Origin: Bacteroidota bacterium
Lineage (GTDB): Bacteria; Bacteroidota; Bacteroidia; Bacteroidales; FEN-979
Assembly: GCA_026391805.1 (NCBI GenBank)
Contig: JAPLDJ010000009.1
Span: 1 to 64,000 of the forward strand
DNA length: 64,000 nt
Reading direction: 5' to 3'
Made by a program: the position numbers and the translations under genes. The notes under the pieces are model-generated. The model saw nothing but the letters and a program-made list of their open reading frames with translations, ran no database searches and was not told the DNA's origin. Of this stretch, positions 1 through 64,000 are shown one piece after another. Within the stretch, counting starts at the first letter, position 1, and each line of letters starts with the position of its first letter.

Positions 1-76
1 GATTTAATTCATTACTTTTATTCTTTGGTTCCATATTATATTGTTTTTCGCAATTCAATATTACGGAACCTTAGCG

Positions 77-107
77 AAGGACCAGCTATGTCTGGTTCTT
101 CCTTTTT
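77..107 (+). terminator. Possible intrinsic terminator at the left edge
   Basis: A nine-base stem (77-85 against 92-100, one G-T wobble, six-base loop) is followed by CCTTTTTAAA. This is the form of a rho-independent terminator for a transcript entering from the left on the plus strand. The gene it would serve lies outside the window. Confidence 0.5.
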
Positions 108-151
108 AAACTATATTTCAACTAAGTTTGGGACAAGATCTCATATTATCA

Positions 152-197
152 CTTCTCCGCGGAACTCTGCGTTTAATCAGCGAGCCTCTGCGAGAAA
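152..197. repeat. Intergenic word repeat, CTCTGCG type
   Basis: Variants of the word CTCTGCG occur here with TTTAATCAGCG between them. The same words recur at 2841-2917. It lies just beyond the 3' end of the LytTR regulator gene. Bases 1-151 hold no gene that I can support. Confidence 0.5.
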
Positions 198-238
198 ATA
201 AAAACTATTTTCCAGCCACCTTCATCAACATTGATATT

Positions 239-955
239 TTATGCCAGGAAATTTTTATCGAGGTAGTTCTGGAATTTGGCCTTGTACTGCTCGCTGACCG
301 GGATGTAGACATTACCATCGAAGATGATCCTGTTCCGCTCGATCACGGAGATCTTGGAGAGGTTGATGATAAATGACCGGTGTACCCTCATGAAGCGGTC
401 TTCGGGAAGCTTCTCTTCGATTGACTTCATGCTCAGCTGAGTCATGACCGGCTTTGCATTGGCTAAATGGATGCGGATGTATTCGCTCATGGCTTCGATG
501 TACTTGATCTCATCAAAGTTTATCCTGAGGATCTTGTATTCCGATTTTATAAAGAGAAAATCCTTGTTGCTGGAAACCTCGGCCGGTTTCTTCTGCAGCG
601 CATCATACCAGGCTTTGGCCTTGTTGGCCGATCTCAGGAAATCGGCGTAGCTGATGGGTTTCAAAAGGTAATCGACGGCATCGACCCTGAAGCCCTCCAG
701 TGCATATTCACTGTAAGCTGTTACAAAGACAACCAACGGTGGATTTTCCAGTGTTTTCACGAACTCCATTCCACTGAGGTCAGGCATGTTGATATCGACG
801 AACATCAGGTCAACCAGTGTCGTATCAAGTAGTTCAATAGCCTGCAGAGCGCTTTCGCAAAGTCCTGCCAGTTCAAGAAATGGTGTCTTTTTGATGTATT
901 CCGCGATCTGCTTGAGCGCAAGAGGTTCATCGTCGATTGCAATGCATCGGATCAT
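239..955 (-). CDS. LytTR-family response regulator
   Basis: A 238-residue cytoplasmic transcription regulator. Residues 1-120 form a receiver domain: acidic pocket DDE near residue 8, phospho-acceptor Asp54 in FVDINMPDL, Thr in FVTAYS and Lys in LLKPISY. Residues 130-235 form a LytTR DNA-binding domain (FIKSEYKILRI, RFMRVHRSFIINL), which binds DNA through beta strands rather than a helix-turn-helix. The start overlaps the end of the upstream kinase gene by four bases, so the two are almost certainly co-translated partners. The target genes are unknown; the two LTxxQ-like envelope genes directly upstream are the nearest candidates. Confidence 0.93.
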   Translation of the reverse strand: MIRCIAIDDEPLALKQIAEYIKKTPFLELAGLCESALQAIELLDTTLVDLMFVDINMPDLSGMEFVKTLENPPLVVFVTAYSEYALEGFRVDAVDYLLKPISYADFLRSANKAKAWYDALQKKPAEVSSNKDFLFIKSEYKILRINFDEIKYIEAMSEYIRIHLANAKPVMTQLSMKSIEEKLPEDRFMRVHRSFIINLSKISVIERNRIIFDGNVYIPVSEQYKAKFQNYLDKNFLA

Positions 956-2073
956 ATGGGGATGGATAAATTTACTGTAAACAGTTCTTCCGTGTCGATG
1001 ATGTCGAGGTGATACGCATCCCCGAAGAGGAGGTCAAGCCGTTTCCGCGTATTCTCGATTCCGATGCCGGAGAACTCGCCACCGCCGTTATGATTGCTCC
1101 TGCTGTTCTTTACAACGAACAAAAGCCGTTCTTTCCCCGGGATCAGGTCGATCGTGATGAAGGATTCATTCCTGTAGCTGATCCCGTGCTTAAAAGCATT
1201 TTCAATGAATGCAGTGAAGAGGAAGGGGGGAATGAAAGCATCGGGAACAATCGCGGGCAGGTTCAGTGTAATTCTGACCTTCTCACTGAACCTGAGTCTC
1301 ATCAGGTTGATGTAGCTTTCCAGAAACTCCACCTCTTTTTTTAACGTCGTTTTCTCCGTTTCAGTTTCATATAAAAGGTATCGCATCATCTTCGACAGCT
1401 TGATGATGGCCTCTTTTGCTTCTGCCGTATTTGTATCCACCAGGGCATGGATGTTATTCAGGGTATTCATGAAGAAATGCGGGCTGACCTGGTTGCGCAG
1501 CAATGTCAGCTGGGCGGTCACATTTTCCTTCTCCAGCCTGATCCGTTCATCCTCTGCCATGATCCAGCGCAGACCAGAGCGTAAACCCGTATCAAAACCG
1601 ACCACCAGGACGCCAAGGATCAGGAAGTTGGCGAATGGAGGAACCGGTCTCGGCTGGCGGCCCCTGGCCTGATCCGTTTGCTCCGGTCGTTCCGGCCGGC
1701 TATCGGTTGAAGGCGGAGGATTCTCGCCCCGCCTTGGCGGACGATCTGCCCGTTCTACCCTTTCGGAAGGGTATTGCTTGATCTTTTCATCGTAAACATA
1801 CGAAGCAACCGCCAGCAACAGGATGACTCCCAGGACAGATGTGAAAAAAGAGATCACCTTCCCCCTGAAAAGAAAACGCGGCACAAGAACAAAACGGTTT
1901 GCCAGGAAGAGGATGGTCAGCGGGACCAGGATCTCGAGCTGATTCAGCATGCTTCTCATCAGGGGACGGTTGTTGTCCTCCCTGAAAAGAACGGGGGTCA
2001 TCATCAGAACCAGCCAGACAAAGACGAGGAGACCGATCTCCGAATATCTTAATGTTTTATACCGGTTGTCCAT
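952..2073 (-). CDS. LytS/YehU-type sensor histidine kinase
   Basis: Membrane kinase partner of the LytTR regulator. Hydrophobic segments lie near the N-terminus and around residues 60-105 and 162-176 of the longest reading (start 2112). A Pro/Arg-rich charged linker lies near 115-160. The His_kinase domain has its phospho-acceptor in QVSPHFFMNTLNN, and a HATPase end carries FIENAFKHG and GIGIENTRKRL. I chose the ATG at 2073 (MDNRYKT), because a TAnnTTTG promoter box at 2110-2117 overlaps the longer TTG/ATG starts and GGAAAAATAAGG precedes 2073. The signal sensed is unknown; the short loops suggest detection within or near the membrane. Confidence 0.9.
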   Translation of the reverse strand: MDNRYKTLRYSEIGLLVFVWLVLMMTPVLFREDNNRPLMRSMLNQLEILVPLTILFLANRFVLVPRFLFRGKVISFFTSVLGVILLLAVASYVYDEKIKQYPSERVERADRPPRRGENPPPSTDSRPERPEQTDQARGRQPRPVPPFANFLILGVLVVGFDTGLRSGLRWIMAEDERIRLEKENVTAQLTLLRNQVSPHFFMNTLNNIHALVDTNTAEAKEAIIKLSKMMRYLLYETETEKTTLKKEVEFLESYINLMRLRFSEKVRITLNLPAIVPDAFIPPFLFTAFIENAFKHGISYRNESFITIDLIPGKERLLFVVKNSRSNHNGGGEFSGIGIENTRKRLDLLFGDAYHLDIIDTEELFTVNLSIPI

Positions 2074-2109
2074 TTTATGATGCCTTATTTTTCCTGGAGA
2101 TTTCATTAA

Positions 2110-2117
2110 CAAAGATA
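2110..2117 (-). promoter_or_regulatory. Promoter -7 box of the kinase/regulator operon
   Basis: TATCTTTG on the minus strand matches the Bacteroidota TAnnTTTG box exactly. Transcription would begin near 2103 and give a leader of about 30 nt before the ATG at 2073. No clear TTTG lies at the -33 position. Confidence 0.5.
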
Positions 2118-2148
2118 TCCAACAATCCGTTATGAAAATTTACAACCG

Positions 2149-2795
2149 CTATTTCTGTTTACCTCCGTGTGCATCCTCCTTGTGAGGACGGGAAGCTTTT
2201 TCAAGTTCCTGGTACTTTTTAAATTTATCCGCAGAGAGGACCTGCTTTATCTTGTCGTCCCTCTTCTTTTCGATGGGCTCTACCTTCGATTTGTTCGGCG
2301 GCCCCTGGGGATTCCCCAAAGATTTCTTCAGGGTTTCCATTTCCGAATAAAAGTCTTTGAAGGCCTTCATCACAACGTCGCTCTGGGTAGCATTCAGGGC
2401 CAGTGGTTTTACAATGTTAGTCTCCACAGTCTTCATCCTCTCTTCCGTCGATGGGGGCCCGGATTGGCCAGGCTGACCTTGTTTACCGGCATCCGGCGGA
2501 GGATCAAGCGTTCTTAATTTATCAGGATCAAACCCTGCAGCTTTAATCGCATCATTGGTTTCAGGACCTCCGTGAAGACCTGCTTCCCTTAATTTTTCAT
2601 GGATGGCCTTTGCATCGGCTGCGGGTAATGTTGAGGCATTGTATTTCGAAAGGATATCAAAGCCTGTGACTTTTGCTGTGGTTTAGGCGCTGCATTCGGA
2701 GTGGTCTGGCAAAAGCTCTTTCCCTGGATAAAGCTGATGAGCATTAGCACGATTAACATGCTTCCCAATGTTCTTATTTTAATTTGCTTTTTCAT
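2149..2795 (-). pseudogene. Exported LTxxQ-like protein, split by a frameshift
   Basis: Two reading frames join into one sensible protein. Bases 2795-2675 give a signal peptide (MKKQIKIRTLG, hydrophobic core, SFCQ) and a short Pro/Gln linker. The rest, in the -1 frame, runs without a stop from KVTGFDILSKYNAS to the end at 2149, with a Gly/Pro linker (DPPPDAGKQGQPG) and a charged helical C-terminus. The switch falls at four A residues (minus strand; TTTT at 2671-2674); one more A would restore a single frame. Helices with LNATQ and LSADKFKKY resemble LTxxQ/Spy-like periplasmic proteins. It is either a recent mutation, a sequencing error or slippage. Function unknown. Confidence 0.65.
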
Positions 2796-2840
2796 ATTTG
2801 TTTTTATTATTGCAGAGGCTGATTAATAATAGTTTTATTT

Positions 2841-2917
2841 TCTCGCAGAGTCACGCTGATGAATCACAGAGTTCCGCAGATAATTGTTAAGATAAATTTT
2901 AACTCTGCGTGACATCG
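2841..2917. repeat. Intergenic inverted word repeat, CTCTGCG type
   Basis: The left part holds CGCAGAGTCACGCTGATG and CACAGAGTTCCGCAG; the right part holds AACTCTGCGTGAC, the inverted word. It separates the two LTxxQ-like genes and is related to the element at 152-197. Confidence 0.55.
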
Positions 2918-2953
2918 TTTTATACATATTAATCAGCCATTACAGATTAAAAT

Positions 2954-4297
2954 CTATTTGAACATGAAATCCGTATTGATGATCTCCGGCATTGCAATCG
3001 GTTGCGAATATTGAAATGCGCCGGTCGGATCGATGTAACCAAGATCGCCTGCAAGCTGGGTCAGCTTTGTTTTCTGATCTGTCGAAAGGCTGTTATAAAC
3101 CTGGGTGAAGGTAGTTGCATAATAGTAGCTGAGTTCACCATCCAATTCGCCATACCTTTCAGAAAGGGCAATAACGGTAGCTGAATCGGCAGTCTGCGAA
3201 GCCAGGAACTTGCGCAGTTCGGTTGAAACTGCTTCTCTTTTTGCAACAATTTCAAGTAAGGCGTTACGCTGATCGTCGACGATCCCTTTAACCTGGTCAG
3301 CCTGAGTGGTTGTAAGGATGGAGAGGAAATTCTGCCCGGCGCTGGCGGTAAGCGTCTCATCGATCGTATAGTTGGGATTCCCCATGGCCGGCCAGTCCTT
3401 CAGGTAGAAGGAGCCGAAATAGGTTCCATGACGCTCAGGGCAGAAATAGACGTCGGCAGTCGTGCTTCCTGCATACCATGCATACATCTCGCTGGCATAG
3501 GTCATGACGGCGACATTGACGTCCTGCGACAAACCCAATCCTTGCAGCGGGTCGCTCACGGTGGCGTCCCAGTGTCCGATCCCGTTAAGGGCCTTGAGGG
3601 CGTCAAACTTTGCTTTCTGTTCGGTGGTAAAAGAATTAACCACCTGGCCGAACAATTTTGCCCTGTCGTAGCTGATCCGACCGTCGAGCTGATATAACTC
3701 TGCAGCATACGCCATCACGGCATCCTTATCCAAACCTGTCGCACCGGATGGCAGATCGCCTTCCTTTAACCTGCGGAAGGCCTTCAGCAGCGGGTAACGT
3801 TTATAGGCAAACTCGTTGATCAGGTCGATCTGGTTCTGGGCCCGTTCTACATACATGTTGATCTGATCCGTAGTAAGGATATGAAGGACATTGTATGCAA
3901 TGATGGTGACGAAACTGGTATTGTGGCCAAGACTTGTGGGATCATTGTCACGGAGGTACTGGAACCCACTGTAGTCGGCGACTTTCCCCGGCGGCAGGAA
4001 CGACTGCGAACCGAGGCAGCCTGTAAGAAATGCCAGCCCGTCAAAAGAGATCGTGTTCCGCTGGGCTTCATCCGAAATGGCCTGTTCAATGTTATACTGA
4101 TCCCCGGTGGTTCCTGTGGCAACTGTTTCATCGCTGCTCTTTTTGCATTGAGCAAGGATTGATGAAAGGGCCGTAACCATGATGATGGTTAAGATCCCAA
4201 AAGATCTGTTTTTGAAAATGTTGTTCAATGCGATCCTGATCCTGCTGCTTTCAGCCCGATCCTGATCCTTCCGGTTTTTGAATTCTTTTGTCTTCAT
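2954..4297 (-). CDS. Membrane-anchored protein with two LTxxQ-like helical modules
   Basis: A 447-residue protein of unknown function. Residues 1-30 are basic, followed by a hydrophobic segment (FGILTIIMVTALSSILAQC) that could be an uncleaved anchor or a long lipoprotein signal with Cys near 51. The remainder appears to be an internal duplication. Each half has a LTTxQ helix (LTTDQINMYVERAQ; LTTTQADQVKGIV), a long helix with YAAELYQLDGRISY or LSERYGELDGELSYYYA, and a closing helix (FTTEQKAKFDAL; LSTDQKTKLTQL). LTxxQ-like helices are known from Spy/CpxP-type periplasmic proteins. It has a strong promoter of its own and lies upstream of a similar small protein and the LytTR two-component genes. 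Confidence 0.7.
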   Translation of the reverse strand: MKTKEFKNRKDQDRAESSRIRIALNNIFKNRSFGILTIIMVTALSSILAQCKKSSDETVATGTTGDQYNIEQAISDEAQRNTISFDGLAFLTGCLGSQSFLPPGKVADYSGFQYLRDNDPTSLGHNTSFVTIIAYNVLHILTTDQINMYVERAQNQIDLINEFAYKRYPLLKAFRRLKEGDLPSGATGLDKDAVMAYAAELYQLDGRISYDRAKLFGQVVNSFTTEQKAKFDALKALNGIGHWDATVSDPLQGLGLSQDVNVAVMTYASEMYAWYAGSTTADVYFCPERHGTYFGSFYLKDWPAMGNPNYTIDETLTASAGQNFLSILTTTQADQVKGIVDDQRNALLEIVAKREAVSTELRKFLASQTADSATVIALSERYGELDGELSYYYATTFTQVYNSLSTDQKTKLTQLAGDLGYIDPTGAFQYSQPIAMPEIINTDFMFK

Positions 4298-4399
4298 GAC
4301 TCTGAGTTTTTGATGTGAAACCTGATGTTAATGATCTTCAGGGTCGATTTGTTTCATGCTCATCGTATCAGTTCAGAATTCATTTTTAAGTTGATGAAA

Positions 4400-4431
4400 C
4401 AAAAGTATACTCAAAAGGAAGGGATGACAAA
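4400..4431 (-). promoter_or_regulatory. Full Bacteroidota-type promoter
   Basis: On the minus strand, TTTG (4428-4431), exactly 20 bases, then TACTTTTG (4400-4407). Both boxes match the Bacteroidota consensus. It would start a transcript near 4393 with a leader of about 95 nt for the 447-residue LTxxQ-like protein. Confidence 0.7.
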
Positions 4432-4500
4432 AGAGTTCAATGAACGGGGTGATTTTCCAGCCGGAACGGGAGATTTTATCAGCGAGGTCGGAAGACGCAA

Positions 4501-4596
4501 TATGTCACACGTTACATGTCATATGTCATATGTCATATGTCATACGTCATACGTCATACGTCATAAGTGATTTAACGTATGTCGTATGACGTGTGT
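4501..4596. repeat. Tandem and inverted GTCATAC word repeat
   Basis: At least six tandem copies of GTCATAT/GTCATAC (seven-base period) are followed after GTGATTTAAC by inverted copies (GTATGTCGTATGACGTGTG). The same word recurs at 57477-57555. Confidence 0.8.
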
Positions 4597-4606
4597 CTTC
4601 TCCACC

Positions 4607-5044
4607 CTATTCCGCCAGTTGCACCGAAAGTGTAATCTCTACGGCCTTAAGGGCCATCGAGACCGGGCAATTTGCCTTGGCAACATTGGCAAGTTCTGCG
4701 AACCGGTCGGGGGTGATACCGGGAACAACGCCCGTCAGATCAAGCTGAATGTGCGTAATTTCAAAATGATCCGTTATCAGTTCAATGGAAACCGCTGCGG
4801 TGACATTCAATTCTTCCGGAACAATGCCTTCCTTTGTGAGCAGGAAGCTGAGTGCCATGGCGTAACAGCCGCTATGGGCGGCAGCGATCAGTTCTTCAGG
4901 ATTGGTACCGGCCAGGCCGTCTTCATTTTTAAAGCGGGTAAGAAATGAATAAGGAGTATTATTCAGAACTCCGCTGACGGATGTGAGGGTTCCTTTCCCT
5001 TCCGGGCCGTTTCCGATCCATTTGGCTGTTGCTTTACGTTTCAT
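4607..5044 (-). CDS. OsmC-family peroxiredoxin-like protein
   Basis: A 145-residue cytoplasmic OsmC-family protein, the usual length. The family reduces organic hydroperoxides with two cysteines, here Cys60 (AAHSGCYAMALS) and Cys126 (KANCPVSMAL), both in the expected contexts; the NPEEL motif near 48-52 also fits. The N-terminal KATAKWIGNGPEGKG strand is typical of OsmC rather than Ohr. It stands alone, divergent from lpxD. Confidence 0.92.
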   Translation of the reverse strand: MKRKATAKWIGNGPEGKGTLTSVSGVLNNTPYSFLTRFKNEDGLAGTNPEELIAAAHSGCYAMALSFLLTKEGIVPEELNVTAAVSIELITDHFEITHIQLDLTGVVPGITPDRFAELANVAKANCPVSMALKAVEITLSVQLAE

Positions 5045-5246
5045 CGTTTTTTAGTTTTAGAAAATTATACATGATTTTTAATATTTCCAAGGATGATCCG
5101 GGATATTCAGGTTGTAAAAATAATGATAATCCGGATTCGATAAACAATAGAAGATGCTGGTTTTTCATTCAAAAATATTCCATCCAGGATGGATATTACA
5201 ACCTTAAAAATGGTAATTTGCGCCGTCAAACCATAAAACTTTCCGG

Positions 5247-6305
5247 ATGAACTTCACGGCAAACCAAATCTCTGAAATGCTGAACGGGGTGATTGAAGGT
5301 GATCCTGCAGCCACCGTTCACAAATTGTCAAAGATCGAAGAGGGCGAACCCGGTTCGCTTTCCTTTCTTTCCAATCCTTTGTACACACAGTACATCTATA
5401 CGACCGATGCTTCCATCGTGATCGTGAATAAATCCTTTGTCCCGGAACATCCTGTTAAGACGACTCTTGTAAAGGTCGACAATGCAGAGATGGCCTTTGC
5501 AAGGCTTTTGGAAGTCTACAACCAGATCAAAAGCAATAAGAGCGGGGTTTCGTCTCTCAGTTTCATAGCGCCTTCTGCAAAACTGGGGGAGAATGTCTAC
5601 ATCGGGGAGTTTGTGGTCATCGGCGAGGATGTCATGATCGGCAACAATGTAAAAATCTATTCGCATGTTTCTATCGGTGATAATGTTATCATCGGAGACA
5701 ATACTGTAGCCTATGCCGGTGTCAGGATCTATTCCGACAACCGTATCGGTAAGAACTGTATCATCCATGCCGGGGTAGTGATCGGGAGCGACGGCTTCCG
5801 GTTCGTTCCAGGCAAGGATGGCAATATAAAGGTTGCCCAGATCGGCAACGTGGTGATTGAAGATGATGTGGAGATCGGTGCAAACTGTGCCATCGACAGG
5901 GCCACGCTGGGTTCGACCATCATCCGCAGGGGGGTGAAGCTCGACAACCTGGTCCACATTGCCCATAACGTGGAAGTTGGAGAAAACACCTGCATTGCGG
6001 CAGGAACCGGGATTGCCGGTTCAACCAAGGTGGGAAAGAACTGCCTGATCAGCGGTCATGTTTCGATGACAGGCCATATCACGATCGCCGACGGAACCAT
6101 CCTGGGCGGCGCCACCGGCGTTTCAAAAAGCCTTACCAAACCCGGCCAGAGCTACCTCGGCGCCCCGGCACTCGAAGTCAGCAGGTTCAGAAAATCCGCT
6201 GTCTATTTCCGGAACTTCCCGGATATCGTTGAGCGACTGGAACGGCTGGAGAAGATTGAGAAGGAAAGGAAGGCGGAGGACGGAGGGCAGAAGTCCGAAG
6301 GATAA
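5247..6305 (+). CDS. lpxD: UDP-3-O-acylglucosamine N-acyltransferase LpxD
   Basis: Third step of lipid A synthesis: transfers a 3-hydroxyacyl chain from acyl-ACP to the amine of UDP-3-O-acyl-glucosamine. Residues 1-100 form the uridine-binding domain; from about 105 to 290 there is a left-handed beta helix of hexapeptide repeats (GENVYIG, GNNVKIY, GDNVIIG). The catalytic His is His240 in HNVEVG. The last residues, ERKAEDGGQKSEG, are not part of the usual fold and are encoded by a GGAGGACGGAGG intergenic word, which also contains the stop codon region. No lpxC or fabZ lies beside it here. Confidence 0.96.
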   Translation: MNFTANQISEMLNGVIEGDPAATVHKLSKIEEGEPGSLSFLSNPLYTQYIYTTDASIVIVNKSFVPEHPVKTTLVKVDNAEMAFARLLEVYNQIKSNKSGVSSLSFIAPSAKLGENVYIGEFVVIGEDVMIGNNVKIYSHVSIGDNVIIGDNTVAYAGVRIYSDNRIGKNCIIHAGVVIGSDGFRFVPGKDGNIKVAQIGNVVIEDDVEIGANCAIDRATLGSTIIRRGVKLDNLVHIAHNVEVGENTCIAAGTGIAGSTKVGKNCLISGHVSMTGHITIADGTILGGATGVSKSLTKPGQSYLGAPALEVSRFRKSAVYFRNFPDIVERLERLEKIEKERKAEDGGQKSEG

Positions 6306-6354
6306 ATCCACCTCACCCCCCGCCCCCCTCTCCTGAAGGCGAGGGGGAGAAGAA

Positions 6355-6460
6355 ATTCTGTGTAATCTGTGTTAATCTGTGGATATCTGTGGTGAATAAT
6401 CTTTACAAGAATGACACGAAAAACTATTGTGACCTAATGTGACTATTGTGGTGAAAAAAG
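6355..6460. repeat. Word repeats, ATCTGTG and ATTGTG types
   Basis: Four near-tandem ATCTGTG words (TGTAATCTGTGTTAATCTGT and on) are followed by CACGAAAAACTATTGTG and GACTATTGTGGTGAAAAAAG. The closing GTGGTGAA(A/T)AA is common to many such elements in the window. It lies directly 3' of lpxD. Confidence 0.75.
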
Positions 6461-6517
6461 AAGATTTTTAATGGAAATAAATTTTTTAACTTTATCCTGT
6501 ATTAAAAATCCAACGCT

Positions 6518-7291
6518 ATGAAACGCCATCCGGTTTACATTATCCTTGCAGGGCTGATTGCCTTTATTTTCATCCTTACGGCTTCCACCGATGATATGAA
6601 AAATAACAGCGGCGCTCCCGCGGGAAACACCAATTCACCGGGCGACGGGCAGAACTGCACCCATTGCATGAATGGATCGGCAACGGCTGTTGCAGGCTGG
6701 ATCACCTCTGATGTGCCTTCAACCGGGTATAAAAATGATTCCACGTATATAATTACAGTAACAGCGGCTGTTGCAGGAACCAAAGGCTTTGAAGTTTCGC
6801 CGCAGGACCTCCTCGGAAACCTTGTTGGAACCCTGACTGCAGAAACCGACAATCACCTGGTCGGAAGCGGCAAATACGTCACACATAATAGTGGCAAAAC
6901 TGCCAACCCGGCCGTATGGAGCTTTACCTGGAAAGCGCCGTCAACCGGTAATGATGACATTACATTTTATGGTGCGATCGAAGTAACTGTGCCGCCCAGG
7001 TCCACCAAAACAACAACACTGGTTATTCATAAAAGCACGGTCGGAACAGAGGCGCATCAGGTACCGGAACTGAAGATCTGGCCGAACCCGACAAATGGTC
7101 TGATAAAGATAAGGTCTGCAGAACCGTTGCAGCAGGTCACTGTTCTGAATTCCACCGGGACAATTCTGCAGTTCAGTGAACAGGCTTCCGCAGAGGTTAC
7201 GGTCGATCTTTCAATTTATTCTGATGGAATCTATTTCGTGCGGATAAAAGTAAATGAGAAGTTCTACACTCAAAAGGTGATCCGGAATTAG
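6518..7291 (+). CDS. T9SS cargo protein with choice-of-anchor V-like domain
   Basis: A 257-residue exported protein. Residues 1-22 are a signal segment (MKRHPVYIILAGLIAFIFI). The domain after it opens with GAPAGNTNSPGDGQNCTHCM, resembling the choice-of-anchor V / Reeler-like family, whose members usually have a CTxCHxG motif. Here the His is Met (CTHCMNG), so heme or metal binding through this site is doubtful. Residues about 180-257 form a type A T9SS C-terminal sorting domain (LKIWPNPTNGLIKI, DGIYFVRI, end KVIRN), so it should cross the outer membrane by type IX secretion and be cleaved or anchored there. Confidence 0.8.
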   Translation: MKRHPVYIILAGLIAFIFILTASTDDMKNNSGAPAGNTNSPGDGQNCTHCMNGSATAVAGWITSDVPSTGYKNDSTYIITVTAAVAGTKGFEVSPQDLLGNLVGTLTAETDNHLVGSGKYVTHNSGKTANPAVWSFTWKAPSTGNDDITFYGAIEVTVPPRSTKTTTLVIHKSTVGTEAHQVPELKIWPNPTNGLIKIRSAEPLQQVTVLNSTGTILQFSEQASAEVTVDLSIYSDGIYFVRIKVNEKFYTQKVIRN

Positions 7292-7323
7292 GTTAAAAGC
7301 GCTTTGCGCTGGGCGCCATTTCG

Positions 7324-8094
7324 CTACTTCGCCTCACTGTTCACCCAGACCTTTCCTTTCATCGACAGACTTTTTTCAGCGATGGCCTTCCGGAGCGTGA
7401 AGGCGATCACGATGCCGATGGTGATGAACCTGAAGATATTGACATACAGGTTTCCCGTAACGTTCCCTTGCATGGAGAACATGCTCCAGGATAGATCCAT
7501 GAACCCGTGGAGGAAAATGACCAGCCAGAGGTTCCTCCAGATCATGTAGAACCAGGCAAATCCGGCCCCGCCAAGTGCTGTAAAGAGAAAGACCGCGATT
7601 CCCTGTGTAAAGGTTTCCGCCTGGTACAGGTGACCGATGCCAAAGAAAACGGAAGGGATCAGCACCGCCGGCACAAATCCCCACCCGCAATACCAGAACA
7701 GGATCCCGAACAAAAATCCCCTGAACACCAGTTCTTCGTAAAACCCTGCCAGGATCATATCCCTGTGTACTGTTGCAAGTGAGAGGCTGAGATGAAAGTC
7801 CGAAAGGAAGCCATACCCGAGGAACATGGGTATCGTGAAAAGAAATGCCCACAGCAACCCGCTGAAGAAACCGTTGCCGATCCCGAGGATGCCAAAGGGA
7901 GCTTTTTTAAAAAGCATCCATGTGGCCACCAGAACGATTGCAACCTGCGAATAGTTGACCATCGAAAGCATCAGGTCTTCATCCATGGCGTTCCATGTCA
8001 TTTTTCCAAAGATGACATATCCGAAAAAATATTTCAGGTAGTGCATCGTGATGAAGATCAGGATGACAATGACGGATAATCTGAGCTTTTTCAT
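7324..8094 (-). CDS. CPBP-family intramembrane metalloprotease
   Basis: A 256-residue polytopic membrane protein of the CPBP/Abi (CAAX-protease-like) family, with about seven hydrophobic segments. The family motifs are present: EEL-x-FRGF (GFYEELVFRGFLFG), FGIGH (FFGIGHLYQ) and HGFMD (FLHGFMDLSW). These Glu, Arg, His and Asp residues form the presumed active site. The substrate cannot be told from sequence. The last codons (EAK, stop) are made by a GCGAAGTAGCGAAA word that also ends the GH29 gene at 44586. Confidence 0.88.
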   Translation of the reverse strand: MKKLRLSVIVILIFITMHYLKYFFGYVIFGKMTWNAMDEDLMLSMVNYSQVAIVLVATWMLFKKAPFGILGIGNGFFSGLLWAFLFTIPMFLGYGFLSDFHLSLSLATVHRDMILAGFYEELVFRGFLFGILFWYCGWGFVPAVLIPSVFFGIGHLYQAETFTQGIAVFLFTALGGAGFAWFYMIWRNLWLVIFLHGFMDLSWSMFSMQGNVTGNLYVNIFRFITIGIVIAFTLRKAIAEKSLSMKGKVWVNSEAK

Positions 8095-8124
8095 GATACG
8101 TTATTATTATCAGGCTTCATTTAT

Positions 8125-8170
8125 TTCACCACAGATATTCACAGATTATCACAGATTTGTCACAGATAAT
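8125..8170. repeat. CACAGATT word repeat
   Basis: TTCACCACAGATATTCACAG, then ATTATCACAGATTTGTCACAG: three to four CACAGAT words at 10-12 base spacing. It lies between the CPBP protease gene (divergent start) and the end of fkp. Confidence 0.7.
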
Positions 8171-8180
8171 TTGTGCTAAA

Positions 8181-8276
8181 TTGCGAGACCCGGTTTCCCC
8201 GGGACGAAGCAATCTCCTTCAATTACAACCCAATGTTGTCATTGCGAGGATGCCGCAGGCAGACGAAGCAACCTCC
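8181..8276. repeat. Two ATTGCGAG...GACGAAGCAATCTCC elements
   Basis: Two copies of a hairpin-like element run from TTGCGAGACCCGG to GACGAAGCAATCTCC and from ATTGCGAGGATGCCG to GACGAAGCAACCTCC. Similar ATTGCGAG/GAAGCAAyCTC elements are common dispersed repeats in environmental bacteria. Further copies lie at 22461-22488 and, inverted, at 63881-63912. Confidence 0.8.
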
Positions 8277-8308
8277 ATTTTCCGTCTTCAGTCTTCTGAC
8301 CTCCGTCC

Positions 8309-11203
8309 TCAACTCCTGGTAACTTTCAACCCCGTCGACGAAATCGCCCAATCCACAAACCTTGCCCTTGGGTTTGGCGGTGAAGCAATCAGCGCCTGGC
8401 GGATACGTGCGGATGCTTCGGGATCTTTGGCAATCATCAGCATATAGCCGCCACCACCTGCCCCAAGTAATTTACAGGCGAGCAGATGATCCTTAACCTT
8501 GTCCAGGATCGACTGGATGCCGGGTGTATTGGTTCCCTTGTCAAGCCGCTGGTTCAGTTCCCATGAATAATTGATGCAGGCGGCCATCCGGTTCCAGTCG
8601 TTCTGCTGGATGGCTTCGTAGGTAATCACTGCATGATGCTTCATTTCAGCCAGGATCGAAAGATGGGACGAGCCGTTCAGGAACATGGAGCGGACGATCT
8701 CGGCAAGGATGTTTTTCGCGATCCGCGTGATGCCGGTATAATAGAGCAATACCTGCAACCGGTTTTCGGGGACGTTAAAGATGTATTCCGGCGCCCATTT
8801 GACAGCAGGCATCTGCTCAAAGCCGGGGTTGCTCTCAAGCAGCTTGATGCCGTGAAGTATCCCGCCAAACTGGTCCTGCCAGCCGCCGCCCGTGGTCAGT
8901 AACTGTTCTAATACCAGCGTGCGGAAAGCGATGTCATTCCGGTCCCACTTTAAATTATAGAAATCCGACAAGGTTCCCATTACCGTAGAAGCAAGAATCG
9001 AACTTGTGCCCAATCCCGATCCCTTTGGAACTGCAGATAAAAGTGAGATTTCGACACCGCCGCCAAGTTCTTTCAACTGCGTTTTGAGATTCTTGTATTT
9101 CCCTGACGAAAACAGTGGAGTAAACCCGGCCAGGTTCAGGGCGGTTTTCGTGATGGCAAATGCTGATCCGACCTTTGATGTCCTGATAAGCTGATCATAT
9201 TCTTCGATATCTTCGCGCTCGCCCATGTCGATGGAGCGCAGGATGATCTTCGACTCCGTTGTCGGTTTGAGGAAGACCTGAAGCGGCGGCTGGCCGTTGA
9301 TCTCGATCGCCATGTTCACGACCTTTCCGCCATGGGTTATGCAGTAGGGCGGCGTGTCGGTCCAGCCGCCGGCAAGGTCCCATCTCACCGGACTCCTCCC
9401 CCACACGATCTGGTCGGGAAAGATGGTGATTTCAGGCGTGACGGTTTTGGTCCGGATCACCGACATGATCCCTTCGCTCAGCAGCGAAAAGGCTTTATCC
9501 GAATACTCTAATCCTTTCTTGCCTGTCTGATCCATTATTTTCGACCGGAACATCTGGTCATGGATCCGTGTCATTACCGGGGCATCTTCAGGAAGCGGCT
9601 CCGGAAGCGGCAATGCAGCTGTGGCATATTTTGCTGCAAGATCGTTAAGGTCGAGCTGGTAGAAGACGCTTTGCCTGTAATTGGCAGCCATCACCGGAAG
9701 CCTGTCAAAAAGGAAGGTATTTTTCTGTTTGAAATAGCGGTTGAAGTCGATGGAGCCGTTCAGCTGTGATGAAGAAAACTTCGGCAGTCTCAACCAGAGA
9801 TCCCTGTACTTGGTTCCGGTTCCCGCTTCACGATTCACGAGCCACGATATGAAACCTTCATCCATATCTTTCTTGCTTACAACAGGAAAAAGCTGTGCAA
9901 AGTGAATATCGGTCCCGGCCGGAATACCTGCAGATTTATGATCAATCTTCCTTCTCTTAAACCAGTTCAGTGCAGGTTCATTCTGCCAGGAGGTTGCTTT
10001 TTCACCGATAAGTCCTTTGAAAGGATCATTGATCCCGTATGTGCGGATGCACCATTTATCCTTTTCAACCGGAAGTATATCAAGGCAGATTCCGGCGGGG
10101 AGAACGATCTTCCATTTATTTTCCGGCACACCGGTAATGATGTGCCCCTGTTCGAGGCTCCATGTTGCCGAAATGTGGCTGTTGTCGATCCAGATCCTGT
10201 GGTGAAGTGAATTCAGCGGTATCGTCGTGATGGAATTCTGGATGAAGATATCGGGATTGGGCTTTATTTTCCGGTGCAAGATCTCGCGCTGGTCGGTGAC
10301 CAGGTTCTGAAGATTGCTTAAAGAGGTGATCAGTTCGGATGCGGCGCCAAAATGGTAGAACCTGCCGGAAGGTAGCGGCAGGACAGAGACTGAAAGAGAA
10401 TTGATCTGGTGGTCTTTCTTTTCCGGACGGCTTCCCAGTGAAGGGCCGAATTCGGAATAGAGGTCGTAGAACTTAATCCTGTCGCCGGGGAATTGCAGTT
10501 TCTTCTCATTCCATCCGCATTTGCCGAACAATACTGAAACGGCTTTTTCGCTCAGCAGCCAGACTCCCGTATCGACCAGGTAATGGTGACCTGTTGCCAG
10601 CGCCTGGATCTCAGCGATGGAAGGCTTCTGCACCATGAATTCAAGTTTCGAGGGATCATCCATTGAACAGACAAACACCCCGTGACGGGAAGCAAGTTCG
10701 GTATCTCCCCAAAGGCCGAGACAAACGACATCACAATCGGGGATCTCAGGCAATTCATCGCAACGGATCAAAACATCCCCGCTGGCAAGCAGCGTCTTAA
10801 GCCCGGACGGCGCCCGCTGCATGATCTTCTCGTACAACGGAAGCTGAAGGTCAAGCAGCGTCTGGTCGATCTTTTGTCCCCGCTCCCACCGAAAGACTGG
10901 CACCGGAACAAGCAATTTTCCCGTTGAAGCATACGAAGGAAGCCTCCTGCTCTCGCCGCCGGCATGGATCAGGATCCGCTTGTCAGACCGGTACCATGAC
11001 CAGAAATCAGTTGCAGGACCGGGTTTTGAATCTGAATCCTTCCTGTCAAGAAAGGACCTGTAAAGAAGATTGGCTGTACCTCCGCCGGAACCAACCTTGC
11101 CCTCTTCCGGATCGGAACAGGCAAAATAGTTTCCGGGTAACAACGAAGGTTCACTGGTCAGGTATTTGACAAAGTTTCCGGGTAAGGTGAATAGTTTCTG
11201 CAT
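8309..11203 (-). CDS. fkp: Bifunctional fucokinase / fucose-1-phosphate guanylyltransferase
   Basis: A 964-residue fused enzyme that makes GDP-L-fucose from free L-fucose by salvage. The N-terminal half is a nucleotidyltransferase with the signature AGGESRRLPSYASTGK near 81-96; the C-terminal third is a GHMP-type sugar kinase with PKGSGLGTSS near residue 730 and a Gly-rich LLGAGGGGYML late motif. Length and order match Bacteroides Fkp. GDP-fucose would feed fucosylation of capsule or surface glycoproteins. The divergent gene is a mutarotase-like protein and fucP follows, so the locus is a fucose import and activation module. The stop codon lies in a TGAGGACGGAGG word. Confidence 0.95.
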   Translation of the reverse strand: MQKLFTLPGNFVKYLTSEPSLLPGNYFACSDPEEGKVGSGGGTANLLYRSFLDRKDSDSKPGPATDFWSWYRSDKRILIHAGGESRRLPSYASTGKLLVPVPVFRWERGQKIDQTLLDLQLPLYEKIMQRAPSGLKTLLASGDVLIRCDELPEIPDCDVVCLGLWGDTELASRHGVFVCSMDDPSKLEFMVQKPSIAEIQALATGHHYLVDTGVWLLSEKAVSVLFGKCGWNEKKLQFPGDRIKFYDLYSEFGPSLGSRPEKKDHQINSLSVSVLPLPSGRFYHFGAASELITSLSNLQNLVTDQREILHRKIKPNPDIFIQNSITTIPLNSLHHRIWIDNSHISATWSLEQGHIITGVPENKWKIVLPAGICLDILPVEKDKWCIRTYGINDPFKGLIGEKATSWQNEPALNWFKRRKIDHKSAGIPAGTDIHFAQLFPVVSKKDMDEGFISWLVNREAGTGTKYRDLWLRLPKFSSSQLNGSIDFNRYFKQKNTFLFDRLPVMAANYRQSVFYQLDLNDLAAKYATAALPLPEPLPEDAPVMTRIHDQMFRSKIMDQTGKKGLEYSDKAFSLLSEGIMSVIRTKTVTPEITIFPDQIVWGRSPVRWDLAGGWTDTPPYCITHGGKVVNMAIEINGQPPLQVFLKPTTESKIILRSIDMGEREDIEEYDQLIRTSKVGSAFAITKTALNLAGFTPLFSSGKYKNLKTQLKELGGGVEISLLSAVPKGSGLGTSSILASTVMGTLSDFYNLKWDRNDIAFRTLVLEQLLTTGGGWQDQFGGILHGIKLLESNPGFEQMPAVKWAPEYIFNVPENRLQVLLYYTGITRIAKNILAEIVRSMFLNGSSHLSILAEMKHHAVITYEAIQQNDWNRMAACINYSWELNQRLDKGTNTPGIQSILDKVKDHLLACKLLGAGGGGYMLMIAKDPEASARIRQALIASPPNPRARFVDWAISSTGLKVTRS

Positions 11204-11245
11204 CGCTTCGGATATCTGATGGTCGCTTTATTCTTAATCGTCCTT

Positions 11246-11253
11246 CAAAAATA
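11246..11253 (-). promoter_or_regulatory. Candidate -7 box of fkp
   Basis: TATTTTTG on the minus strand matches TAnnTTTG, about 45 bases before the fkp ATG. No TTTG at -33 was found, so the call rests on one box. Confidence 0.35.
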
Positions 11254-11328
11254 TTGCCTTTGGCGGATTCTACCTATAAACAGTGAAAAAATTTTATAAC
11301 CTTTGCGCAGTCATTAGAAAAAGGGCAA

Positions 11329-11673
11329 ATGAAAAACACTGTACGGCGATGCCTGACGCTGGATTTAAAGGCTGATGATAAGCTAATCGAAGAATACAGG
11401 TTCTGGCACAGTCCCGAAAACATCTGGAAGGAGATACCGGAAGGAATCCGAAAGGCAGGCATTCTCGACATGGAGATCTACCTGCTCGGTACAAGGCTGT
11501 TCATGATCGTGGAAACGACTCCTGAATTTGACTGGGAGAAGGATATGAAAAGGTTGTCTGAATTTCCGCGGCAAAAGGAGTGGGAGGATTTTGTATCCCG
11601 GTTCCAGGCATCTGTTCCGGGCCAGGCTTCTTCAGAAAAATGGAAGCTTATGGAGCGGATCTTTAAACTTTAA
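11329..11673 (+). CDS. L-rhamnose/L-fucose mutarotase-like protein
   Basis: A 114-residue protein of the RhaM (DUF718) fold. The family interconverts alpha and beta anomers of deoxyhexoses. It shows the expected N-terminal strand (RRCLTLDLKADDKLIEEYR), a His-containing FWHSPENIWKEIPEGIRKAGI region, the strand LDMEIYLLGTRLFMIVE and a late W residue (SEKWKLMERIF). Its position between fkp and fucP favours L-fucose as the substrate, though the family name is rhamnose mutarotase. It is divergent from fkp. Confidence 0.85.
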   Translation: MKNTVRRCLTLDLKADDKLIEEYRFWHSPENIWKEIPEGIRKAGILDMEIYLLGTRLFMIVETTPEFDWEKDMKRLSEFPRQKEWEDFVSRFQASVPGQASSEKWKLMERIFKL

Positions 11674-11717
11674 TCAGCCTCATCCCCTGCAGAGGTTGTA
11701 TCAAAAGGTTAAAAATG

Positions 11718-11827
11718 GTTCACGCAAAGGCCGCAAAGATAAAACGCAAAATTCGCAAAGGGGTTAATTCCTGATATTTTCTCTTAGCGTCCTTTGCGAA
11801 AATCTTTGCGTTCTTTGCGAGAAACCA
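11718..11827. repeat. Inverted word repeat, CTTTGCG type
   Basis: Left arm GCAAAGGCCGCAAAGATAAA and on to TTCGCAAAGG; right arm CTTAGCGTCCTTTGCG, then TCTTTGCGTTCTTTGCGAG. The arms are imperfect inverted copies of a CTTTGCG word, around an AT-rich centre, between the mutarotase gene and fucP. Confidence 0.8.
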
Positions 11828-11921
11828 ACTTTTAAGTCAGCCCCACGGGGGTTGGTGTATGGTTAAATCCCCGCAGTTTGCCGCGGGGAACTTCATTCTC
11901 AACGAAAACTGATTCACTATT

Positions 11922-13151
11922 ATGAAGGAAAAAATAAAACTGATCAAAAATGGCCAGGGCGTCAACTACCTGGTTCCTTTTATTCTCGTGACAAGCCTTT
12001 TCTTTTTATGGGGTTTCGCGCACAGCATCCTCGATGTGCTGAACAAGCACTTCCAGGAGATCCTGAGCATGTCGAAGGCGGAATCGGGGCTGGTGCAGTT
12101 TTCCGTTTATTTCGGGTATTTCGTGGCAGCCATCCCGGCCGGACTTTTCATGCACCGGTTCGGCTACCGGAAAGGGATCATTTTCGGACTGCTGCTTTAT
12201 GCCGGCGGCGCCTTCCTCTTTTACCCGGCTACCTATATCCAGTCGTTCTGGCCATTCCTGGCGGCATTGATGATCATTGCTTTCGGTCTGACCTTCCTTG
12301 AAACGGCGGCGAATCCTTATGTTTCTGTCCTCGGACCAAAGGAGAGCGCCGAGCGGAGGCTGAATTTTTCGCAGTCGTTCAACGGCCTCGGCTGGATCTT
12401 CGGCCCGCTGATCGGCGGACTGCTGATCTTTTCACCCGGTTCAGGCGGCGCAAACAAGTTCTCTTCCATGGCGCTGCCTTATATCGGGATCGGCTGTGTG
12501 GTGCTGATGGTAGGTGTGCTGTTCTATTTCATTCACCTGCCGGAAATAACAGGCAGTACCCGGCAGGAAGAAAAAGATGTCAGGATCCGGCAGCTTTTCA
12601 GCCATCCGCATTTCATCCTCGCTGTTGTTGCGCAGTTCTTTTATGTTGCGGCACAAACAGGGGTTAACAGCTTTTTCATCAACTATGTAACGGAAAACAT
12701 AGAGGGCATCACAAATCTCCAGGCTGCGCAGATCCTTTCGTTCGGCGGCATGGGACTTTTCTTTGCCGGCCGTCTTTCCGGCAGCTTCTTCATGCGGAAG
12801 TTCGCCCCGAATAAATTGTTATCAACCTACGCAGCCATCTGTGTTTTCCTGATGCTGATGGTGGTTGCCGGCCTGGGCTGGTTTTCGGTTACGGCCCTCT
12901 TCGTGACCTATTTTTTCATGTCGATCATGTTCCCGACGATCTTCGTCCTGGGGCTGAAAGAGCTCGGCCCGCTCACAAAGAAAGCATCTTCCTTTATTGT
13001 CATGTCGATCGTGGGCGGCGCCCTGTGCCCGATGCTGATGGGGTACATTGCTGATAAATCCTCGATGCAATGGGGGTTTGTGGTTCCGCTGGTTTGTTTT
13101 GGGGTTGTGCTGTACTATGGGCTTTCAGGATTTCGGGTTAGAAAGGTTTGA
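11922..13151 (+). CDS. fucP: L-fucose:proton symporter FucP
   Basis: A 409-residue major facilitator superfamily transporter with about 12 hydrophobic segments. It matches FucP: FLWGFAHSILDVLNKHFQ carries the Asp that aligns with Asp46 of E. coli FucP, and GLTFLETAANPYVSVLGP carries the Glu that aligns with Glu135, the residues used for proton coupling and sugar binding. It would import L-fucose across the inner membrane for Fkp. A related sugar (galactose, glucose) cannot be excluded, but the neighbours point to fucose. Confidence 0.92.
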   Translation: MKEKIKLIKNGQGVNYLVPFILVTSLFFLWGFAHSILDVLNKHFQEILSMSKAESGLVQFSVYFGYFVAAIPAGLFMHRFGYRKGIIFGLLLYAGGAFLFYPATYIQSFWPFLAALMIIAFGLTFLETAANPYVSVLGPKESAERRLNFSQSFNGLGWIFGPLIGGLLIFSPGSGGANKFSSMALPYIGIGCVVLMVGVLFYFIHLPEITGSTRQEEKDVRIRQLFSHPHFILAVVAQFFYVAAQTGVNSFFINYVTENIEGITNLQAAQILSFGGMGLFFAGRLSGSFFMRKFAPNKLLSTYAAICVFLMLMVVAGLGWFSVTALFVTYFFMSIMFPTIFVLGLKELGPLTKKASSFIVMSIVGGALCPMLMGYIADKSSMQWGFVVPLVCFGVVLYYGLSGFRVRKV

Positions 13152-13154
13152 ATT

Positions 13155-13202
13155 GGTGCGGTGGTGCAGTGGTGCAATTGCGTCACGCGAAGTAGCGAAA
13201 GG
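13155..13202. repeat. GGTGCA words and GCGAAGTAGCGAAA
   Basis: Three GGTGCA/GGTGCAGT words (TGCGGTGGTGCAGTGGTGCA) followed by GCGAAGTAGCGAAAGGC. The latter word also forms the ends of the genes at 7324 and 44586. Confidence 0.55.
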
Positions 13203-13293
13203 CTAAATTTCTTTTATTCCCCGCGGAAGTAAAAATGACGATCACCATTAGCGTTATAACATAATGAGTTTAATGTTTTGCCCGCAGTTGTTT

Positions 13294-13890
13294 TTAATTA
13301 TTTTCAATATTTTTCATTTTCTCCAGATCTCTTTGCATTCTTTCTTCTTGAGTAAGTCCTGGTTCTCTTTCAATTATTATTATATTTTGCTCAATTGCTT
13401 TATTAAATAAATTTTTGTCCTCCTGCAATGATTTAACTGCATAATATTTTTCAATCTCATCAGCAATATGGAAAAATATAAAACCAAATAAAAAACAAAG
13501 AGTGAAAATTGTAAAATAATTTGAAAATCCTAATGTTATCCAAAAGATGACAAATATCAACAAAAGTAATCCACCAATTGAATTTTGTTTTTTTGATTGG
13601 CTTACAAATTTTGCTGAGAATAGTGATCCAAAATATGAAAACCCGATTCCCAACAGCAGCCACCAATTTTTCTCTAATAAGGATAATAATGGAAGCAGAA
13701 GTAAAGGTACAATTTGATAAATCATACAATAAATAGAAAAATAAATTTTTCGTTTGCTTGATAATAATACTCGAGGCTCTTGAAATGCCATTCTAAAATC
13801 CAATGTATTATTTTGTAATCCTTTTATGAATTCTTCATGAGTAATCCCGTGGTTCGCTTTTTTAATATGTTCAAGAATATTAGTGGAGAA
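13294..13890 (-). pseudogene. Membrane-protein gene truncated by the IS21 element
   Basis: The C-terminal part of an unrecognised gene, about 195 residues. It has a soluble N-terminal stretch (NILEHIKKANHGITHEEFI), two pairs of hydrophobic segments (YQIVPLLLLPLLSLL; LLLLIFVIFWITLGF and TLCFLFGFIFFHIA) and a charged C-terminal helix. The open frame continues to 13932, but residues before GFSTN are read from the terminal repeats of the insertion element, so the native 5' end is gone. I could not find the missing start beyond the right end of the element. Codon use and base composition are much richer in A+T than in the flanking core genes. Confidence 0.7.
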
Positions 13891-14085
13891 TCCGCTCAAA
13901 TTGACCACCTGATTCCGGAGCAAATTGACCACCTCTGACCAGGCAACATTTTAGGTGTTTTCCGGAGCAAACTGACCACCTCCATTCCGGAGGAAATTGA
14001 CCACCCATTTTCATTGATTTTATCGATTAAGGACAGCATAAATAGTTAATGTTGCGAACAACTATTTTCTCAATACTAACTATTT

Positions 14086-15636
14086 ATGCCAAACAACTTA
14101 ATCGCTATGAACAAAGTTAAACAGATTTTGCAATGGTACACCGAGGGTGTCCCTAAATTAAAGATCAGCCTGAAGGCAGGCGTATCGCGTAACTCCGTGA
14201 AGAGTTACATCCGGCAGTTTATCGCAATGGATAAATCTCTGGAAGAGATCCTGAGCATGAAAGATTCTGAACTGGAGCAGCTCTTTTTATACAAACCAAT
14301 CAAGGAACCGGATCCCCGCTACAAAGAGCTGATATCCTACTTTCCTGAGGTAGACAAGGCCTTAAAGAAGAAGGGAAATACCCTGCATAAGCTCTGGAAA
14401 GACTATCTAAAAACAAATCCGGATGGTTTTAAACACACCCGGTTTAATGAACATTACCGGCAATGGTCAAAGCGGACCAATGCCACGATGCATATAGACC
14501 ACAAGGCAGGTGATAAGATGTATGTGGACTATGCCGGGGAGAAGCTACAGATCATTGACCCGGACAGCGGTGAAGTAATCAAGGTTGAAGTCTTTGTAGC
14601 CATTCTCGGTGCAAGCCAACTGACCTATGTAGAAGCGACGATGACCCAACGCAAGGAGGATTTTATCGCTTCTTGTGAAAATGCCCTGTATTACTTCGCA
14701 GGAGCTCCCCAGGCCATTGTTCCGGACAACCTGAAGTCGGCTGTGATCAAGAGCGATAAATATGAGCCAACGCTCAATGAGTCATTCCGCGACTTTGTAG
14801 AGCATTACAGGATGGTTGCACTTCCTGCCGGACCTTATAAGCCCAGGCACAAAGCCCTGGTTGAGGGTGCCGTCAAAATCATCTACCAGGTGATCTATAC
14901 AATCATCAGGGAAAAAGAATTTACTTCCATTGAGGCCTTGAACAATGCAATATGGGAGTTGTTGGAAATCCACAACAACAACCCGCTTAGGGGGCGTCCC
15001 TACAGTCGCCGCCAGATGTTTGAAGAGATCGAACGGTCGACCCTTCAGCCTTTGTCTTTATATCGCTACGAACTAAAAAATAAGCGGATTGCGATGGTGT
15101 CAAAGAACAACTATGTCTGTCTGGGTGAAGACAAGCATTATTACAGTGTTCCCTACCACTATATCGGCAAAAAGGTCAGCATCCTTTACAGTCAGAGCAA
15201 TGTAGATATTTATTACCGCTATGAACATATTGCCACTCACAAACGCAACCGAAGGGCATTTTTGTTCACCACGGTTGATGATCACCTTGCAAGCAAACAC
15301 AAGTTCCAGTCAGACTGGACCCCGGAGAAGTTCCTCGAACGGGCAAAGGCAATCGGAGAACAAACCGAAAAGTACATCACAGAGATCCTGATCCGAAGAC
15401 AACATCCCGAGCAGGCATATAAAACCTGCCAGGGGATCCTGAACTATGTAGCCAAAGTCGGTAATGAACGACTTAACGCAGCTTGTCATCGGGCAAACTT
15501 CTATGGAGACTACAGCTATAAAACCATCCTGGCCATCCTGGATAAACATCTTGATAGTGTGCCGTTAGAACCGGATGATGATCGTGCATCTATGCCAGTG
15601 CATGGCAACATTCGCGGCAATACTTACTATGCATGA
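14086..15636 (+). CDS. istA: IS21-family transposase IstA
   Basis: A 516-residue DDE transposase. The N-terminus carries a helix-turn-helix (KISLKAGVSRNSVKSYIRQF). The catalytic triad is visible as Asp in MYVDYAGEKL, Asp in IVPDNLKSAV and Glu in ALVEGAVKIIY. The C-terminal part is a small beta-barrel-like domain with KNNYVCLGEDKHYYSVPY. It starts close behind the left terminal repeats and is followed by istB after 91 bases. Confidence 0.95.
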   Translation: MPNNLIAMNKVKQILQWYTEGVPKLKISLKAGVSRNSVKSYIRQFIAMDKSLEEILSMKDSELEQLFLYKPIKEPDPRYKELISYFPEVDKALKKKGNTLHKLWKDYLKTNPDGFKHTRFNEHYRQWSKRTNATMHIDHKAGDKMYVDYAGEKLQIIDPDSGEVIKVEVFVAILGASQLTYVEATMTQRKEDFIASCENALYYFAGAPQAIVPDNLKSAVIKSDKYEPTLNESFRDFVEHYRMVALPAGPYKPRHKALVEGAVKIIYQVIYTIIREKEFTSIEALNNAIWELLEIHNNNPLRGRPYSRRQMFEEIERSTLQPLSLYRYELKNKRIAMVSKNNYVCLGEDKHYYSVPYHYIGKKVSILYSQSNVDIYYRYEHIATHKRNRRAFLFTTVDDHLASKHKFQSDWTPEKFLERAKAIGEQTEKYITEILIRRQHPEQAYKTCQGILNYVAKVGNERLNAACHRANFYGDYSYKTILAILDKHLDSVPLEPDDDRASMPVHGNIRGNTYYA

Positions 15637-15727
15637 TGTTGAATGAACTCCTCACCTTATCCGGTCTTCACACCGACCGGATGTGGTGGGTTTTACTGAA
15701 CCCAATTAACCTAAAAACAGATAAATC

Positions 15728-16462
15728 ATGAACGAAGCAATCCTGCAAAAAATGAAACAAATGAAGTTGTACGGCATGGCCGGCGCCTTCAAAACCAGCC
15801 TGGAAGATGGCGGAAAAGTTCATCTTACAGCCGATGAGATGATCTCTTTTTTAATCGAATCGGAATGGGACGACCGGAATAACCGGCGCATTGAACGTCG
15901 CATTCGTACAGCCCGGTTCCGTTACAAAGCCAACATTGAACAAATCGACTTTAAGATCGATCGTAACCTGGACAAGAACCTGATGAACCGTTTTGCCGAA
16001 TGTTCTTACATTGATAGAAACGAAAACATCCTTATTACCGGAAGCACGGGCATTGGCAAGAGCTATATTGCCTCGGCGCTTGGCAACCAGGCCTGTATGC
16101 TTGGATACAAAGTCTTTTACGCCAGTACATCCAAACTCTTTGCAACATTGAAAATGGCACGGGCAGATGGTTCATACATCCGCGAAACTGCCAGGATCGA
16201 GAAGATGGACCTGCTCATACTCGACGATTTTGGTATGCAGCCCCTGGATAGTCATAACCGTTCCGCGCTCATTGAGATCATTGAAGACCGGCATGGTAAA
16301 CGGTCTACCATCATTGCAGCGCAACTCCCCGTCGGCCAGTGGCATGATGTTATTGGAGAGAAAACCATTGCTGATGCAGTGTTGGATCGCATTGTCCACA
16401 ATGCTCATCGCATAGAAATGATCGGCGAATCATTACGTAAAAAGCAACAATTATTGAACTAA
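15728..16462 (+). CDS. istB: IS21-family transposition helper ATPase IstB
   Basis: A 244-residue AAA+ ATPase of the DnaC-like IstB family. The Walker A motif is GSTGIGKSYIAS, Walker B is LLILDDFGMQPL, and RIVHNAHRIEM matches the arginine-finger region. IstB selects the target and activates IstA. Full family length, with no sign of decay. Confidence 0.96.
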   Translation: MNEAILQKMKQMKLYGMAGAFKTSLEDGGKVHLTADEMISFLIESEWDDRNNRRIERRIRTARFRYKANIEQIDFKIDRNLDKNLMNRFAECSYIDRNENILITGSTGIGKSYIASALGNQACMLGYKVFYASTSKLFATLKMARADGSYIRETARIEKMDLLILDDFGMQPLDSHNRSALIEIIEDRHGKRSTIIAAQLPVGQWHDVIGEKTIADAVLDRIVHNAHRIEMIGESLRKKQQLLN

Positions 16463-16624
16463 AACGAAAAGAATTACCGGCAATGAAAAAATGTATATTT
16501 GTATAACCGTCTAAAACCGATAAAATCAAAAGAAAATGAGGGGAAAATGGGGGTGGTCAATTTGCACCGGAAAGAAGGTGGTCACTTTGAAGCGGAATTA
16601 GGTGGTCAATATCAGCGGATTTTG

Positions 16625-16690
16625 CACTCTGGGAGGGTAAAACTTAAATACCGTGTAAAAGAGGAATTCTTCCTTATTGGTTGCTTAATC
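16625..16690. repeat. About 65-bp repeat shared with 18082-18164
   Basis: The stretch ending in TTCCTTATTGGTTGCTTAATC recurs with scattered changes near 18082-18164 (ATTCCTTACTGGTTGCTTAA). The copies flank the two toxin-antitoxin cassettes. If the attC reading is right, they are the leading edges of two cassettes. Confidence 0.6.
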
Positions 16691-16710
16691 TTTGCTTTTG
16701 GTTGAAACTT

Positions 16711-16810
16711 GCCATAACGCCAGGTAACCATGCCTTGTGCGTTGATTTTCGGGATCGTGCCAGCGATCCCTGTTGTGTATAGCATTGGGCTTACCTGCAC
16801 GTTAGCCCCA
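16711..16810 (-). other. attC-like recombination site after the first toxin gene
   Basis: Outer arms GCCATAACGCCAGGTAAC (16711-16728) and GGGCTTACCTGCACGTTAGC (16787-16806) are inverted: TAACG/CGTTA and CAGGTAA/TTACCTG boxes pair, with one unpaired extra base between them, as in integron attC sites. An inner hairpin GGGATCG-TGCCAG-CGATCCC lies at 16751-16770. The conserved AAC/GTT triplets are there; the full GTTRRRY box is not exact. The site lies directly after the toxin stop codon, the place of an attC in a cassette. No integrase gene is in the window. Confidence 0.5.
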
Positions 16811-16817
16811 GACCGAT

Positions 16818-17120
16818 TTATATCTTTGCCTTAGAAGGATGTTGTCTCGTATCAAAAATCGAAAGTAAGATAAGAAAATCATCTTCTATAGTATAATAAA
16901 TCGTCAGATTTTTAGTGAGAATACAACGATGAATTCTTTTCTTAGTCAAAGAAACAGGGTAGGCTTCAGGAAATAATGATAGGAGAAGAATTTGTTTTTC
17001 CAACTTTCGAAAGAACTTCTTTAATTCTTTTGGCGTCCAGTTGGTTTCCAGATAGATTATAATATTTTCAAGATTCTTTGTGGCTTCTTCAGTCCACCTA
17101 ATCTTTAAGCCACTTTTCAT
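16818..17120 (-). CDS. ParE/RelE-superfamily toxin
   Basis: A 100-residue protein with the ParE/RelE-type layout: an N-terminal strand (LKIRWTEEATKNLENIIIYLE), two helices, then beta strands with RIHRCILTKNLTIYYTIEDD and the ending LLSIFDTRQHPSKAKI. Members either cut mRNA on the ribosome or poison gyrase; sequence alone does not say which. It overlaps the upstream antitoxin gene by 23 bases. Rich in A+T compared with the flanking core genes, as expected for a transferred cassette. Confidence 0.85.
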   Translation of the reverse strand: MKSGLKIRWTEEATKNLENIIIYLETNWTPKELKKFFRKLEKQILLLSLFPEAYPVSLTKKRIHRCILTKNLTIYYTIEDDFLILLSIFDTRQHPSKAKI

Positions 17121-17340
17121 ATTTCTTTCTTATCTGATCATGGGAATGCACCTTCCCTTGTTGAAGATCATTAAGTCCCCGATTTATAGAATCTTGCTCC
17201 TCTTGAGTAATCTTACTCCACCAATCTGATTTGGCAGTTTTAGGAATATCAATAATATTCTTTATGAGATCAATGAGTTCATTGTCTTGAATCTCGCAGA
17301 TTTTCTGAATGATATCTAATTTTTCGGCCGAAATATTCAT
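17098..17340 (-). CDS. Antitoxin of the first pair
   Basis: An 80-residue protein, mostly charged helix, with an aromatic SDWWSKITQEEQDSINRGL core and a basic/aromatic C-terminus (RKKYEKWLKD). This form is common among small antitoxins paired with ParE/RelE toxins in Bacteroidota. It comes first in the pair, and the overlap with the toxin gene favours coupled translation. It ends in the same KKYxKWL motif as the second antitoxin (17728), so the two pairs are paralogous. Confidence 0.85.
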   Translation of the reverse strand: MNISAEKLDIIQKICEIQDNELIDLIKNIIDIPKTAKSDWWSKITQEEQDSINRGLNDLQQGKVHSHDQIRKKYEKWLKD

Positions 17341-17358
17341 TTTGAATTAAGCTTTTTA

Positions 17359-17366
17359 CAAAGATA
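17359..17366 (-). promoter_or_regulatory. -7 box of the first toxin-antitoxin pair
   Basis: TATCTTTG on the minus strand, 19 bases before the antitoxin ATG, an exact TAnnTTTG match. No TTTG at the -33 position. Confidence 0.55.
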
Positions 17367-17390
17367 CAAAACTTTCTTACTGTAATTGTG

Positions 17391-17440
17391 ATCCCGGTGC
17401 ACGTAGTATTGGGCTTAGCTGCCCGTCAGTGCATCCAGGG
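17391..17440 (-). other. Degraded half of an attC-like site after the second toxin gene
   Basis: The stretch GTATTGGGCTTAGCTGCCCG with its flanks aligns with one arm of the attC-like site at 16766-16815 (GCATTGGGCTTACCTGCACG). It starts directly after the native stop codon of the second toxin gene. The other arm is missing: the promoter of the first pair follows. It may be the remnant of a cassette junction. Confidence 0.45.
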
Positions 17441-17737
17441 TTATATCTTCTTCTTTTTGGGATTCTGTCGGTTATCAAAAAATAAAATCAGGATAATGGT
17501 ATCACCCTTGATACGATAAAAAATATTAACCTACTTTACAATGGTAAAACCTCTTATGTTTTTCTCTTTATCTTCGACAGAACCAATTTCCGGGAATTCG
17601 GAAAGGATCTCAAGGAAGTCAAATACTCTGCCAATAAATTGTTTTGCAGATTTCTCGCCCCACTTATCAACCAGGTATGAAATAATTTGATCAAATTTAA
17701 AACTTGCTCTTTTTGACCAAACAATTTTTAAAGCCAT
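17441..17737 (-). pseudogene. ParE/RelE-superfamily toxin with an in-frame amber stop
   Basis: The gene begins MALKIVWSKRASFKFDQII, overlapping the antitoxin stop by 10 bases. A TAG codon at 17531-17533 ends it after 68 residues (FTIVK). Beyond the TAG the same frame continues for 29 residues with a perfect family ending, VNIFYRIKGDT and FFDNRQNPKKKKI, to TAA at 17441. One C-to-T change (CAG to TAG) explains it. The missing part holds the last strands and the conserved FYRI and DNRQNP motifs, so the product should be inactive unless the codon is suppressed. The antitoxin gene is intact. Confidence 0.85.
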
Positions 17738-17970
17738 TTGGAATATTTTTTCTTCATTTCCTCATGAGGAATGAGATTATCCGGATTTTCACACTCCTCG
17801 TCTGCTTTTAATAATTCCTCAATCTCATCTTTTGAGAGCATAGTCCATATTCTTCCAGCCTTAGATGCCCTTTTACGTAACATTAATTCATAAAATTCTT
17901 TAAGAAGATTATCATTATCAATGCTGTCAATAAGATGATGAAAGTTGTTTTTTAATTCAAGAGTTGTCAT
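17728..17970 (-). CDS. Antitoxin of the second pair
   Basis: An 80-residue charged helical protein beginning MTTLELKNNFHHLIDSID and ending EMKKKYSKWL, the form also seen in the first antitoxin. It carries RIWTMLSKDEIEELL in the middle. Its stop overlaps the toxin start (ATG inside AAATGGCTTTAA), which implies coupled translation. A full Bacteroidota promoter lies just upstream. Confidence 0.85.
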   Translation of the reverse strand: MTTLELKNNFHHLIDSIDNDNLLKEFYELMLRKRASKAGRIWTMLSKDEIEELLKADEECENPDNLIPHEEMKKKYSKWL

Positions 17971-17987
17971 GACTTAAATGTTTGATA

Positions 17988-18019
17988 CAAAGATAGCATG
18001 GTTCACGTCAACAACCAAA
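17988..18019 (-). promoter_or_regulatory. Full Bacteroidota-type promoter of the second pair
   Basis: TTTG (18016-18019), exactly 20 bases, then TATCTTTG (17988-17995) on the minus strand. The predicted start lies about 10 bases before the antitoxin ATG. Confidence 0.7.
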
Positions 18020-18203
18020 AAAAGATAAAATTCAGAATACTACGGGAAAAGCAGGGATAGTTTGTTCGGACGATAAACACCATCAAAGCATTGTATCCAG
18101 GAAGTGTAAAACACAAATGCAAGAAATATGATGAATTATTCCTTACTGGTTGCTTAATCTTTCCTTAAGGATCAATGAAAAGAAAAGGAGTTTCATTTGA
18201 TTT

Positions 18204-18279
18204 CAAACGTTTGTTTTAGGAAATCCAAACGTTTGAATTGAAACTTTTAAACGTTTGAAATTATCATTTCAAACGTTTG
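18204..18279. promoter_or_regulatory. Array of four CAAACGTTTG palindromes at 22-bp steps
   Basis: Copies at 18204-18213, 18226-18235, 18248-18257 (first base T) and 18270-18279. Each is a perfect or near-perfect 10-base palindrome and the starts are exactly 22 bases apart, while the 12-base spacers differ in sequence. Conserved boxes on one face of the helix with free spacers suggest binding sites for a dimeric protein. The array lies between the 3' end of the HU-like gene and the promoter of the second toxin-antitoxin pair. Confidence 0.65.
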
Positions 18280-18332
18280 AAATCTGCAACGGATGCTTTT
18301 ATATTAAGTGATGGATAAGGAGATCATAAGGA

Positions 18333-18734
18333 TTATGTCCTTTTGTTTTTCTTCTTTGACCGGGAGAAATCGATGTTCCTCAGGTTCTCCTTTATCTCGT
18401 TCCCGGGAAGGAAATTCAGCTTCACCTCTTTGATGTCTTTTGCCGATACCTGATCGCCCTCATCCCGGCCATTGCCTTTCAGGAGCAGCCGGAAGGTTCC
18501 GAAGCCTTCCAGGTCAACAATATAGCCATCGGTTAAAAAGTAGGGCATCACATCCTTGAGGGATTCGATGACGGCAAGGACATCGGTGGAGCTCAGGGAG
18601 GAACGCTGGGCGATCTCCTTTGCCAGCTCGCGCTGGTTGACGGTGCGGTGATATTCCGGGGCCGGGTAGTGCTTGCCTTTCTCCGCCGGCTTCCGCGGAT
18701 CGATACGGTAAACTGAATGGAAGTTGAAGGACAT
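18333..18734 (-). CDS. HU-family DNA-binding protein
   Basis: About 133 residues of the Bacteroidota HU-like (HU-HIG type) family: MSFNFHSVYRIDPRKPAEKG, then QRELAKEIAQRSSLSSTDVLAVIESL as the dimerising helices, DLEGFGTFRLLLKG as the beta arm region, and a basic tail (FSRSKKKNKRT). I set the start at the ATG of 18734. The longer frame would add 28 residues read from a GGTGAGC/TTCACTG word repeat and is not credible. It would bind and bend DNA without strong sequence preference. Confidence 0.85.
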   Translation of the reverse strand: MSFNFHSVYRIDPRKPAEKGKHYPAPEYHRTVNQRELAKEIAQRSSLSSTDVLAVIESLKDVMPYFLTDGYIVDLEGFGTFRLLLKGNGRDEGDQVSAKDIKEVKLNFLPGNEIKENLRNIDFSRSKKKNKRT

Positions 18735-18766
18735 GGTTGTATGGGTTTGAGGTTTGTGGTATAATT

Positions 18767-18836
18767 GGTGAGCGGTGAGCGGTGAGTGGTGAGTGGTGGC
18801 GTGCCGTTCACTGTTCACCGTTCACTGCTCACTACT
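18767..18836. repeat. GGTGAGC / TTCACTG word repeat
   Basis: Tandem GGTGAGC and GGTGAGT words are followed by inverted TTCACTG/TTCACCG words. The stop codon of the neighbouring PLP enzyme gene (18832-18834) is the CTA of this repeat read on the minus strand. Confidence 0.75.
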
Positions 18837-20034
18837 TACAGCTCTCTAGTGAGGTTATAATTTTCCCCCATGTCCGCTCGATGTCATTGTCCAGCCCGAC
18901 GGAGAAACGGATAAGGCCTTCGGATAATCCCATTTCCTGCTGGATATCTTCGGGGATTTCGGAAGAGGTACTCTTTCCGGAGTTGCTGAAGAGCGTTTTG
19001 AAATAGCCAAGGCTGACGGCCAGGTATCCAACGCCTTCGGTCTCCATCTTTTCCATCAGTCGCGAAGCCCGTTCGGACGTACCGAGATCGATGGCGATCA
19101 TCCCCCCGAAACCGAACTCCTCATTCATCATTTTCCTCATTACCTCATGGCCTTTATGATCTTCAAAACCGGGATAAATGGTTTTCAAGCCTGCTTCCCT
19201 GAAACGTTCTGCCAGGTATTGAGCATTTTTACTGTGCTGCTTCATGCGGATGTGAAGTGTGTGAAGATTTTTAAGGATGCTTGATGAACGCAGGGGATCA
19301 AGAGCAGGCCCTAGCAGCATCGCCGTGCCGCTGTTCACATCGCAGAGCGCGTCGATGAATTCCTTTGTACTGCAGATCGCACCGGCCACGCAGTCGTTCT
19401 TGCCATTGATGAACTTGGTCATGCTGTGGACGACGATGTGGGCGCCATGCAATGCAGGAGATACAATCAGCGGGGTGAAGGTGTTATCCACGACAAGTTT
19501 GATACCGTGGTTGTCGGCGATCTTTGCCAGTGCAGGGATATCCGAGATCTGCAGCAGCGGGTTGGTCATCGTTTCGGTATAGATGATCTTCGTATTGGGA
19601 CGGATTGCCTTCTCTACCTCGTCAAGTTTCGAGATATCGACAAAGGTGACCGCTATGTTGAATTTCTTTATGTAATTGTATAGAAAGGCGAAGGTTCCGC
19701 CGTAGGTAGTCATGCTGCAGACGATGTGATCACCGGTGCTGACCTGCTGGAGGATGGCACAGGTGATGGCAGCCATCCCGGAAGCTGTTACCCAGGCGGA
19801 TTCTGTCCCTTCCATCGCGGCGAGGGCATCGGCCAGGTACTTGTTGCTGGGGTTCCAGTGGCGGGAATAGAGGTAGCACCCTTCCTGGAGCCCGGCAAAG
19901 GTATCCGACATGGTATGGGCCTGGAGAAAGGTATAGGTGGCAGAGTCGGTGATGGAGGGGTTTACGTCTCCGAATTCGCCGAATTGCAGCAGATCGAAGA
20001 TCCGTGATGAGGGGTCGTTTTTCTTTGAAGTCAT
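18832..20034 (-). CDS. Cys/Met-metabolism PLP enzyme, gamma-lyase-like
   Basis: A 400-residue fold-type I PLP enzyme of the cystathionine gamma-synthase/lyase family. The cofactor Lys is Lys207 (HSMTKFINGKND), the PLP-ring Asp is in VVDNTF (Asp183), and Tyr56/Arg58 in YSRHWNPS bind the phosphate of the partner subunit. The Gly-rich SGMAAI loop is at 85-90. Family members cleave or form C-S bonds of cystathionine, methionine or O-acylhomoserine. Activity cannot be assigned; the sequence looks most like methionine gamma-lyase or cystathionine gamma-lyase. It is the last of three such paralogs in 6.5 kb. Confidence 0.85.
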   Translation of the reverse strand: MTSKKNDPSSRIFDLLQFGEFGDVNPSITDSATYTFLQAHTMSDTFAGLQEGCYLYSRHWNPSNKYLADALAAMEGTESAWVTASGMAAITCAILQQVSTGDHIVCSMTTYGGTFAFLYNYIKKFNIAVTFVDISKLDEVEKAIRPNTKIIYTETMTNPLLQISDIPALAKIADNHGIKLVVDNTFTPLIVSPALHGAHIVVHSMTKFINGKNDCVAGAICSTKEFIDALCDVNSGTAMLLGPALDPLRSSSILKNLHTLHIRMKQHSKNAQYLAERFREAGLKTIYPGFEDHKGHEVMRKMMNEEFGFGGMIAIDLGTSERASRLMEKMETEGVGYLAVSLGYFKTLFSNSGKSTSSEIPEDIQQEMGLSEGLIRFSVGLDNDIERTWGKIITSLESCK

Positions 20035-20070
20035 GGGAGTCTAATTTCCGGCAAAGGTCGGGAATAAATC

Positions 20071-20258
20071 GATGCTGGATGCTGGTTGCTGGATGCTGGT
20101 TATTTTTCGCTAATTCGCTTTTCGCTATTTCTTATTCACCACAATAGGCACAATAGATCACAATAGTTTTTCGTGTCTTTCGTGTCTATTTCGTGGAGTT
20201 TCGTGTAATAAATTTTCACCACAGATTTACACTGATTTTCACAGATTTGCCACAGAAG
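20071..20258. repeat. Compound word repeat
   Basis: Five word types follow one another: GATGCTG (seven-base tandem), TTCGCTA, CACAATAG, TTCGTGTCT and CACAGATT, with CACCATG words further on at 20297-20320. The spacer (20035-20322) has no gene. Confidence 0.8.
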
Positions 20259-20322
20259 ATCTTTCCTGAAAAATCACCAATGACTTATTACGACTGCACC
20301 ATGGCACCACTGCACCATGCGC

Positions 20323-20922
20323 TTAAAGGTACTTTGAGAGAATTTCCTTCAATGCGTCGTAATCGTAAGCAACCGGCAGATCGGGATAATCCTTCACAAC
20401 ATTATCCGGGGGGCGGAAGAGGATGCCGACTTCGGCCTGCTGCAGCATGCTGATGTCGTTGTAGGAGTCGCCCATGGCGATCACCTGGTATTTCAGGCTC
20501 TGCAAAGCTTCCACGGTTCTGCGCTTGGGATCTTTCTGACGGAGGGTATAGCCGACGATCATGTTCCTTTCATCGATCTCCAGCGAGTGGCAGAACAATG
20601 TCGGGCGGCCCAGTTGTTTCATCAAAGGATCGGCAAACTGGATAAAGGTATCGGAGACCACGATGAGCTGGGTGCGTTCCTTCATCCAGGCAATGAATTC
20701 CAGCGCGCCATCCAGCGGGCGGATCTGGGCGATCACGTTCTGAATATCCTTCAGCGTGAGTCCTTGTTCTTCAAGGATCTTAATTCGTCCCTTCATCAGG
20801 ACATCATAATCGGAAACATCGCGGGTGGTGAGGCGTAGTTCTTCAATACCGGTTTTATCGGCAACGTTGATCCATACTTCCGGAACAAAGACGCCTTCGA
20901 GGTCGGAGCAGATGATGTACAT
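20323..20922 (-). CDS. thrH: ThrH-type phosphoserine:homoserine phosphotransferase
   Basis: A 199-residue HAD-superfamily enzyme. It begins CSDLEGVFVPE, with the Asp nucleophile followed by Glu, as in ThrH rather than SerB. Other HAD motifs are Ser in IVVSDTF, Lys in DPKRRTV and MGDSYNDISML. ThrH moves phosphate from phosphoserine to homoserine, or acts as phosphoserine phosphatase, giving O-phosphohomoserine for ThrC. Its place directly downstream of thrC fits that role and may replace ThrB, which I do not see here. Confidence 0.9.
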   Translation of the reverse strand: MYIICSDLEGVFVPEVWINVADKTGIEELRLTTRDVSDYDVLMKGRIKILEEQGLTLKDIQNVIAQIRPLDGALEFIAWMKERTQLIVVSDTFIQFADPLMKQLGRPTLFCHSLEIDERNMIVGYTLRQKDPKRRTVEALQSLKYQVIAMGDSYNDISMLQQAEVGILFRPPDNVVKDYPDLPVAYDYDALKEILSKYL

Positions 20923-20925
20923 GAT

Positions 20926-21071
20926 TTACGATTTACGATTTACGATTTATTTCGTGCCTTTCGTGTCTTCTTCGTGGATTTTCGTGTAATAATTTTTAAC
21001 CACAGATTACACAGATTACACAGATTGCACAGATTATTTAGCTTAGCGCTGAGCGCAAGGCGCTAAGTCGC
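20926..21071. repeat. Compound word repeat between thrC and thrH
   Basis: Tandem TTTACGA (seven-base period), TTCGTGTCT variants, four exact nine-base tandem CACAGATTA words at 21001-21036, and an inverted AGCGCTGAGCGC / GGCGCTAAG segment. The entire 150-base gap between thrC and thrH is made of such words. Confidence 0.8.
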
Positions 21072-22435
21072 TATTTTAATTGCTTGAGGTATTCTTTAAA
21101 CGCCCCGTACCTGAACTCCAGCGGTGTAACAAATTCCGGTAAATGGTCAATTCCCTTCAAACTCTCCGGTAATTCCGGGTTAATGCCGGTGATCCTTGTG
21201 ATCTCATCAGGGAACTTGGCCGGATGGGCGGTTTCGAGGGAAACACAAAGCTGATCAGGATCATTATGACCGGGTTCTGACCTGAAATATTCCATCAGTC
21301 CGGCCCAGCCGACGGCGCCATGCGGTTCGAGAAGTAAACCGAATTTATCATAAGCCTCCTTGATGGTTGCACGGGTTTGTTCGTCATTAATGCTAACAGA
21401 AAAAAGCTCCTTCTGCATCAGAACCATGTCGGCAGGATTTGATATGTTCCCCTTTTCATCCATGATCCCGCCGTAAAGATCCACCAGCCGGGCAAGGTTG
21501 CTCGGGTGGCCGACATTCATGGCGCTGGAAATGCAATTCCGGGAAGGTTCGATCTTGTTATAGGTTCCGGTGTTAAGGTAAACCGGGAATTCATCATTCT
21601 CGTTGGTGGCGATAATGAACCGCTTGACCGGCAAACCCATTTTCAGGGCGAGAACGCCTCCCATCATATCCCCGAAATTCCCGGAAGGAACAGAAAAAAC
21701 GACCTTCTCCCCTTCCGTTTTGCTCAACCGCGACCATGCATAAAAGTAATAGACGATCTGCGGCACGAGCCGGCCTATATTGATGGAATTGGCCGAAGAA
21801 AGCGGAAGGTGTTTCAATTCCGGGTCCGAAAATGCCTGCTTGACCAGGGCCTGGCAGTCATCGAACTTTGCATCGAGCGAAAGGATATGGACATTCTTTC
21901 CCAGAGTCGTCATCTGCTTCCGCTGGCGGTCAGTCACTTCATGCTCGGGAAACAGGACCACGATCGTCACATTATCCAGTCCGTAAAAGGCATTGGCCAC
22001 GGCGCTGCCGGTATCGCCGGAGGTGGCGGTGAGGATCAAGAGTTTTCTGTTCTCTTTCTTCAGGTAATACTGCATCAGCCGGCCCATCATCCGTGCGGCG
22101 AAATCCTTGAACGAAGCGGTTGGTCCGCGGTCGAGGCGCATGACGTAATTCCGGTTGTACACAGGCTCAAGCGGGACATCGTAATTGTAGGATTCCTTTA
22201 CAATCCGCATCAGCTCTTCATCCGGTATTTCCCCAACCATGAACCTGCGGGTGACATCAAAGGCGATCCCGGGATAGTCGAGATTGTGATACCGTTCCAT
22301 CTCCGCAGCGGTAATCTTCGGAACCGCGACGGGCATGTACAACCCTCGGTCAGGCGCCTGTCCCTGCAGGAGCGCGCGGGAGAAGGTTACCTCTTCGGAT
22401 AGATGATTTGTTGAATAAAACTTAAGTGGGTTCAT
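21071..22435 (-). CDS. thrC: Threonine synthase
   Basis: A 454-residue PLP enzyme that turns O-phosphohomoserine into threonine. The cofactor Lys lies in PTASFKDFAARM, the phosphate-binding loop is SGDTGSAVANAF, and SVPSGNFGDMMGG is also typical. I set the start at MNPLKFYST; the 20 residues before it in the open frame come from an ATTGCGAG...GAAGCAACC repeat. It is followed by thrH on the same strand, so homoserine to threonine conversion could be complete in this pair. Confidence 0.94.
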   Translation of the reverse strand: MNPLKFYSTNHLSEEVTFSRALLQGQAPDRGLYMPVAVPKITAAEMERYHNLDYPGIAFDVTRRFMVGEIPDEELMRIVKESYNYDVPLEPVYNRNYVMRLDRGPTASFKDFAARMMGRLMQYYLKKENRKLLILTATSGDTGSAVANAFYGLDNVTIVVLFPEHEVTDRQRKQMTTLGKNVHILSLDAKFDDCQALVKQAFSDPELKHLPLSSANSINIGRLVPQIVYYFYAWSRLSKTEGEKVVFSVPSGNFGDMMGGVLALKMGLPVKRFIIATNENDEFPVYLNTGTYNKIEPSRNCISSAMNVGHPSNLARLVDLYGGIMDEKGNISNPADMVLMQKELFSVSINDEQTRATIKEAYDKFGLLLEPHGAVGWAGLMEYFRSEPGHNDPDQLCVSLETAHPAKFPDEITRITGINPELPESLKGIDHLPEFVTPLEFRYGAFKEYLKQLK

Positions 22436-22460
22436 TATTTCGTTGTCGTTTTCCAGTTTA

Positions 22461-22488
22461 TCATTGCGAGACGACGAAGCAACCTCCG
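22461..22488. repeat. ATTGCGAG...GAAGCAACCTCC element
   Basis: A short copy of the element seen twice at 8181-8276. It lies in front of thrC and would be translated only if an upstream start were used. Confidence 0.7.
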
Positions 22489-22505
22489 CTCCCAATCCTC
22501 CTTTT

Positions 22506-22646
22506 TCACCACAATAGTCACATTAGGTCACAATAGTTTTTCGTGTCTTTCGTGTCTTTTTCGTGGAGTTTCGTGTAATAATTTTTCACCACAGATTACA
22601 CAGATTTCTATTCACTATGTCCCCCATCGCCCATCACCCATCACCT
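22506..22646. repeat. Compound word repeat
   Basis: CACAATAG-type, TTCGTGTCT-type and CACAGATT words, then CCCATCGCCCATCACCCATC at the end. The latter supplies the last residues (LGDG) and the stop codon of the PLP enzyme gene that ends at 22634. Confidence 0.8.
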
Positions 22647-24103
22647 AATTTTGCCGATGAAGCTCCTCCAGCCGAAAATTCCGGCGAAGAAACCGCAAAG
22701 GTTTTACCGTCAAGCACAGAAAGCGCCCGGTCAAGGTCCTTTATGATGTCGTCGGGATGTTCGCCGCCGACGCAGAGGCGGATCAGGTTGTCGGGTATCC
22801 CTGCAATCTTCCGCCCTTCTTCGCCCTGTTGCGAATGTGTCGAGATCGCAGGGATCGTGGCGACGGACTTGACCCTTCCCAGGTCGGTTGCACGCCAGAT
22901 CATCTGCAGCGCATCGAAGACATCGCGGGTCTGCTTTGCATTGCCTTTGATCCGGAACGACATCAGGTGCCCGTAGCGGTTGACCTTCTTCCCATATTGT
23001 TCATCAAATTCAGAATCGACAAGAACCATGTCCCTTGATGCAAGCTCATGGCAGTCGTTTGACTCCAGTCCGAGGTAATTCACGGAGTCCACATGACTTT
23101 GGCTTTCCAGGAACTTCGCGACGGTCATGGTTGACCGGCTGAAAAGATCCATCTTGGTCCTGATCAAACGGATATCGTTCAGGGCAAGGATCGCATTCAT
23201 CGGTGAAAGGTTGGGACCATTGTCACGGTCGGGCAGAAGTTTCAGGTAGGTTGCAAAATCCGATTTCATTTCCGGAATATCGATGCTGGTTGTGATATCC
23301 TTTTTTGAGATCACGGCGCCGCAAATACCGAAACCACTTGAGAACAGCGACTTTGTTACCGATTGCACGACGATATCGGCGCCATGAGCCAGGGGCCGTA
23401 ATAAAGCAGGCGTGGCAACGGTGGAATCAATGATCAGCGGCAGCCCGTATTTATGGGCAAGATCAGCAACAGCCCTGATATCAAAGAATGCGAGACAAGG
23501 GTTGCTGGGCAGTTCACCATAAAGAAAGCGGGTATTTTCGTCGATCAGGCTCTCCCATTCGTTCAGGTCGGTTGAATGGATCACTTTTCTCCACTCAATG
23601 TTGCGTTCCTGCTGCTTGCGGACGGAGAATTGCTGGTAGGTGCCCCCGTAAACCTGGGCTGTGGCAACAAAATTCATCGGTTTTGCCGGCTGCCCGGGTA
23701 ATGTTATAAGGAACGGGTCGGTAGCACTCTGGATGGCAGCCATCCCTGAAGATGTGGCGAGGCATGAAGTATCGATATCTGTACCGAAACCTTCAAGCAG
23801 CGCCAGGACACCCTCCAGGTAGTAGATGCTCGGGTTGGCGATCCGGGAGTAGCACCAGGTCGGGATCTTGTAACCGAGAGCGGCTTCCATCTCGTCGGAA
23901 TCACGGTATCCCTGTGACGTCGACATGTAAACCGGTTCGATGATCGAGCCCTGGTTGAAATCAAGGGCTTCCTGCATGGAATAGATCCCGTGAACGGCAA
24001 TGGTATCAAACCGGCAGGAACGCATCCTTATCCGGTATTCCTGGTGCCATTGAACGGCTTTTGCGGCAGCTTCTATGTATCGGTTAGTTGTGGGTGCAGT
24101 CAT
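22634..24103 (-). CDS. Divergent Cys/Met-metabolism PLP enzyme with N-terminal extension
   Basis: A 489-residue member of the cystathionine gamma-synthase-like family, longer than usual (about 400). Cofactor Lys251 is in QSVTKSLFSSGFG, the PLP-ring Asp is Asp226 (LIIDSTVATPAL), and Tyr85/Arg87 in CYSRIANPS bind phosphate. The Tyr-x-Arg motif comes about 30 residues later than in the two paralogs because of an N-terminal helical extension (YIEAAAKAVQWHQEYRIRMR). An insertion occurs near 300-370. It starts 23 bases after the next PLP gene (24127) and is surely co-transcribed with it. The C-terminal tail (SPEFSAGGASSAKLGDG) looks unstructured. The reaction is unknown. Confidence 0.82.
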   Translation of the reverse strand: MTAPTTNRYIEAAAKAVQWHQEYRIRMRSCRFDTIAVHGIYSMQEALDFNQGSIIEPVYMSTSQGYRDSDEMEAALGYKIPTWCYSRIANPSIYYLEGVLALLEGFGTDIDTSCLATSSGMAAIQSATDPFLITLPGQPAKPMNFVATAQVYGGTYQQFSVRKQQERNIEWRKVIHSTDLNEWESLIDENTRFLYGELPSNPCLAFFDIRAVADLAHKYGLPLIIDSTVATPALLRPLAHGADIVVQSVTKSLFSSGFGICGAVISKKDITTSIDIPEMKSDFATYLKLLPDRDNGPNLSPMNAILALNDIRLIRTKMDLFSRSTMTVAKFLESQSHVDSVNYLGLESNDCHELASRDMVLVDSEFDEQYGKKVNRYGHLMSFRIKGNAKQTRDVFDALQMIWRATDLGRVKSVATIPAISTHSQQGEEGRKIAGIPDNLIRLCVGGEHPDDIIKDLDRALSVLDGKTFAVSSPEFSAGGASSAKLGDG

Positions 24104-24126
24104 TTTCAGTCGGATAAAGTGCAGAT

Positions 24127-25362
24127 TTAGTAAGCCTGTGGATATTTTCCGGTGGTAAAGTCTTCCTTCACCTTTGCTTTCTTGTCGATGGCATCAAATG
24201 CCTGTGCAAGGTCGTTGATCAGGTCGGCTTCATCTTCAATCCCGATGGAAAAACGGATCATGGAAGGCGATATCCCAGCTTTGCGCATCTCTTCCTCTCC
24301 CATCGCCGCATGTGTCGTTGATGCAGGATGCGTAACGATCGACCGGCAGGTTCCGAGATGTGTTGCATGGGTGATGATCAGTAGGGAATCGATGAAACGG
24401 GTCGCCTGTTCGTATGTGCCTTTCAGTTCGATCGACATCAGCGAGCTGCAGCCTTTCATCTGGGGCTTGATCATTTTGTGGTAAGGATTTGACTCAAGAC
24501 CGGGATAATTCACTAAGCTCACTTTCGGATGTTTTTCAAAGAATTTTGCAACGGCCAGGGCATTCTGACAGTGGCGGTCCATGCGGAGTGCGAGCGTTTC
24601 CAGCCCGAGCAGGTTCAGCCAGGCATTGAAGGGGGCCATGGCGGGGCCGAGGTACCGGATGCAGTTCTGGCGGATGCCGTCGATCAGTTCATGTGAACCG
24701 CAAACGATTCCGCCAAGGGCTGTCGCATTACCACAGATGTATTTTGTGGTCGAATGGACCACGATATCAGCTCCGAGCAATACCGGTTGCTGCAGGGCAG
24801 GTGTCGCGATGGTGTTATCGACTACCAGCGGCAGGTTCTTCGATTTTGCGAGCGCTGCCAGCGCCGGGATATCGGCAATGAATAGCGCGGGGTTGCTGGG
24901 GGTCTCGACAAAAATGAATTTTGTCCGCGGAGTGATGGCAGCTTCCCAAGCTTCGATGGATTCGGGATTCGTGACCCAGTTGATGTTGGCGCCCATGCGC
25001 GGCAGGCCAACGTTGAACAGGCCGAATGTACCTCCGTAAACCCGGTTGGATGAAACTACATTGTCGCCCGGACCAACCAGGTGGTGGGTCAGCAGAAATG
25101 TCGCCGACATGCCCGATGCGGCGGCGATAGCTGCTTCCGTATGTTCAAGTACCGCCATCCGTTTTTCAAAAACCTGCACCGTGGGGTTATCCCACCTTCC
25201 ATATGTAAAGCCGGGTTTCTGCCCGGAGGAGATGGCAGCCGCCTCCACGGCATCAAAAAACGGATAAGCTACCGACTGATAAATCGGGGTTGACATAGAA
25301 TCAGGCTGGAAACTTGTGTCCCCGCCATGAAGTGCATTGGTACTGAAACCGTGTTTTGTCAT
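24127..25362 (-). CDS. O-acetylhomoserine sulfhydrylase / methionine gamma-lyase-like enzyme
   Basis: A 411-residue PLP enzyme of the Cys/Met family. Cofactor Lys207 lies in HSTTKYICGNATALGG, PLP-ring Asp182 in VDNTIATPAL, and Tyr54/Arg56 in FTYGRWDNPT. The N-terminus (GFSTNALHGGDTSFQPD) and ending (SPSMIRFSIGIEDEADLI) resemble O-acetylhomoserine aminocarboxypropyltransferases, which form homocysteine from O-acetylhomoserine and sulfide; methionine gamma-lyase is the main alternative. It opens a two-gene unit with the divergent PLP enzyme and has a GGGAGG ribosome site. Confidence 0.88.
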   Translation of the reverse strand: MTKHGFSTNALHGGDTSFQPDSMSTPIYQSVAYPFFDAVEAAAISSGQKPGFTYGRWDNPTVQVFEKRMAVLEHTEAAIAAASGMSATFLLTHHLVGPGDNVVSSNRVYGGTFGLFNVGLPRMGANINWVTNPESIEAWEAAITPRTKFIFVETPSNPALFIADIPALAALAKSKNLPLVVDNTIATPALQQPVLLGADIVVHSTTKYICGNATALGGIVCGSHELIDGIRQNCIRYLGPAMAPFNAWLNLLGLETLALRMDRHCQNALAVAKFFEKHPKVSLVNYPGLESNPYHKMIKPQMKGCSSLMSIELKGTYEQATRFIDSLLIITHATHLGTCRSIVTHPASTTHAAMGEEEMRKAGISPSMIRFSIGIEDEADLINDLAQAFDAIDKKAKVKEDFTTGKYPQAY

Positions 25363-25421
25363 GCGAACCTCCCTGTTTTAATGGTTTTGTGGTTAATGAA
25401 AATGACTGCGTGGATGAGTAA

Positions 25422-25429
25422 CAAAAATA
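25422..25429 (-). promoter_or_regulatory. Candidate -7 box of the PLP enzyme unit
   Basis: TATTTTTG on the minus strand, about 60 bases before the ATG. There is no TTTG at -33. I looked for a SAM-binding riboswitch in the leader and saw none. Confidence 0.35.
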
Positions 25430-25497
25430 GCAGGTATTTTTTACAATTGCTAATGATGTTAAGATTTTCACAAAGAAATAATACCCTACATTCGTTC

Positions 25498-25575
25498 CAT
25501 CCTCCATTTTCCATCATCCATCTTCATTATTCACCACAGATTGACACAGATTTTCACAGATTTGACACAGATTAC
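25498..25575. repeat. CCATCATCC and CACAGATT word repeat
   Basis: TCCATCCTCCATTTTCCATC and TTCATTATTCACCACAG, then GACACAGATTTTCACAGATT. It lies between the divergent PLP unit and lpdA. Confidence 0.7.
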
Positions 25576-25629
25576 TTTCACGGAACGTGAAATTTTTCTA
25601 CCTTCGCAGATTCCAAAAATCAGAACAAA

Positions 25630-27018
25630 ATGAACTACGATATCATTGTGATTGGCAGCGGACCCGGGGGGTATGTCGCTGCGATAAGGGCTTCACAGCT
25701 GGGTTTCAGGGTTGGTGTTGTGGAAAAAGCAGAGGTCGGGGGAATCTGCCTCAACTGGGGATGCATTCCCACTAAGGCATTGCTAAAAAGTGCACAGGTA
25801 TTTCATTATATACAGCATGCTGCAGAGTACGGCGTTTCTGCAGGAGAAGCAAAAGCCGATTTTGAAGCCATTGTGAAACGGAGTCGAGTTGTTGCCGACC
25901 AGATGAGCAAAGGCGTGCAATTCCTTTTTAAAAAGAACAAGATCGACATCCTCCAGGGTACCGGAAAAGTAAAGCCCGGCAAAGTTGTCGAAGTTACGGA
26001 TGCTGCAGGCAATGCAACTGAATACCAGGCGAACCATGTCATCATTGCAACGGGCGCACGTTCACGCGAGCTTCCAAACCTGGTGCAGGACGGGAAGAAG
26101 ATCATCGGTTACCGCGAAGCCATGACACTTCCTTCACAACCAAAGTCAATGGTGGTTGTCGGTTCCGGGGCCATCGGATCCGAATTTGCATTTTTTTATC
26201 ACTCTATGGGAACAGCAGTCACACTGGTAGAAGTTCTGCCGAATGTTGTTCCATTGGAAGATGAAGAGATCTCCAAGACGCTGGAACGTTCCTTCAAGAA
26301 AGCCGGCATGAAAGTCATGACCAACTCCACCGTGGAATCCGTTGATACCGGTGGGAATGGATGCAAAGTCACCATAAAAACAAAAAAAGGAGAAGAGGTC
26401 ATTGAAGCAGATATTGTTTTGTCGGCCGTGGGTGTTGCCACAAATATCGAGGGTATCGGACTTGAGGAGACCGGGATCACCACGGAGAAGGGCAAAGTCG
26501 TCGTGGATGAATTTTACCGGACGAATGTATCGGGATACTATGCCATCGGCGATATCGTGAAGGGTCCCGCCCTGGCGCATGTAGCTTCCCACGAAGGCGT
26601 CATCTGCGTAGAAAAGATCGCCGGCAAGGAGGTTGAACCGATGGATTACAACAACATCCCGGCCTGTACCTATACACAACCCGAGGTTGCATCTGTCGGG
26701 ATGACCGAGAAAGCTGCCAGGGAAGCAGGATATGAGGTCCTGGTCGGTAAATTTCCTTTTACCGCTTCAGGGAAGGCAACCGCCGCCGGGAACCGTGAAG
26801 GGATGATCAAGGTGATCTTCGATGCAAAATACGGGGAGTGGCTGGGTGCGCATATGATCGGCGACAATGTAACAGAGATGATCGCAGAGGTTGTTGTTGC
26901 CCGGAAACTTGAAACTACGGGCCGTGAGATCATCGATGCAGTACACCCGCATCCGACCATGTCGGAAGCAGTGATGGAGGCGGTTTCACAGGCGTACGGT
27001 GAGTGTGTGAATCTTTAA
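25630..27018 (+). CDS. lpdA: Dihydrolipoyl dehydrogenase
   Basis: A 462-residue FAD flavoprotein, the E3 component of 2-oxoacid dehydrogenase complexes and the glycine cleavage system. FAD-binding GSGPGGYVAA is at 9-18, the redox disulfide Cys40/Cys45 in GGICLNWGCIPTKA, the NAD-binding GSGAIGSEFA in the middle, and the His-Glu pair in HPHPTMSEAV near the end. No E1 or E2 gene is adjacent, so it may serve several complexes. Confidence 0.95.
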   Translation: MNYDIIVIGSGPGGYVAAIRASQLGFRVGVVEKAEVGGICLNWGCIPTKALLKSAQVFHYIQHAAEYGVSAGEAKADFEAIVKRSRVVADQMSKGVQFLFKKNKIDILQGTGKVKPGKVVEVTDAAGNATEYQANHVIIATGARSRELPNLVQDGKKIIGYREAMTLPSQPKSMVVVGSGAIGSEFAFFYHSMGTAVTLVEVLPNVVPLEDEEISKTLERSFKKAGMKVMTNSTVESVDTGGNGCKVTIKTKKGEEVIEADIVLSAVGVATNIEGIGLEETGITTEKGKVVVDEFYRTNVSGYYAIGDIVKGPALAHVASHEGVICVEKIAGKEVEPMDYNNIPACTYTQPEVASVGMTEKAAREAGYEVLVGKFPFTASGKATAAGNREGMIKVIFDAKYGEWLGAHMIGDNVTEMIAEVVVARKLETTGREIIDAVHPHPTMSEAVMEAVSQAYGECVNL

Positions 27019-27027
27019 AATGCAGGA

Positions 27028-27570
27028 ATGAAAATAGAGAAAAACCATATTGACGGCCTGCTGGTTATCAAGCCAGATGTTTATGAAGATCCGAGGGGAT
27101 ATTTTTTTGAATCGTACAACGCGGAAAAATTCAAACAACACGGGATTGATGTGACGTTTTTGCAGGACAACGAATCCCTTTCGGGAAAAAGCGTTCTGCG
27201 TGGCCTTCATTTCCAGGTTCCGCCCTATGCACAGGGGAAACTGGTCAGGGTGGTGAGGGGCGCTGTACTGGATGTGGCCGTCGACCTTCGGAAATCCTCG
27301 CCGACATATGGACAATGGGCCTCGATCACACTTACAGAACAGAATAAATGGATGTACTGGATCCCGCCGGGATTTGCCCACGGCTTCGTGACGCTGGAAG
27401 AAAAAAACATCTTCTTTTACAAATGCACCCAGGTATACCATAAGGAATCCGAACTGGGGATCGCATGGGATGATCCGGATCTGAAGATCGAATGGGGCGT
27501 GGCAGATCCGGTCATTTCTGAGAAAGATAAAAACGGGATGAAGTTTAGGGAATTTATCAGTCCGTTTTGA
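27028..27570 (+). CDS. rfbC: dTDP-4-dehydrorhamnose 3,5-epimerase
   Basis: A 180-residue cupin enzyme of dTDP-L-rhamnose synthesis. Catalytic His61 is in LRGLHFQ, a Lys follows in QGKLVRVV, and IPPGFAHGFVTLEE and FYKCTQVY are typical. The other rfb genes are not next to it, so it is probably supplied in trans. It starts nine bases after lpdA. Confidence 0.94.
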   Translation: MKIEKNHIDGLLVIKPDVYEDPRGYFFESYNAEKFKQHGIDVTFLQDNESLSGKSVLRGLHFQVPPYAQGKLVRVVRGAVLDVAVDLRKSSPTYGQWASITLTEQNKWMYWIPPGFAHGFVTLEEKNIFFYKCTQVYHKESELGIAWDDPDLKIEWGVADPVISEKDKNGMKFREFISPF

Positions 27571-27588
27571 AGTGCGGGCGATGAAGTA

Positions 27589-27684
27589 CAATCTGTGACC
27601 AATCTGTGTTATCTGTGTAAATCCGTGGTGATATCCTTATTATTACACGAAGATCACGAAGAAGACACGAAGATCACGAAGAAC
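27589..27684. repeat. ATCTGTG and ACACGAAGATC word repeat
   Basis: Three to four ATCTGTG words, then four ACACGAAG/ATCACGAAG words at about nine-base spacing. Between rfbC and the lytic transglycosylase gene. Confidence 0.75.
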
Positions 27685-27712
27685 AAGTATCGACTTTCGA
27701 AAAAAGAACAAA

Positions 27713-28714
27713 TTGAAAAACAATCTCAAGTACATCTTATTTTTTACAGGCATCATCCTGGTATGCGGAACCTGCATCTATGCCGTAAAGGAAATCCGGA
27801 ACCAGGACCAGGATTACCGTGTGCAGTTTGCACGTCATTACCGGATCTATTCCCCGGAGTTACCTGCTAAAATGGATTTTGCAGGAGAGAATGTTCCGCT
27901 CGATCTCTTTTTTGTCAGGGAAAGCCTCGACCGCGAGATCATGGCGAGCACCTTCATGCATTCCGCATCGATCACGATGTTCAAGAGGGCCATGCGCTGG
28001 TTCCCGATCATAGAGCCGATCCTGAAAAGAAACAACATCCCTGATGACTTCAAGTACCTGGCCATTGCCGAGAGCAACCTGGGCAATGTTGTATCTTCCT
28101 CCTTTGCGGAAGGGTTCTGGCAGTTCCTCAAAGGAACCGGCATCAAATACGGGCTTGAGATCACCGAAGAGGTGGATGAACGATACAACGTGGAAAAGGC
28201 TACCGAAGCTGCCTGCCAGTATTTCAGGGATGGATTCAGGGAATACAGGACCTGGACAATGACTGCCGCTTCTTACAACCGCGGAATTGACGGTGTGGGG
28301 AAAGCCGTTGAAAAACAACGCACCTCCGATTATTACAGCCTATACCTCGTGGAGGAAACAGCGCGCTATGTATACCGCATCCTGGCGATAAAGCAGGTAT
28401 ACAACCATCCTACCCAGTACGGATTATTCCTGCAGCAGGCCGATTTCTATCCTCCGCTTTCCACCTATACCATCACAGTGGATTCGACGATTACGGACCT
28501 CCCGGCCTTTGCGCAGAAACAAAAAATCAATTACCGTATCCTGCGTGAATTCAATCCCTGGCTGCGGCGTTACACGCTCACCAACAAAACAGGAAAAAAA
28601 TATATCATTACATTGCCAAAGGAGGGTTTTCTGAGCCAGGAAGCACTGAAAAAGAACATACCCCCGAGTGAAACCTTTTTCCACGATACGCTGAAGATCA
28701 GCCTCTCAAATTAA
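27713..28714 (+). CDS. Membrane-anchored lytic transglycosylase
   Basis: A 333-residue SLT-type murein hydrolase. Residues 1-25 are an N-terminal anchor or signal (YILFFTGIILVCGTCIYAV). The catalytic Glu is in LAIAESNLGNV; the usual SxAGAxGxWQF motif reads SSSFAEGFWQFLKGTG, with Glu in place of Gly. The later AASYNRGIDGV motif is normal. The C-terminal 90 residues (INYRILREFNPWLRRYTL) resemble a LysM-like or linker segment. The start is TTG, since no ATG fits. It would cut glycan strands of peptidoglycan. Confidence 0.85.
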   Translation: MKNNLKYILFFTGIILVCGTCIYAVKEIRNQDQDYRVQFARHYRIYSPELPAKMDFAGENVPLDLFFVRESLDREIMASTFMHSASITMFKRAMRWFPIIEPILKRNNIPDDFKYLAIAESNLGNVVSSSFAEGFWQFLKGTGIKYGLEITEEVDERYNVEKATEAACQYFRDGFREYRTWTMTAASYNRGIDGVGKAVEKQRTSDYYSLYLVEETARYVYRILAIKQVYNHPTQYGLFLQQADFYPPLSTYTITVDSTITDLPAFAQKQKINYRILREFNPWLRRYTLTNKTGKKYIITLPKEGFLSQEALKKNIPPSETFFHDTLKISLSN

Positions 28715-28736
28715 CCTGAAGAATTACCGATTTGCC

Positions 28737-31559
28737 GTGGAAGAGAACCTGGAAATTTTTGGCGCACGCGTTCATAACCTGAAGAACATCGACCTCACTA
28801 TTCCCCGCAACAAGCTGGTGGTATTTACGGGATTGAGCGGGAGCGGGAAATCCTCACTTGCTTTCGATACAATTTACGCCGAAGGCCAGCGCCGGTACAT
28901 GGAAACCTTTTCGGCCTATGCCCGGCAGTTCATCGGAAACCTTGAGCGGCCCGATGTGGACAAGATCAACGGCCTCAGCCCGGTGATCGCCATCGAGCAG
29001 AAGACGGCAAGCAGGAATCCCCGTTCAACCGTCGGAACGATCACCGAGATTTATGATTTCCTGCGTCTTCTTTATGCACGTGTTGCGGATGCCTATTCGT
29101 ATGTCACGGGGGAAAAGATGGTCCGGTATACGGAACAGCAGATCGTTGACCTGATCCTTTCCGATTTCCAGGGAAAAACGATCCTCGTCCTGGCGCCCAT
29201 GGTGAAAGGAAGAAAAGGTCACTACCGTGAACTTTTTGAACAGATCCGGAAGCAGGGATTCCTGAAAGCAAGGATCGACGGGGAGATCACCGAGATCACC
29301 CACGGGCTTCAGCTCGACCGTTACAAGATCCATGACATTGAGACGGTGATCGACACGATCACGATCAAAGCCGATTCGAAAACCCGGCTGGCAGGTTCGG
29401 TCACGCTTGCCATGCACCACGGGAAGGATGTGCTGATGGTTTACGATACATCATCAGAAAAGGCCCGCCATTTCAGTCGGCTCCTGATGTGCCCGACCTC
29501 CGGCATCTCCTATGATGAACCGGAACCCAATACCTTCTCCTTCAATTCCCCTTATGGCGCCTGCCCGAAATGCAACGGACTGGGCTCGATCTCGGAGATC
29601 GACATCAGCAAGATCATTCCCGACCGGTCGAAAAGCATCCGCAAGGGAGGCTTTGTGCCGCTCGGCGAATACAAGAACAACTGGATCTTCAAGCAGATGG
29701 AGGCCATCGGCGAAAAGTACGGGTTTGACCTGAATACGCCGGTCAGTGAAATACCGGAGGCGGCAATCAATGTTATCCTTTATGGCTCAGATGAGATCTT
29801 CCGGGTAAAGAATGATTACCTTGGTGTGACCTCCACCTATTCTCTGAATTTTGAAGGGATCGTCAGCTTCATCAATTCACAGCAGGCCGATGCAGCACCC
29901 AGCGGCATCACGAAATGGATCAGCAGCTTCATGAACAGGAGTGCCTGTCCCGAATGCAACGGCGACCGGCTGAAGAAAGAGTCGCTTCATTTCAGGATCA
30001 GCGACCGGAACATTGCTGAGCTGGCCAACATGGACCTCATCATGCTGGATGAGTGGTTCAGCGACCCTTCAAAACTCCTCGATGAACGCAAAATGGTGAT
30101 CGCCTATGAGATCATCCGCGAGATCCGCGGCCGTATACGGTTCCTTCTGGATGTTGGTATCGGCTACCTGACGCTGAACCGCACCGCACGAAGCCTGTCG
30201 GGAGGGGAATCGCAACGGATAAGGCTCGCCACGCAGATCGGTTCCCAGCTTGTCGGGGTTCTTTATATCCTCGACGAACCCAGCATCGGCCTTCATCAGC
30301 ACGACAACATGCGGCTCATCAATGCACTTAAGAATCTGAGGGATACCGGGAACTCGGTCATTGTGGTGGAACATGACAAGGAAACCATACTTGCAGCCGA
30401 CGTCGTGGTTGACATCGGAATGGGCGCCGGCGTTCACGGCGGAAGGATCGTTGCAAAAGGAACCCCGGAAGAGATCATGCATTCCTGCGGACTAACCGGC
30501 GATTACCTTACGGGCCGCAAATCGATTGAAATTCCCGCAAAACGACGCGAAGGAAAAGGCAGGTTCCTGATCCTGCGTGGCGCAACAGGAAATAACCTGA
30601 AAAATATCGACCTTGTCCTGCCACTCGGGAAGCTGATTTGTGTCACCGGCTTATCCGGCAGTGGCAAGTCTTCCCTGATCAATGAAACACTTTACCCGAT
30701 CCTGAGCCAGCATTTTTATAAATCCGATCAGAAGCCCCTTCCCTACCAGTCGATCGACGGGATTAAAAATATTGACAAGGTCATTGAGATCGACCAGTCG
30801 CCCATCGGAAGGACGCCCCGTTCCAATCCGGCCACCTATACGAAGGTCTTTGACGAGATCCGGAAGCTCTTCACGGAGCTGCCCGAATCGAAGATCCGCG
30901 GGTACAAGCCCGGACGTTTTTCGTTCAACGTGAAAGGAGGACGATGCGAAACCTGCAAGGGCGCCGGCCTTCGCGTGATCGAGATGAATTTCCTCCCGGA
31001 TGTTTACGTGCTCTGCGAAACCTGCAACGGGAAACGCTACAACCGGGAGACGCTGGAGGTCAGGTTCAAGGGAAAATCGATCAACGATGTGCTCAACATG
31101 ACCATCGAGCAGGCCGTTGAATTCTTCGAGAATGTCCCGATGATCCTGCATAAAATTAAAACCCTGAACGATGTCGGGCTCGGTTATATCACACTCGGAC
31201 AGCAGTCGACAACCCTTTCAGGCGGCGAGGCCCAGCGTGTGAAACTGGCCACCGAACTTTCTAAGAATGATACAGGCAACACCCTTTACATCATGGATGA
31301 GCCCACGACAGGTCTGCATTTCGAGGATGTCAAGGTGCTTCTCCATGTGCTGACCAGGCTGGTTGACAAAGGAAATACAGTGCTGATCATCGAGCATAAC
31401 ATGGAGGTCATAAAAGTCGCTGACCATATCATCGATCTTGGGCCTGAAGGCGGGATAAACGGCGGTACGGTCCTCTGCGAAGGTATGCCCGAGGAGATCA
31501 TTCATCACCCTACCAGCTATACGGCCATGCATCTGAAACCGGTTCTGGAAGGCAAATAG
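28737..31559 (+). CDS. uvrA: Excinuclease ABC subunit A
   Basis: A 940-residue DNA damage recognition ATPase of nucleotide excision repair. It has two ABC ATPase modules, each with Walker A ([24 protein letters not shown]) and signature ([28 protein letters not shown]). Zinc-binding cysteines are CPKCNGLG with CPECNGD, and CETCKGAG with CETCNGK. The start is GTG, 22 bases after the transglycosylase gene, which may be co-transcribed. Confidence 0.97.
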
Positions 31560-31590
31560 TTATTATATTTACAGAAAAAATCGTGATTTC

Positions 31591-32301
31591 ATGAACAGCG
31601 AGGAAATCGATAAAATCAAGGCAACCGCTCAAGCCAAAACCTGGTCGGAAACCATCAGCCAGGATACCTGGGAGATCTTCAAGGTGATGGCGGAGATGGT
31701 GGAGGGATTTCAGAAACTCACCAAGATCGGCCCCTGTGTTTCGATCTTCGGATCGGCCAGGACCACGGAGGATAATAAATACTACAAGCTGACCGAAGAG
31801 ATCGCCTACCTGCTGGCCAAGTCGGGTTTCGGAGTCATTACCGGGGGCGGCCACGGCATCATGGAAGCGGCCAACAAAGGCGCCCATTTTGCCGGAGGTA
31901 AATCGGTCGGGCTCAACATTGCCCTGCCCTTTGAACAGAAGCCCAACATCTTCATCGATAATAATAAACTTCTTACGTTTGATTATTTCTTCGTCAGGAA
32001 GACCATGTTCCTCAAATATTCGATGGGGTTCATCGCCATGCCGGGAGGATTCGGAACACTGGACGAACTTACTGAAGCAATCACCCTGATGCAGACGCAC
32101 AAAATGGTACGCTTTCCCGTCATCCTTGTCGGCAAAAATTACTGGGAAGGGATGATCAACTGGATGAAAACCATGGTTCTCGACGAAAAGAACATCTCCC
32201 CGGAAGACCTCGATTTTTTAAAGGTCACCGATACAGCCGAAGAGACCGTGAACCACATCAATGAGTTCTACACAAAATATGAGCTCAAGCCGAACTTCTG
32301 A
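31591..32301 (+). CDS. LOG-family (TIGR00730) Rossmann-fold protein
   Basis: A 236-residue protein of the LOG family (cytokinin-type phosphoribohydrolase / former lysine decarboxylase family). The signature is PGGFGTLDELTEA, and GGGHGIMEAANKGA is typical. Family members hydrolyse nucleoside 5'-monophosphates such as AMP to base and ribose phosphate. Residues 1-45 are an N-terminal extension seen in the longer LOG forms. The biological role in Bacteroidota is not settled. Confidence 0.88.
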   Translation: MNSEEIDKIKATAQAKTWSETISQDTWEIFKVMAEMVEGFQKLTKIGPCVSIFGSARTTEDNKYYKLTEEIAYLLAKSGFGVITGGGHGIMEAANKGAHFAGGKSVGLNIALPFEQKPNIFIDNNKLLTFDYFFVRKTMFLKYSMGFIAMPGGFGTLDELTEAITLMQTHKMVRFPVILVGKNYWEGMINWMKTMVLDEKNISPEDLDFLKVTDTAEETVNHINEFYTKYELKPNF

Positions 32302-32337
32302 GATTCAACAACCTGCAGAACAAATCTATATTTATAC

Positions 32338-32345
32338 TACCTTTG
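32338..32345 (+). promoter_or_regulatory. Candidate -7 box of the rsfS-ftsH operon
   Basis: TACCTTTG, an exact TAnnTTTG match, 21 bases before the rsfS ATG. No clear -33 box. Confidence 0.45.
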
Positions 32346-32366
32346 TTGTGTAATTTCAAATCCTGA

Positions 32367-32762
32367 ATGCCGAAAAAGAAAACAAAAGACCCCGTTGGAA
32401 TGCTTTCAGAAGCAATCGTTGACGCGCTGCTTGACAAAAAAGCCTTCGATCCGGTCATACTCGATTTCACGAAGATCAACAGTTCACTCTGTGATTCATT
32501 CATTATCTGTCACGGAACATCACGCACACAAACCGAAGCGCTTGCCGACGGTGTGATCGCCGGTGTAAAGAAAAAAACTGGGCTGAATCCCTATCATAAG
32601 GAAGGATTTGAAAATGCGGAATGGATTTTGATCGACTATGGCGACATCATCGTTCATATCTTCCAGGAATCTATGCGTAAGTTCTACAACCTGGAACAGT
32701 TATGGGGTGATGCGGAGATCACGAAGGTCAATCCGAATCCAAAGAAACAGGTAATTTTATAG
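32367..32762 (+). CDS. rsfS: Ribosome silencing factor RsfS
   Basis: A 131-residue Iojap/RsfS protein. It binds ribosomal protein L14 and blocks subunit joining in starvation. Conserved parts: DPVILDFTKINSSLCDSFIICHGTS, EGFENAEWILIDYGDIIVHIF and RKFYNLEQLWGDAE. It starts a dense operon: ftsH follows after 14 bases. Confidence 0.94.
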   Translation: MPKKKTKDPVGMLSEAIVDALLDKKAFDPVILDFTKINSSLCDSFIICHGTSRTQTEALADGVIAGVKKKTGLNPYHKEGFENAEWILIDYGDIIVHIFQESMRKFYNLEQLWGDAEITKVNPNPKKQVIL

Positions 32763-32776
32763 AAGGAACAGACAGA

Positions 32777-34900
32777 ATGGCAGATAAAAATAAGAACAAG
32801 GATAATTTACCGCCCAATTTTCCCAATCCGAAGAAAGGGAAGCCAAAATTCAGCTTTTACTGGATCTACGCGATCCTGGCCGTCATATTCATCGCTATAC
32901 AGATCTTTAATTACAGCAGCAACCAGAAAGAGATTACCTGGCCCCAGCTCGAAGAAATGCTGGTGAAGCAGGATGTTGACAAGATCGTTGTGATAAATAA
33001 AGAACGTGCGGAAGTCTATATCAAGAAAGAGCGACTCCAGAAAGACACGGTCTACAAGGATTTTGTAAAGAAAAACATTTCCAGTTCGTTCGGCGAAAAC
33101 CCCCAGTTCTATTACCAGATCGGCTCGGAAGAGAGCCTCCGTCTGCTGATGAAGGAAACGCGCGACAGCATTGCAGCCAGGATGGACCGGGATTCGACAC
33201 AATCGAAAGCCCAGGTACAGGAGTTCCTGAAGCAATATCCGTATCCACCCTCATTCAACACCCGTAAAGATGTATTCGGGGATATCCTTACCTACCTGAT
33301 CCCCATTATCCTGCTGATCGGCGTCTGGTTTGTCATCATGCGCCTGATGAGCCGTGGCGGCGGTGGCGGCGGCGGCGGACAGATCTTCAACATCGGAAAA
33401 TCGAAGGCACAGCTTTTCGACAGGGACACCAGCGTGAGCATCACCTTCAATGATGTTGCAGGACTGGAAGAGGCGAAGGTGGAGGTGATGGAGATCGTGG
33501 ATTTCCTGAAGAATCCTTCAAAATATACAACCCTCGGGGGTAAGATCCCGAAGGGAGCGTTGCTGGTTGGTCCTCCCGGTACGGGAAAGACACTGCTGGC
33601 GAAAGCCGTTGCAGGCGAAGCAAAGGTTCCGTTCTTCTCTATCTCGGGATCTGATTTTGTGGAGATGTTTGTCGGTGTAGGGGCTTCGCGCGTACGTGAC
33701 CTGTTCCGCCAGGCAAAGGAAAAAGCACCCTGTATCATTTTCATTGATGAAATCGATGCCATCGGACGTGCCCGCGGGCGGAATGCCATAACGGGAGCCA
33801 ATGATGAACGTGAGAACACGCTGAACCAGCTGCTCACCGAAATGGACGGATTTGCCACCAATGCCGGTGTCATCATCCTGGCAGCCACTAACCGGGCCGA
33901 CATCCTCGACCGTGCACTCATGCGTGCCGGCCGTTTCGACCGCCAGATCCATGTCGAATTGCCGGATCTAGAAGAGCGTAAAGCCATCTTTAAAGTACAC
34001 TTGAAGCCGCTGAAGCTGGATGAATCTGTGAATGTTGAATTCCTTGCCAAACAAACACCGGGCTTCTCCGGGGCTGATATTGCCAATGTCTGCAACGAAT
34101 CGGCACTGATCGCCGCCAGGGGGAACAAGATCATCATCGGCAAACAGGACTTCATGGATGCCATCGACCGCATCATCGGCGGACTGGAGAAACGGAACAA
34201 GATCATCTCCCGCCATGAGAAAAAAGTGATTGCATTTCATGAGGCCGGCCATGCCTCTGTAAGCTGGCTGCTCGAACATGCACATCCGCTGGTAAAAGTG
34301 ACAATTGTACCCCGCGGTAAAGCGTTGGGCGCAGCATGGTACCTGCCCGAAGAACGGCAGATCACCACCTACGACCAGATGTTTGACGAAATCACAGCAG
34401 CACTGGGCGGACGCGCATCGGAAGAGGTCAATTTCGGAAAAGTCTCAACCGGCGCCCTGAACGACCTGGAGAAGGTTACCAAACAGGCCTATGCCATGGT
34501 CGTTTATTTCGGACTGAACAAAAAGATCGGGAACATCAGTTTTTACGATTCTTCCGGACAATCGGAATATTCCTTCCAGAAACCCTTCAGCGAACGGACG
34601 GCCCAGGTCATTGACGAAGAAATCTCCAAGCTGATCGAATCAGCCTATGAAAGGGCAAAGAAGGTGTTGACCGAAAACAAGGAAAAGCTGGAGCAGCTTG
34701 CCAACGTGTTGCTGGACAAAGAGGTCATCTTCAGGGAAGACCTGGAAGCTGTTTTCGGCAAGCGACCCTTCGACGATGAAGCGGACAAGCTGATCGCAGA
34801 GAATGGCAGCAAGCCGGCTGAATCCGCAGAGAAAGAAAAAGAGAAGAATGAGCCGCCGCTGAACCTTCCTGAAGCCGGTTCCGACAAACCAACTGCATAA
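32777..34900 (+). CDS. ftsH: ATP-dependent zinc metalloprotease FtsH
   Basis: A 707-residue membrane AAA+ protease. It has a first transmembrane segment ([15 protein letters not shown]), a periplasmic domain, a second segment ([20 protein letters not shown]), then an octaglycine linker before the AAA module. Walker A is [18 protein letters not shown], Walker [12 protein letters not shown], and the protease motif is HEAGH with the third zinc ligand Asp in NDLEKVT. The C-terminal tail ([16 protein letters not shown]) is long and acidic. It degrades misfolded membrane proteins and selected regulators such as LpxC in other bacteria. Confidence 0.97.
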
Positions 34901-35556
34901 TGGAAGAAAGCACATCGAAAGAAAAGGTACTGAAAAAGATCCGTGACGCACTGATCGAAAAGACGGAACCTCCCTACCCGATCATCGACATGGAAGCCCC
35001 GCTTTATGTGCCGATGACCGAATCGCTCGATGTGACCTTTGCCACTGAACTTGTCAAGGTATCCGGGAAATTCGGCTATTATGAAAGCGAGGATGAGTTT
35101 CTTACCTTTCTTCAGACCTACATCCTTGAACAGGACTGGCCGGTCATCTATTGCTATGATTACCAGTTGCAGAACCTGCTGAGACAGGGAGGCATCCCTT
35201 TTGAGTCGGACCCGGAAAAGCTCACGGACATGAAGCTGGGGATCACCCGGTGCGAATACCTGGTGGCCCGGCTGGGCACAGTCATGGTTTCCTCACGTGT
35301 TTCCCCCGGAAGGAAGATGAGTGTCTTTCCGGAAACGCACCTCGTTGTTGCCTACACCTCCCAGCTTGTTCCGGATCTGAAGGATGCCTTCAGGAATCTA
35401 CGGAAAAAATATGAAGATGATTTTCCGTCCGTGATCACGTTGGTGACAGGGCCCAGCAGGACCGCCGACATTGAAAAGACACTGGTATTAGGCGCACACG
35501 GCCCGAAAGAGTTGTATGTTTTTCTTATTGAAGACCGGGTCCAGGAACATGAGTAA
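34900..35556 (+). CDS. LUD-domain (LutC/YkgG-like) protein
   Basis: A 218-residue protein of the LUD family (lactate utilisation LutB/LutC-related). Family traits are the CEYLVARLGTVMVSS strand, the VFPETHLVVA region and the GPSRTADIEKTLVLGAHGPKEL ending, split here as GPSRTADIEKTLV and LGAHGPKEL. The lutA/lutB partners are absent; in Bacteroidota this gene is found next to ftsH. The start overlaps the ftsH stop by one base (TAATG). Role in this operon unknown. Confidence 0.85.
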   Translation: MEESTSKEKVLKKIRDALIEKTEPPYPIIDMEAPLYVPMTESLDVTFATELVKVSGKFGYYESEDEFLTFLQTYILEQDWPVIYCYDYQLQNLLRQGGIPFESDPEKLTDMKLGITRCEYLVARLGTVMVSSRVSPGRKMSVFPETHLVVAYTSQLVPDLKDAFRNLRKKYEDDFPSVITLVTGPSRTADIEKTLVLGAHGPKELYVFLIEDRVQEHE

Positions 35557-35773
35557 ACCGGCTGAAGAACACTGGGAAATGATCTACAGCTCCACGTTGC
35601 TCTACAGGGTGGAAATGCTGAAGGACCTGCTCACGAATGAAGGCATACCGGCCGTCATCATCAATAAAAAAGATTCCTCATACCTGGCTTTCGGAGAGAT
35701 AGAACTTCATGTGCTGCAGGAAGACGTTCTGGATGCCAAGATCATTGTAAACCGGTTCCTTGAAGATGAGTAA
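35549..35773 (+). CDS. DUF2007-family small protein
   Basis: A 74-residue protein beginning MSKPAEEHWEMIYSSTLLY, with VEMLKDLLTNEGIPAVIINKK and a closing VLDAKIIVNRFLEDE. DUF2007 proteins resemble the signal-transducing PII-like ferredoxin-fold domains; the function is unknown. I chose the ATG at 35549, which overlaps the end of the LUD gene by eight bases. The longer frame starts in the LUD gene. Confidence 0.82.
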   Translation: MSKPAEEHWEMIYSSTLLYRVEMLKDLLTNEGIPAVIINKKDSSYLAFGEIELHVLQEDVLDAKIIVNRFLEDE

Positions 35774-36602
35774 TTTCTGGGCACGCACCATCACAGGTCT
35801 TTCCATGGTCTTCCTGATCCTGGCGACACTCTGTTTCACCAACATCGGATTTGCCGCTATTTTCCTCCTGGTCACTATTCTTGGTCTTATCGAATTCTAC
35901 ACCATCACCAATAACGGGGATTGCCAGCCACAAAAACTCACCGGGACAATCCTCGGGACCATATGGTACCTGCTGAGCGCCTGGAGCACGCTGTGGCCGG
36001 CGCAGGGCCGCTCTTACCTCTCAGTTGTTTTACTCATTTCGTTCTTTTTCGTGCCATTTGTCATGGAAATATTCCGAAAAAAGGAAAAACCCCTGCTGAA
36101 TGTTGCGGTCACGATCATGGGGATGATCTACGTTGCCATTCCGCTCTCGTTGCTAAACTTCATGAACAATCCGCGGGGAGGGACTATCTTCAATCATTTT
36201 GCTGCTTACCTGACAGTCTATTTCCTCATCACCTGGATCTATGATACGGGCGCTTACCTGGTTGGCATGAATTTCGGAAAGCATAAATTTTTTGAGCGGA
36301 TATCGCCAAAGAAAACCTGGGAAGGAACGATCGGGGGAGTTGTGGTTGCAGCGTTTGCGGCGACAGGATTGTATTTCATCTCAGACGGGATCAGTCTTGC
36401 CGCACTGCTGATCCTGACCGGGCTGGTCATTCTTTTCGGCACCTTCGGCGACCTTGCAGAATCGCTTTTCAAACGAAGCCTGAACCTGAAAGATTCCGGC
36501 AACATCCTGCCAGGACACGGTGGTATTCTTGACCGGTTCGACACGATTTTTATTTCAGCGCCCTTTGTATTTTTGTATTTCGTCTTTCTGATCATGATTT
36601 AA
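35760..36602 (+). CDS. cdsA: Phosphatidate cytidylyltransferase
   Basis: A 280-residue inner-membrane enzyme that makes CDP-diacylglycerol from phosphatidate and CTP. It has about eight hydrophobic segments and the family signature near the end (SPKKTWEGTIGG, FGDLAESLFKR, GHGGILDRFD). The start may be the ATG at 35760 or 35766; both overlap the DUF2007 gene. Psd follows after nine bases, so the operon holds two steps of phosphatidylethanolamine synthesis. Confidence 0.94.
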   Translation: MKMSNFWARTITGLSMVFLILATLCFTNIGFAAIFLLVTILGLIEFYTITNNGDCQPQKLTGTILGTIWYLLSAWSTLWPAQGRSYLSVVLLISFFFVPFVMEIFRKKEKPLLNVAVTIMGMIYVAIPLSLLNFMNNPRGGTIFNHFAAYLTVYFLITWIYDTGAYLVGMNFGKHKFFERISPKKTWEGTIGGVVVAAFAATGLYFISDGISLAALLILTGLVILFGTFGDLAESLFKRSLNLKDSGNILPGHGGILDRFDTIFISAPFVFLYFVFLIMI

Positions 36603-36611
36603 AATTCTACG

Positions 36612-37268
36612 ATGACCATTCACAGAGAAGGATACACGACCATTTCCATTGCCTTTCTTTTTGCAGCAGCAGTGCTGCTGGCCTTCAACCATATCTTTCC
36701 CGACCAGACCTGGTTTCATGTAATTCTTTATGGAGTGGCACTATGGTTTGTCATCATGGTGATCCGGTTCTTCCGGTCACCCAAAAGGGATCTGAATGGC
36801 GGAGAGGATATCATCTCCTGCCCGGCCGATGGGAAAGTCGTCGTAATCGAGCGAACCATTGAACCAGAATATTTCAAGGATGAGCGCATCCAGGTGTCGA
36901 TCTTCATGTCGGCCAGGAACGTTCATATCAACTGGTTCCCCGTTTCCGGGATGATCAAGTACTATTTTTACCATCCGGGGAAGCACATGGTGGCATTCAA
37001 TCCAAAAGCATCGTTGGAGAATGAACGCGCCACGACCGTGATACAGACTGCAAGCGGGAAAGAGGTCCTTGTGCGGCAGATCGCGGGAGCCATGGCCCGG
37101 CGCATCGTCACCTACCCGAAAGTCGGCACCCCCGAACTCCAGGGCGATGAACTTGGGTTTATCAAATTCGGCTCACGAGTCGACCTGCTGTTACCGCTCG
37201 ACACCAAGCTCGATGTTACGCTGAACCAGATGGTCATTGGGAAGCAGACGATCATTGGGCGGCTATAA
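36612..37268 (+). CDS. psd: Phosphatidylserine decarboxylase proenzyme
   Basis: A 218-residue, short-type Psd that makes phosphatidylethanolamine. Two hydrophobic segments lie near the N-terminus (ISIAFLFAAAVLLAF; VILYGVALWFVIMVI). The catalytic region has FMSARNVHINWFPVSG, and self-cleavage to give the pyruvoyl cofactor would occur in FIKFGSRVDLLLP at Gly-Ser. The stop codon lies at the first bases of a perfect hairpin (37267-37290). Confidence 0.93.
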   Translation: MTIHREGYTTISIAFLFAAAVLLAFNHIFPDQTWFHVILYGVALWFVIMVIRFFRSPKRDLNGGEDIISCPADGKVVVIERTIEPEYFKDERIQVSIFMSARNVHINWFPVSGMIKYYFYHPGKHMVAFNPKASLENERATTVIQTASGKEVLVRQIAGAMARRIVTYPKVGTPELQGDELGFIKFGSRVDLLLPLDTKLDVTLNQMVIGKQTIIGRL

Positions 37269-37323
37269 GGTCGCAACATCTTGCGACCTTACTATCTTGC
37301 GATGTTACTAGTTTGCAAGTTAC
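37267..37323. terminator. Perfect hairpin and TTGCGA word repeat between convergent genes
   Basis: AAGGTCGCAA and TTGCGACCTT (37267-37276, 37281-37290) pair perfectly around CATC. TTGCGATGTTAC and TTGCAAGTTAC words follow. It could end transcription of psd and, from the other side, of the DUF2461 gene, though no T-run follows the stem. Confidence 0.55.
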
Positions 37324-37976
37324 TCAATAGCTCGCGCCAGAAACCTGTTGTACGGCAACATCGCCTTGTACGCCTTCACGGCATGATCCAGCAAGCCTTC
37401 GCTGTAGAAGATCTTCTTATCCAGTTCATGGGAAACGGTAAAGCTTCTGTTTAAAAGAAGGTCCATGCCGGGGAAATCTTTCGGGAAATCGCGGGGAGGA
37501 AGCTTCTGGCGGTCCCAGTCGTCGATCCCGCTGAAATACTTTTTGAATTCCTTCTTATTTAAGATCCCTTTGAATTCATCATAGTTGTAATAGATCTCCT
37601 GCCGGATCTTTTTGGTGATATCGGATTCAGGCATCCAGACTCCGCCTGAGACGAAGAAGTTACCAGGCTCGATGTGGAAATAATAGCCCGGTCCGTGATT
37701 CTTCTTCCCTCCTTTTGCCATAAACGCCCCCATGTTGGTTTTATAGGGTGTCTTGTCCTTCGAGAAGCGGATATCCTTGTAGATCCTCCAGATGCAATCC
37801 TTTGCAGTGAGAAACTTAACAGAGTCGTCGAACTTTGCAATGGCAGGAAGGAGGGAATTCACAAAGAGCTCAAAGGCTGTCTTGGCTTCTTCGTACCTCG
37901 GTTTATTTGCCTGGAACCATTCCCGGTTGTTGTTCTTCGCCAGGTCTTCGAGAAATTTTACGATGATGGGGTTCAT
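37320..37976 (-). CDS. DUF2461 (TIGR02453) family protein
   Basis: A 218-residue cytoplasmic protein with the family start FLEDLAKNNNREWFQANKPRYEEA, the IYKDIRFSKDKTPYKTNMGA region (here RFSKDKTPYKTN) and GPGYYFHIEPGNFFVSGGVW. Widespread in bacteria and fungi; function unknown. A TAnnTTTG box (TATCTTTG) lies at 37999-38006 on the minus strand, about 22 bases before the ATG. Confidence 0.88.
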   Translation of the reverse strand: MNPIIVKFLEDLAKNNNREWFQANKPRYEEAKTAFELFVNSLLPAIAKFDDSVKFLTAKDCIWRIYKDIRFSKDKTPYKTNMGAFMAKGGKKNHGPGYYFHIEPGNFFVSGGVWMPESDITKKIRQEIYYNYDEFKGILNKKEFKKYFSGIDDWDRQKLPPRDFPKDFPGMDLLLNRSFTVSHELDKKIFYSEGLLDHAVKAYKAMLPYNRFLARAIE

Positions 37977-37998
37977 AGAAGTGCGTTGTTTTGTTAGT

Positions 37999-38006
37999 CA
38001 AAGATA
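37999..38006 (-). promoter_or_regulatory. -7 box of the DUF2461 gene
   Basis: TATCTTTG on the minus strand, an exact TAnnTTTG match just before the gene. No -33 match. Confidence 0.45.
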
Positions 38007-38092
38007 CAAAGGTGAAGAGTTATTTATAATTATTTTCCCAAAACCGTATTACCTTTTCCTTTTTCCCCGATTAAGCAGAAAATAATGAAGCG

Positions 38093-38929
38093 ATGGATAT
38101 GCGGGGATGTTTTATTCAGATTTTCCTTCTTTTTTCGTTGTTCGTTCATGCAGCCGGTGACCAGCGGGTGATCGGCGGGAAGGCCGCTTCACTGGGTTTC
38201 ACTTCGGTGGCGCAGGCGGACGGATGGTCGGTGTTCAACAACCAGGCCGGGCTGGCATGGTGCAGGAGGTTCAGCGCCGGGATCTATTTTGAGAACCGGT
38301 TCCTGCTGAAAGAGCTCAGCCTGAAGGCCATCGGGGTCACCATCCCGGCAGGCAGGGGCGCCTTCGGTATCTCTTTCCAGCATTTCGGATTTTCATTGTA
38401 TTCGGAGATGAATGCCGGGATCGGCTATGGGCTGAGGCTTGGAAAGTCGTTCAGCGCAGGCGTGCGGATCGGGTGGCTGCGATTGCATATCTCGGACGGA
38501 TTCACGGATCAGAACCTTGTCTCCGTCGATGTCGGCTTGCAGTTCCGCGCCAGCGAACGGTTATGGATGGGGCTGCACGCGGCAAATCCGGTTCCTTACA
38601 AAGTCTCGTCCATATCCAATGAACAGTTGCCAACGGTAATTCGCCTAGGTCTCAGCTGGAAAATGACAGGGAACCTTTGTTCTGATATAGAGGTCGAAAA
38701 GAACCTCACGCAGAAACCTGTCCTGAGAGCAGGGATCGATTACCGCCCGGTAAAAGCATTTTCGATCCGGATCGGGTTCCTGAGCAACCCGGCGACCTTT
38801 ACATTCGGCGCCGGCATTGAAGCCGGGAACCTGGAATTCGACCTGGCTTCCTCCTATCATATGGTACTCGGATATTCACCCCAGGCATCGCTGATCTGGT
38901 CGTTCGGAAAAACGAAAAACAAAAAATGA
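38093..38929 (+). CDS. PorV/PorQ-like outer-membrane beta-barrel protein
   Basis: A 278-residue exported protein: signal peptide (FIQIFLLFSLFVHAAG), then repeated amphipathic strands ending in aromatic residues. The region GGKAASLGFTSVAQADGWSV with FNNQAGLAW matches the N-terminal motif of PorV/PorQ-like proteins of T9SS-bearing bacteria. The C-terminus ends in an outer-membrane-like strand (PQASLIWSFGK) and a basic tail. It stands seven bases before the HHH/barrel gene, forming a two-gene unit. A role in T9SS is possible but not shown. Confidence 0.72.
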   Translation: MDMRGCFIQIFLLFSLFVHAAGDQRVIGGKAASLGFTSVAQADGWSVFNNQAGLAWCRRFSAGIYFENRFLLKELSLKAIGVTIPAGRGAFGISFQHFGFSLYSEMNAGIGYGLRLGKSFSAGVRIGWLRLHISDGFTDQNLVSVDVGLQFRASERLWMGLHAANPVPYKVSSISNEQLPTVIRLGLSWKMTGNLCSDIEVEKNLTQKPVLRAGIDYRPVKAFSIRIGFLSNPATFTFGAGIEAGNLEFDLASSYHMVLGYSPQASLIWSFGKTKNKK

Positions 38930-38936
38930 TCAGGAG

Positions 38937-41009
38937 ATGAAAAATATACTGCAGCTCTTGCTGATCTTCATTCTTCTTTATTCTCCGGAAGCTTATAGCC
39001 AGTCAGAAAATTCCGATCTCATCGAACGCACCACGGAAAGGTATTCAGAGATTACTCCAGCCCCTGTGGATTTTTCAGACCTCACGGATCACCTGGAACG
39101 GATGAAAGATCATCCCGTGAATATTAATAGTGCAGGCACAGAGGAACTGAGTCAGCTGACCTTCCTGAATGACCGCCAGATCAAAAATCTCAATCAATAC
39201 CTCCAGACCTACGGGACTGTTTATTCCATTTATGAACTGATGGCGATCGACGGGTTTGATTCAGCCACGGTGATGAAGATGAAGCCTTACATCAGGATTG
39301 GCCCGGAAACTGAAAAGCATCCGCTCAGGCCAAAAGAGATCTTTAAATACGGGAAAAGTCAGCTCATTTTGCGTTACGAACAGGTTCTTCAAAAACAGGC
39401 AGGATATGGTGTGGCCGATTCGATACTGGCAGAAGATCCGGATGCCGGTTATATGGGAAGCCCGGTGAGGCTCATGTTCCGGTACACCTGGACGTATTAT
39501 GACCGTCTTTCATTTGGCATCAGCGGCGAGAAGGATCCGGGAGAGCAATTCTTCAAAGGCAGCCAGAAGAACGGCATGGATTTTTATTCAGGATTTGTCA
39601 GCCTGCAGCATACCGGCATCCTTCAGCAGTTGACTCTCGGGACGTTCAATGCAGATTTCGGACAAGGATTAACCTTGTCAACAGGGATCTCTTCAGGCGC
39701 CATCCCCGGCACCGGGAATCTACGACGTTATGCCGGCGGGATCCGTCCCAGCCAGTCATTGAATGAAGAAAACTACCTGAGGGGAATTGCGGTGGTATTG
39801 AAGAAAGGAAGATTCCGGTTCTCAGGTTTCTGGTCCAATCATAGGCGCGATGCAAATGTGACTGTTGTGGATTCAATCTCAGGACAGCCGTCTGATTTCA
39901 GCACATTTACCGAAACCGGTTACCACCGTCTTCCAAAAGAGATCCTGAATAAAAATGTGCTGCGCGAGACACGCATCGGGGGCAACCTGAATTTCCGCAA
40001 TTCATTTCTTTCTGTCGGATTAACCGGGATCAGGAGCCACTGGAGCGCCAGCCTGAACCCGGAAATTCATCCCTATTCCCGTTTTGCGCTTCGCGGAAAA
40101 GAAAACCTGGTTCTTGGGATCGATCTCCAGGCGCTGTGGAGGGATCTGTTCTTTTTCGGTGAGGCATCACGTAGCCAGAATGGCGGAATGGCGTTTCTTT
40201 CCGGCATCCAGGCTAATGCCGAAGGTGTTCTCTTTTCATTGACCTATCGCAATTACCAGCGGAATTACCAGAATCTTCTTTCAAATGCCATCGGGCAGAA
40301 CAGCACGAATTCCAACGAAGAAGGGATTCTCTTCTCATTCAGCGCGGCGATCCTTCCTCGTCTTGGACTTTCAGGATATGCTGATATTTACCGCTTCCCC
40401 TGGCTGAAATACAGGAATGACAATCCTTCGCTCGGAAAGGAATTCCAGGTGCAGGCCGATCTCAGCGCGGTGAAGTCTGTTATCATGTATTTACGGTTCA
40501 GAACGCGGTCGGGACAGATTAATGACGGGGAGAATGTACGGATGGTCAATGTACCTGCCAGTGTCAGATCAACGTCATTGAGGTACCAGGCGAAGTGGCA
40601 GGTTGGATCCGCCACAGCGTTGAGAACACGGGTTGAATGGCTACAGAGCCGCACCGGAAATGCCAAACCCGGTTCAGGATACCTGATCAGCCAGGATCTT
40701 TCATACAAAATACAGAAACCGCGCATCTCATTTTCATTCCTTTATGCGCTCTTTGATACCGACTCATACAATGAACGGATCTATGCCTATGAGAGTGATG
40801 TGCCTTACGGGTATTCGGTTCCGGCATATTCCGGCAAAGGTTTACGGTTTCTCCTGCTGGTTGGATGGAATCCGTTCAGGTTCCTGGACTTCTGGGTTCG
40901 TTATGCACATACCTGGTATTCCGACCGGAATGTGATCGGAACGGGGCTGGATCAGGTCAGCGGAAATACAAAGTCGGAGATGGAAGTGCAGGTCAGATTT
41001 CGATTTTAG
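38937..41009 (+). CDS. Helix-hairpin-helix outer-membrane protein
   Basis: A 690-residue exported protein. Signal peptide: MKNILQLLLIFILLYSPEAYS. Residues about 55-125 carry two helix-hairpin-helix motifs (VNINSAGTEELSQLTFLND; YELMAIDGFDSATVMKM), the ComEA-type DNA-binding or protein-binding fold. From about 140 to the end there are alternating strands ending in a typical barrel terminal (SEMEVQVRFRF, with a C-terminal Phe). An HHH domain joined to a predicted barrel is unusual; DNA uptake or binding at the surface is one idea, but nothing else in the window supports it. Confidence 0.75.
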   Translation: MKNILQLLLIFILLYSPEAYSQSENSDLIERTTERYSEITPAPVDFSDLTDHLERMKDHPVNINSAGTEELSQLTFLNDRQIKNLNQYLQTYGTVYSIYELMAIDGFDSATVMKMKPYIRIGPETEKHPLRPKEIFKYGKSQLILRYEQVLQKQAGYGVADSILAEDPDAGYMGSPVRLMFRYTWTYYDRLSFGISGEKDPGEQFFKGSQKNGMDFYSGFVSLQHTGILQQLTLGTFNADFGQGLTLSTGISSGAIPGTGNLRRYAGGIRPSQSLNEENYLRGIAVVLKKGRFRFSGFWSNHRRDANVTVVDSISGQPSDFSTFTETGYHRLPKEILNKNVLRETRIGGNLNFRNSFLSVGLTGIRSHWSASLNPEIHPYSRFALRGKENLVLGIDLQALWRDLFFFGEASRSQNGGMAFLSGIQANAEGVLFSLTYRNYQRNYQNLLSNAIGQNSTNSNEEGILFSFSAAILPRLGLSGYADIYRFPWLKYRNDNPSLGKEFQVQADLSAVKSVIMYLRFRTRSGQINDGENVRMVNVPASVRSTSLRYQAKWQVGSATALRTRVEWLQSRTGNAKPGSGYLISQDLSYKIQKPRISFSFLYALFDTDSYNERIYAYESDVPYGYSVPAYSGKGLRFLLLVGWNPFRFLDFWVRYAHTWYSDRNVIGTGLDQVSGNTKSEMEVQVRFRF

Positions 41010-41028
41010 GAGAACGTTCAGATTAAAG

Positions 41029-41127
41029 CTCTGTGAGCCTCTGTGTCTACTCTGTGTAACTCCGTGTAATATTTTTTTTGTTTCACAGAGGTTCACGGAG
41101 AAGACACAGAGTTACACAGAGAAGGTT
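41029..41127. repeat. Inverted word repeat, CTCTGTG type
   Basis: Two arms of about 40 bases are imperfect inverted copies. The left holds CTCTGTGTCTACTCTGTG and TAACTCCGTG; the right holds CACAGAGGTTCACGGAG and ACACAGAGTTACACAGAG. A run of eight T lies between them. It separates two convergent genes and could form a long hairpin. Confidence 0.85.
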
Positions 41128-41131
41128 TCAC

Positions 41132-44100
41132 CTAAAATACAATCTTTACAAACTTCGTCTCATACGGTTTAAATTCCAGCCGGTTCGAGATGGGTGCGAT
41201 CTTCTCTTCCAGCACACTGACCTCGAATGCTGACCGTGCTCGGGTATAGGTCCGAAGATCCAGCATTGCTGAAAGAGGATCATCCCAATCCAGCTGCCCG
41301 TTACGCCCTGCGATCTCGCGAAGCTGAAGGATGATTCCGGTCAGATCGTTCGACGGGCGTGCACTGACAAGTAAAATATTTTCACGAAGGCACAAAAGTG
41401 ATTTACCGAAGGCCATCGTATCCTTCCCCCTTTCCGGGAATACACGTGCCACAAGGGGAATACGCTCGTCCCACCCGAATTTCGTCGAAAATACGCTGGA
41501 TGTATCCTTCGCGGATGTCAGCTTGTAGGTCCATTTTAATTCTCCTTCCTGGGAAGCCCTGAAGTTGGTCGTCCAGTAGTTGTTAAAGACCCAGGAATAG
41601 ATCGAATTGGATTCGGGACGAGAAACCATGGAAAATTTGCCGAGGTTAATGGCACCAAGCTGAACCAGCGGAATCTCTGGGCTCACAAGGACAATCTGAG
41701 ACTTTTCATTCTTCACAGCCACGAAGTTCTGGATTCCGTCCCAGTCGGACGCAGAGCCTTCAAGCTGATCTTTTCCCGGCACAACCTGTCCGCCCTGGAC
41801 CTCAAAAAGCAGGTGACCATTCTCCAGTGTAAACGGAAATGCAACATACCCTCCTTCGGGGTCGGTCACCGGAAATTTTCTGAGGGAATAAAGGAACTCG
41901 ATCTTCTTTTCCGTCTTGTAAAGCCTGATCTCGCTTTTTACGCCGTTTTTTTCGGCACAACCGGAAACGGATCCATTAATGGTGATACTTTGCCAGACGG
42001 GACCGTCAGTTACCGTCCCGGAAACAGTCACGTTCTCCAGCACAGTCCGCACCGACTCATCCAGCTTCATCACTTCCAGCTGGTGCCGGTTCTTTCCCAA
42101 CCGTTCATAAATGAACTGCCCTGGCTGGTAGGGCGCTTTCTGATCGACAAGATCTTTCTGAAGGTGCTTGTCAAAAAGGCTTTCGATCGTTCCTTTCGAT
42201 GAATTTATACGGATCCTGTAATCTTCATTTTCAAGAACACCATTAAAGGCTGTTTTTTTATCCACTCTCGGTTCTTTTCCAACGACAATGCGATAGGTGG
42301 CATATCCGAACGGTGGCACATTGGTGGCATGTATGGCCCAGTATGATCCCTCCTCGCGCGATTCCAGCTTCTGTACAGGAACCGGGATGTCCATATTGTC
42401 AATGATAGAAAACGACTTATCAGGAGGCAGGATCTGGTGATCAATGTAAACTTTCACTACGCCCGACCGCGACCAGCCCAGGGTATTGAACACCGTGACC
42501 GACGGAAGATCGAGGCGCGGCAATTGTTCCTGGATCAAACCGGCAATCTCTTCGCGGAGGATCCTGTTCTTCTTGACTGCTTCCCAGGCATAGGAAGCTT
42601 TTTCATTCCACTGCACAACGCTGTTTTCAACGAGAGGATCGCTGATGCTTTCGGCAGCTCCAAAGGTATGTTCATCATAAAATGCAAGATCATCGATGAT
42701 CTCCCTTGTAAGTGCGAACACCCTTTCCGGAAGCGGTAAATGAAGCATCATGGCCATTGCAAGCATCCCCTGGTTGGCGATAAAATCTTCATGAGCCATG
42801 CGTGTGTATGCGGTTTCCATACAGGCAGAGCCAAATCCGTCCATCCACCAGTCGGGCCAGGCGCCACGGTACGATGGTATCGTTGCCGGATCCTGCTGCA
42901 GCATGTATTTCCCGAATTCACTGATCGTCGACAGGCGCAGCTTCGGCCAGACATACTGTTTGTTCCATTTTTCGACCAGACTGCAGGCGGTGGTTGAGGG
43001 TGGCGAGTTATCGGTCAGGTATCCGCTGAACTGGATGGCATAGTGATCATACGGGTATCCCTTTTTCATGATGTCGGAAAGATGAAGAAAGAGGCCTTTT
43101 CCGAACGTTTCAGTATTGGTCAGGATCCCTAGGGAATTGCCAAACATGTAATGTTCCGGGCGGTTCACCAGGAGCTTTTTACCGGACGGCGAGATCCACC
43201 AGAAGGTGGTCGGACGGCTGAACGGCTTGCGCGACCGGGTTTCATTGACCCCCATGGTCAGGAAATTGATCCCGCAACCCGGAAGATACTCCGTCAGGCA
43301 CCAGGGAACACCGTTAATATCGTCCTGCATTGCTGAAGAAACAGGGATACCGAGGTCCCTGAATTGTTTTACAGGTTGCAGCCAGGAAGCAATCGTCGCC
43401 TCATCCGATAGGTCCGAACCGTTCAGGAAGAGACCGGTCAGTTCGATCCTGCCTTCGGCCACCCGTTTCTTTAACCGTTCAATCTGTGCATAGGGACGAG
43501 TGGAAAGGTATTCTCTCAGTGCCCATGAGGTTTCACAGGTCCAGCGGAACTTTGCGTCATCCGGGAGTGAATCGGTCTTATCACAATAATCAAGAGCGTA
43601 ATCGATATACCGCAAATGCTCGGGCAGGATCTCCGTTTGCGGTCGCGTATACCCGATGTCGGTATGTGCATGCTGCACGAGGTAGATGGTCCAGTGGCGG
43701 ACTGAATGAACCATAAAATCCCGTGAATACGTTTCCTGGCCTGAAAGGCTGATTGCTGCCCGGTACCGGACCGTATCGGCGGAAACAGGAACGAGCACCT
43801 GGACACGGTTGTAGCCCGGTTGTAATTTCAATGATCGTTCAGGAAATGAAGGGATCGCCAGTTTGCCGGTAACCGTAGGTCCAAGATGAACAAAATTGAA
43901 CAAGACAGAATATGCCTGCTGATCCCCATTTCTTAAAACAGCCTCTTCCTGGACAATATCCAGTTTTTCTTCCACTGCGGATTCGAAGGTCATGTACCAG
44001 ACACTGCTCCCTGCTGATTCACCCACGACCTTGATGACCTGCGGTTCCCCTTTCCGGATCAAGGCAGAAGGAAGCTTCAGAATGGCGTATCCCATGGGAT

Positions 44101-44533
44101 CATCGTATTTATCCAGCATGGTCGTCAGAAACGTCAAGGCTGCGCCGTGGCTGCCGGTAACCGTCCACGGTTTGAGCTCCAAAGCCACCGGGTTGGCAAA
44201 GGTCAGACACCAGGTTCCGTTCACATAGAGCCGGTATTTATGACTTTCCGCATTGGCATCGATGCCGAACATCCAGACAAAGTTGGCGGAGGGATCTTTG
44301 AAATCGACAGGAACTTTTTCGGTCTCCCACGAAATAAAAGAGGCCGAATCGACCGACCTGAGCAACAGGGATTCGGTCACATCCGGCTGCGGGGAATGAT
44401 AGGAAAACTTTCCGGTAGTCAGCGATTTCGAATATCCTCGAAAGAATTTTCCAGGCCATGCTGTTTCCTGCTGGGCTTGCAACATGTTCCATCCCAAAAA
44501 AAATAAAACGAATAACAAGAAATGCTTTTTCAC
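41132..44533 (-). CDS. GH38-family glycosidase (alpha-mannosidase-like)
   Basis: A 1133-residue exported enzyme with signal peptide (KHFLLFVLFFLGWNMLQAQ). Residues about 25-280 are a beta-rich domain I do not recognise. The GH38 catalytic domain follows from about 285: zinc ligands His/Asp in VQHAHTDIGYTRP and the nucleophile Asp in AMQDDINGVPWCL. The C-terminal third has GH38-type beta domains. GH38 enzymes cut alpha-mannosides, mostly on N-glycans. It follows the GH29 gene by 52 bases on the same strand, so the two probably act on one glycan, outside the cytoplasm. Confidence 0.85.
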   Translation of the reverse strand: MKKHFLLFVLFFLGWNMLQAQQETAWPGKFFRGYSKSLTTGKFSYHSPQPDVTESLLLRSVDSASFISWETEKVPVDFKDPSANFVWMFGIDANAESHKYRLYVNGTWCLTFANPVALELKPWTVTGSHGAALTFLTTMLDKYDDPMGYAILKLPSALIRKGEPQVIKVVGESAGSSVWYMTFESAVEEKLDIVQEEAVLRNGDQQAYSVLFNFVHLGPTVTGKLAIPSFPERSLKLQPGYNRVQVLVPVSADTVRYRAAISLSGQETYSRDFMVHSVRHWTIYLVQHAHTDIGYTRPQTEILPEHLRYIDYALDYCDKTDSLPDDAKFRWTCETSWALREYLSTRPYAQIERLKKRVAEGRIELTGLFLNGSDLSDEATIASWLQPVKQFRDLGIPVSSAMQDDINGVPWCLTEYLPGCGINFLTMGVNETRSRKPFSRPTTFWWISPSGKKLLVNRPEHYMFGNSLGILTNTETFGKGLFLHLSDIMKKGYPYDHYAIQFSGYLTDNSPPSTTACSLVEKWNKQYVWPKLRLSTISEFGKYMLQQDPATIPSYRGAWPDWWMDGFGSACMETAYTRMAHEDFIANQGMLAMAMMLHLPLPERVFALTREIIDDLAFYDEHTFGAAESISDPLVENSVVQWNEKASYAWEAVKKNRILREEIAGLIQEQLPRLDLPSVTVFNTLGWSRSGVVKVYIDHQILPPDKSFSIIDNMDIPVPVQKLESREEGSYWAIHATNVPPFGYATYRIVVGKEPRVDKKTAFNGVLENEDYRIRINSSKGTIESLFDKHLQKDLVDQKAPYQPGQFIYERLGKNRHQLEVMKLDESVRTVLENVTVSGTVTDGPVWQSITINGSVSGCAEKNGVKSEIRLYKTEKKIEFLYSLRKFPVTDPEGGYVAFPFTLENGHLLFEVQGGQVVPGKDQLEGSASDWDGIQNFVAVKNEKSQIVLVSPEIPLVQLGAINLGKFSMVSRPESNSIYSWVFNNYWTTNFRASQEGELKWTYKLTSAKDTSSVFSTKFGWDERIPLVARVFPERGKDTMAFGKSLLCLRENILLVSARPSNDLTGIILQLREIAGRNGQLDWDDPLSAMLDLRTYTRARSAFEVSVLEEKIAPISNRLEFKPYETKFVKIVF

Positions 44534-44567
44534 TAGAGTTTGTTTTTAAAGTTCATACAGGCATATA

Positions 44568-44600
44568 ACCTTCTCTCGCTTTTCGCTACTTCGCTACTTC
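44568..44600. repeat. TTCGCTAC words at the end of the GH29 gene
   Basis: TCGCTTTTCGCTACTTCGCT and on: tandem TTCGCTAC words. Read on the minus strand they give the last GH29 residues (EVAK) and its stop. The same GCGAAGTAGCGAAA word ends the CPBP protease gene at 7324. Confidence 0.75.
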
Positions 44601-46631
44601 ATGGAAAAGCATCCCGTCCGGCATCACCTGCTTCTTCAAGGTAGTACTCCGTATCGAAACCGTGATCCCGTCGCTGCCTGACTTGTTGAAATAATCCACC
44701 CGGATGGAATGAAATCCCTTCTTTAATGCCACTACTGCTTCTACTTCCACAGCGCCATGAAGTCCGTCATTGTCGACCAGCTTTTTGCCGTCGATCCAGA
44801 GGGTGCTGCCATCGTCGGATTCAGTATAAAACGCATACATGCCGGTGGCCGGAATGTTGACAAATCCGCCGAAGCTGAATCCATAGAATTCCTTTGCTGT
44901 GGCCGGGTTCAGGATGATGTTCGGCAAAACTCCCTCCTTGTGTGGTTTCATACCGCTAAATTCAGGAATACTGTCCCAGTTCCCTTCATAATAAGCATAG
45001 GATAATCCCGGAGCCTGGTTATTAACCTTGACAGCAGGTGCAGCATCGACATTGCGGATGATCGCTGAATTCATTCCTGAAACAGGTTTTCCGTCGCGGA
45101 AGCACCTTGCATTGATCTGTAAGGCTTTACGGATATAAAACGGGACTTTGTAGACAGGTGAACTGAGATCGCAATCTTTTCCGTCGAGGGTATAACGGAT
45201 CTCCACATTCTCACGGTCGGTTTGCAGTTTAATTTTCAGGGAATCGACAAACGCATTAAAGTCGGAGACGATCCGCGGAGGTTCAGTCAGGTCCAGCTTC
45301 CCTTTCAGGTCAATAACCACGACCGGGTGAAGGCTGTCCGACGGCTGGACGGGCAGGGCGATGATCAAAGCATCTTCGAAACGGGTGACCTTCAATGGCG
45401 ACTGGCCAACATCTGAAAGCATAAAGGCTTTGGCCGGTTCGTTCAGGATGCCGGGCAGGATCAGGTTCGAGGTCTCCGGCCAGTTGAATACATGCAGGTA
45501 AAGCCGCACTCCGCCGGGTATTTCCTTCCGTGTGCACCGGCCCCAGTCGAGCGACCGGAACGGACTTGCCTTTGTCCCCCAAACCGACTCCCCGTTCACC
45601 TTCATCCATCCACCGATGGTGTTCAGGCGTTCAATGCTTTCATCCGGGAATACGCCTTCGCTCGTTGGTCCTACGTTAAGCAGGTAGTTGCCGCCTTTTG
45701 ATGCGATATCAGCCAGCATCCTGACCATTTCATTGGCTGATTTGAAATTTTTATCATTCTTATTGTATCCCCAGTGATCGTTCATGGTCATGCAGGTTTC
45801 CCAGTCCACGCCCGTAAGACCTGTGGCCGGGATCTGCTGTTCGGGTGTTCCGAAGTCGCCCCCGAAAGCACCTTCCTTTGTGAGGCCTTCCATATCCATC
45901 CTTCCCGCTCCCACCCTGTTATTGATAATGATATTCGGCTGAAGGCTGCGGCAATAAGAATAGATCTCTTTCCCGAATTTTTCATTCCAGGTATTCTCCC
46001 ACTCCCCGTCGAACCACAAAACACCTATATCGCCATAGTTTGTCAGCAGTTCCTTCAGTTCCGCCTTCATATAAAAGACATACTTGCGGAATTCGGCTCC
46101 GGTCACAGGACGGAACTTCTCCCAGGACCTGCGCGGAAGGTAATCAGGATGGTGCCAGTCCATGATGGAATAATAAAAACAGAATTTTAGGCCGTACTTC
46201 CTGCAGGCTGCTGCAAGGTCTTTCATCGGGTCATGATGAAAAGGTGTATTTATAATGTTGAAATCGGTCTGATCCGTTCCGAACATACAGAAGCCGTCGT
46301 GATGCTTGGAGGTGATCACGATGTATTTCATCCCGGCATCCCGGGCCATCCTTACCCAATCATCGGCATCAAACTTCACCGGGTTGAATTTTTCCCGGAA
46401 ATGATCATATACATCGATGGGGATCTCGGCCGAATTGCGGATCCATTCGCCATAGCCGGTTTTCCCGTTCCATTCGCCGGCCGGAACGGCATAAAGTCCC
46501 CAGTGGATGAACATCCCGAAGCGGGCTTCCCGCCACCATTGCATACGGTCGCCGGAGGCAGAGGTTGAATTCTGGGATAGCACAGTCGTTGAAAACAGGG
46601 TAATCAAAAGGAAAGAGTAAATCTTTTTCAT
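44586..46631 (-). CDS. GH29 alpha-L-fucosidase with PA14 domain
   Basis: A 681-residue exported enzyme. Signal peptide: KKIYSFLLITLFSTTVLS. The GH29 domain (about 25-360) begins WWREARFGMFIHWGLYAVP, has ITSKHHDGFCMF, and the nucleophile Asp lies in GVLWFDGEWENTW. Residues about 455-540 resemble a chitobiase-C-like domain (VEIRYTLDG, YIRKALQINARCF), and about 545-678 a PA14 domain (GFVNIPATGMYAFYTESDDG, GFHSIRVDYFN). Released L-fucose could enter through FucP and feed Fkp, encoded some 33 kb away. Confidence 0.93.
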   Translation of the reverse strand: MKKIYSFLLITLFSTTVLSQNSTSASGDRMQWWREARFGMFIHWGLYAVPAGEWNGKTGYGEWIRNSAEIPIDVYDHFREKFNPVKFDADDWVRMARDAGMKYIVITSKHHDGFCMFGTDQTDFNIINTPFHHDPMKDLAAACRKYGLKFCFYYSIMDWHHPDYLPRRSWEKFRPVTGAEFRKYVFYMKAELKELLTNYGDIGVLWFDGEWENTWNEKFGKEIYSYCRSLQPNIIINNRVGAGRMDMEGLTKEGAFGGDFGTPEQQIPATGLTGVDWETCMTMNDHWGYNKNDKNFKSANEMVRMLADIASKGGNYLLNVGPTSEGVFPDESIERLNTIGGWMKVNGESVWGTKASPFRSLDWGRCTRKEIPGGVRLYLHVFNWPETSNLILPGILNEPAKAFMLSDVGQSPLKVTRFEDALIIALPVQPSDSLHPVVVIDLKGKLDLTEPPRIVSDFNAFVDSLKIKLQTDRENVEIRYTLDGKDCDLSSPVYKVPFYIRKALQINARCFRDGKPVSGMNSAIIRNVDAAPAVKVNNQAPGLSYAYYEGNWDSIPEFSGMKPHKEGVLPNIILNPATAKEFYGFSFGGFVNIPATGMYAFYTESDDGSTLWIDGKKLVDNDGLHGAVEVEAVVALKKGFHSIRVDYFNKSGSDGITVSIRSTTLKKQVMPDGMLFHEVAK

Positions 46632-46710
46632 TATTTGGATGTTTGTTTTACAATATTTTCTTTTGAAACGGTTCGTTGAAAAAATCCTCCGTCGATGACA
46701 AAACTAATAA

Positions 46711-46783
46711 TTAACCACAATAGGCACAATAGATCACATTAGAATTCTATTGTGGCCTATTGTGTCTATTGTTGTAAAAAAAG
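46711..46783. repeat. Inverted word repeat, CACAATAG / CTATTGTG type
   Basis: Left arm CACAATAGGCACAATAGATC, right arm CTATTGTGGCCTATTGTG and TCTATTGTTG, centred on GAATTC. The same words occur at 20140-20170, 22506-22535 and 56127-56202. Confidence 0.85.
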
Positions 46784-46830
46784 AAAGAACGTCTAACAAT
46801 TATAAAGGAGAAACTTTCTGAACTCTTATT

Positions 46831-48021
46831 TTACCTGATCAGCATTACTGTCCCCTTGTTCGTGACCTTTACTTTTTTGCTGTCAAGGTAAAAGATTTCC
46901 CAGACATAAATACCGGCCGGACAATAATTCCCCTTATCCCTTCCATCCCAGCCTTCGGTGATATCGGTCGTGTTGAAGATCATCTGTCCCCAGCGGTTGT
47001 AAATATGGAAATTGTATTGAGTGATGTTTTCAGGCGGTGTTCCAAGGATCCTGAACACATCATTCTTACCGTCGCCATTCGGAGTAAAGGCATTGGGAAT
47101 GGGCGGGCTGACAAAGATCAGAACGGAATCCTTCAGGACCAGCCCGGAACAGAGGTCGAAATAGACATAATACCATGTGGTCTGATTCGGAGCGACCGTG
47201 ACCGTTTGGTCGGTTGAGATCTGCTCTGAACCTTCGTACCAGCGGTAGGCAACTTTGTTGGCCGGGATAAGGTTCTGAAGGTGAAACGGTATCGGCGCAA
47301 TCTGGAAACTGTCGACAGAAATGGGTGTATAAAGCCAACCCTCCTGGTGGGCTGTCCAGGAGGTGTTGTTCCTTCCCGGCACTGCAAAACCGACCGTTCC
47401 GTCACTGTTCTGAAGGCCAAGCGTGGCCCTGTTATTGAACCAGTTTGAGCATGATTCCTTCGCCAGTATCTGGTTCTCGATCGTATTGGTACCCTCATGG
47501 AGGATGATCTGGAAGGTTGTGACAGAATCACCGCATGCCGACGGAGGATTGGAATACATCGGAACCTGGCACCACATGACGGTCAGGATGCGGTTTGCTG
47601 TATCCCCTGTTGTTAGGTAGAAAACGTAGGTATCGCTTATCCTTGGGAACAAGTCAACCCAGGGCCCCATGATGACATTTTTCGGGTAGGTGGGGTCAGT
47701 GGTCGGTACTGCTTTCGGATTCCGGATACCAACCGAATTGGGATTGTAGGTAAAACTGATCCAGCCGTTGGAGCCGATGTAAAATTCCGTAAACATATTC
47801 CCGAAGAACCTGAAGGTAAAACCGATCGGGAAAGGCCCCTCCACATCATCATCGCCGATGGTCACAGGAATTCCAAGTTCACCGTAGGTGGCGGTTAATG
47901 TAACCGGTACACCGGGGTTGATGGTGTCGTTCGGGCCGGCATCCAGTTGCGCTCTCGCGGAAAATGGATAATAGAGGATGGAGGATAGAAAGAGGAGTTT
48001 TATGAGATTTAGTCGGTTCAT
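46831..48021 (-). CDS. T9SS cargo protein with type B sorting domain
   Basis: A 396-residue exported protein. Signal peptide: LIKLLFLSSILYYPFSARAQ. The middle part holds a beta-rich domain with PFPIGFTFRFFGNMFTEFY and IGSNGWISFTYNP, common in Bacteroidota surface proteins, and aromatic strands up to about 300. The C-terminal 90 residues are the gliding-motility-associated type B sorting domain: PNAFTPNGDGKNDVFRI, YNRWGQMIF, WDGRDKGNYCPAGIYVW. It should be exported by T9SS. The cell-surface role is unknown. Confidence 0.88.
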   Translation of the reverse strand: MNRLNLIKLLFLSSILYYPFSARAQLDAGPNDTINPGVPVTLTATYGELGIPVTIGDDDVEGPFPIGFTFRFFGNMFTEFYIGSNGWISFTYNPNSVGIRNPKAVPTTDPTYPKNVIMGPWVDLFPRISDTYVFYLTTGDTANRILTVMWCQVPMYSNPPSACGDSVTTFQIILHEGTNTIENQILAKESCSNWFNNRATLGLQNSDGTVGFAVPGRNNTSWTAHQEGWLYTPISVDSFQIAPIPFHLQNLIPANKVAYRWYEGSEQISTDQTVTVAPNQTTWYYVYFDLCSGLVLKDSVLIFVSPPIPNAFTPNGDGKNDVFRILGTPPENITQYNFHIYNRWGQMIFNTTDITEGWDGRDKGNYCPAGIYVWEIFYLDSKKVKVTNKGTVMLIR

Positions 48022-48048
48022 GCCAGGTTTTGTGCTTAATCTAAGGAG

Positions 48049-48150
48049 ATGCTGGATGCTGGATGCTGGATGTGGTTTTTTGGTTCACATGGTACAGTGG
48101 TGCAAAAACTCTTTTCACTTTTCACTTTTCACTCTTCACTCTTCACTTTA
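48049..48150. repeat. GATGCTG and TTCACTT word repeat
   Basis: Three to four GATGCTG words in tandem (seven-base period), then TGGTACAGTGGTGCA and five TTCACTT/TTCACTC words. Between the T9SS cargo gene and glyA. Confidence 0.75.
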
Positions 48151-48190
48151 AATTCAACACAAATATGCTGATTTTATTTCAAATAAATCT

Positions 48191-48198
48191 TACTTTTG
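48191..48198 (+). promoter_or_regulatory. Candidate -7 box of glyA
   Basis: TACTTTTG, an exact TAnnTTTG match, 58 bases before the glyA ATG. No TTTG at the -33 position. Confidence 0.4.
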
Positions 48199-48256
48199 TA
48201 GGGAGAATCGCAAGTTTTCTTCCATTATACCCGAATTTCTTTAATTCCACTATTTT

Positions 48257-49537
48257 ATGAAAAAAGATTCACAAATATTCAGCATCATTAAGAAGGAGTT
48301 GCACCGCCAGACGAGCGGGATTGAACTGATCGCCTCCGAAAATTTTGTCAGCGACCAGGTATTGAAGGCCATGGGTTCCTGTCTGACCAATAAATATGCA
48401 GAAGGATACCCGGGCAGAAGGTATTACGGAGGCTGCCAGTTCGTGGATGTATCGGAGCAGCTGGCGATCGACCGTGCAAAGGCGCTGTTCAACGCCGAAT
48501 GGGCCAATGTGCAGCCGCATTCCGGCGCCCAGGCCAACATGGCGGTATTGATGACCGTTTTAAAACCCGGCGACACCTTTATGGGTCTCGACCTCTCTCA
48601 CGGAGGCCATCTGTCGCACGGATCACCTGTCAATTCTTCAGGAATATTTTACAAACCGGTAGGATACCAGGTTGAAGAAGCCACCGGTGTGATCAACTAC
48701 GACAAAATGGAAGAGCTCGCGCTTCAGGTCAGGCCAAAACTGATCATCGCAGGCGCTTCCGCCTATTCGCGCGACTGGGATTACAAGCGCATGCGTGCAA
48801 TTGCGGATAAGATCGGAGCCATCCTGATGGCTGATATCGCACACCCGGCCGGACTCATCGCAAGGGGACTGCTGAATGATCCTATTCCGTATTGCCACGT
48901 CGTCACCACGACCACACACAAGACCCTGCGCGGACCGCGCGGCGGGATGATCCTTATGGGCAAGGACTTCGAGAACCCGTGGGGACTGAAAACCCCGAAG
49001 GGAGAGACAAAGATGTTTTCTGCATTGCTTGATTCGGCCGTATTCCCTGGCATCCAGGGCGGACCGCTGGAACATGTGATCGCTTCAAAGGCCGTTTCCT
49101 TCTTCGAAGCTTTATCCGACGAGTACATGGATTATGTCCTCCAGGTGAAGAAAAACGCAGCCGTGATGGCAAAAGCATTTGTCGACAAAGGATATCATGT
49201 CATCTCCGGCGGCACCGACAACCATCTCATGCTGATCGACCTGCGGAAAAAATTCCCGGCCATTACCGGAAAACAGGTTGAAAATACACTGGTGAAAGCA
49301 GACATCACGGTCAACAAGAACATGGTACCGTTCGACAGCCGTTCGCCGTTCCAGACCTCCGGTCTCCGCGTCGGAACGCCGGCCATCACCACCCGCGGAC
49401 TGAAAGAGGAACACATGCCGGCGATCGTTGACCTGATCGATGCGGTGATCAGCGATATCGAAAATGAAGAAAAGATCGCAATGGTTGGGAAACAGGTCAA
49501 TGAAATGATGAAGGATTTCCCGCTGTTTGCTTATTAA
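48257..49537 (+). CDS. glyA: Serine hydroxymethyltransferase
   Basis: A 426-residue PLP enzyme that converts serine and tetrahydrofolate to glycine and methylene-tetrahydrofolate. The family start is [31 protein letters not shown] and the cofactor Lys in [14 protein letters not shown] are plain. It supplies one-carbon units. A monocistronic gene by spacing. Confidence 0.96.
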
Positions 49538-49568
49538 GCCATATAACTGACGAAAGAGAACTATTGAG

Positions 49569-49676
49569 AAACCCTTCTTTTTGCGCCTTTGTGTGTACTT
49601 TGAGCCCTTTGTGGTTACGTCTTTAAAAAATTAACCACTAAGGCGACAAAGGAATTCACAAAGGCGAAGAAGAAAA
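49569..49676. repeat. Inverted word repeat, CTTTGTG type
   Basis: Left arm CGCCTTTGTGTGTACTTTG with CCCTTTGTGGTTACG, right arm TTAACCACTAAGGCGACAAAG with CACAAAGGCG, around TTTAAAAAA. Imperfect inverted arms of about 40 bases, between glyA and sixA. Confidence 0.82.
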
Positions 49677-49707
49677 TTGTAACCAATTCCAACAAGGCTT
49701 TGATCCG

Positions 49708-50202
49708 ATGAAAAGACTTTACCTGGTGCGGCATGCAAAATCTTCCCGCGAAGAGCCGGGGATGCAGGACATTGACCGTCCCCTGCTCGAGAAGGGAATC
49801 CAGCGGACGCAGAAGGTGATCCGGTTCCTGAAGGAACGGAAGGTGAAAATCGACCTGATCATCTCCAGTCCTGCTGAACGTGCATTCCAGACTGCAATTC
49901 TCGTTGCCAAAGGAATGGACTACCCTGAAAATGAGATCCGGCTGGAACGGAAGATCTATGACGGCTACTACGACCGCATCCTCGACCTGATCTATTCGAT
50001 CCCCAACCATGTCGATTCACTGATGATCTTCGGGCACAACCCGACCATCACACTTCTTTCAAACCTTTTCCTGAATCCCGGCATTGAGCCGTTGCCGACC
50101 ACCGGCACCGTTTGCATCTCCTTCGATACCGATAAATGGGAGAAGATCCCCTCCGTTGAGCCGGTGAAAGAATTCGTTGTTATTCCCAAGCAACTCCGCT
50201 AA
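49708..50202 (+). CDS. SixA-type histidine phosphatase
   Basis: A 164-residue branch-1 histidine phosphatase. The catalytic RHG motif reads LVRHAKSS, as in SixA, and the second His is in FGHNPTI. SixA dephosphorylates His-phosphate domains in E. coli; the substrate here is unknown. It stands two bases before ppk1, a link that suggests phosphate or polyphosphate metabolism. Confidence 0.9.
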   Translation: MKRLYLVRHAKSSREEPGMQDIDRPLLEKGIQRTQKVIRFLKERKVKIDLIISSPAERAFQTAILVAKGMDYPENEIRLERKIYDGYYDRILDLIYSIPNHVDSLMIFGHNPTITLLSNLFLNPGIEPLPTTGTVCISFDTDKWEKIPSVEPVKEFVVIPKQLR

Positions 50203-50204
50203 CC

Positions 50205-52265
50205 ATGGGAAAACCGGGAAAAACACCACAGGTAAATCGCGAAACCAGCTGGCTGCATTTCAATGGCAGGGTTTTGCAGGAAGCTGCCGACCCGCGGAAT
50301 CCGCTGATCGAGCGGCTGAAATTCCTGGGTATTTTTTCGAACAACCGGGATGAGTTCTTCCGGGTGCGGGTGGCTACACTGACACGCATGCTTAAGGTTA
50401 GCCGCATCCATTATGATGTGGATCTAAATCCCAAACAAACGCTCACGGAAATCAACAACATTGTCGTTTCGCAGGAAAAGGATTTCATCCGCATCTACGA
50501 TGAGATCCTGAAGGAACTAAGAAACAAGGAGATCTTCATTATCAATGAAACGGAACTGACACCCGGACAGGGAGCCCTTGTGAGAAAATATTTCCAGGAA
50601 CAGGTTCGGGTTTTTCTTTTTCCCATGATGATCAGCAGCCTGAAAGACATGTCATCACTGAGGGATAAGTCGATCTACCTTGCAGTAACGCTGAAAAAGT
50701 CAGCAGCCGCTGCTGAGGATTACGCCCTGATCGAGCTGCCGACGAAGATGCTGTCGCGTTTCCTGATCCTGCCGCAAAAAGGAGATAAAAAATTCATCAT
50801 CCTGCTGGATGATATCATCCGCTATTGCCTGTCGGATATCTTCTCAGTTTTCGGTTATTCCATTTTCAGCGCCCACACGGTGAAATTCACCCGGGATGCC
50901 GAGCTGGACATTGATACCGATGTTTCCAAAAGCTTCCTCGAGATCATGTCAGACAGCCTGAAACAGCGGAAACGCGGGAACCCGGTCCGGTTCGTCTATG
51001 ACAATTCCATCCCGGAAAGCCTTTTAAAAACAATCTTAAAACGCCTCGACATCCGCAAGGATGATCCCATCCGCGGCGGCGGCCGGTACCATAATTTCAA
51101 GGACTTCATGAACTTCCCCGACCTCGGCTCCGAAACCCTTGAAAATGCCCCGCTGATGCCACTCCTGCACAAAGACCTTCCGCTGAATTCAAGCATCCTG
51201 GCTGCCATCCGGAAGAAAGACATCATGCTTCATTACCCTTACCAGTCTTTCCAATACATCATCGACCTGCTGCGGGAAGCATCCATCGACCCGAAAGTAC
51301 GTTCCATCAAGATGACGATCTATCGTGCTGCAAAAAACTCCAGCGTGATCAATGCCCTGATCAATGCGGCGCGGAACGGAAAATTTGTAACCGTTTTTAT
51401 GGAACTGCAGGCACGGTTCAACGAAGAGGAGAACATCAATTACACCCGCCAGCTCCATGAGGAAGGCGTGAAGGTCATCCAGGGAATCCCGGGGTTTAAG
51501 GTTCACAGCAAGCTTATTCTTATCCGAAGAAAAGAGAACAACAAGGATTTCTTTTATGCGAACATCGGGACAGGAAATTTTAACGAAGATACCGCCCGGG
51601 TTTATGCCGATGAAAGCCTCCTGACGGCCAACGAAAAGATCACCACCGACGTGGCGAAAGCCTTTCACCAGATGGAAGCGAACTACCGTCCGCTGAAATA
51701 CAAAACGATGATTGTGGCCCCGTTCATCATGCGAAATCATTTTATGAACCTGATCTCGGGAGAGATCCGCAATGCAAAGCAGGGAAAAGAAGCCTGGGCG
51801 ATCATCAAGCTGAACAACCTGTTGGATGAAACGATCATCAAAAAACTATACAAGGCCAGCAATGCCGGGGTGAAGATAAAGCTGATCATCCGCGGCATCT
51901 GCGTGCTGATGCCCGGACAACACGGCCTGAGCGAAAACATCGAGGCCATCAGCATCGTCGACCGCTTCCTTGAACATTCAAGGATCATGGTTTTCGCCAA
52001 CGGAGGCGATCCGCAGTACTACATCACCTCGGCCGACTGGATGGTACGCAACTTTGATCACCGCATCGAGGTTGCATGTCCGATCTATGATAAAGAGATC
52101 CAGCAGGAGCTGAAGGATATTCTCAACATCCAGATGAGTGATAATGTGAAGGCAAGGATCATCGGCCCGGGCGAAGCAAACCGGTATAGGAAGAGAGGCA
52201 GTAAGGAGGTGAGGTCGCAGATCGACATCTACAATTATCTCAAAAATAAATTGACAAGTGTTTAA
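50205..52265 (+). CDS. ppk1: Polyphosphate kinase 1
   Basis: A 686-residue enzyme that builds polyphosphate from ATP. It has the N-terminal domain (SWLHFNGRVLQEAADP), the RVATLTRM region, the first phospholipase-D-like domain with the autophosphorylated His in GFKVHSKLILIRR, and the second with NFDHRIEVACPIYD. Translation is likely coupled to sixA. No exopolyphosphatase gene lies nearby. Confidence 0.96.
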   Translation: MGKPGKTPQVNRETSWLHFNGRVLQEAADPRNPLIERLKFLGIFSNNRDEFFRVRVATLTRMLKVSRIHYDVDLNPKQTLTEINNIVVSQEKDFIRIYDEILKELRNKEIFIINETELTPGQGALVRKYFQEQVRVFLFPMMISSLKDMSSLRDKSIYLAVTLKKSAAAAEDYALIELPTKMLSRFLILPQKGDKKFIILLDDIIRYCLSDIFSVFGYSIFSAHTVKFTRDAELDIDTDVSKSFLEIMSDSLKQRKRGNPVRFVYDNSIPESLLKTILKRLDIRKDDPIRGGGRYHNFKDFMNFPDLGSETLENAPLMPLLHKDLPLNSSILAAIRKKDIMLHYPYQSFQYIIDLLREASIDPKVRSIKMTIYRAAKNSSVINALINAARNGKFVTVFMELQARFNEEENINYTRQLHEEGVKVIQGIPGFKVHSKLILIRRKENNKDFFYANIGTGNFNEDTARVYADESLLTANEKITTDVAKAFHQMEANYRPLKYKTMIVAPFIMRNHFMNLISGEIRNAKQGKEAWAIIKLNNLLDETIIKKLYKASNAGVKIKLIIRGICVLMPGQHGLSENIEAISIVDRFLEHSRIMVFANGGDPQYYITSADWMVRNFDHRIEVACPIYDKEIQQELKDILNIQMSDNVKARIIGPGEANRYRKRGSKEVRSQIDIYNYLKNKLTSV

Positions 52266-52569
52266 GCAAATCTTCAAAATCCTGGTAAATAAATATACCA
52301 TTACGATTGCGGCTTTTGCCGTGTGGATGGTGTTTTTCGACAGTAACAGCGTCATCAACCGGATGAAGCATAAGGAGAAGCTGAATACACTGAAACAGGA
52401 GAAGAAGTTCTACCTCGATGAGATCAGGCATGACTCCGTTCTGTCGCAGAAGCTGCTCTCCGATTCAAACGAGATTGAGAAATTCGCCCGTGAACATTAC
52501 CTGATGAAGAAGGATAAGGAAGATGTTTTTCTTATCCTTGACACCACTACTGAGGATCGACATCAATGA
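52258..52569 (+). CDS. FtsB/DivIC-like septum initiator protein
   Basis: A 103-residue protein with one transmembrane segment (ITIAAFAVWMVFFDS) and a coiled coil (EKLNTLKQEKKFYLDEI), ending in a FAREHYLMKKDKEDVFLI motif typical of the FtsB/DivIC family of division proteins. The start is GTG, overlapping the ppk1 end by eight bases. Its 3' end overlaps that of priA by 23 bases on the other strand. Confidence 0.88.
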   Translation: MFKQIFKILVNKYTITIAAFAVWMVFFDSNSVINRMKHKEKLNTLKQEKKFYLDEIRHDSVLSQKLLSDSNEIEKFAREHYLMKKDKEDVFLILDTTTEDRHQ

Positions 52570-55042
52570 CCAGCCTGAAGGCTCCGAAATCCTTCAGCTT
52601 CCCGAACTCTTCGAGCTCTTTCATCAGCCTGCCCTTCATTTCTGTTTGCGAAACACTGCGTTCCGTCTTCACCATGATCTGTTTGATGTAATAGTTCATG
52701 ATGCGACCGACCATTGGGTATTCCGGGCCAAGGATGCGGTTCCCGAAGACCTTCGTCAGCCGCCGTGCCAGTTCAGCGGCAGCCTTGTTGAGCATCTCCG
52801 GATCGCGGTGCTTGACCTTTATGAGAACGAGGCGGTAATAGGGAGGATACCTGAACTTTCGCCGGTCAACCAGCTGCTGCTCATACATCGCCTTGTAATC
52901 GTGGTTCACTACGTCGAGGATCACCGGGTGTTTTGGATTGAACGCCTGGATGATCACAACTCCGCGCTTGTTCTTCCGTCCCGACCGGCCGCTGACCTGC
53001 GCCATCAGCTGAAAACTCCGCTCGGCCGAACGGAAATCCGGGAAGCTGAGCATATTGTCGGCGTTCAGGATGCTGACCGTGCTTACGTTTTCAAGGTCCA
53101 GGCCTTTGGTGACCATCTGGGTGCCGACCAGGATGTCGATCTTCCGGTCTTCCAGGTCATTGATGATCTTCTGGTGTGCATGACGTGTGCGCGTACTGTC
53201 CAGGTCCATCCGTACGATCCTTGCTTCCGGGAAGATAAGCTGCAGCTCCTCCTCCACCTTTTCGGTGCCGAAACCTTTCATCTTTAATGATGTTCCCTTG
53301 CAGGAAGGGCACTTTTCGGGGATGAACGTTGTATAACCGCAATAATGACAGCGCAGCTGGTTATTCTTCTTATGATAGACCAGTGTAACATCGCAATTCT
53401 TGCAGGAAGGCATCCAGGTGCAGGTATCGCATTCCAGCCGGAGGGAGAACCCCCGCCGGTTCTGGAAAATGATGGCCTGTTCACCCTTGTCCAATACATC
53501 CTGCAGTTGCTGAACAAGGACCGATGAAAAATGGGATTTCATCTTTTTCCAGTAGATCTCCTGCCGCAGGTCCACCACGCGGATCTCCGGCATCTCCATG
53601 TTGCCGAACCGTTCGGTCATCTCAACAAGCCCGTATTTCCCGTTTTTGCTGTTGAAGTAACTTTCAATGGAAGGCGTTGCAGAACCCAGGATCGTTTTGG
53701 CGCCATGAATATGCGCCAGGTAGAGTGCTGCATCCCTGCCGTTGTAACGGGGTGCAGGATCATACTGTTTGAAGGATGAATCATGCTCCTCATCCACGAT
53801 GACAAGCCCTAGTTTTGTAAAAGGAAGAAAAACCGCGGAGCGGGCGCCAAGGACGATATCGTAGGCATTGCCTTCCGTACCCATTCTTCCCGCCGACAAC
53901 ACCTTGTTCCAGATCTCAGCCCGCTCATTCTCGTTGAACCTGGAGTGGTAAACACCGACCCGCTCGCCAAAATATTTTTTCAGCCGGCTGATGGTCTGGG
54001 TCGTAAGGGCGATTTCGGGAAGAAGGTAAAGGACCTGCTGCCCCTTATCGAGGGTCTCCTGTATGTGCTTGATGTATATTTCCGTCTTCCCGCTGGATGT
54101 CACGCCATGAAGCAGAACAACATCTTTTTCAAGGAAAGCAGAATGTATTTCATCGTATGCCTTTTGCTGAAAATCCATCAGGCGGATCGAACCCACATCA
54201 CCGGTTTTTTCTCCCTCCCCGATCCGGCTGACAAGCTTGTCATAGGGCTCCAGAATTCCTTTCGTGATCAGTCCTTCCAGAGCGGCCGGCGTTACTTTTA
54301 TGCTTTTCAGAAGTTCTGTCCGGCTCACTTCGCGGTTCATCTCTGTATCGTACTTTGAAAGCATCATGAACGACATCAGTAATTCCAGTTGCTTCCTTGC
54401 TTTCTTCTCAAGCAGGTCGAAAAGGTCCTTCAGGGCAGATTCATTTCCTGAATATTTTTCCGGGATCCTCAGGAAGGTCTCTTTCTTTGGCCTGTAGCGG
54501 TCATGCAGTTCCTCCTCCATCAGGATCAATCCTTTCTCGAGCATTGTTTTAATAACGTGGATCACCTTCATCTGGCCGATGATCTTTGAGATTTCCGAGA
54601 CTTCGATGGCCTTTCGGTTCTGCAATGCTTCGATCAGCAGGGATTCCTTTTCATTCAATGTGGCATGATCAGGCTCCTGATCCGGGTTCAGGGTTACTTT
54701 TGATTCACTCGCCAGCTTGAAGGCGGATGGCAGCGCTGCATTCATCACCTCGCCGGGATGGCAGAGGTAATAGGATGCAAGCCAGTACCAGAATTTCATC
54801 TGCAACGGATGGATCACAGGTGTTTCGTCGAGGACCGAAAGGATCTCCTTGATCTCGTGTTCAGCCGGTTTCCGATCGTGAATCGCGAGCACCAGTGCCG
54901 TGTAGATTTTCCTTTTCCCGAACTGGACCACCACCCGGCCGCCTTCCATCACCTTATCTTCCAGCATTCCGGGGATGGCATAGGTGTATGTGCTGACCGG
55001 CAACGGCAGCAGCACATCGGCAAACCGGGAATAGGTGTTCAA
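52547..55042 (-). CDS. priA: Primosomal protein N' (replication restart helicase)
   Basis: An 831-residue 3'-5' helicase that restarts stalled forks. The N-terminal DNA-binding domain starts ADVLLPLPVSTYTYAIP; Walker A is GVTSSGKTEIY, Walker B VIVDEEHDSSFKQY. Eight zinc-binding cysteines follow (CDTCTWMPSCKNC, CHYCGY, CPSCKG), and the helicase C-terminal domain has QMVTKGLDLENVS. The usual length is about 730-830. It overlaps the end of the FtsB-like gene. Confidence 0.96.
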   Translation of the reverse strand: MNTYSRFADVLLPLPVSTYTYAIPGMLEDKVMEGGRVVVQFGKRKIYTALVLAIHDRKPAEHEIKEILSVLDETPVIHPLQMKFWYWLASYYLCHPGEVMNAALPSAFKLASESKVTLNPDQEPDHATLNEKESLLIEALQNRKAIEVSEISKIIGQMKVIHVIKTMLEKGLILMEEELHDRYRPKKETFLRIPEKYSGNESALKDLFDLLEKKARKQLELLMSFMMLSKYDTEMNREVSRTELLKSIKVTPAALEGLITKGILEPYDKLVSRIGEGEKTGDVGSIRLMDFQQKAYDEIHSAFLEKDVVLLHGVTSSGKTEIYIKHIQETLDKGQQVLYLLPEIALTTQTISRLKKYFGERVGVYHSRFNENERAEIWNKVLSAGRMGTEGNAYDIVLGARSAVFLPFTKLGLVIVDEEHDSSFKQYDPAPRYNGRDAALYLAHIHGAKTILGSATPSIESYFNSKNGKYGLVEMTERFGNMEMPEIRVVDLRQEIYWKKMKSHFSSVLVQQLQDVLDKGEQAIIFQNRRGFSLRLECDTCTWMPSCKNCDVTLVYHKKNNQLRCHYCGYTTFIPEKCPSCKGTSLKMKGFGTEKVEEELQLIFPEARIVRMDLDSTRTRHAHQKIINDLEDRKIDILVGTQMVTKGLDLENVSTVSILNADNMLSFPDFRSAERSFQLMAQVSGRSGRKNKRGVVIIQAFNPKHPVILDVVNHDYKAMYEQQLVDRRKFRYPPYYRLVLIKVKHRDPEMLNKAAAELARRLTKVFGNRILGPEYPMVGRIMNYYIKQIMVKTERSVSQTEMKGRLMKELEEFGKLKDFGAFRLVIDVDPQ

Positions 55043-55062
55043 GATCGTAAATGTTAAACTGT

Positions 55063-56043
55063 TTACAATGCCAGGATGCGCGACATCTCGAGCATCTGGA
55101 GATTGATGTCCTTGTGGTGTTTGATCGCTTTCTCGAATGGGGTGAAGACGACTGCTTTGTCAATGATACCTGCCATGACGCCGCGCTGGCCGCTGAGCAT
55201 TCCGCTCACGGCTGCGTATCCCAGCGTACTGGCAAGCACGCGATCGTATGCGCTGGGCGCCCCGCCGCGCTGGATGTGCCCGAGCACAGTGACCCTCGTG
55301 TCCATTTCCGGGATCTTTTCCTTCACCTTCCGGGCCACCTCGTATGCGCCGCCGGCATCATCGCCTTCTGCCACGATCACGATGCCGGAGGTCTTATTGC
55401 GCCGCCAGTCATGCTTCACCAGCCGTGCAAGATTATCAATGTAGGTTGTGGTTTCGGGAACAAGGATAAATTCAGCCCCGGCGGCAATGCCGCTACGGAG
55501 AGCAATGAATCCTGCATCACGTCCCATCACTTCAACAAAAAACAAACGGTCATGTGCATTGGCCGTGTCACGGATCTTGTCACAGGCCTCAACAACCGTA
55601 TTGATGGCGGTATCATAACCAATGGTGGCATCCGTTCCGTAGAGATCATTATCAATGGTTCCCGGCAATCCGACTACCGGGAAATCGTATTCCTCATCAA
55701 AGATCTTTGCACCGGTGAAGGTTCCGTTCCCGCCGATGGTCACCATGGCATCGATCTTATGCTCCAATAGGTTCATATAAGCCTTTTGTCTTCCCTCTTT
55801 GGTCATGAACCGTTCGCTTCTCGCAGTTTTGAGGATCGTACCTCCCCGCTGGATGATGTTTGAAACGGAATGGCTGAAAAGCTGCTCGATCTGTCCGTCG
55901 ATCAGCCCTTCATACCCGCGGTAAATTCCGAAAACCTCCAGGTTATTGAACATCGCCGTACGGACAACGGCCCGGATCGCCGCATTCATCCCCGGGGCAT
56001 CGCCGCCGGAAGTCATCAACCCGATTCTCTCTATTCTTTTCAT
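55063..56043 (-). CDS. pfkA: ATP-dependent 6-phosphofructokinase
   Basis: A 326-residue glycolytic enzyme. The ATP site has TSGGDAPGMNAAIRA, the catalytic Asp is in PGTIDNDLYGTDATIG, and GRDAGFIALRSG is the fructose-6-phosphate region. I chose the ATG of MKRIERIG (56043), which has AAAGGAAAAAG before it; the frame reaches 18 codons further upstream. A TAnnTTTG box at 56064-56071 supports the shorter start. Confidence 0.95.
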   Translation of the reverse strand: MKRIERIGLMTSGGDAPGMNAAIRAVVRTAMFNNLEVFGIYRGYEGLIDGQIEQLFSHSVSNIIQRGGTILKTARSERFMTKEGRQKAYMNLLEHKIDAMVTIGGNGTFTGAKIFDEEYDFPVVGLPGTIDNDLYGTDATIGYDTAINTVVEACDKIRDTANAHDRLFFVEVMGRDAGFIALRSGIAAGAEFILVPETTTYIDNLARLVKHDWRRNKTSGIVIVAEGDDAGGAYEVARKVKEKIPEMDTRVTVLGHIQRGGAPSAYDRVLASTLGYAAVSGMLSGQRGVMAGIIDKAVVFTPFEKAIKHHKDINLQMLEMSRILAL

Positions 56044-56063
56044 TCTTTTTCCTTTGATTACAG

Positions 56064-56071
56064 CAAAATTA
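56064..56071 (-). promoter_or_regulatory. -7 box of pfkA
   Basis: TAATTTTG on the minus strand, an exact TAnnTTTG match 20 bases before the chosen ATG. No -33 match. Confidence 0.45.
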
Positions 56072-56126
56072 GTCAATAAAAAGGATCGGCGGAACATGTT
56101 GATAACTTGACTCAGGATAGCCTTAA

Positions 56127-56202
56127 ATTAACCACAGTAGGCACAATAGAACACAATAGTTTTCTAATGTGCCCTACTGTGCCTATTGTGTTGAAAAAGG
56201 AA
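56127..56202. repeat. Inverted word repeat, CACAATAG / CTATTGTG type
   Basis: Left arm CACAGTAGGCACAATAGAAC, right arm GTGCCCTACTGTGCCTATTG. Divergent spacer between pfkA and the PAP2 phosphatase gene. Confidence 0.8.
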
Positions 56203-56243
56203 TCACCTGAAATTTCTTACTTTTACCCGACATTTTCTCTCCG

Positions 56244-57479
56244 ATGCAAGAACTTCCTAAAAAACAAATCTTCAAAGACTTCTCCATCCTTATCCTGATC
56301 ATCGGATTGCTGACGCTGGTTTTCCGTTATACGAACCTGGATATCGCCCTTGAACGCTATTTCTACAGTCAGGACAAAGGCTGGATCCTGCAGTACAAAC
56401 CCTTCTGGGACCTGATCTACCGGTTCGGGATCTTTCCGGGTTATTTTCTTGCCTTCTGTGGACTGATCATGATTTCGGTCTCCTACTGGAATGTGAAGTA
56501 CATCCGTTTCCGGAAGGCTGCTCTGGTGCTGGTCTTCACGATCATCGTCGGTCCGGGTCTCATTGTAAACCTGATCCTGAAGGATCACAGCGGACGTCCG
56601 CGGCCGCGTGAGATCACCGAATTCGGGGGAACGGAGGAGTACATCTGCATCTGCGAGAAAGGGAAAACCAATGACGGAAAATCCTTTCCCTGCGGCCATT
56701 GCTCGATGGGGTTCTACCTGGCCATCCCCTACCTTTTTTACAGGAACCGGAAAAAGGTTGTTGCATATTCCATTCTGGCAACCGGGATTTCATATGGAAT
56801 ACTGATCGGCATATCGAGGATGATGGCCGGTGGTCATTTTGCCAGCGATGTGCTCTGGGCCGGCGGACTGACTTGGGCTGTCGCGCTTCTTGGTTATTAT
56901 CTTTTCCGGGTGGACAAACCTCCGGAGATGCCTGTCCTTACCGGTGAGCAGCAGAAAAAGAGGGCCCGGCGCGCCACGCTGATCATCGGGATCCTGCTGC
57001 CGGTCATTACTATCGGACTGATGCTCGCAACTCCCTACATCTCGACAAAATATTTCTTCTTCACAAAATCACAACTGAAATCAGTGAATTGTCATTTCAT
57101 AGATGTGGATCTGAAGGATGCAACCGTGAAGATCGGACCGGATACATGTTTCAGGGTTGATTATACCGTGAATGCTTTCGGTTTTCCCAACAGTAAACTT
57201 CGGGGTATGTGGATCGCCGGAGATACATGCCGGTACACGGTTCAATACATGGGTTGGTTTACCGAAGTCAGGAACAACACTAAGCTGGGAATTCCTCCCG
57301 GTGATTCGATCTCTTACCTGATCCGGGTGAGAAATGGGAAGATCATTTTTAATATACCTGATTCATGTAAAGCCCAGTTCCGGTTCATTATTGAAAAAGG
57401 GGATCTGGTTCTGCATGCCGGAAAAAAAGCGGTTGTTTCGTATGTTATTAAAGATGGAAAGGTGGCAATTGACAAATGA
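56244..57479 (+). CDS. PAP2-family membrane phosphatase with C-terminal domain
   Basis: A 411-residue inner-membrane protein. Five to six hydrophobic segments lie in residues 12-235, and a seventh near 245-265. The phosphatase triad is present: K-x6-RP (KDHSGRPRPRE), GH (PCGHCSMG; usual PSGH) and SR-x5-H-x3-D (SRMMAGGHFASD). Ser in the second motif is Cys here. The last 140 residues form a beta-rich domain outside the family, with paired Cys (NCHFIDVDLKD, DTCFRV, DTCRYTV). Substrates may be undecaprenyl-pyrophosphate, lipid A or phosphatidate-type lipids. The stop TGA lies in the GTCATAC repeat. Confidence 0.85.
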   Translation: MQELPKKQIFKDFSILILIIGLLTLVFRYTNLDIALERYFYSQDKGWILQYKPFWDLIYRFGIFPGYFLAFCGLIMISVSYWNVKYIRFRKAALVLVFTIIVGPGLIVNLILKDHSGRPRPREITEFGGTEEYICICEKGKTNDGKSFPCGHCSMGFYLAIPYLFYRNRKKVVAYSILATGISYGILIGISRMMAGGHFASDVLWAGGLTWAVALLGYYLFRVDKPPEMPVLTGEQQKKRARRATLIIGILLPVITIGLMLATPYISTKYFFFTKSQLKSVNCHFIDVDLKDATVKIGPDTCFRVDYTVNAFGFPNSKLRGMWIAGDTCRYTVQYMGWFTEVRNNTKLGIPPGDSISYLIRVRNGKIIFNIPDSCKAQFRFIIEKGDLVLHAGKKAVVSYVIKDGKVAIDK

Positions 57480-57555
57480 CATACGTCATACGTCATACGA
57501 CATACGAAACAAGAAGCGCGATACACGACATTTGACTTATGACTTATGTCTTTGT
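57477..57555. repeat. GTCATAC word repeat after the PAP2 gene
   Basis: Tandem ACGTCATACGTCATACGACATACG words, given here as ACGTCATACG units, then GACATTTGACTTATGACTTATG. The first bases include the stop codon of the PAP2 gene. The same word as at 4501-4596. Confidence 0.75.
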
Positions 57556-57592
57556 CTTTTGTCGAGAACCGTGTTCTGTGCACCGTGCGCCG

Positions 57593-58720
57593 CTAATAAA
57601 GAGAGAACCTCACAAACCGGCACTCCAGCGGTCCGTTGAAGACGGTGATCTTTTTTGACGGATGAAGGCCGATGAATTTCAGCGCCTTCAGGTCGGAAGA
57701 GATGATCCATGCTTCGTAGCCTTTGTAATTCTTCTTAAGGACATCACCGATCTGTTTGTAAAATCCGATGATATCGTCGATCTGCAGCCGCTCATCGTAG
57801 GGAGGATTGCAGATGATCACACCGGGATCGCTGGTGGGAACTGTATATTCAAAGGCTGCTGCCGTGACTTTGATCGTATCGGTCAGCTTTGCAAAAGCAA
57901 TGTTCTCAAGTGCGGTAGCGACGGCCCGAGACGCTTTATCCGATCCACTGATGGTGACCGCAGCATCGTTGATCTTTGCATTCTCCTCCGCTTTAACACG
58001 ATCCCATAACTTCTCATCAAAATCCTTCCAGCGCTGAAAACCGAAAACCGGGCGAAAGTAGCCGGCAGGGATGTTCCGTGCAAGCATGGCTGCCTCGATC
58101 AGGATCGTTCCCGAACCGCACATCGGGTCATAAAGCGGAACGGTTTTGTTCCAGCCCGAAAGCTGAACCAATCCTGCCGCCAGCACTTCATTCAGCGGCG
58201 CAGGACCGGTAACCTTCCTGTATCCTCTCTTGTGAAGCGATGAGCCGGAACTGTCGAGGGAAACGTTACAGGTCTCCTTGTAGATGTGAATGTTGATCCG
58301 CAGGTCGGGATCATCAAGGTTGATAGAAGGACGGTTGCCGGTCCGTTCGCGGTAACGGTCAACGACTGCATCCTTGGTCTTCAGTGCCACATACTGCGAA
58401 TTGGTAAAGACCGAGGTGCTGTTCACGGCATCAACCGCGAGTGTGCCGGAGCCTTCCAGGTAATCTTCCCAGGGAATGGTTTTAATGTTTTCGTAAAGAT
58501 CTTCCTGTTTTGTGATGGGGAACGTCTTAACCGGGACCAGGAACCGCAGGGCAGTCCGGCAACTGTAATTGCCGCGGTAAAGAACTTCTTTCGAACCTTC
58601 AAATGCAACCGCCCGCTTCAGGAGCTGGGTGTTCTCAGCGCCGATGGCAAGTAACTCCTGCTGAAGGAGTTCTTCCATTCCCGCAAGGGTTTTCGCAGTA
58701 TAAATGATTTTTTCTTTCAT
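57593..58720 (-). CDS. THUMP-domain class I RNA methyltransferase (RlmL N-half-like)
   Basis: A 375-residue SAM-dependent methyltransferase. Residues 1-160 hold the THUMP domain and its ferredoxin-like lead (IYTAKTLAGMEELLQQEL, then SINLDDPDLRINIHI). The catalytic Rossmann part has YDPMCGSGTILIEAA (SAM loop) and CNPPYDERL (N2-guanine motif). The family (YcbY/RlmL-like) methylates 23S rRNA at G2445 in E. coli, with a separate or fused RlmK half. No RlmK half is present here. Confidence 0.92.
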   Translation of the reverse strand: MKEKIIYTAKTLAGMEELLQQELLAIGAENTQLLKRAVAFEGSKEVLYRGNYSCRTALRFLVPVKTFPITKQEDLYENIKTIPWEDYLEGSGTLAVDAVNSTSVFTNSQYVALKTKDAVVDRYRERTGNRPSINLDDPDLRINIHIYKETCNVSLDSSGSSLHKRGYRKVTGPAPLNEVLAAGLVQLSGWNKTVPLYDPMCGSGTILIEAAMLARNIPAGYFRPVFGFQRWKDFDEKLWDRVKAEENAKINDAAVTISGSDKASRAVATALENIAFAKLTDTIKVTAAAFEYTVPTSDPGVIICNPPYDERLQIDDIIGFYKQIGDVLKKNYKGYEAWIISSDLKALKFIGLHPSKKITVFNGPLECRFVRFSLY

Positions 58721-58728
58721 TGTATTTT

Positions 58729-58822
58729 TTCTCTGTGAAACTCTGTGTTTCCTCCGTGAACCTCCGTGTAAAAAAATATATCACAGAGAACCACAGAGAA
58801 GACACAGAGGTTCACAGAGTAT
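58729..58822. repeat. Inverted word repeat, CTCTGTG type
   Basis: Left: CTCTGTGAAACTCTGTG and CTCCGTGAACCTCCGTG; right: CACAGAGAACCACAGAG and ACACAGAGGTTCACAGAG, around AAAAAAATATAT. Very close to the element at 41029-41127. Confidence 0.85.
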
Positions 58823-58885
58823 CTTTTCAGCATTGAAAAGTACAAATATTTTCCATGGGAAAAACAGAAGATCAAAAATGATTGT

Positions 58886-58893
58886 TATCTTTG
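58886..58893 (+). promoter_or_regulatory. -7 box of the DUF5686 gene
   Basis: TATCTTTG, an exact TAnnTTTG match, about 40 bases before the ATG at 58935. It supports that start rather than the frame's first ATG inside the repeat region. Confidence 0.5.
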
Positions 58894-58934
58894 AAATTGG
58901 AACTGATAACAAATCCCCATCACTCAAACAACAT

Positions 58935-61469
58935 ATGACCAGGGCTATCCGAATTTTATTCCTGTCGCTTCTGATCTTTTTCTCCAATCATGGCTTTTCC
59001 CAGGAAGCGTATACCGTTTCCGGCAAGGTGATCGATAGTAAAACCCGCGGTCCGCTTGCCTTTGTGAACATCGTCATCAACAACAGCCAGTACGGCGGAA
59101 CCACTGACATCGACGGGAAGTTCAGGCTGCGCTATTCAAAGCCAATCCAGAAGCTGCAACTCTCTTATGTAGGATATGTTCCCCTCACCTATCCCATCAG
59201 CAACAAAACAGACAATCTGGTCATCACCCTTACCCGGACCGAAATCGAGCTTACGGAGGTGGAAATCCTTCCCGGCATCAACCCGGCGCACCGGATCATC
59301 CGCAATGCCATAGATAACCGCGACCGGAACGACCCCGAAAAGCTGAGTACCTTCTCCTATACTTCCTACGACAAGACGGTCTTTTCCGCAGAATCGGACA
59401 CCTCCCTCAACAAAGAATTCAAGGACACTATAACAAGCGGGGATAAGAATGCCTTTATTTCTTTCGAGGTCAGGGAAGCCGATTCTACAGGAAAAGATTC
59501 TAAACGGAAAGATTCAACACGGAATGACTCTGTTGAGAAGCTGATGAACAAGATCCTTCAGCAGCAATACCTGTTCCTTATGGAGAATGTAACGAAACGG
59601 AAATTCATGGCACCCGAGAGAAATTACAACCAGGTCATTGCTACACGGATGTCAGGATTCAAGGATCCGATCTTTGTCTTCCTTACGACACAGATCCAGT
59701 CATTTTCATTCTATAAGTCATTCATTACGATCTTCCAGAGCACCTATGTGAACCCGATCAGCCCCGGTAGTCTCGGCAAATATTTCTTCAAGCTGGAAGA
59801 TACCACCTTCATGGGGAAAGACACCGTCTTCATCATCTCCTTCCGTCCCCGGAAGGGCACCAATTTCGACGGGATGAAAGGGATCATCTCCATCAACACG
59901 AATGGCTGGGCCATCCAGAATGTCATTGCCGAGCCCAACCAGGCAACCGGCGGACTGCAGATCAAGATCCAGCAGCTTTATCAGCTGGTAGACGGCGAAC
60001 ACTGGTTCCCGGTACAGTTGAATACCGACGTGACCTTCAAGATGATCGAAGTGGGCAAATACAGGGCGATCGCCAAAGGCCGAAGCTACATCCGCGACAT
60101 CGTGCTGAATCCTGAAATGGTGCGAAGGGAATTCAACCACCTGGATGTGGAAGTGGAGAAAGCCGCCACCGAGCGTACCGAGGATTACTGGAACCAGTAC
60201 AGGGTCGACAGCCTGACCTTAAAGGACCGAAAAACATATCATGTCATCGACAGCCTTGGCAAGGAAGCCAACCTGGACAAGATGGCAAAATCACTGAAGA
60301 CCATTCTTTCAGGACGTATCCCGTTCAAGATCGTAGACATTGATCTTAGTCGGATCCTGGGTTATAACTATTATGAAGGACTGATCCTCGGACTCGGGCT
60401 TCATACCAACGACAAGGTCTCAAAATGGTTCAAAATCGGCGGATTCTACCAGTACGCCTTTGCCATTTCCACGTCAAAGTATGGAGGAGATGCAAGTTTT
60501 CTGCTGAACAAGCGAAACGATGTGAGCATCCAGGGAGGATATTCGTATGATCTCGTTGAATCCGGCGGCGTCAACTATTTCGATGATTACAATTCCATCC
60601 TGGGCGGCAATTTTCGTCCCCTCATGATCAAAAAGCTCGACCGGACAGAGAATGAATTTCTTTCGCTGACCTTCCGGGCCAGAAAATACTGGCTGTTCAA
60701 CGTGGGCCTTTCGCATTCGTTCAAGAAATCAACCACCAGCGACTTCGCCACCAGCGTGGAGAATGCAGTGATCCTCGACAATGAATTCATCTTTACGGAA
60801 GCCAGCGCCGCACTGAAATTTGCCTATAAGGAGAAATTCATCCAGACGATCGACGACAAGATCTCGCTCGGAACGAATTACCCGACACTCTGGTTACAAT
60901 ATACCCACGGGTTCAAAGGATTTATCAACGGGGAGTACGACTACAACCGCTATGACCTGAAGATCCGGAAGACCTTCATGATCAAATACCTTGGAAAGCT
61001 GACCTTCCAGGTGAACGGAGGGTACGTCGACCAGGCGATACCGGCCTGTAATCTCTATTACGGTGAGGCCAGCTACCGGATGTTTACGATATATGCCCCA
61101 AACAGCTTCGGTACGATGCGGATGAACGAATTCCTGTCGAACAAGTATGCCTCTTTGTACATTTACCACGATTTCGGATACCTGCTTTTTAAAGGGAAGA
61201 AATGGTTCCATCCCGAATTTGCACTTTCGCAGAACATCGGTTTCGGCTGGCTCGATCACCCGGAACATTATAAATTTATCAGTACTTTCAATGAACCTTA
61301 CAAGACGATGGACCTGGGGTATTACGAATCGGGGTTGCTGGTCAACAACCTGGTCAACCTGAAAATTTATACCATCGGCATCGGGGCATTCTACCGATGG
61401 GGGCCTTATTCATTTGACAAGCAGATCGACGACTGGGCATTCAAGATCAGCTTGATCTTCCCGTTCTGA
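58935..61469 (+). CDS. DUF5686 protein with carboxypeptidase-like N-terminal domain
   Basis: An 844-residue predicted outer-membrane protein. Signal peptide: ILFLSLLIFFSNHGFSQ. Residues about 22-110 form a carboxypeptidase-D-like regulatory beta sandwich (YTVSGKVIDSKTRGPLAFVN, TDIDGKFRLRY), as in TonB-dependent and other Bacteroidota proteins. The remainder is the DUF5686 region, with VEILPGINPAHRIIRNAI and barrel-like strands to the C-terminal Phe (FKISLIFPF). I set the start at 58935, since the upstream part of the frame reads through a word repeat. Function unknown. Confidence 0.88.
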   Translation: MTRAIRILFLSLLIFFSNHGFSQEAYTVSGKVIDSKTRGPLAFVNIVINNSQYGGTTDIDGKFRLRYSKPIQKLQLSYVGYVPLTYPISNKTDNLVITLTRTEIELTEVEILPGINPAHRIIRNAIDNRDRNDPEKLSTFSYTSYDKTVFSAESDTSLNKEFKDTITSGDKNAFISFEVREADSTGKDSKRKDSTRNDSVEKLMNKILQQQYLFLMENVTKRKFMAPERNYNQVIATRMSGFKDPIFVFLTTQIQSFSFYKSFITIFQSTYVNPISPGSLGKYFFKLEDTTFMGKDTVFIISFRPRKGTNFDGMKGIISINTNGWAIQNVIAEPNQATGGLQIKIQQLYQLVDGEHWFPVQLNTDVTFKMIEVGKYRAIAKGRSYIRDIVLNPEMVRREFNHLDVEVEKAATERTEDYWNQYRVDSLTLKDRKTYHVIDSLGKEANLDKMAKSLKTILSGRIPFKIVDIDLSRILGYNYYEGLILGLGLHTNDKVSKWFKIGGFYQYAFAISTSKYGGDASFLLNKRNDVSIQGGYSYDLVESGGVNYFDDYNSILGGNFRPLMIKKLDRTENEFLSLTFRARKYWLFNVGLSHSFKKSTTSDFATSVENAVILDNEFIFTEASAALKFAYKEKFIQTIDDKISLGTNYPTLWLQYTHGFKGFINGEYDYNRYDLKIRKTFMIKYLGKLTFQVNGGYVDQAIPACNLYYGEASYRMFTIYAPNSFGTMRMNEFLSNKYASLYIYHDFGYLLFKGKKWFHPEFALSQNIGFGWLDHPEHYKFISTFNEPYKTMDLGYYESGLLVNNLVNLKIYTIGIGAFYRWGPYSFDKQIDDWAFKISLIFPF

Positions 61470-61483
61470 TTCATACGGAATCC

Positions 61484-61514
61484 TTGACATTGCAACGAAA
61501 AACACGTACGTTTG
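61484..61514 (+). promoter_or_regulatory. Promoter of the AI-2E transporter gene
   Basis: TTG (61484-61486), 20 bases, then TACGTTTG (61507-61514), a good Bacteroidota-type match, 15 bases before the ATG. Confidence 0.6.
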
Positions 61515-61529
61515 TAAAAATATAAGACG

Positions 61530-62639
61530 ATGAGCAACAACCTTTACGAACGTTACAAGCTTTTCTTCATCATCCTGATCGTTTGCGTCATTGGCTTTAT
61601 TGCATGGTATTTTTCAAACATCCTGATCTGCGTCATCGTGGCCGGGGTCATATCCATCATAGGATCCCCCCTGGTTGATTTGTTCGACCGGATCCGTATC
61701 AAAAAGATCAGGTTTCCCCATGTTTTGAGTGTTTTCCTGGCGCTGATCCTTATGCTGGCGGTACTGCTCGGGCTTATCAGTTTTTTCATTCCGCTGGTGG
61801 TGAAAGAGAGCAGCCTTATCGCATCAATCGACGGGCAAAAACTGTTAGATTATTACCATCCGCAGATCCAGTGGCTTCAAAACACCCTGATCCAGTATGG
61901 CGTCATTGCAAAGAATGCCACGGTTGACTCGCTGCTGACGGACAATATCAGGCATTTCCTTGATATCAGCATATTCTCGAATATTCTTTCCTCGGTCATC
62001 ACCTTTGCAGGAAATTTCTTTTTCAATTTCTTCGCCATCCTGTTCCTCTCCTTCTTTTTCCTTAACGATACCAACATGCTTCCGCGGTTCATCCTGCTCC
62101 TGGTTCCGAAGAAATATGAGCTGCAGACGAAGCAGGTGATGAAGAGAAGCAAGGAAGTATTGTCGCGTTATTTTATCGGACTCGTGATCAATGTCCTGGT
62201 GATGATCGCCTCCTATTCCATCACGCTTAGCATCGCCGGGATCAGGGGGGCGCTGGTGATCGCATTCTTTGCTGGGATCGTGAACATCATTCCGTACATT
62301 GGTCCTCTGATCGCCATAGCTACAGGCATCATTCTCGGGGTTACCGGCGTGGTCAGCGCCGGCCTCTACGGATCGATCGGATCAACGGCCATCCATGTAT
62401 TGATTGCAATGGTGATCGTTGTTTTGCTGGATAACATCGTCTATGGCCCGATGATACAGGGCAAAAGCGTGAAGGTTCACCCGGTTGAAATTTTTCTCGT
62501 GATCATCGCAGCCGGAAGCCTTGGCGGTATTCCCGGAATGATCGTGGCTGTACCCGGATATGCGTTTCTGAGGATTGTTGCGGATACCTTTCTGAGCCAG
62601 TTCAGGATATTTCAGAGAAGTGACGAGCTGACGAGCTGA
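61530..62639 (+). CDS. AI-2E family transporter
   Basis: A 369-residue membrane protein of the AI-2E (YdiK/TqsA/PerM) family with about seven to eight hydrophobic segments. The N-terminal pair, the IRIKKIRFPHVLSVFLALIL helix region and the late motif HPVEIFLVIIAAGSLGGIPG are typical. Substrates in the family vary (autoinducer export, sodium/proton exchange). The C-terminus (RSDELTS) and stop are coded by tandem GACGAGCT words. Confidence 0.9.
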   Translation: MSNNLYERYKLFFIILIVCVIGFIAWYFSNILICVIVAGVISIIGSPLVDLFDRIRIKKIRFPHVLSVFLALILMLAVLLGLISFFIPLVVKESSLIASIDGQKLLDYYHPQIQWLQNTLIQYGVIAKNATVDSLLTDNIRHFLDISIFSNILSSVITFAGNFFFNFFAILFLSFFFLNDTNMLPRFILLLVPKKYELQTKQVMKRSKEVLSRYFIGLVINVLVMIASYSITLSIAGIRGALVIAFFAGIVNIIPYIGPLIAIATGIILGVTGVVSAGLYGSIGSTAIHVLIAMVIVVLLDNIVYGPMIQGKSVKVHPVEIFLVIIAAGSLGGIPGMIVAVPGYAFLRIVADTFLSQFRIFQRSDELTS

Positions 62640-62760
62640 TAAAATGGTAACAAAGTGACAAAGTCACAGAGTCACAGAGTCACAAAGTAAAAAAAATCTG
62701 TGTAATCCGTGAAATCTGTGGTGAAGAATAATAAATCGTAAATCGTAAACCGTAAATAAA
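62620..62760. repeat. Compound word repeat
   Basis: GACGAGCT tandem, AGTCACAGAGTCACAGAG tandem (nine-base period), ATCTGTG words closing in GTGGTGAAG, and ATCGTAAATCGTAAACCGTA words (seven-base period). Confidence 0.82.
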
Positions 62761-62767
62761 AACGTTT

Positions 62768-63013
62768 ATGTCGAAATCAAGCTCAAAGGTTCTGCTGGCC
62801 GGCATTGCAGGGCTGGCTGCAGGAATTGCGATCGGGATGCTGTTTGCGCCCGCAAAGGGGTCGAAGACCCGGAAAAGACTGAAGAAGAAGATCATGAACC
62901 TCGCGGATATCATCGAGGATGACTTTTCTGACAAGCTCGGGGCGCTGAAAACCGCGTTCTCCGGGAAGGAAGTGGATGAAGAGGCGGCGGAAAAGGATGA
63001 GGAGGAGGACTAA
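62768..63013 (+). CDS. YtxH-domain protein
   Basis: An 81-residue small membrane protein. A Gly-rich transmembrane segment (VLLAGIAGLAAGIAIGMLFAP) is followed by the YtxH-type basic stretch GSKTRKRLKKK and an acidic tail ending EEAAEKDEEED. Function unknown; in Bacteroidota such genes often precede a phage-holin-like gene, as here. Confidence 0.88.
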   Translation: MSKSSSKVLLAGIAGLAAGIAIGMLFAPAKGSKTRKRLKKKIMNLADIIEDDFSDKLGALKTAFSGKEVDEEAAEKDEEED

Positions 63014-63045
63014 TACTCAGAATACAGGAATGCAGGAATGCGGGA
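63013..63045. repeat. CAGGAATG words
   Basis: AGAATACAGGAATGCAGGAA and TGCGGGAATA: three GGAATGC/GGAATAC words, eight-base period. Between the YtxH gene and the holin-like gene. Confidence 0.5.
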
Positions 63046-63073
63046 ATAAAATAATTATGTAAAATGAACCATT

Positions 63074-63442
63074 ATGGAATCAAGAAGACTAAGTGATAAT
63101 TTTAACGAGCTGTCGGAAAACGTCAGGTCCTATATCCGGCTGCAGATGGATCTGCTGAAGGTCTCACTGACCGAGAAACTTTCGCTGATCACCTCGGCGC
63201 TGCTGCTTTCGGTGATCTTTTTCATCCTGTTCCTTTTCATCACCCTGTTCATCAGCCTTGCCTTCATCTTCTGGTTCCGGGAACATGCCGGTCCGCTTTA
63301 CGCCGGAGCGCTGATTGTGGCAGGGTTTTACCTTGTCCTGGGAGTGATTGTTTTCCTGTTAAAGAACCGGTTATTTGTCGATCCGCTGGTTTCGAAAATT
63401 TCTGAAATTTTATTGGAGGAGGACGAAGATGAAAACAACTAA
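63074..63442 (+). CDS. Phage-holin-family-like small membrane protein
   Basis: A 122-residue protein with an N-terminal amphipathic helix (LSENVRSYIRLQMDLLKVSL) and two transmembrane segments (SVIFFILFLFITLFISLAFIF, given in part as FFILFLFITLFISLAF; and AGALIVAGFYLVLGVIVFLL). Its short acidic tail is LLEEDEDENN. It fits the PF07332-like holin family, here probably a stress or envelope protein rather than a phage gene. Confidence 0.82.
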   Translation: MESRRLSDNFNELSENVRSYIRLQMDLLKVSLTEKLSLITSALLLSVIFFILFLFITLFISLAFIFWFREHAGPLYAGALIVAGFYLVLGVIVFLLKNRLFVDPLVSKISEILLEEDEDENN

Positions 63443-63731
63443 GAGACCCCGTTCAAACTTCCGCAAGGTTCGCTCGATGAATGAACTCAAACTGGAAAAG
63501 GCCCGGCTGCAAATGGATGTGGTTATGGCCGAAGAGCGGATCAAAGGCAACTACCGGCAGATTAAAGAGGCATTTGCCCTTAGGAACATCATCACAACCG
63601 TTGTAACCGAGCTGAGCAACCAGACATACGCCATTTCGAATGTGATCTCCGCTGCAAGAAGCATCTTCAAGAAGAAAAAGAAGAAGAAAAAGGAAGCAAC
63701 TGAGGACGGAGGTCTGAGGACAGAGGTCTGA
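63429..63731 (+). CDS. Small basic coiled-coil protein of the YtxH cluster
   Basis: A 100-residue protein beginning MKTTKRPRSNFRKVRSMNEL, with a coiled-coil helix (LEKARLQMDVVMAEERI), a mid hydrophobic helix (NIITTVVTELSNQTYAIS) and a Lys-rich stretch. The start at 63429 overlaps the holin-like gene by 14 bases. The last residues (EDGGLRTEV) and the stop come from a GAGGACGGAGGTCT word repeat, as at the end of lpxD. Function unknown. Confidence 0.75.
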   Translation: MKTTKRPRSNFRKVRSMNELKLEKARLQMDVVMAEERIKGNYRQIKEAFALRNIITTVVTELSNQTYAISNVISAARSIFKKKKKKKKEATEDGGLRTEV

Positions 63732-63971
63732 GGACAGAGGTCAGAAAATGGAGGATGGAGGATAGAGGTCGGAAAATTCTCTGTGGAATCTGTGAAATCT
63801 GTGGTTAATATTATAACACGATAATCCACGAAAAACTATTGTGACCTATTGTGCCTATTGTGGTGAAAAAAGAGGATGGAAGTTGCTTCGTCGTTTCACT
63901 CCTCGCAATGACAAGGTTGAGGATATAATCGTCCTTTAAAAACTTTACAAACTTTATAAACTTTAAAAACT
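63692..63971. repeat. Compound word repeat at the right edge
   Basis: GAGGACGGAGGTCT words (14-base period), GGATGGAGGATAGAGG, ATCTGTG words, CACGAAAAACTATTGTG-type words, an inverted ATTGCGAG element (63881-63912), and four CTTTAAAAA/CTTTACAAA words with a nine-base period at 63935-63971. No gene is visible after 63731. Confidence 0.8.
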
Positions 63972-64000
63972 GATTTCCCTACATAAGTTTTATAATATTT

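Follow-up and report, generated by a model that had tools for sequence, protein, structure and literature searches.

The window (the whole stretch of 64,000 nucleotides analysed here, from a Bacteroidota genome of 3,889,036 bases, 3.89 Mb, in 28 contigs) carries four copies of the palindromic core AAACGTTTG, with no strand assigned, at positions 18204-18213, 18226-18235, 18248-18257 and 18270-18279. The unit starts (18204, 18226, 18248 and 18270) follow each other at a spacing of exactly 22 bp, as the initial annotation of this DNA had reported. Its description of four identical, evenly spaced CAAACGTTTG palindromes was confirmed in part: exact CAAACGTTTG was detected at three of the four units, but the third, at 18248, reads TAAACGTTTG, so the core common to all four is AAACGTTTG. 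The three exact CAAACGTTTG matches in the window compare with a chance expectation of 0.06 (at most 1 in 100 shuffles). The 22-bp unit has dyad symmetry (permutation p=0.0005), and unit 4 widens to a perfect 18-bp palindrome at 18266-18283. Tandem Repeats Finder detected the repeat at 18200-18283, with the 22-bp consensus ATTTCAAACGTTTGAAATGAAA in 3.8 copies at 74% matches. Rfam at gathering thresholds gave zero family matches across the window.

An HU-like gene on the minus strand (18333..18734, 133 aa from ATG) has its stop codon 54 bp away from the array, and we propose its product as the candidate binder. The protein matches PF18291 (E=2.6e-26, 92.5 bits, cut-off 26.2) and TIGR01201, HU_rel (83.8 bits, cut-off 68.6), and also PF00216; the Pfam domains found are HU only, and PDB HU chains match residues 34-121. 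On these profile scores the gene is a member of the HU-HIG (PF18291) or HU_rel group and not an ordinary HU. AlphaFold2 modelling of this protein with two relatives gave a poor result (mean pLDDT 46.4). Inverted 7-base tandem repeats (GGTGAGC, then GTTCACT) were observed between HU_rel and the next gene, at 18767-18833.

On the other side of the array, also on the minus strand, is a putative antitoxin gene (17728..17970), whose start has the array 234 bp upstream. The protein gave zero Pfam or NCBIfam matches, and its role is proposed from the overlap with the ParE-type toxin gene at 17531..17737 on the same strand (PF05016, E=4e-7). A 37-bp stretch is repeated at 89% identity at 16661-16697 and 18130-18166, flanking two ParE-type toxin-antitoxin pairs; by eye, both copies resemble the end of one decayed coding frame. 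A further pair of ORFs (14086-15636 and 15728-16462), probably of IS21 type, occupies 14086-16660 and ends in GGTGGTCA tandem repeats before the toxin-antitoxin region.

Genome-wide, exact site pairs at 22 bp were detected at three places only: in the window (contig C1), at C13:217585-217637 (three units) and at C21:389707-389782 (four units). Allowing two mismatches added two places, one of them adjoining a second HU_rel gene on C6. Many isolated copies of CAAACGTTTG, which the initial annotation had named as evidence against an array, were not seen, since seven of the nine genomic copies lie inside the three arrays. The three arrays can be aligned throughout, with the same order of units, matching spacers and homologous flanks of 72 bp on the preceding and 46 bp on the following side; the mean column identity is 81%. 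The annotation's view of the 12-bp spacers as unlike one another was thus only partly right: the window units share a 22-bp consensus, and the other two arrays repeat the spacers without a change of order. As judged from this alignment, the arrays on C1, C13 and C21 are copies of one element of about 190 bp (18132..18325, plus strand, in the window). A sequence model of the element found three full copies in the genome, together with weak matches to a fragment at 16664-16704 (E=0.14), to one place on C23 (E=0.09) and, weaker still, elsewhere. Against 45 relatives the model gave weak matches (best E 0.0014) and no convincing copy, and a AAACGTTT array of the window type was absent from all 99 relatives searched (0/99).

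The direct neighbours of the three copies differ, being HU_rel and the ParE-type pair on C1, a penicillin-binding protein and a DUF3089 protein on C13, and NlpC/P60 and DUF5689 proteins on C21, so the ParE-type pair is no constant partner; the genes on the two sides are divergent at the C21 copy and in tandem at the C13 copy. The toxin-antitoxin promoter, which the initial annotation had named as the other flank of the array, is probably an incidental neighbour, judging from the direct neighbours on C13 and C21 among the ORFs scanned there. A gene with a nucleotidyltransferase domain (PF01909; L009:7104-7403) lies about 2 kb off the C13 array, and such genes can be part of toxin-antitoxin pairs.

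We surveyed 98 loci picked by HU_rel alone, with 194 flanks of 350 bp. These were the two loci L198 and L199, 26 loci of the genomes G053 and G065 (all HU_rel matches listed there but one, which has stops), 30 that were the best per genome, and 40 further loci among the matches listed. The score threshold of 0.495 was the 99th percentile of shuffles in which two-base blocks were permuted, which are not strict dinucleotide shuffles. An array with a period of 20-24 bp within 350 bp was detected at 59 of the 98 loci, and the other 39 had no array at this threshold. Among the flanks, 78 of 194 scored above the 1% shuffle threshold: 11 at period 21, 39 at 22, 10 at 23 and 18 at all other periods together; 60 of the 78 significant flanks thus have a period of 21-23, with the peak at 22. 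A simpler autocorrelation gave the same 22-bp peak (13/97 upstream and 9/97 downstream flanks). More distant windows of the same loci reached period 21-23 in 8 of 544 cases and any period in 22 of 544. For ordinary HU, represented by the 26 loci L172-L197, which match TIGR01201 weakly, nine of 51 flanks of 350 bp passed at some period, three of them at 21-22.

Intergenic regions were also compared on their own. Those touching HU_rel carried a period of 21-23 in 54 of 140 cases versus 5 of 67 other regions of the same loci (Fisher p=1.1e-6; regions <115 bp excluded, those adjoining HU_rel being longer on average, 357 vs 279 bp) and 0 of 31 regions touching ordinary HU (p=2.4e-6), while other periods passed in 13/140, 4/67 and 7/31, respectively. 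Over the 98 loci the presence of a 22-bp array is predicted by the HU_rel gene. The initial annotation had taken the HU-like gene as a flank and possible binder; binding by HU_rel would be our reading of this linkage. Near-equal spacing (21-23 bp) recurs at other HU_rel loci, while the palindrome sequence changes from locus to locus.

Of the 43 genomes 35 contribute arrays, and of the 26 families 24, a tally that includes three loci found through their arrays (the window, L032 and L039). In the genomes G053 and G065, 11 of the 26 loci have an array, upstream of the gene. A later batch of 20 stretches, two of which hold trans arrays without HU_rel, gave an array at 13 of 18 HU_rel loci; leaving aside six loci from genomes already known for arrays (4/6 positive), the count is 9 of 12. 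Six annotated HU_rel records showed a period of 21-22 at L360 and L361, a period of 30 only at L359 and no significant flank at L362-L364. Loci with a lytic-enzyme neighbour had an array in 2 of 9 cases versus 70 of 107 without such a neighbour, and HU_rel genes in this setting may form a class that lacks arrays. HU_rel relatives were also found in phage (9 records) and plasmid (20 records) searches, and many Bacteroidota carry several HU-HIG genes, the highest number seen in a single genome being 16 matches.

Within the window's own family (43 genomes), the matches listed include three strong HU_rel genes in two genomes, and downstream of each, at a distance of 54 to 132 bp, is an array; the arrays of the C6 gene (AACGGTTGCCCAAC) and of the genome G003 (AACGGATGCTTRTCCG) are both unlike that of the window. 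Beyond these two arrays (L198:2494-2838 and L199:2421-2888) we noticed small proteins that resemble each other, contain the stretch IKKIWxDPVxSNLIAN and are without a Pfam match. The window array is one case of an arrangement seen more widely in Bacteroidota: an HU-like gene of this kind often adjoins its own 22-bp array of about four palindromes.

Of the five cases looked at, four had copies of the array at a distance from the gene. The C6 array recurs at C1:97631 and the G003 array at C2:13780 of its genome. That of Parabacteroides faecis recurs at two places (L028 and L117), and since this species was found through its arrays, the extra copies are no unbiased case. In Pustulibacterium no copy off the gene was detected, exact matches being the array itself and two-mismatch matches being no more frequent than in the control. 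The distant copies that were read are intergenic, upstream of a gene in some instances and not in others. Two of the at least seven HU_rel loci of the genome G129 lack the ACGTATACGT array, which is present at three other places of that genome. In G129, AACGTATACGTT palindromes at 22 bp form three arrays that lie far apart (L239, L340 and L341, at about 1500-1750), and the HU_rel gene to which they might belong was not among two of the at least seven genes.

A wide scan for AAACGTTT arrays returned at least 117 loci, a set in which coding-like 21/42-bp repeats were mixed with other kinds; ten had a uniform 22-bp spacing, and the two with HU_rel (Pustulibacterium marinum L032 and Parabacteroides faecis L039) were both among these ten. 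By Pfam, members of the PF18291 type are the window protein and those of L032, L039, L198 and L199. AACGNNT three times at 22 bp was rejected as a specific pattern: it was present in 18 of 394 genomes versus 24 for the reversed control, and so is not specific by itself. In the P. faecis arrays (L028:1080-1260, L039:1000-1200 and L117:20-200), ACCTAGGT and AAACGTTT alternate at 11-bp steps, and the arrays end in inverted TATTTTTGACC and GGTCAAAAATA. On two contigs of a Saprospiraceae genome (L031:1300-1680 and L071:6440-6800), AAACGTTT palindromes form long arrays with spacings of 22 and 42 bp, and TAATCAAACGTTTGATTA-like palindromes at 31-32 bp, or three turns, lie between ORFs in Bacillaceae (L048:6984-7055 and L103:1834-1938).

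Of 63 arrays, 45 have a unit with dyad symmetry at p<0.05 and 25 at p<0.01; examples of symmetric units are TGAGGTACCTCA (L299), AACATCCGGATGTT (L310), AGATGTACATCT (L294) and AGCTCGCGAGCT (L262). The symmetry was below significance for the C6 (p=0.23) and G003 (p=0.09) arrays. Four is the commonest number of units (38/63), in a count that starts from four by construction of the test. The array is upstream of HU_rel in 41 of the 63 cases and downstream in 22, and for 31 of the 41 upstream ones the gap to the HU_rel match is 30-150 bp, measured to the start of the profile match and not to a mapped start codon. The next gene beyond the array has a random orientation, which, together with the 22 downstream arrays, argues that a pure promoter-operator role is not general.

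Array similarity follows protein similarity. Across families the correlation of protein identity with array similarity was rho 0.12 (permutation p=0.006, 1599 pairs, array-found loci excluded), and among paralogues of the same genome it was rho 0.79 (p=0.001, 53 pairs); the mean normalised array similarity rises from 0.46 below 30% identity (1317 pairs) to 0.79 at 70% identity and above (20 pairs). Array presence tracks the protein tree (p=0.007, 116 proteins), as does the side of the array (p=0.003, 59). Part of this tracking is due to gene and array having descended together. Paralogues may also diverge, as in the genome G083, where four HU_rel loci have four different units. The NPxT motif, which belongs to the intercalating arm of ordinary HU, was detected in 1 of 98 HU_rel proteins versus 10 of 26 ordinary HU and is absent from the window protein; the looser [RK][NEQ]P gave 2/98 versus 19/26. 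That NPxT is mostly missing is consistent with another mode of binding.

We consider it reasonably probable, going by these sequence patterns, that the window array is the cognate site of the neighbouring HU_rel protein and that such arrays are bound by their own HU_rel, which would autoregulate its gene or mark a few chromosomal sites. HU_rel would then be an HU-fold dimer that has become sequence-specific, and each array-bearing gene would carry, upstream or downstream, about four palindromic sites 21-23 bp apart, each dimer recognising its own palindrome. As the sites are two helical turns apart, the dimers would sit on one face of the DNA, and four of them could bind cooperatively to form a short nucleoprotein filament. 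What we observe are the arrays with their period and symmetry, their linkage to HU_rel, the tracking of protein similarity by array similarity, and extra copies in some genomes; binding, cooperativity and regulation by HU_rel are what we infer. An array upstream of HU_rel could serve autoregulation, and the one to few distant intergenic arrays could be targets in trans, making up a small regulon or marking places on the chromosome for bridging. Taken as a whole, the interpretation in the initial annotation is partly supported: same-face sites for dimers in an operator-like or partition-type array fit these data, and the iteron reading is not supported, as no replication initiator gene was noticed among the neighbouring ORFs read.

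The arrays could instead be selfish, dispersed repeats of the REP/BIME kind, with HU_rel as a RAYT-like partner, spread by copying and having no regulatory role. The homology of the three source-genome arrays over their 72-bp and 46-bp flanks in unrelated intergenic contexts speaks for this, as does the finding of the window-type AAACGTTT array in 0 of 99 relatives; yet the copy number is very low (three), four units are commonest (38/63, partly by test construction), the HU_rel protein has only HU domains in Pfam, and the units differ among paralogues of one genome, and we regard this explanation as quite improbable. Still more doubtful to us is an operator of some other DNA-binding protein, of LacI or TetR type or the neighbouring antitoxin, controlling HU_rel and other genes. 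Many separate regulators would be needed, because HU_rel loci mostly have their own palindromes; array similarity tracks HU_rel similarity, the direct neighbours on C13 and C21 are not of ParE type, and 22 of 63 arrays are downstream. In favour of this explanation are the location of the window array 234 bp upstream of the antitoxin gene, the gap of 30-150 bp between array and HU_rel match at 31 of 41 upstream arrays, and the likeness of CAAACGTTTG to LacI-family operators; no gene for a LacI-family regulator was noticed among the neighbours read.

An array acting as a partition or chromosome-organising site, a parS-like cluster beside the gene of its binder with distant copies, and not as a transcription operator, is in our estimate unlikely. 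The layout of a gene, an adjacent cluster and a few distant copies is that of ParB-parS, the gene beyond the array has a random orientation, and the C21 and C13 copies lie between divergent and tandem genes, respectively. However, several HU_rel paralogues with different arrays occur per genome, unlike a single partition system, and no ParA-type ATPase was noticed beside the loci that were read.

Returning to arrays bound by their own HU_rel, the data suggest that HU_rel proteins read specific DNA sequences, beyond DNA packing. For a broader proposal we see even chances: HU-HIG may be a large, fast-diversifying sequence-specific class on the HU fold, with private arrays and a few matching ones elsewhere, in which many mutually distinct protein-array pairs, several of them within a single genome, would bridge or silence loci. 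We know of no HU-fold protein with such private arrays. If many HU-HIG genes adjoin their own array, the specificity of dozens of them could be read from sequence and would be testable at once. Sequence-specific regulators or chromosome markers would then have arisen from the HU fold, for which non-specific packing is the main known role, and matched protein-array pairs could serve as orthogonal DNA-binding parts.

The HU-HIG clade (PF18291) was reportedly defined by Burroughs, Aravind and colleagues in 2017, with a predicted role in recognising invasive DNA; we know of no description of cognate arrays for it. The parts available to us of the open literature searched, including PMC5771137, PMC3969353 and PMC11035120, give no account of arrays beside HU-HIG genes, the clade-defining paper being outside that scope, and in the available part of PMC11035120 an HU-HIG protein appears in a table only. 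The Porphyromonas gingivalis HU PG0121 prefers loops and bulges and complements E. coli HU, as far as the accessible part of the report goes (PMC3969353). It is alike in that an HU homologue from the Bacteroidota is connected with an inverted repeat, but the repeat described there is a single one of 77 bp, and a 22-bp array is absent from that part of its description.

Compared with HU/IHF (DNABII), the window protein has the HU domain in common, matching PF00216 and the PDB HU chains. Ordinary HU has little preference for sequence in its binding, and the sites of IHF are long and single, whereas HU_rel proteins are mostly without the NPxT arm motif and often lie beside palindromic arrays. ParB-parS systems, with a gene, an adjacent site cluster and few distant copies, resemble the HU_rel modules in that palindromic sites form a cluster next to the gene for the binder, a proposed one in the case of HU_rel; the HU_rel modules differ in the HU fold, the 22-bp phasing and the locus-specific palindromes, and no ATPase was noticed beside those that were read. 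The likeness to REP/RAYT is that palindromic repeats flank the gene and recur in the genome, whereas HU_rel arrays are low-copy with about four units and adjoin a gene without a transposase domain.
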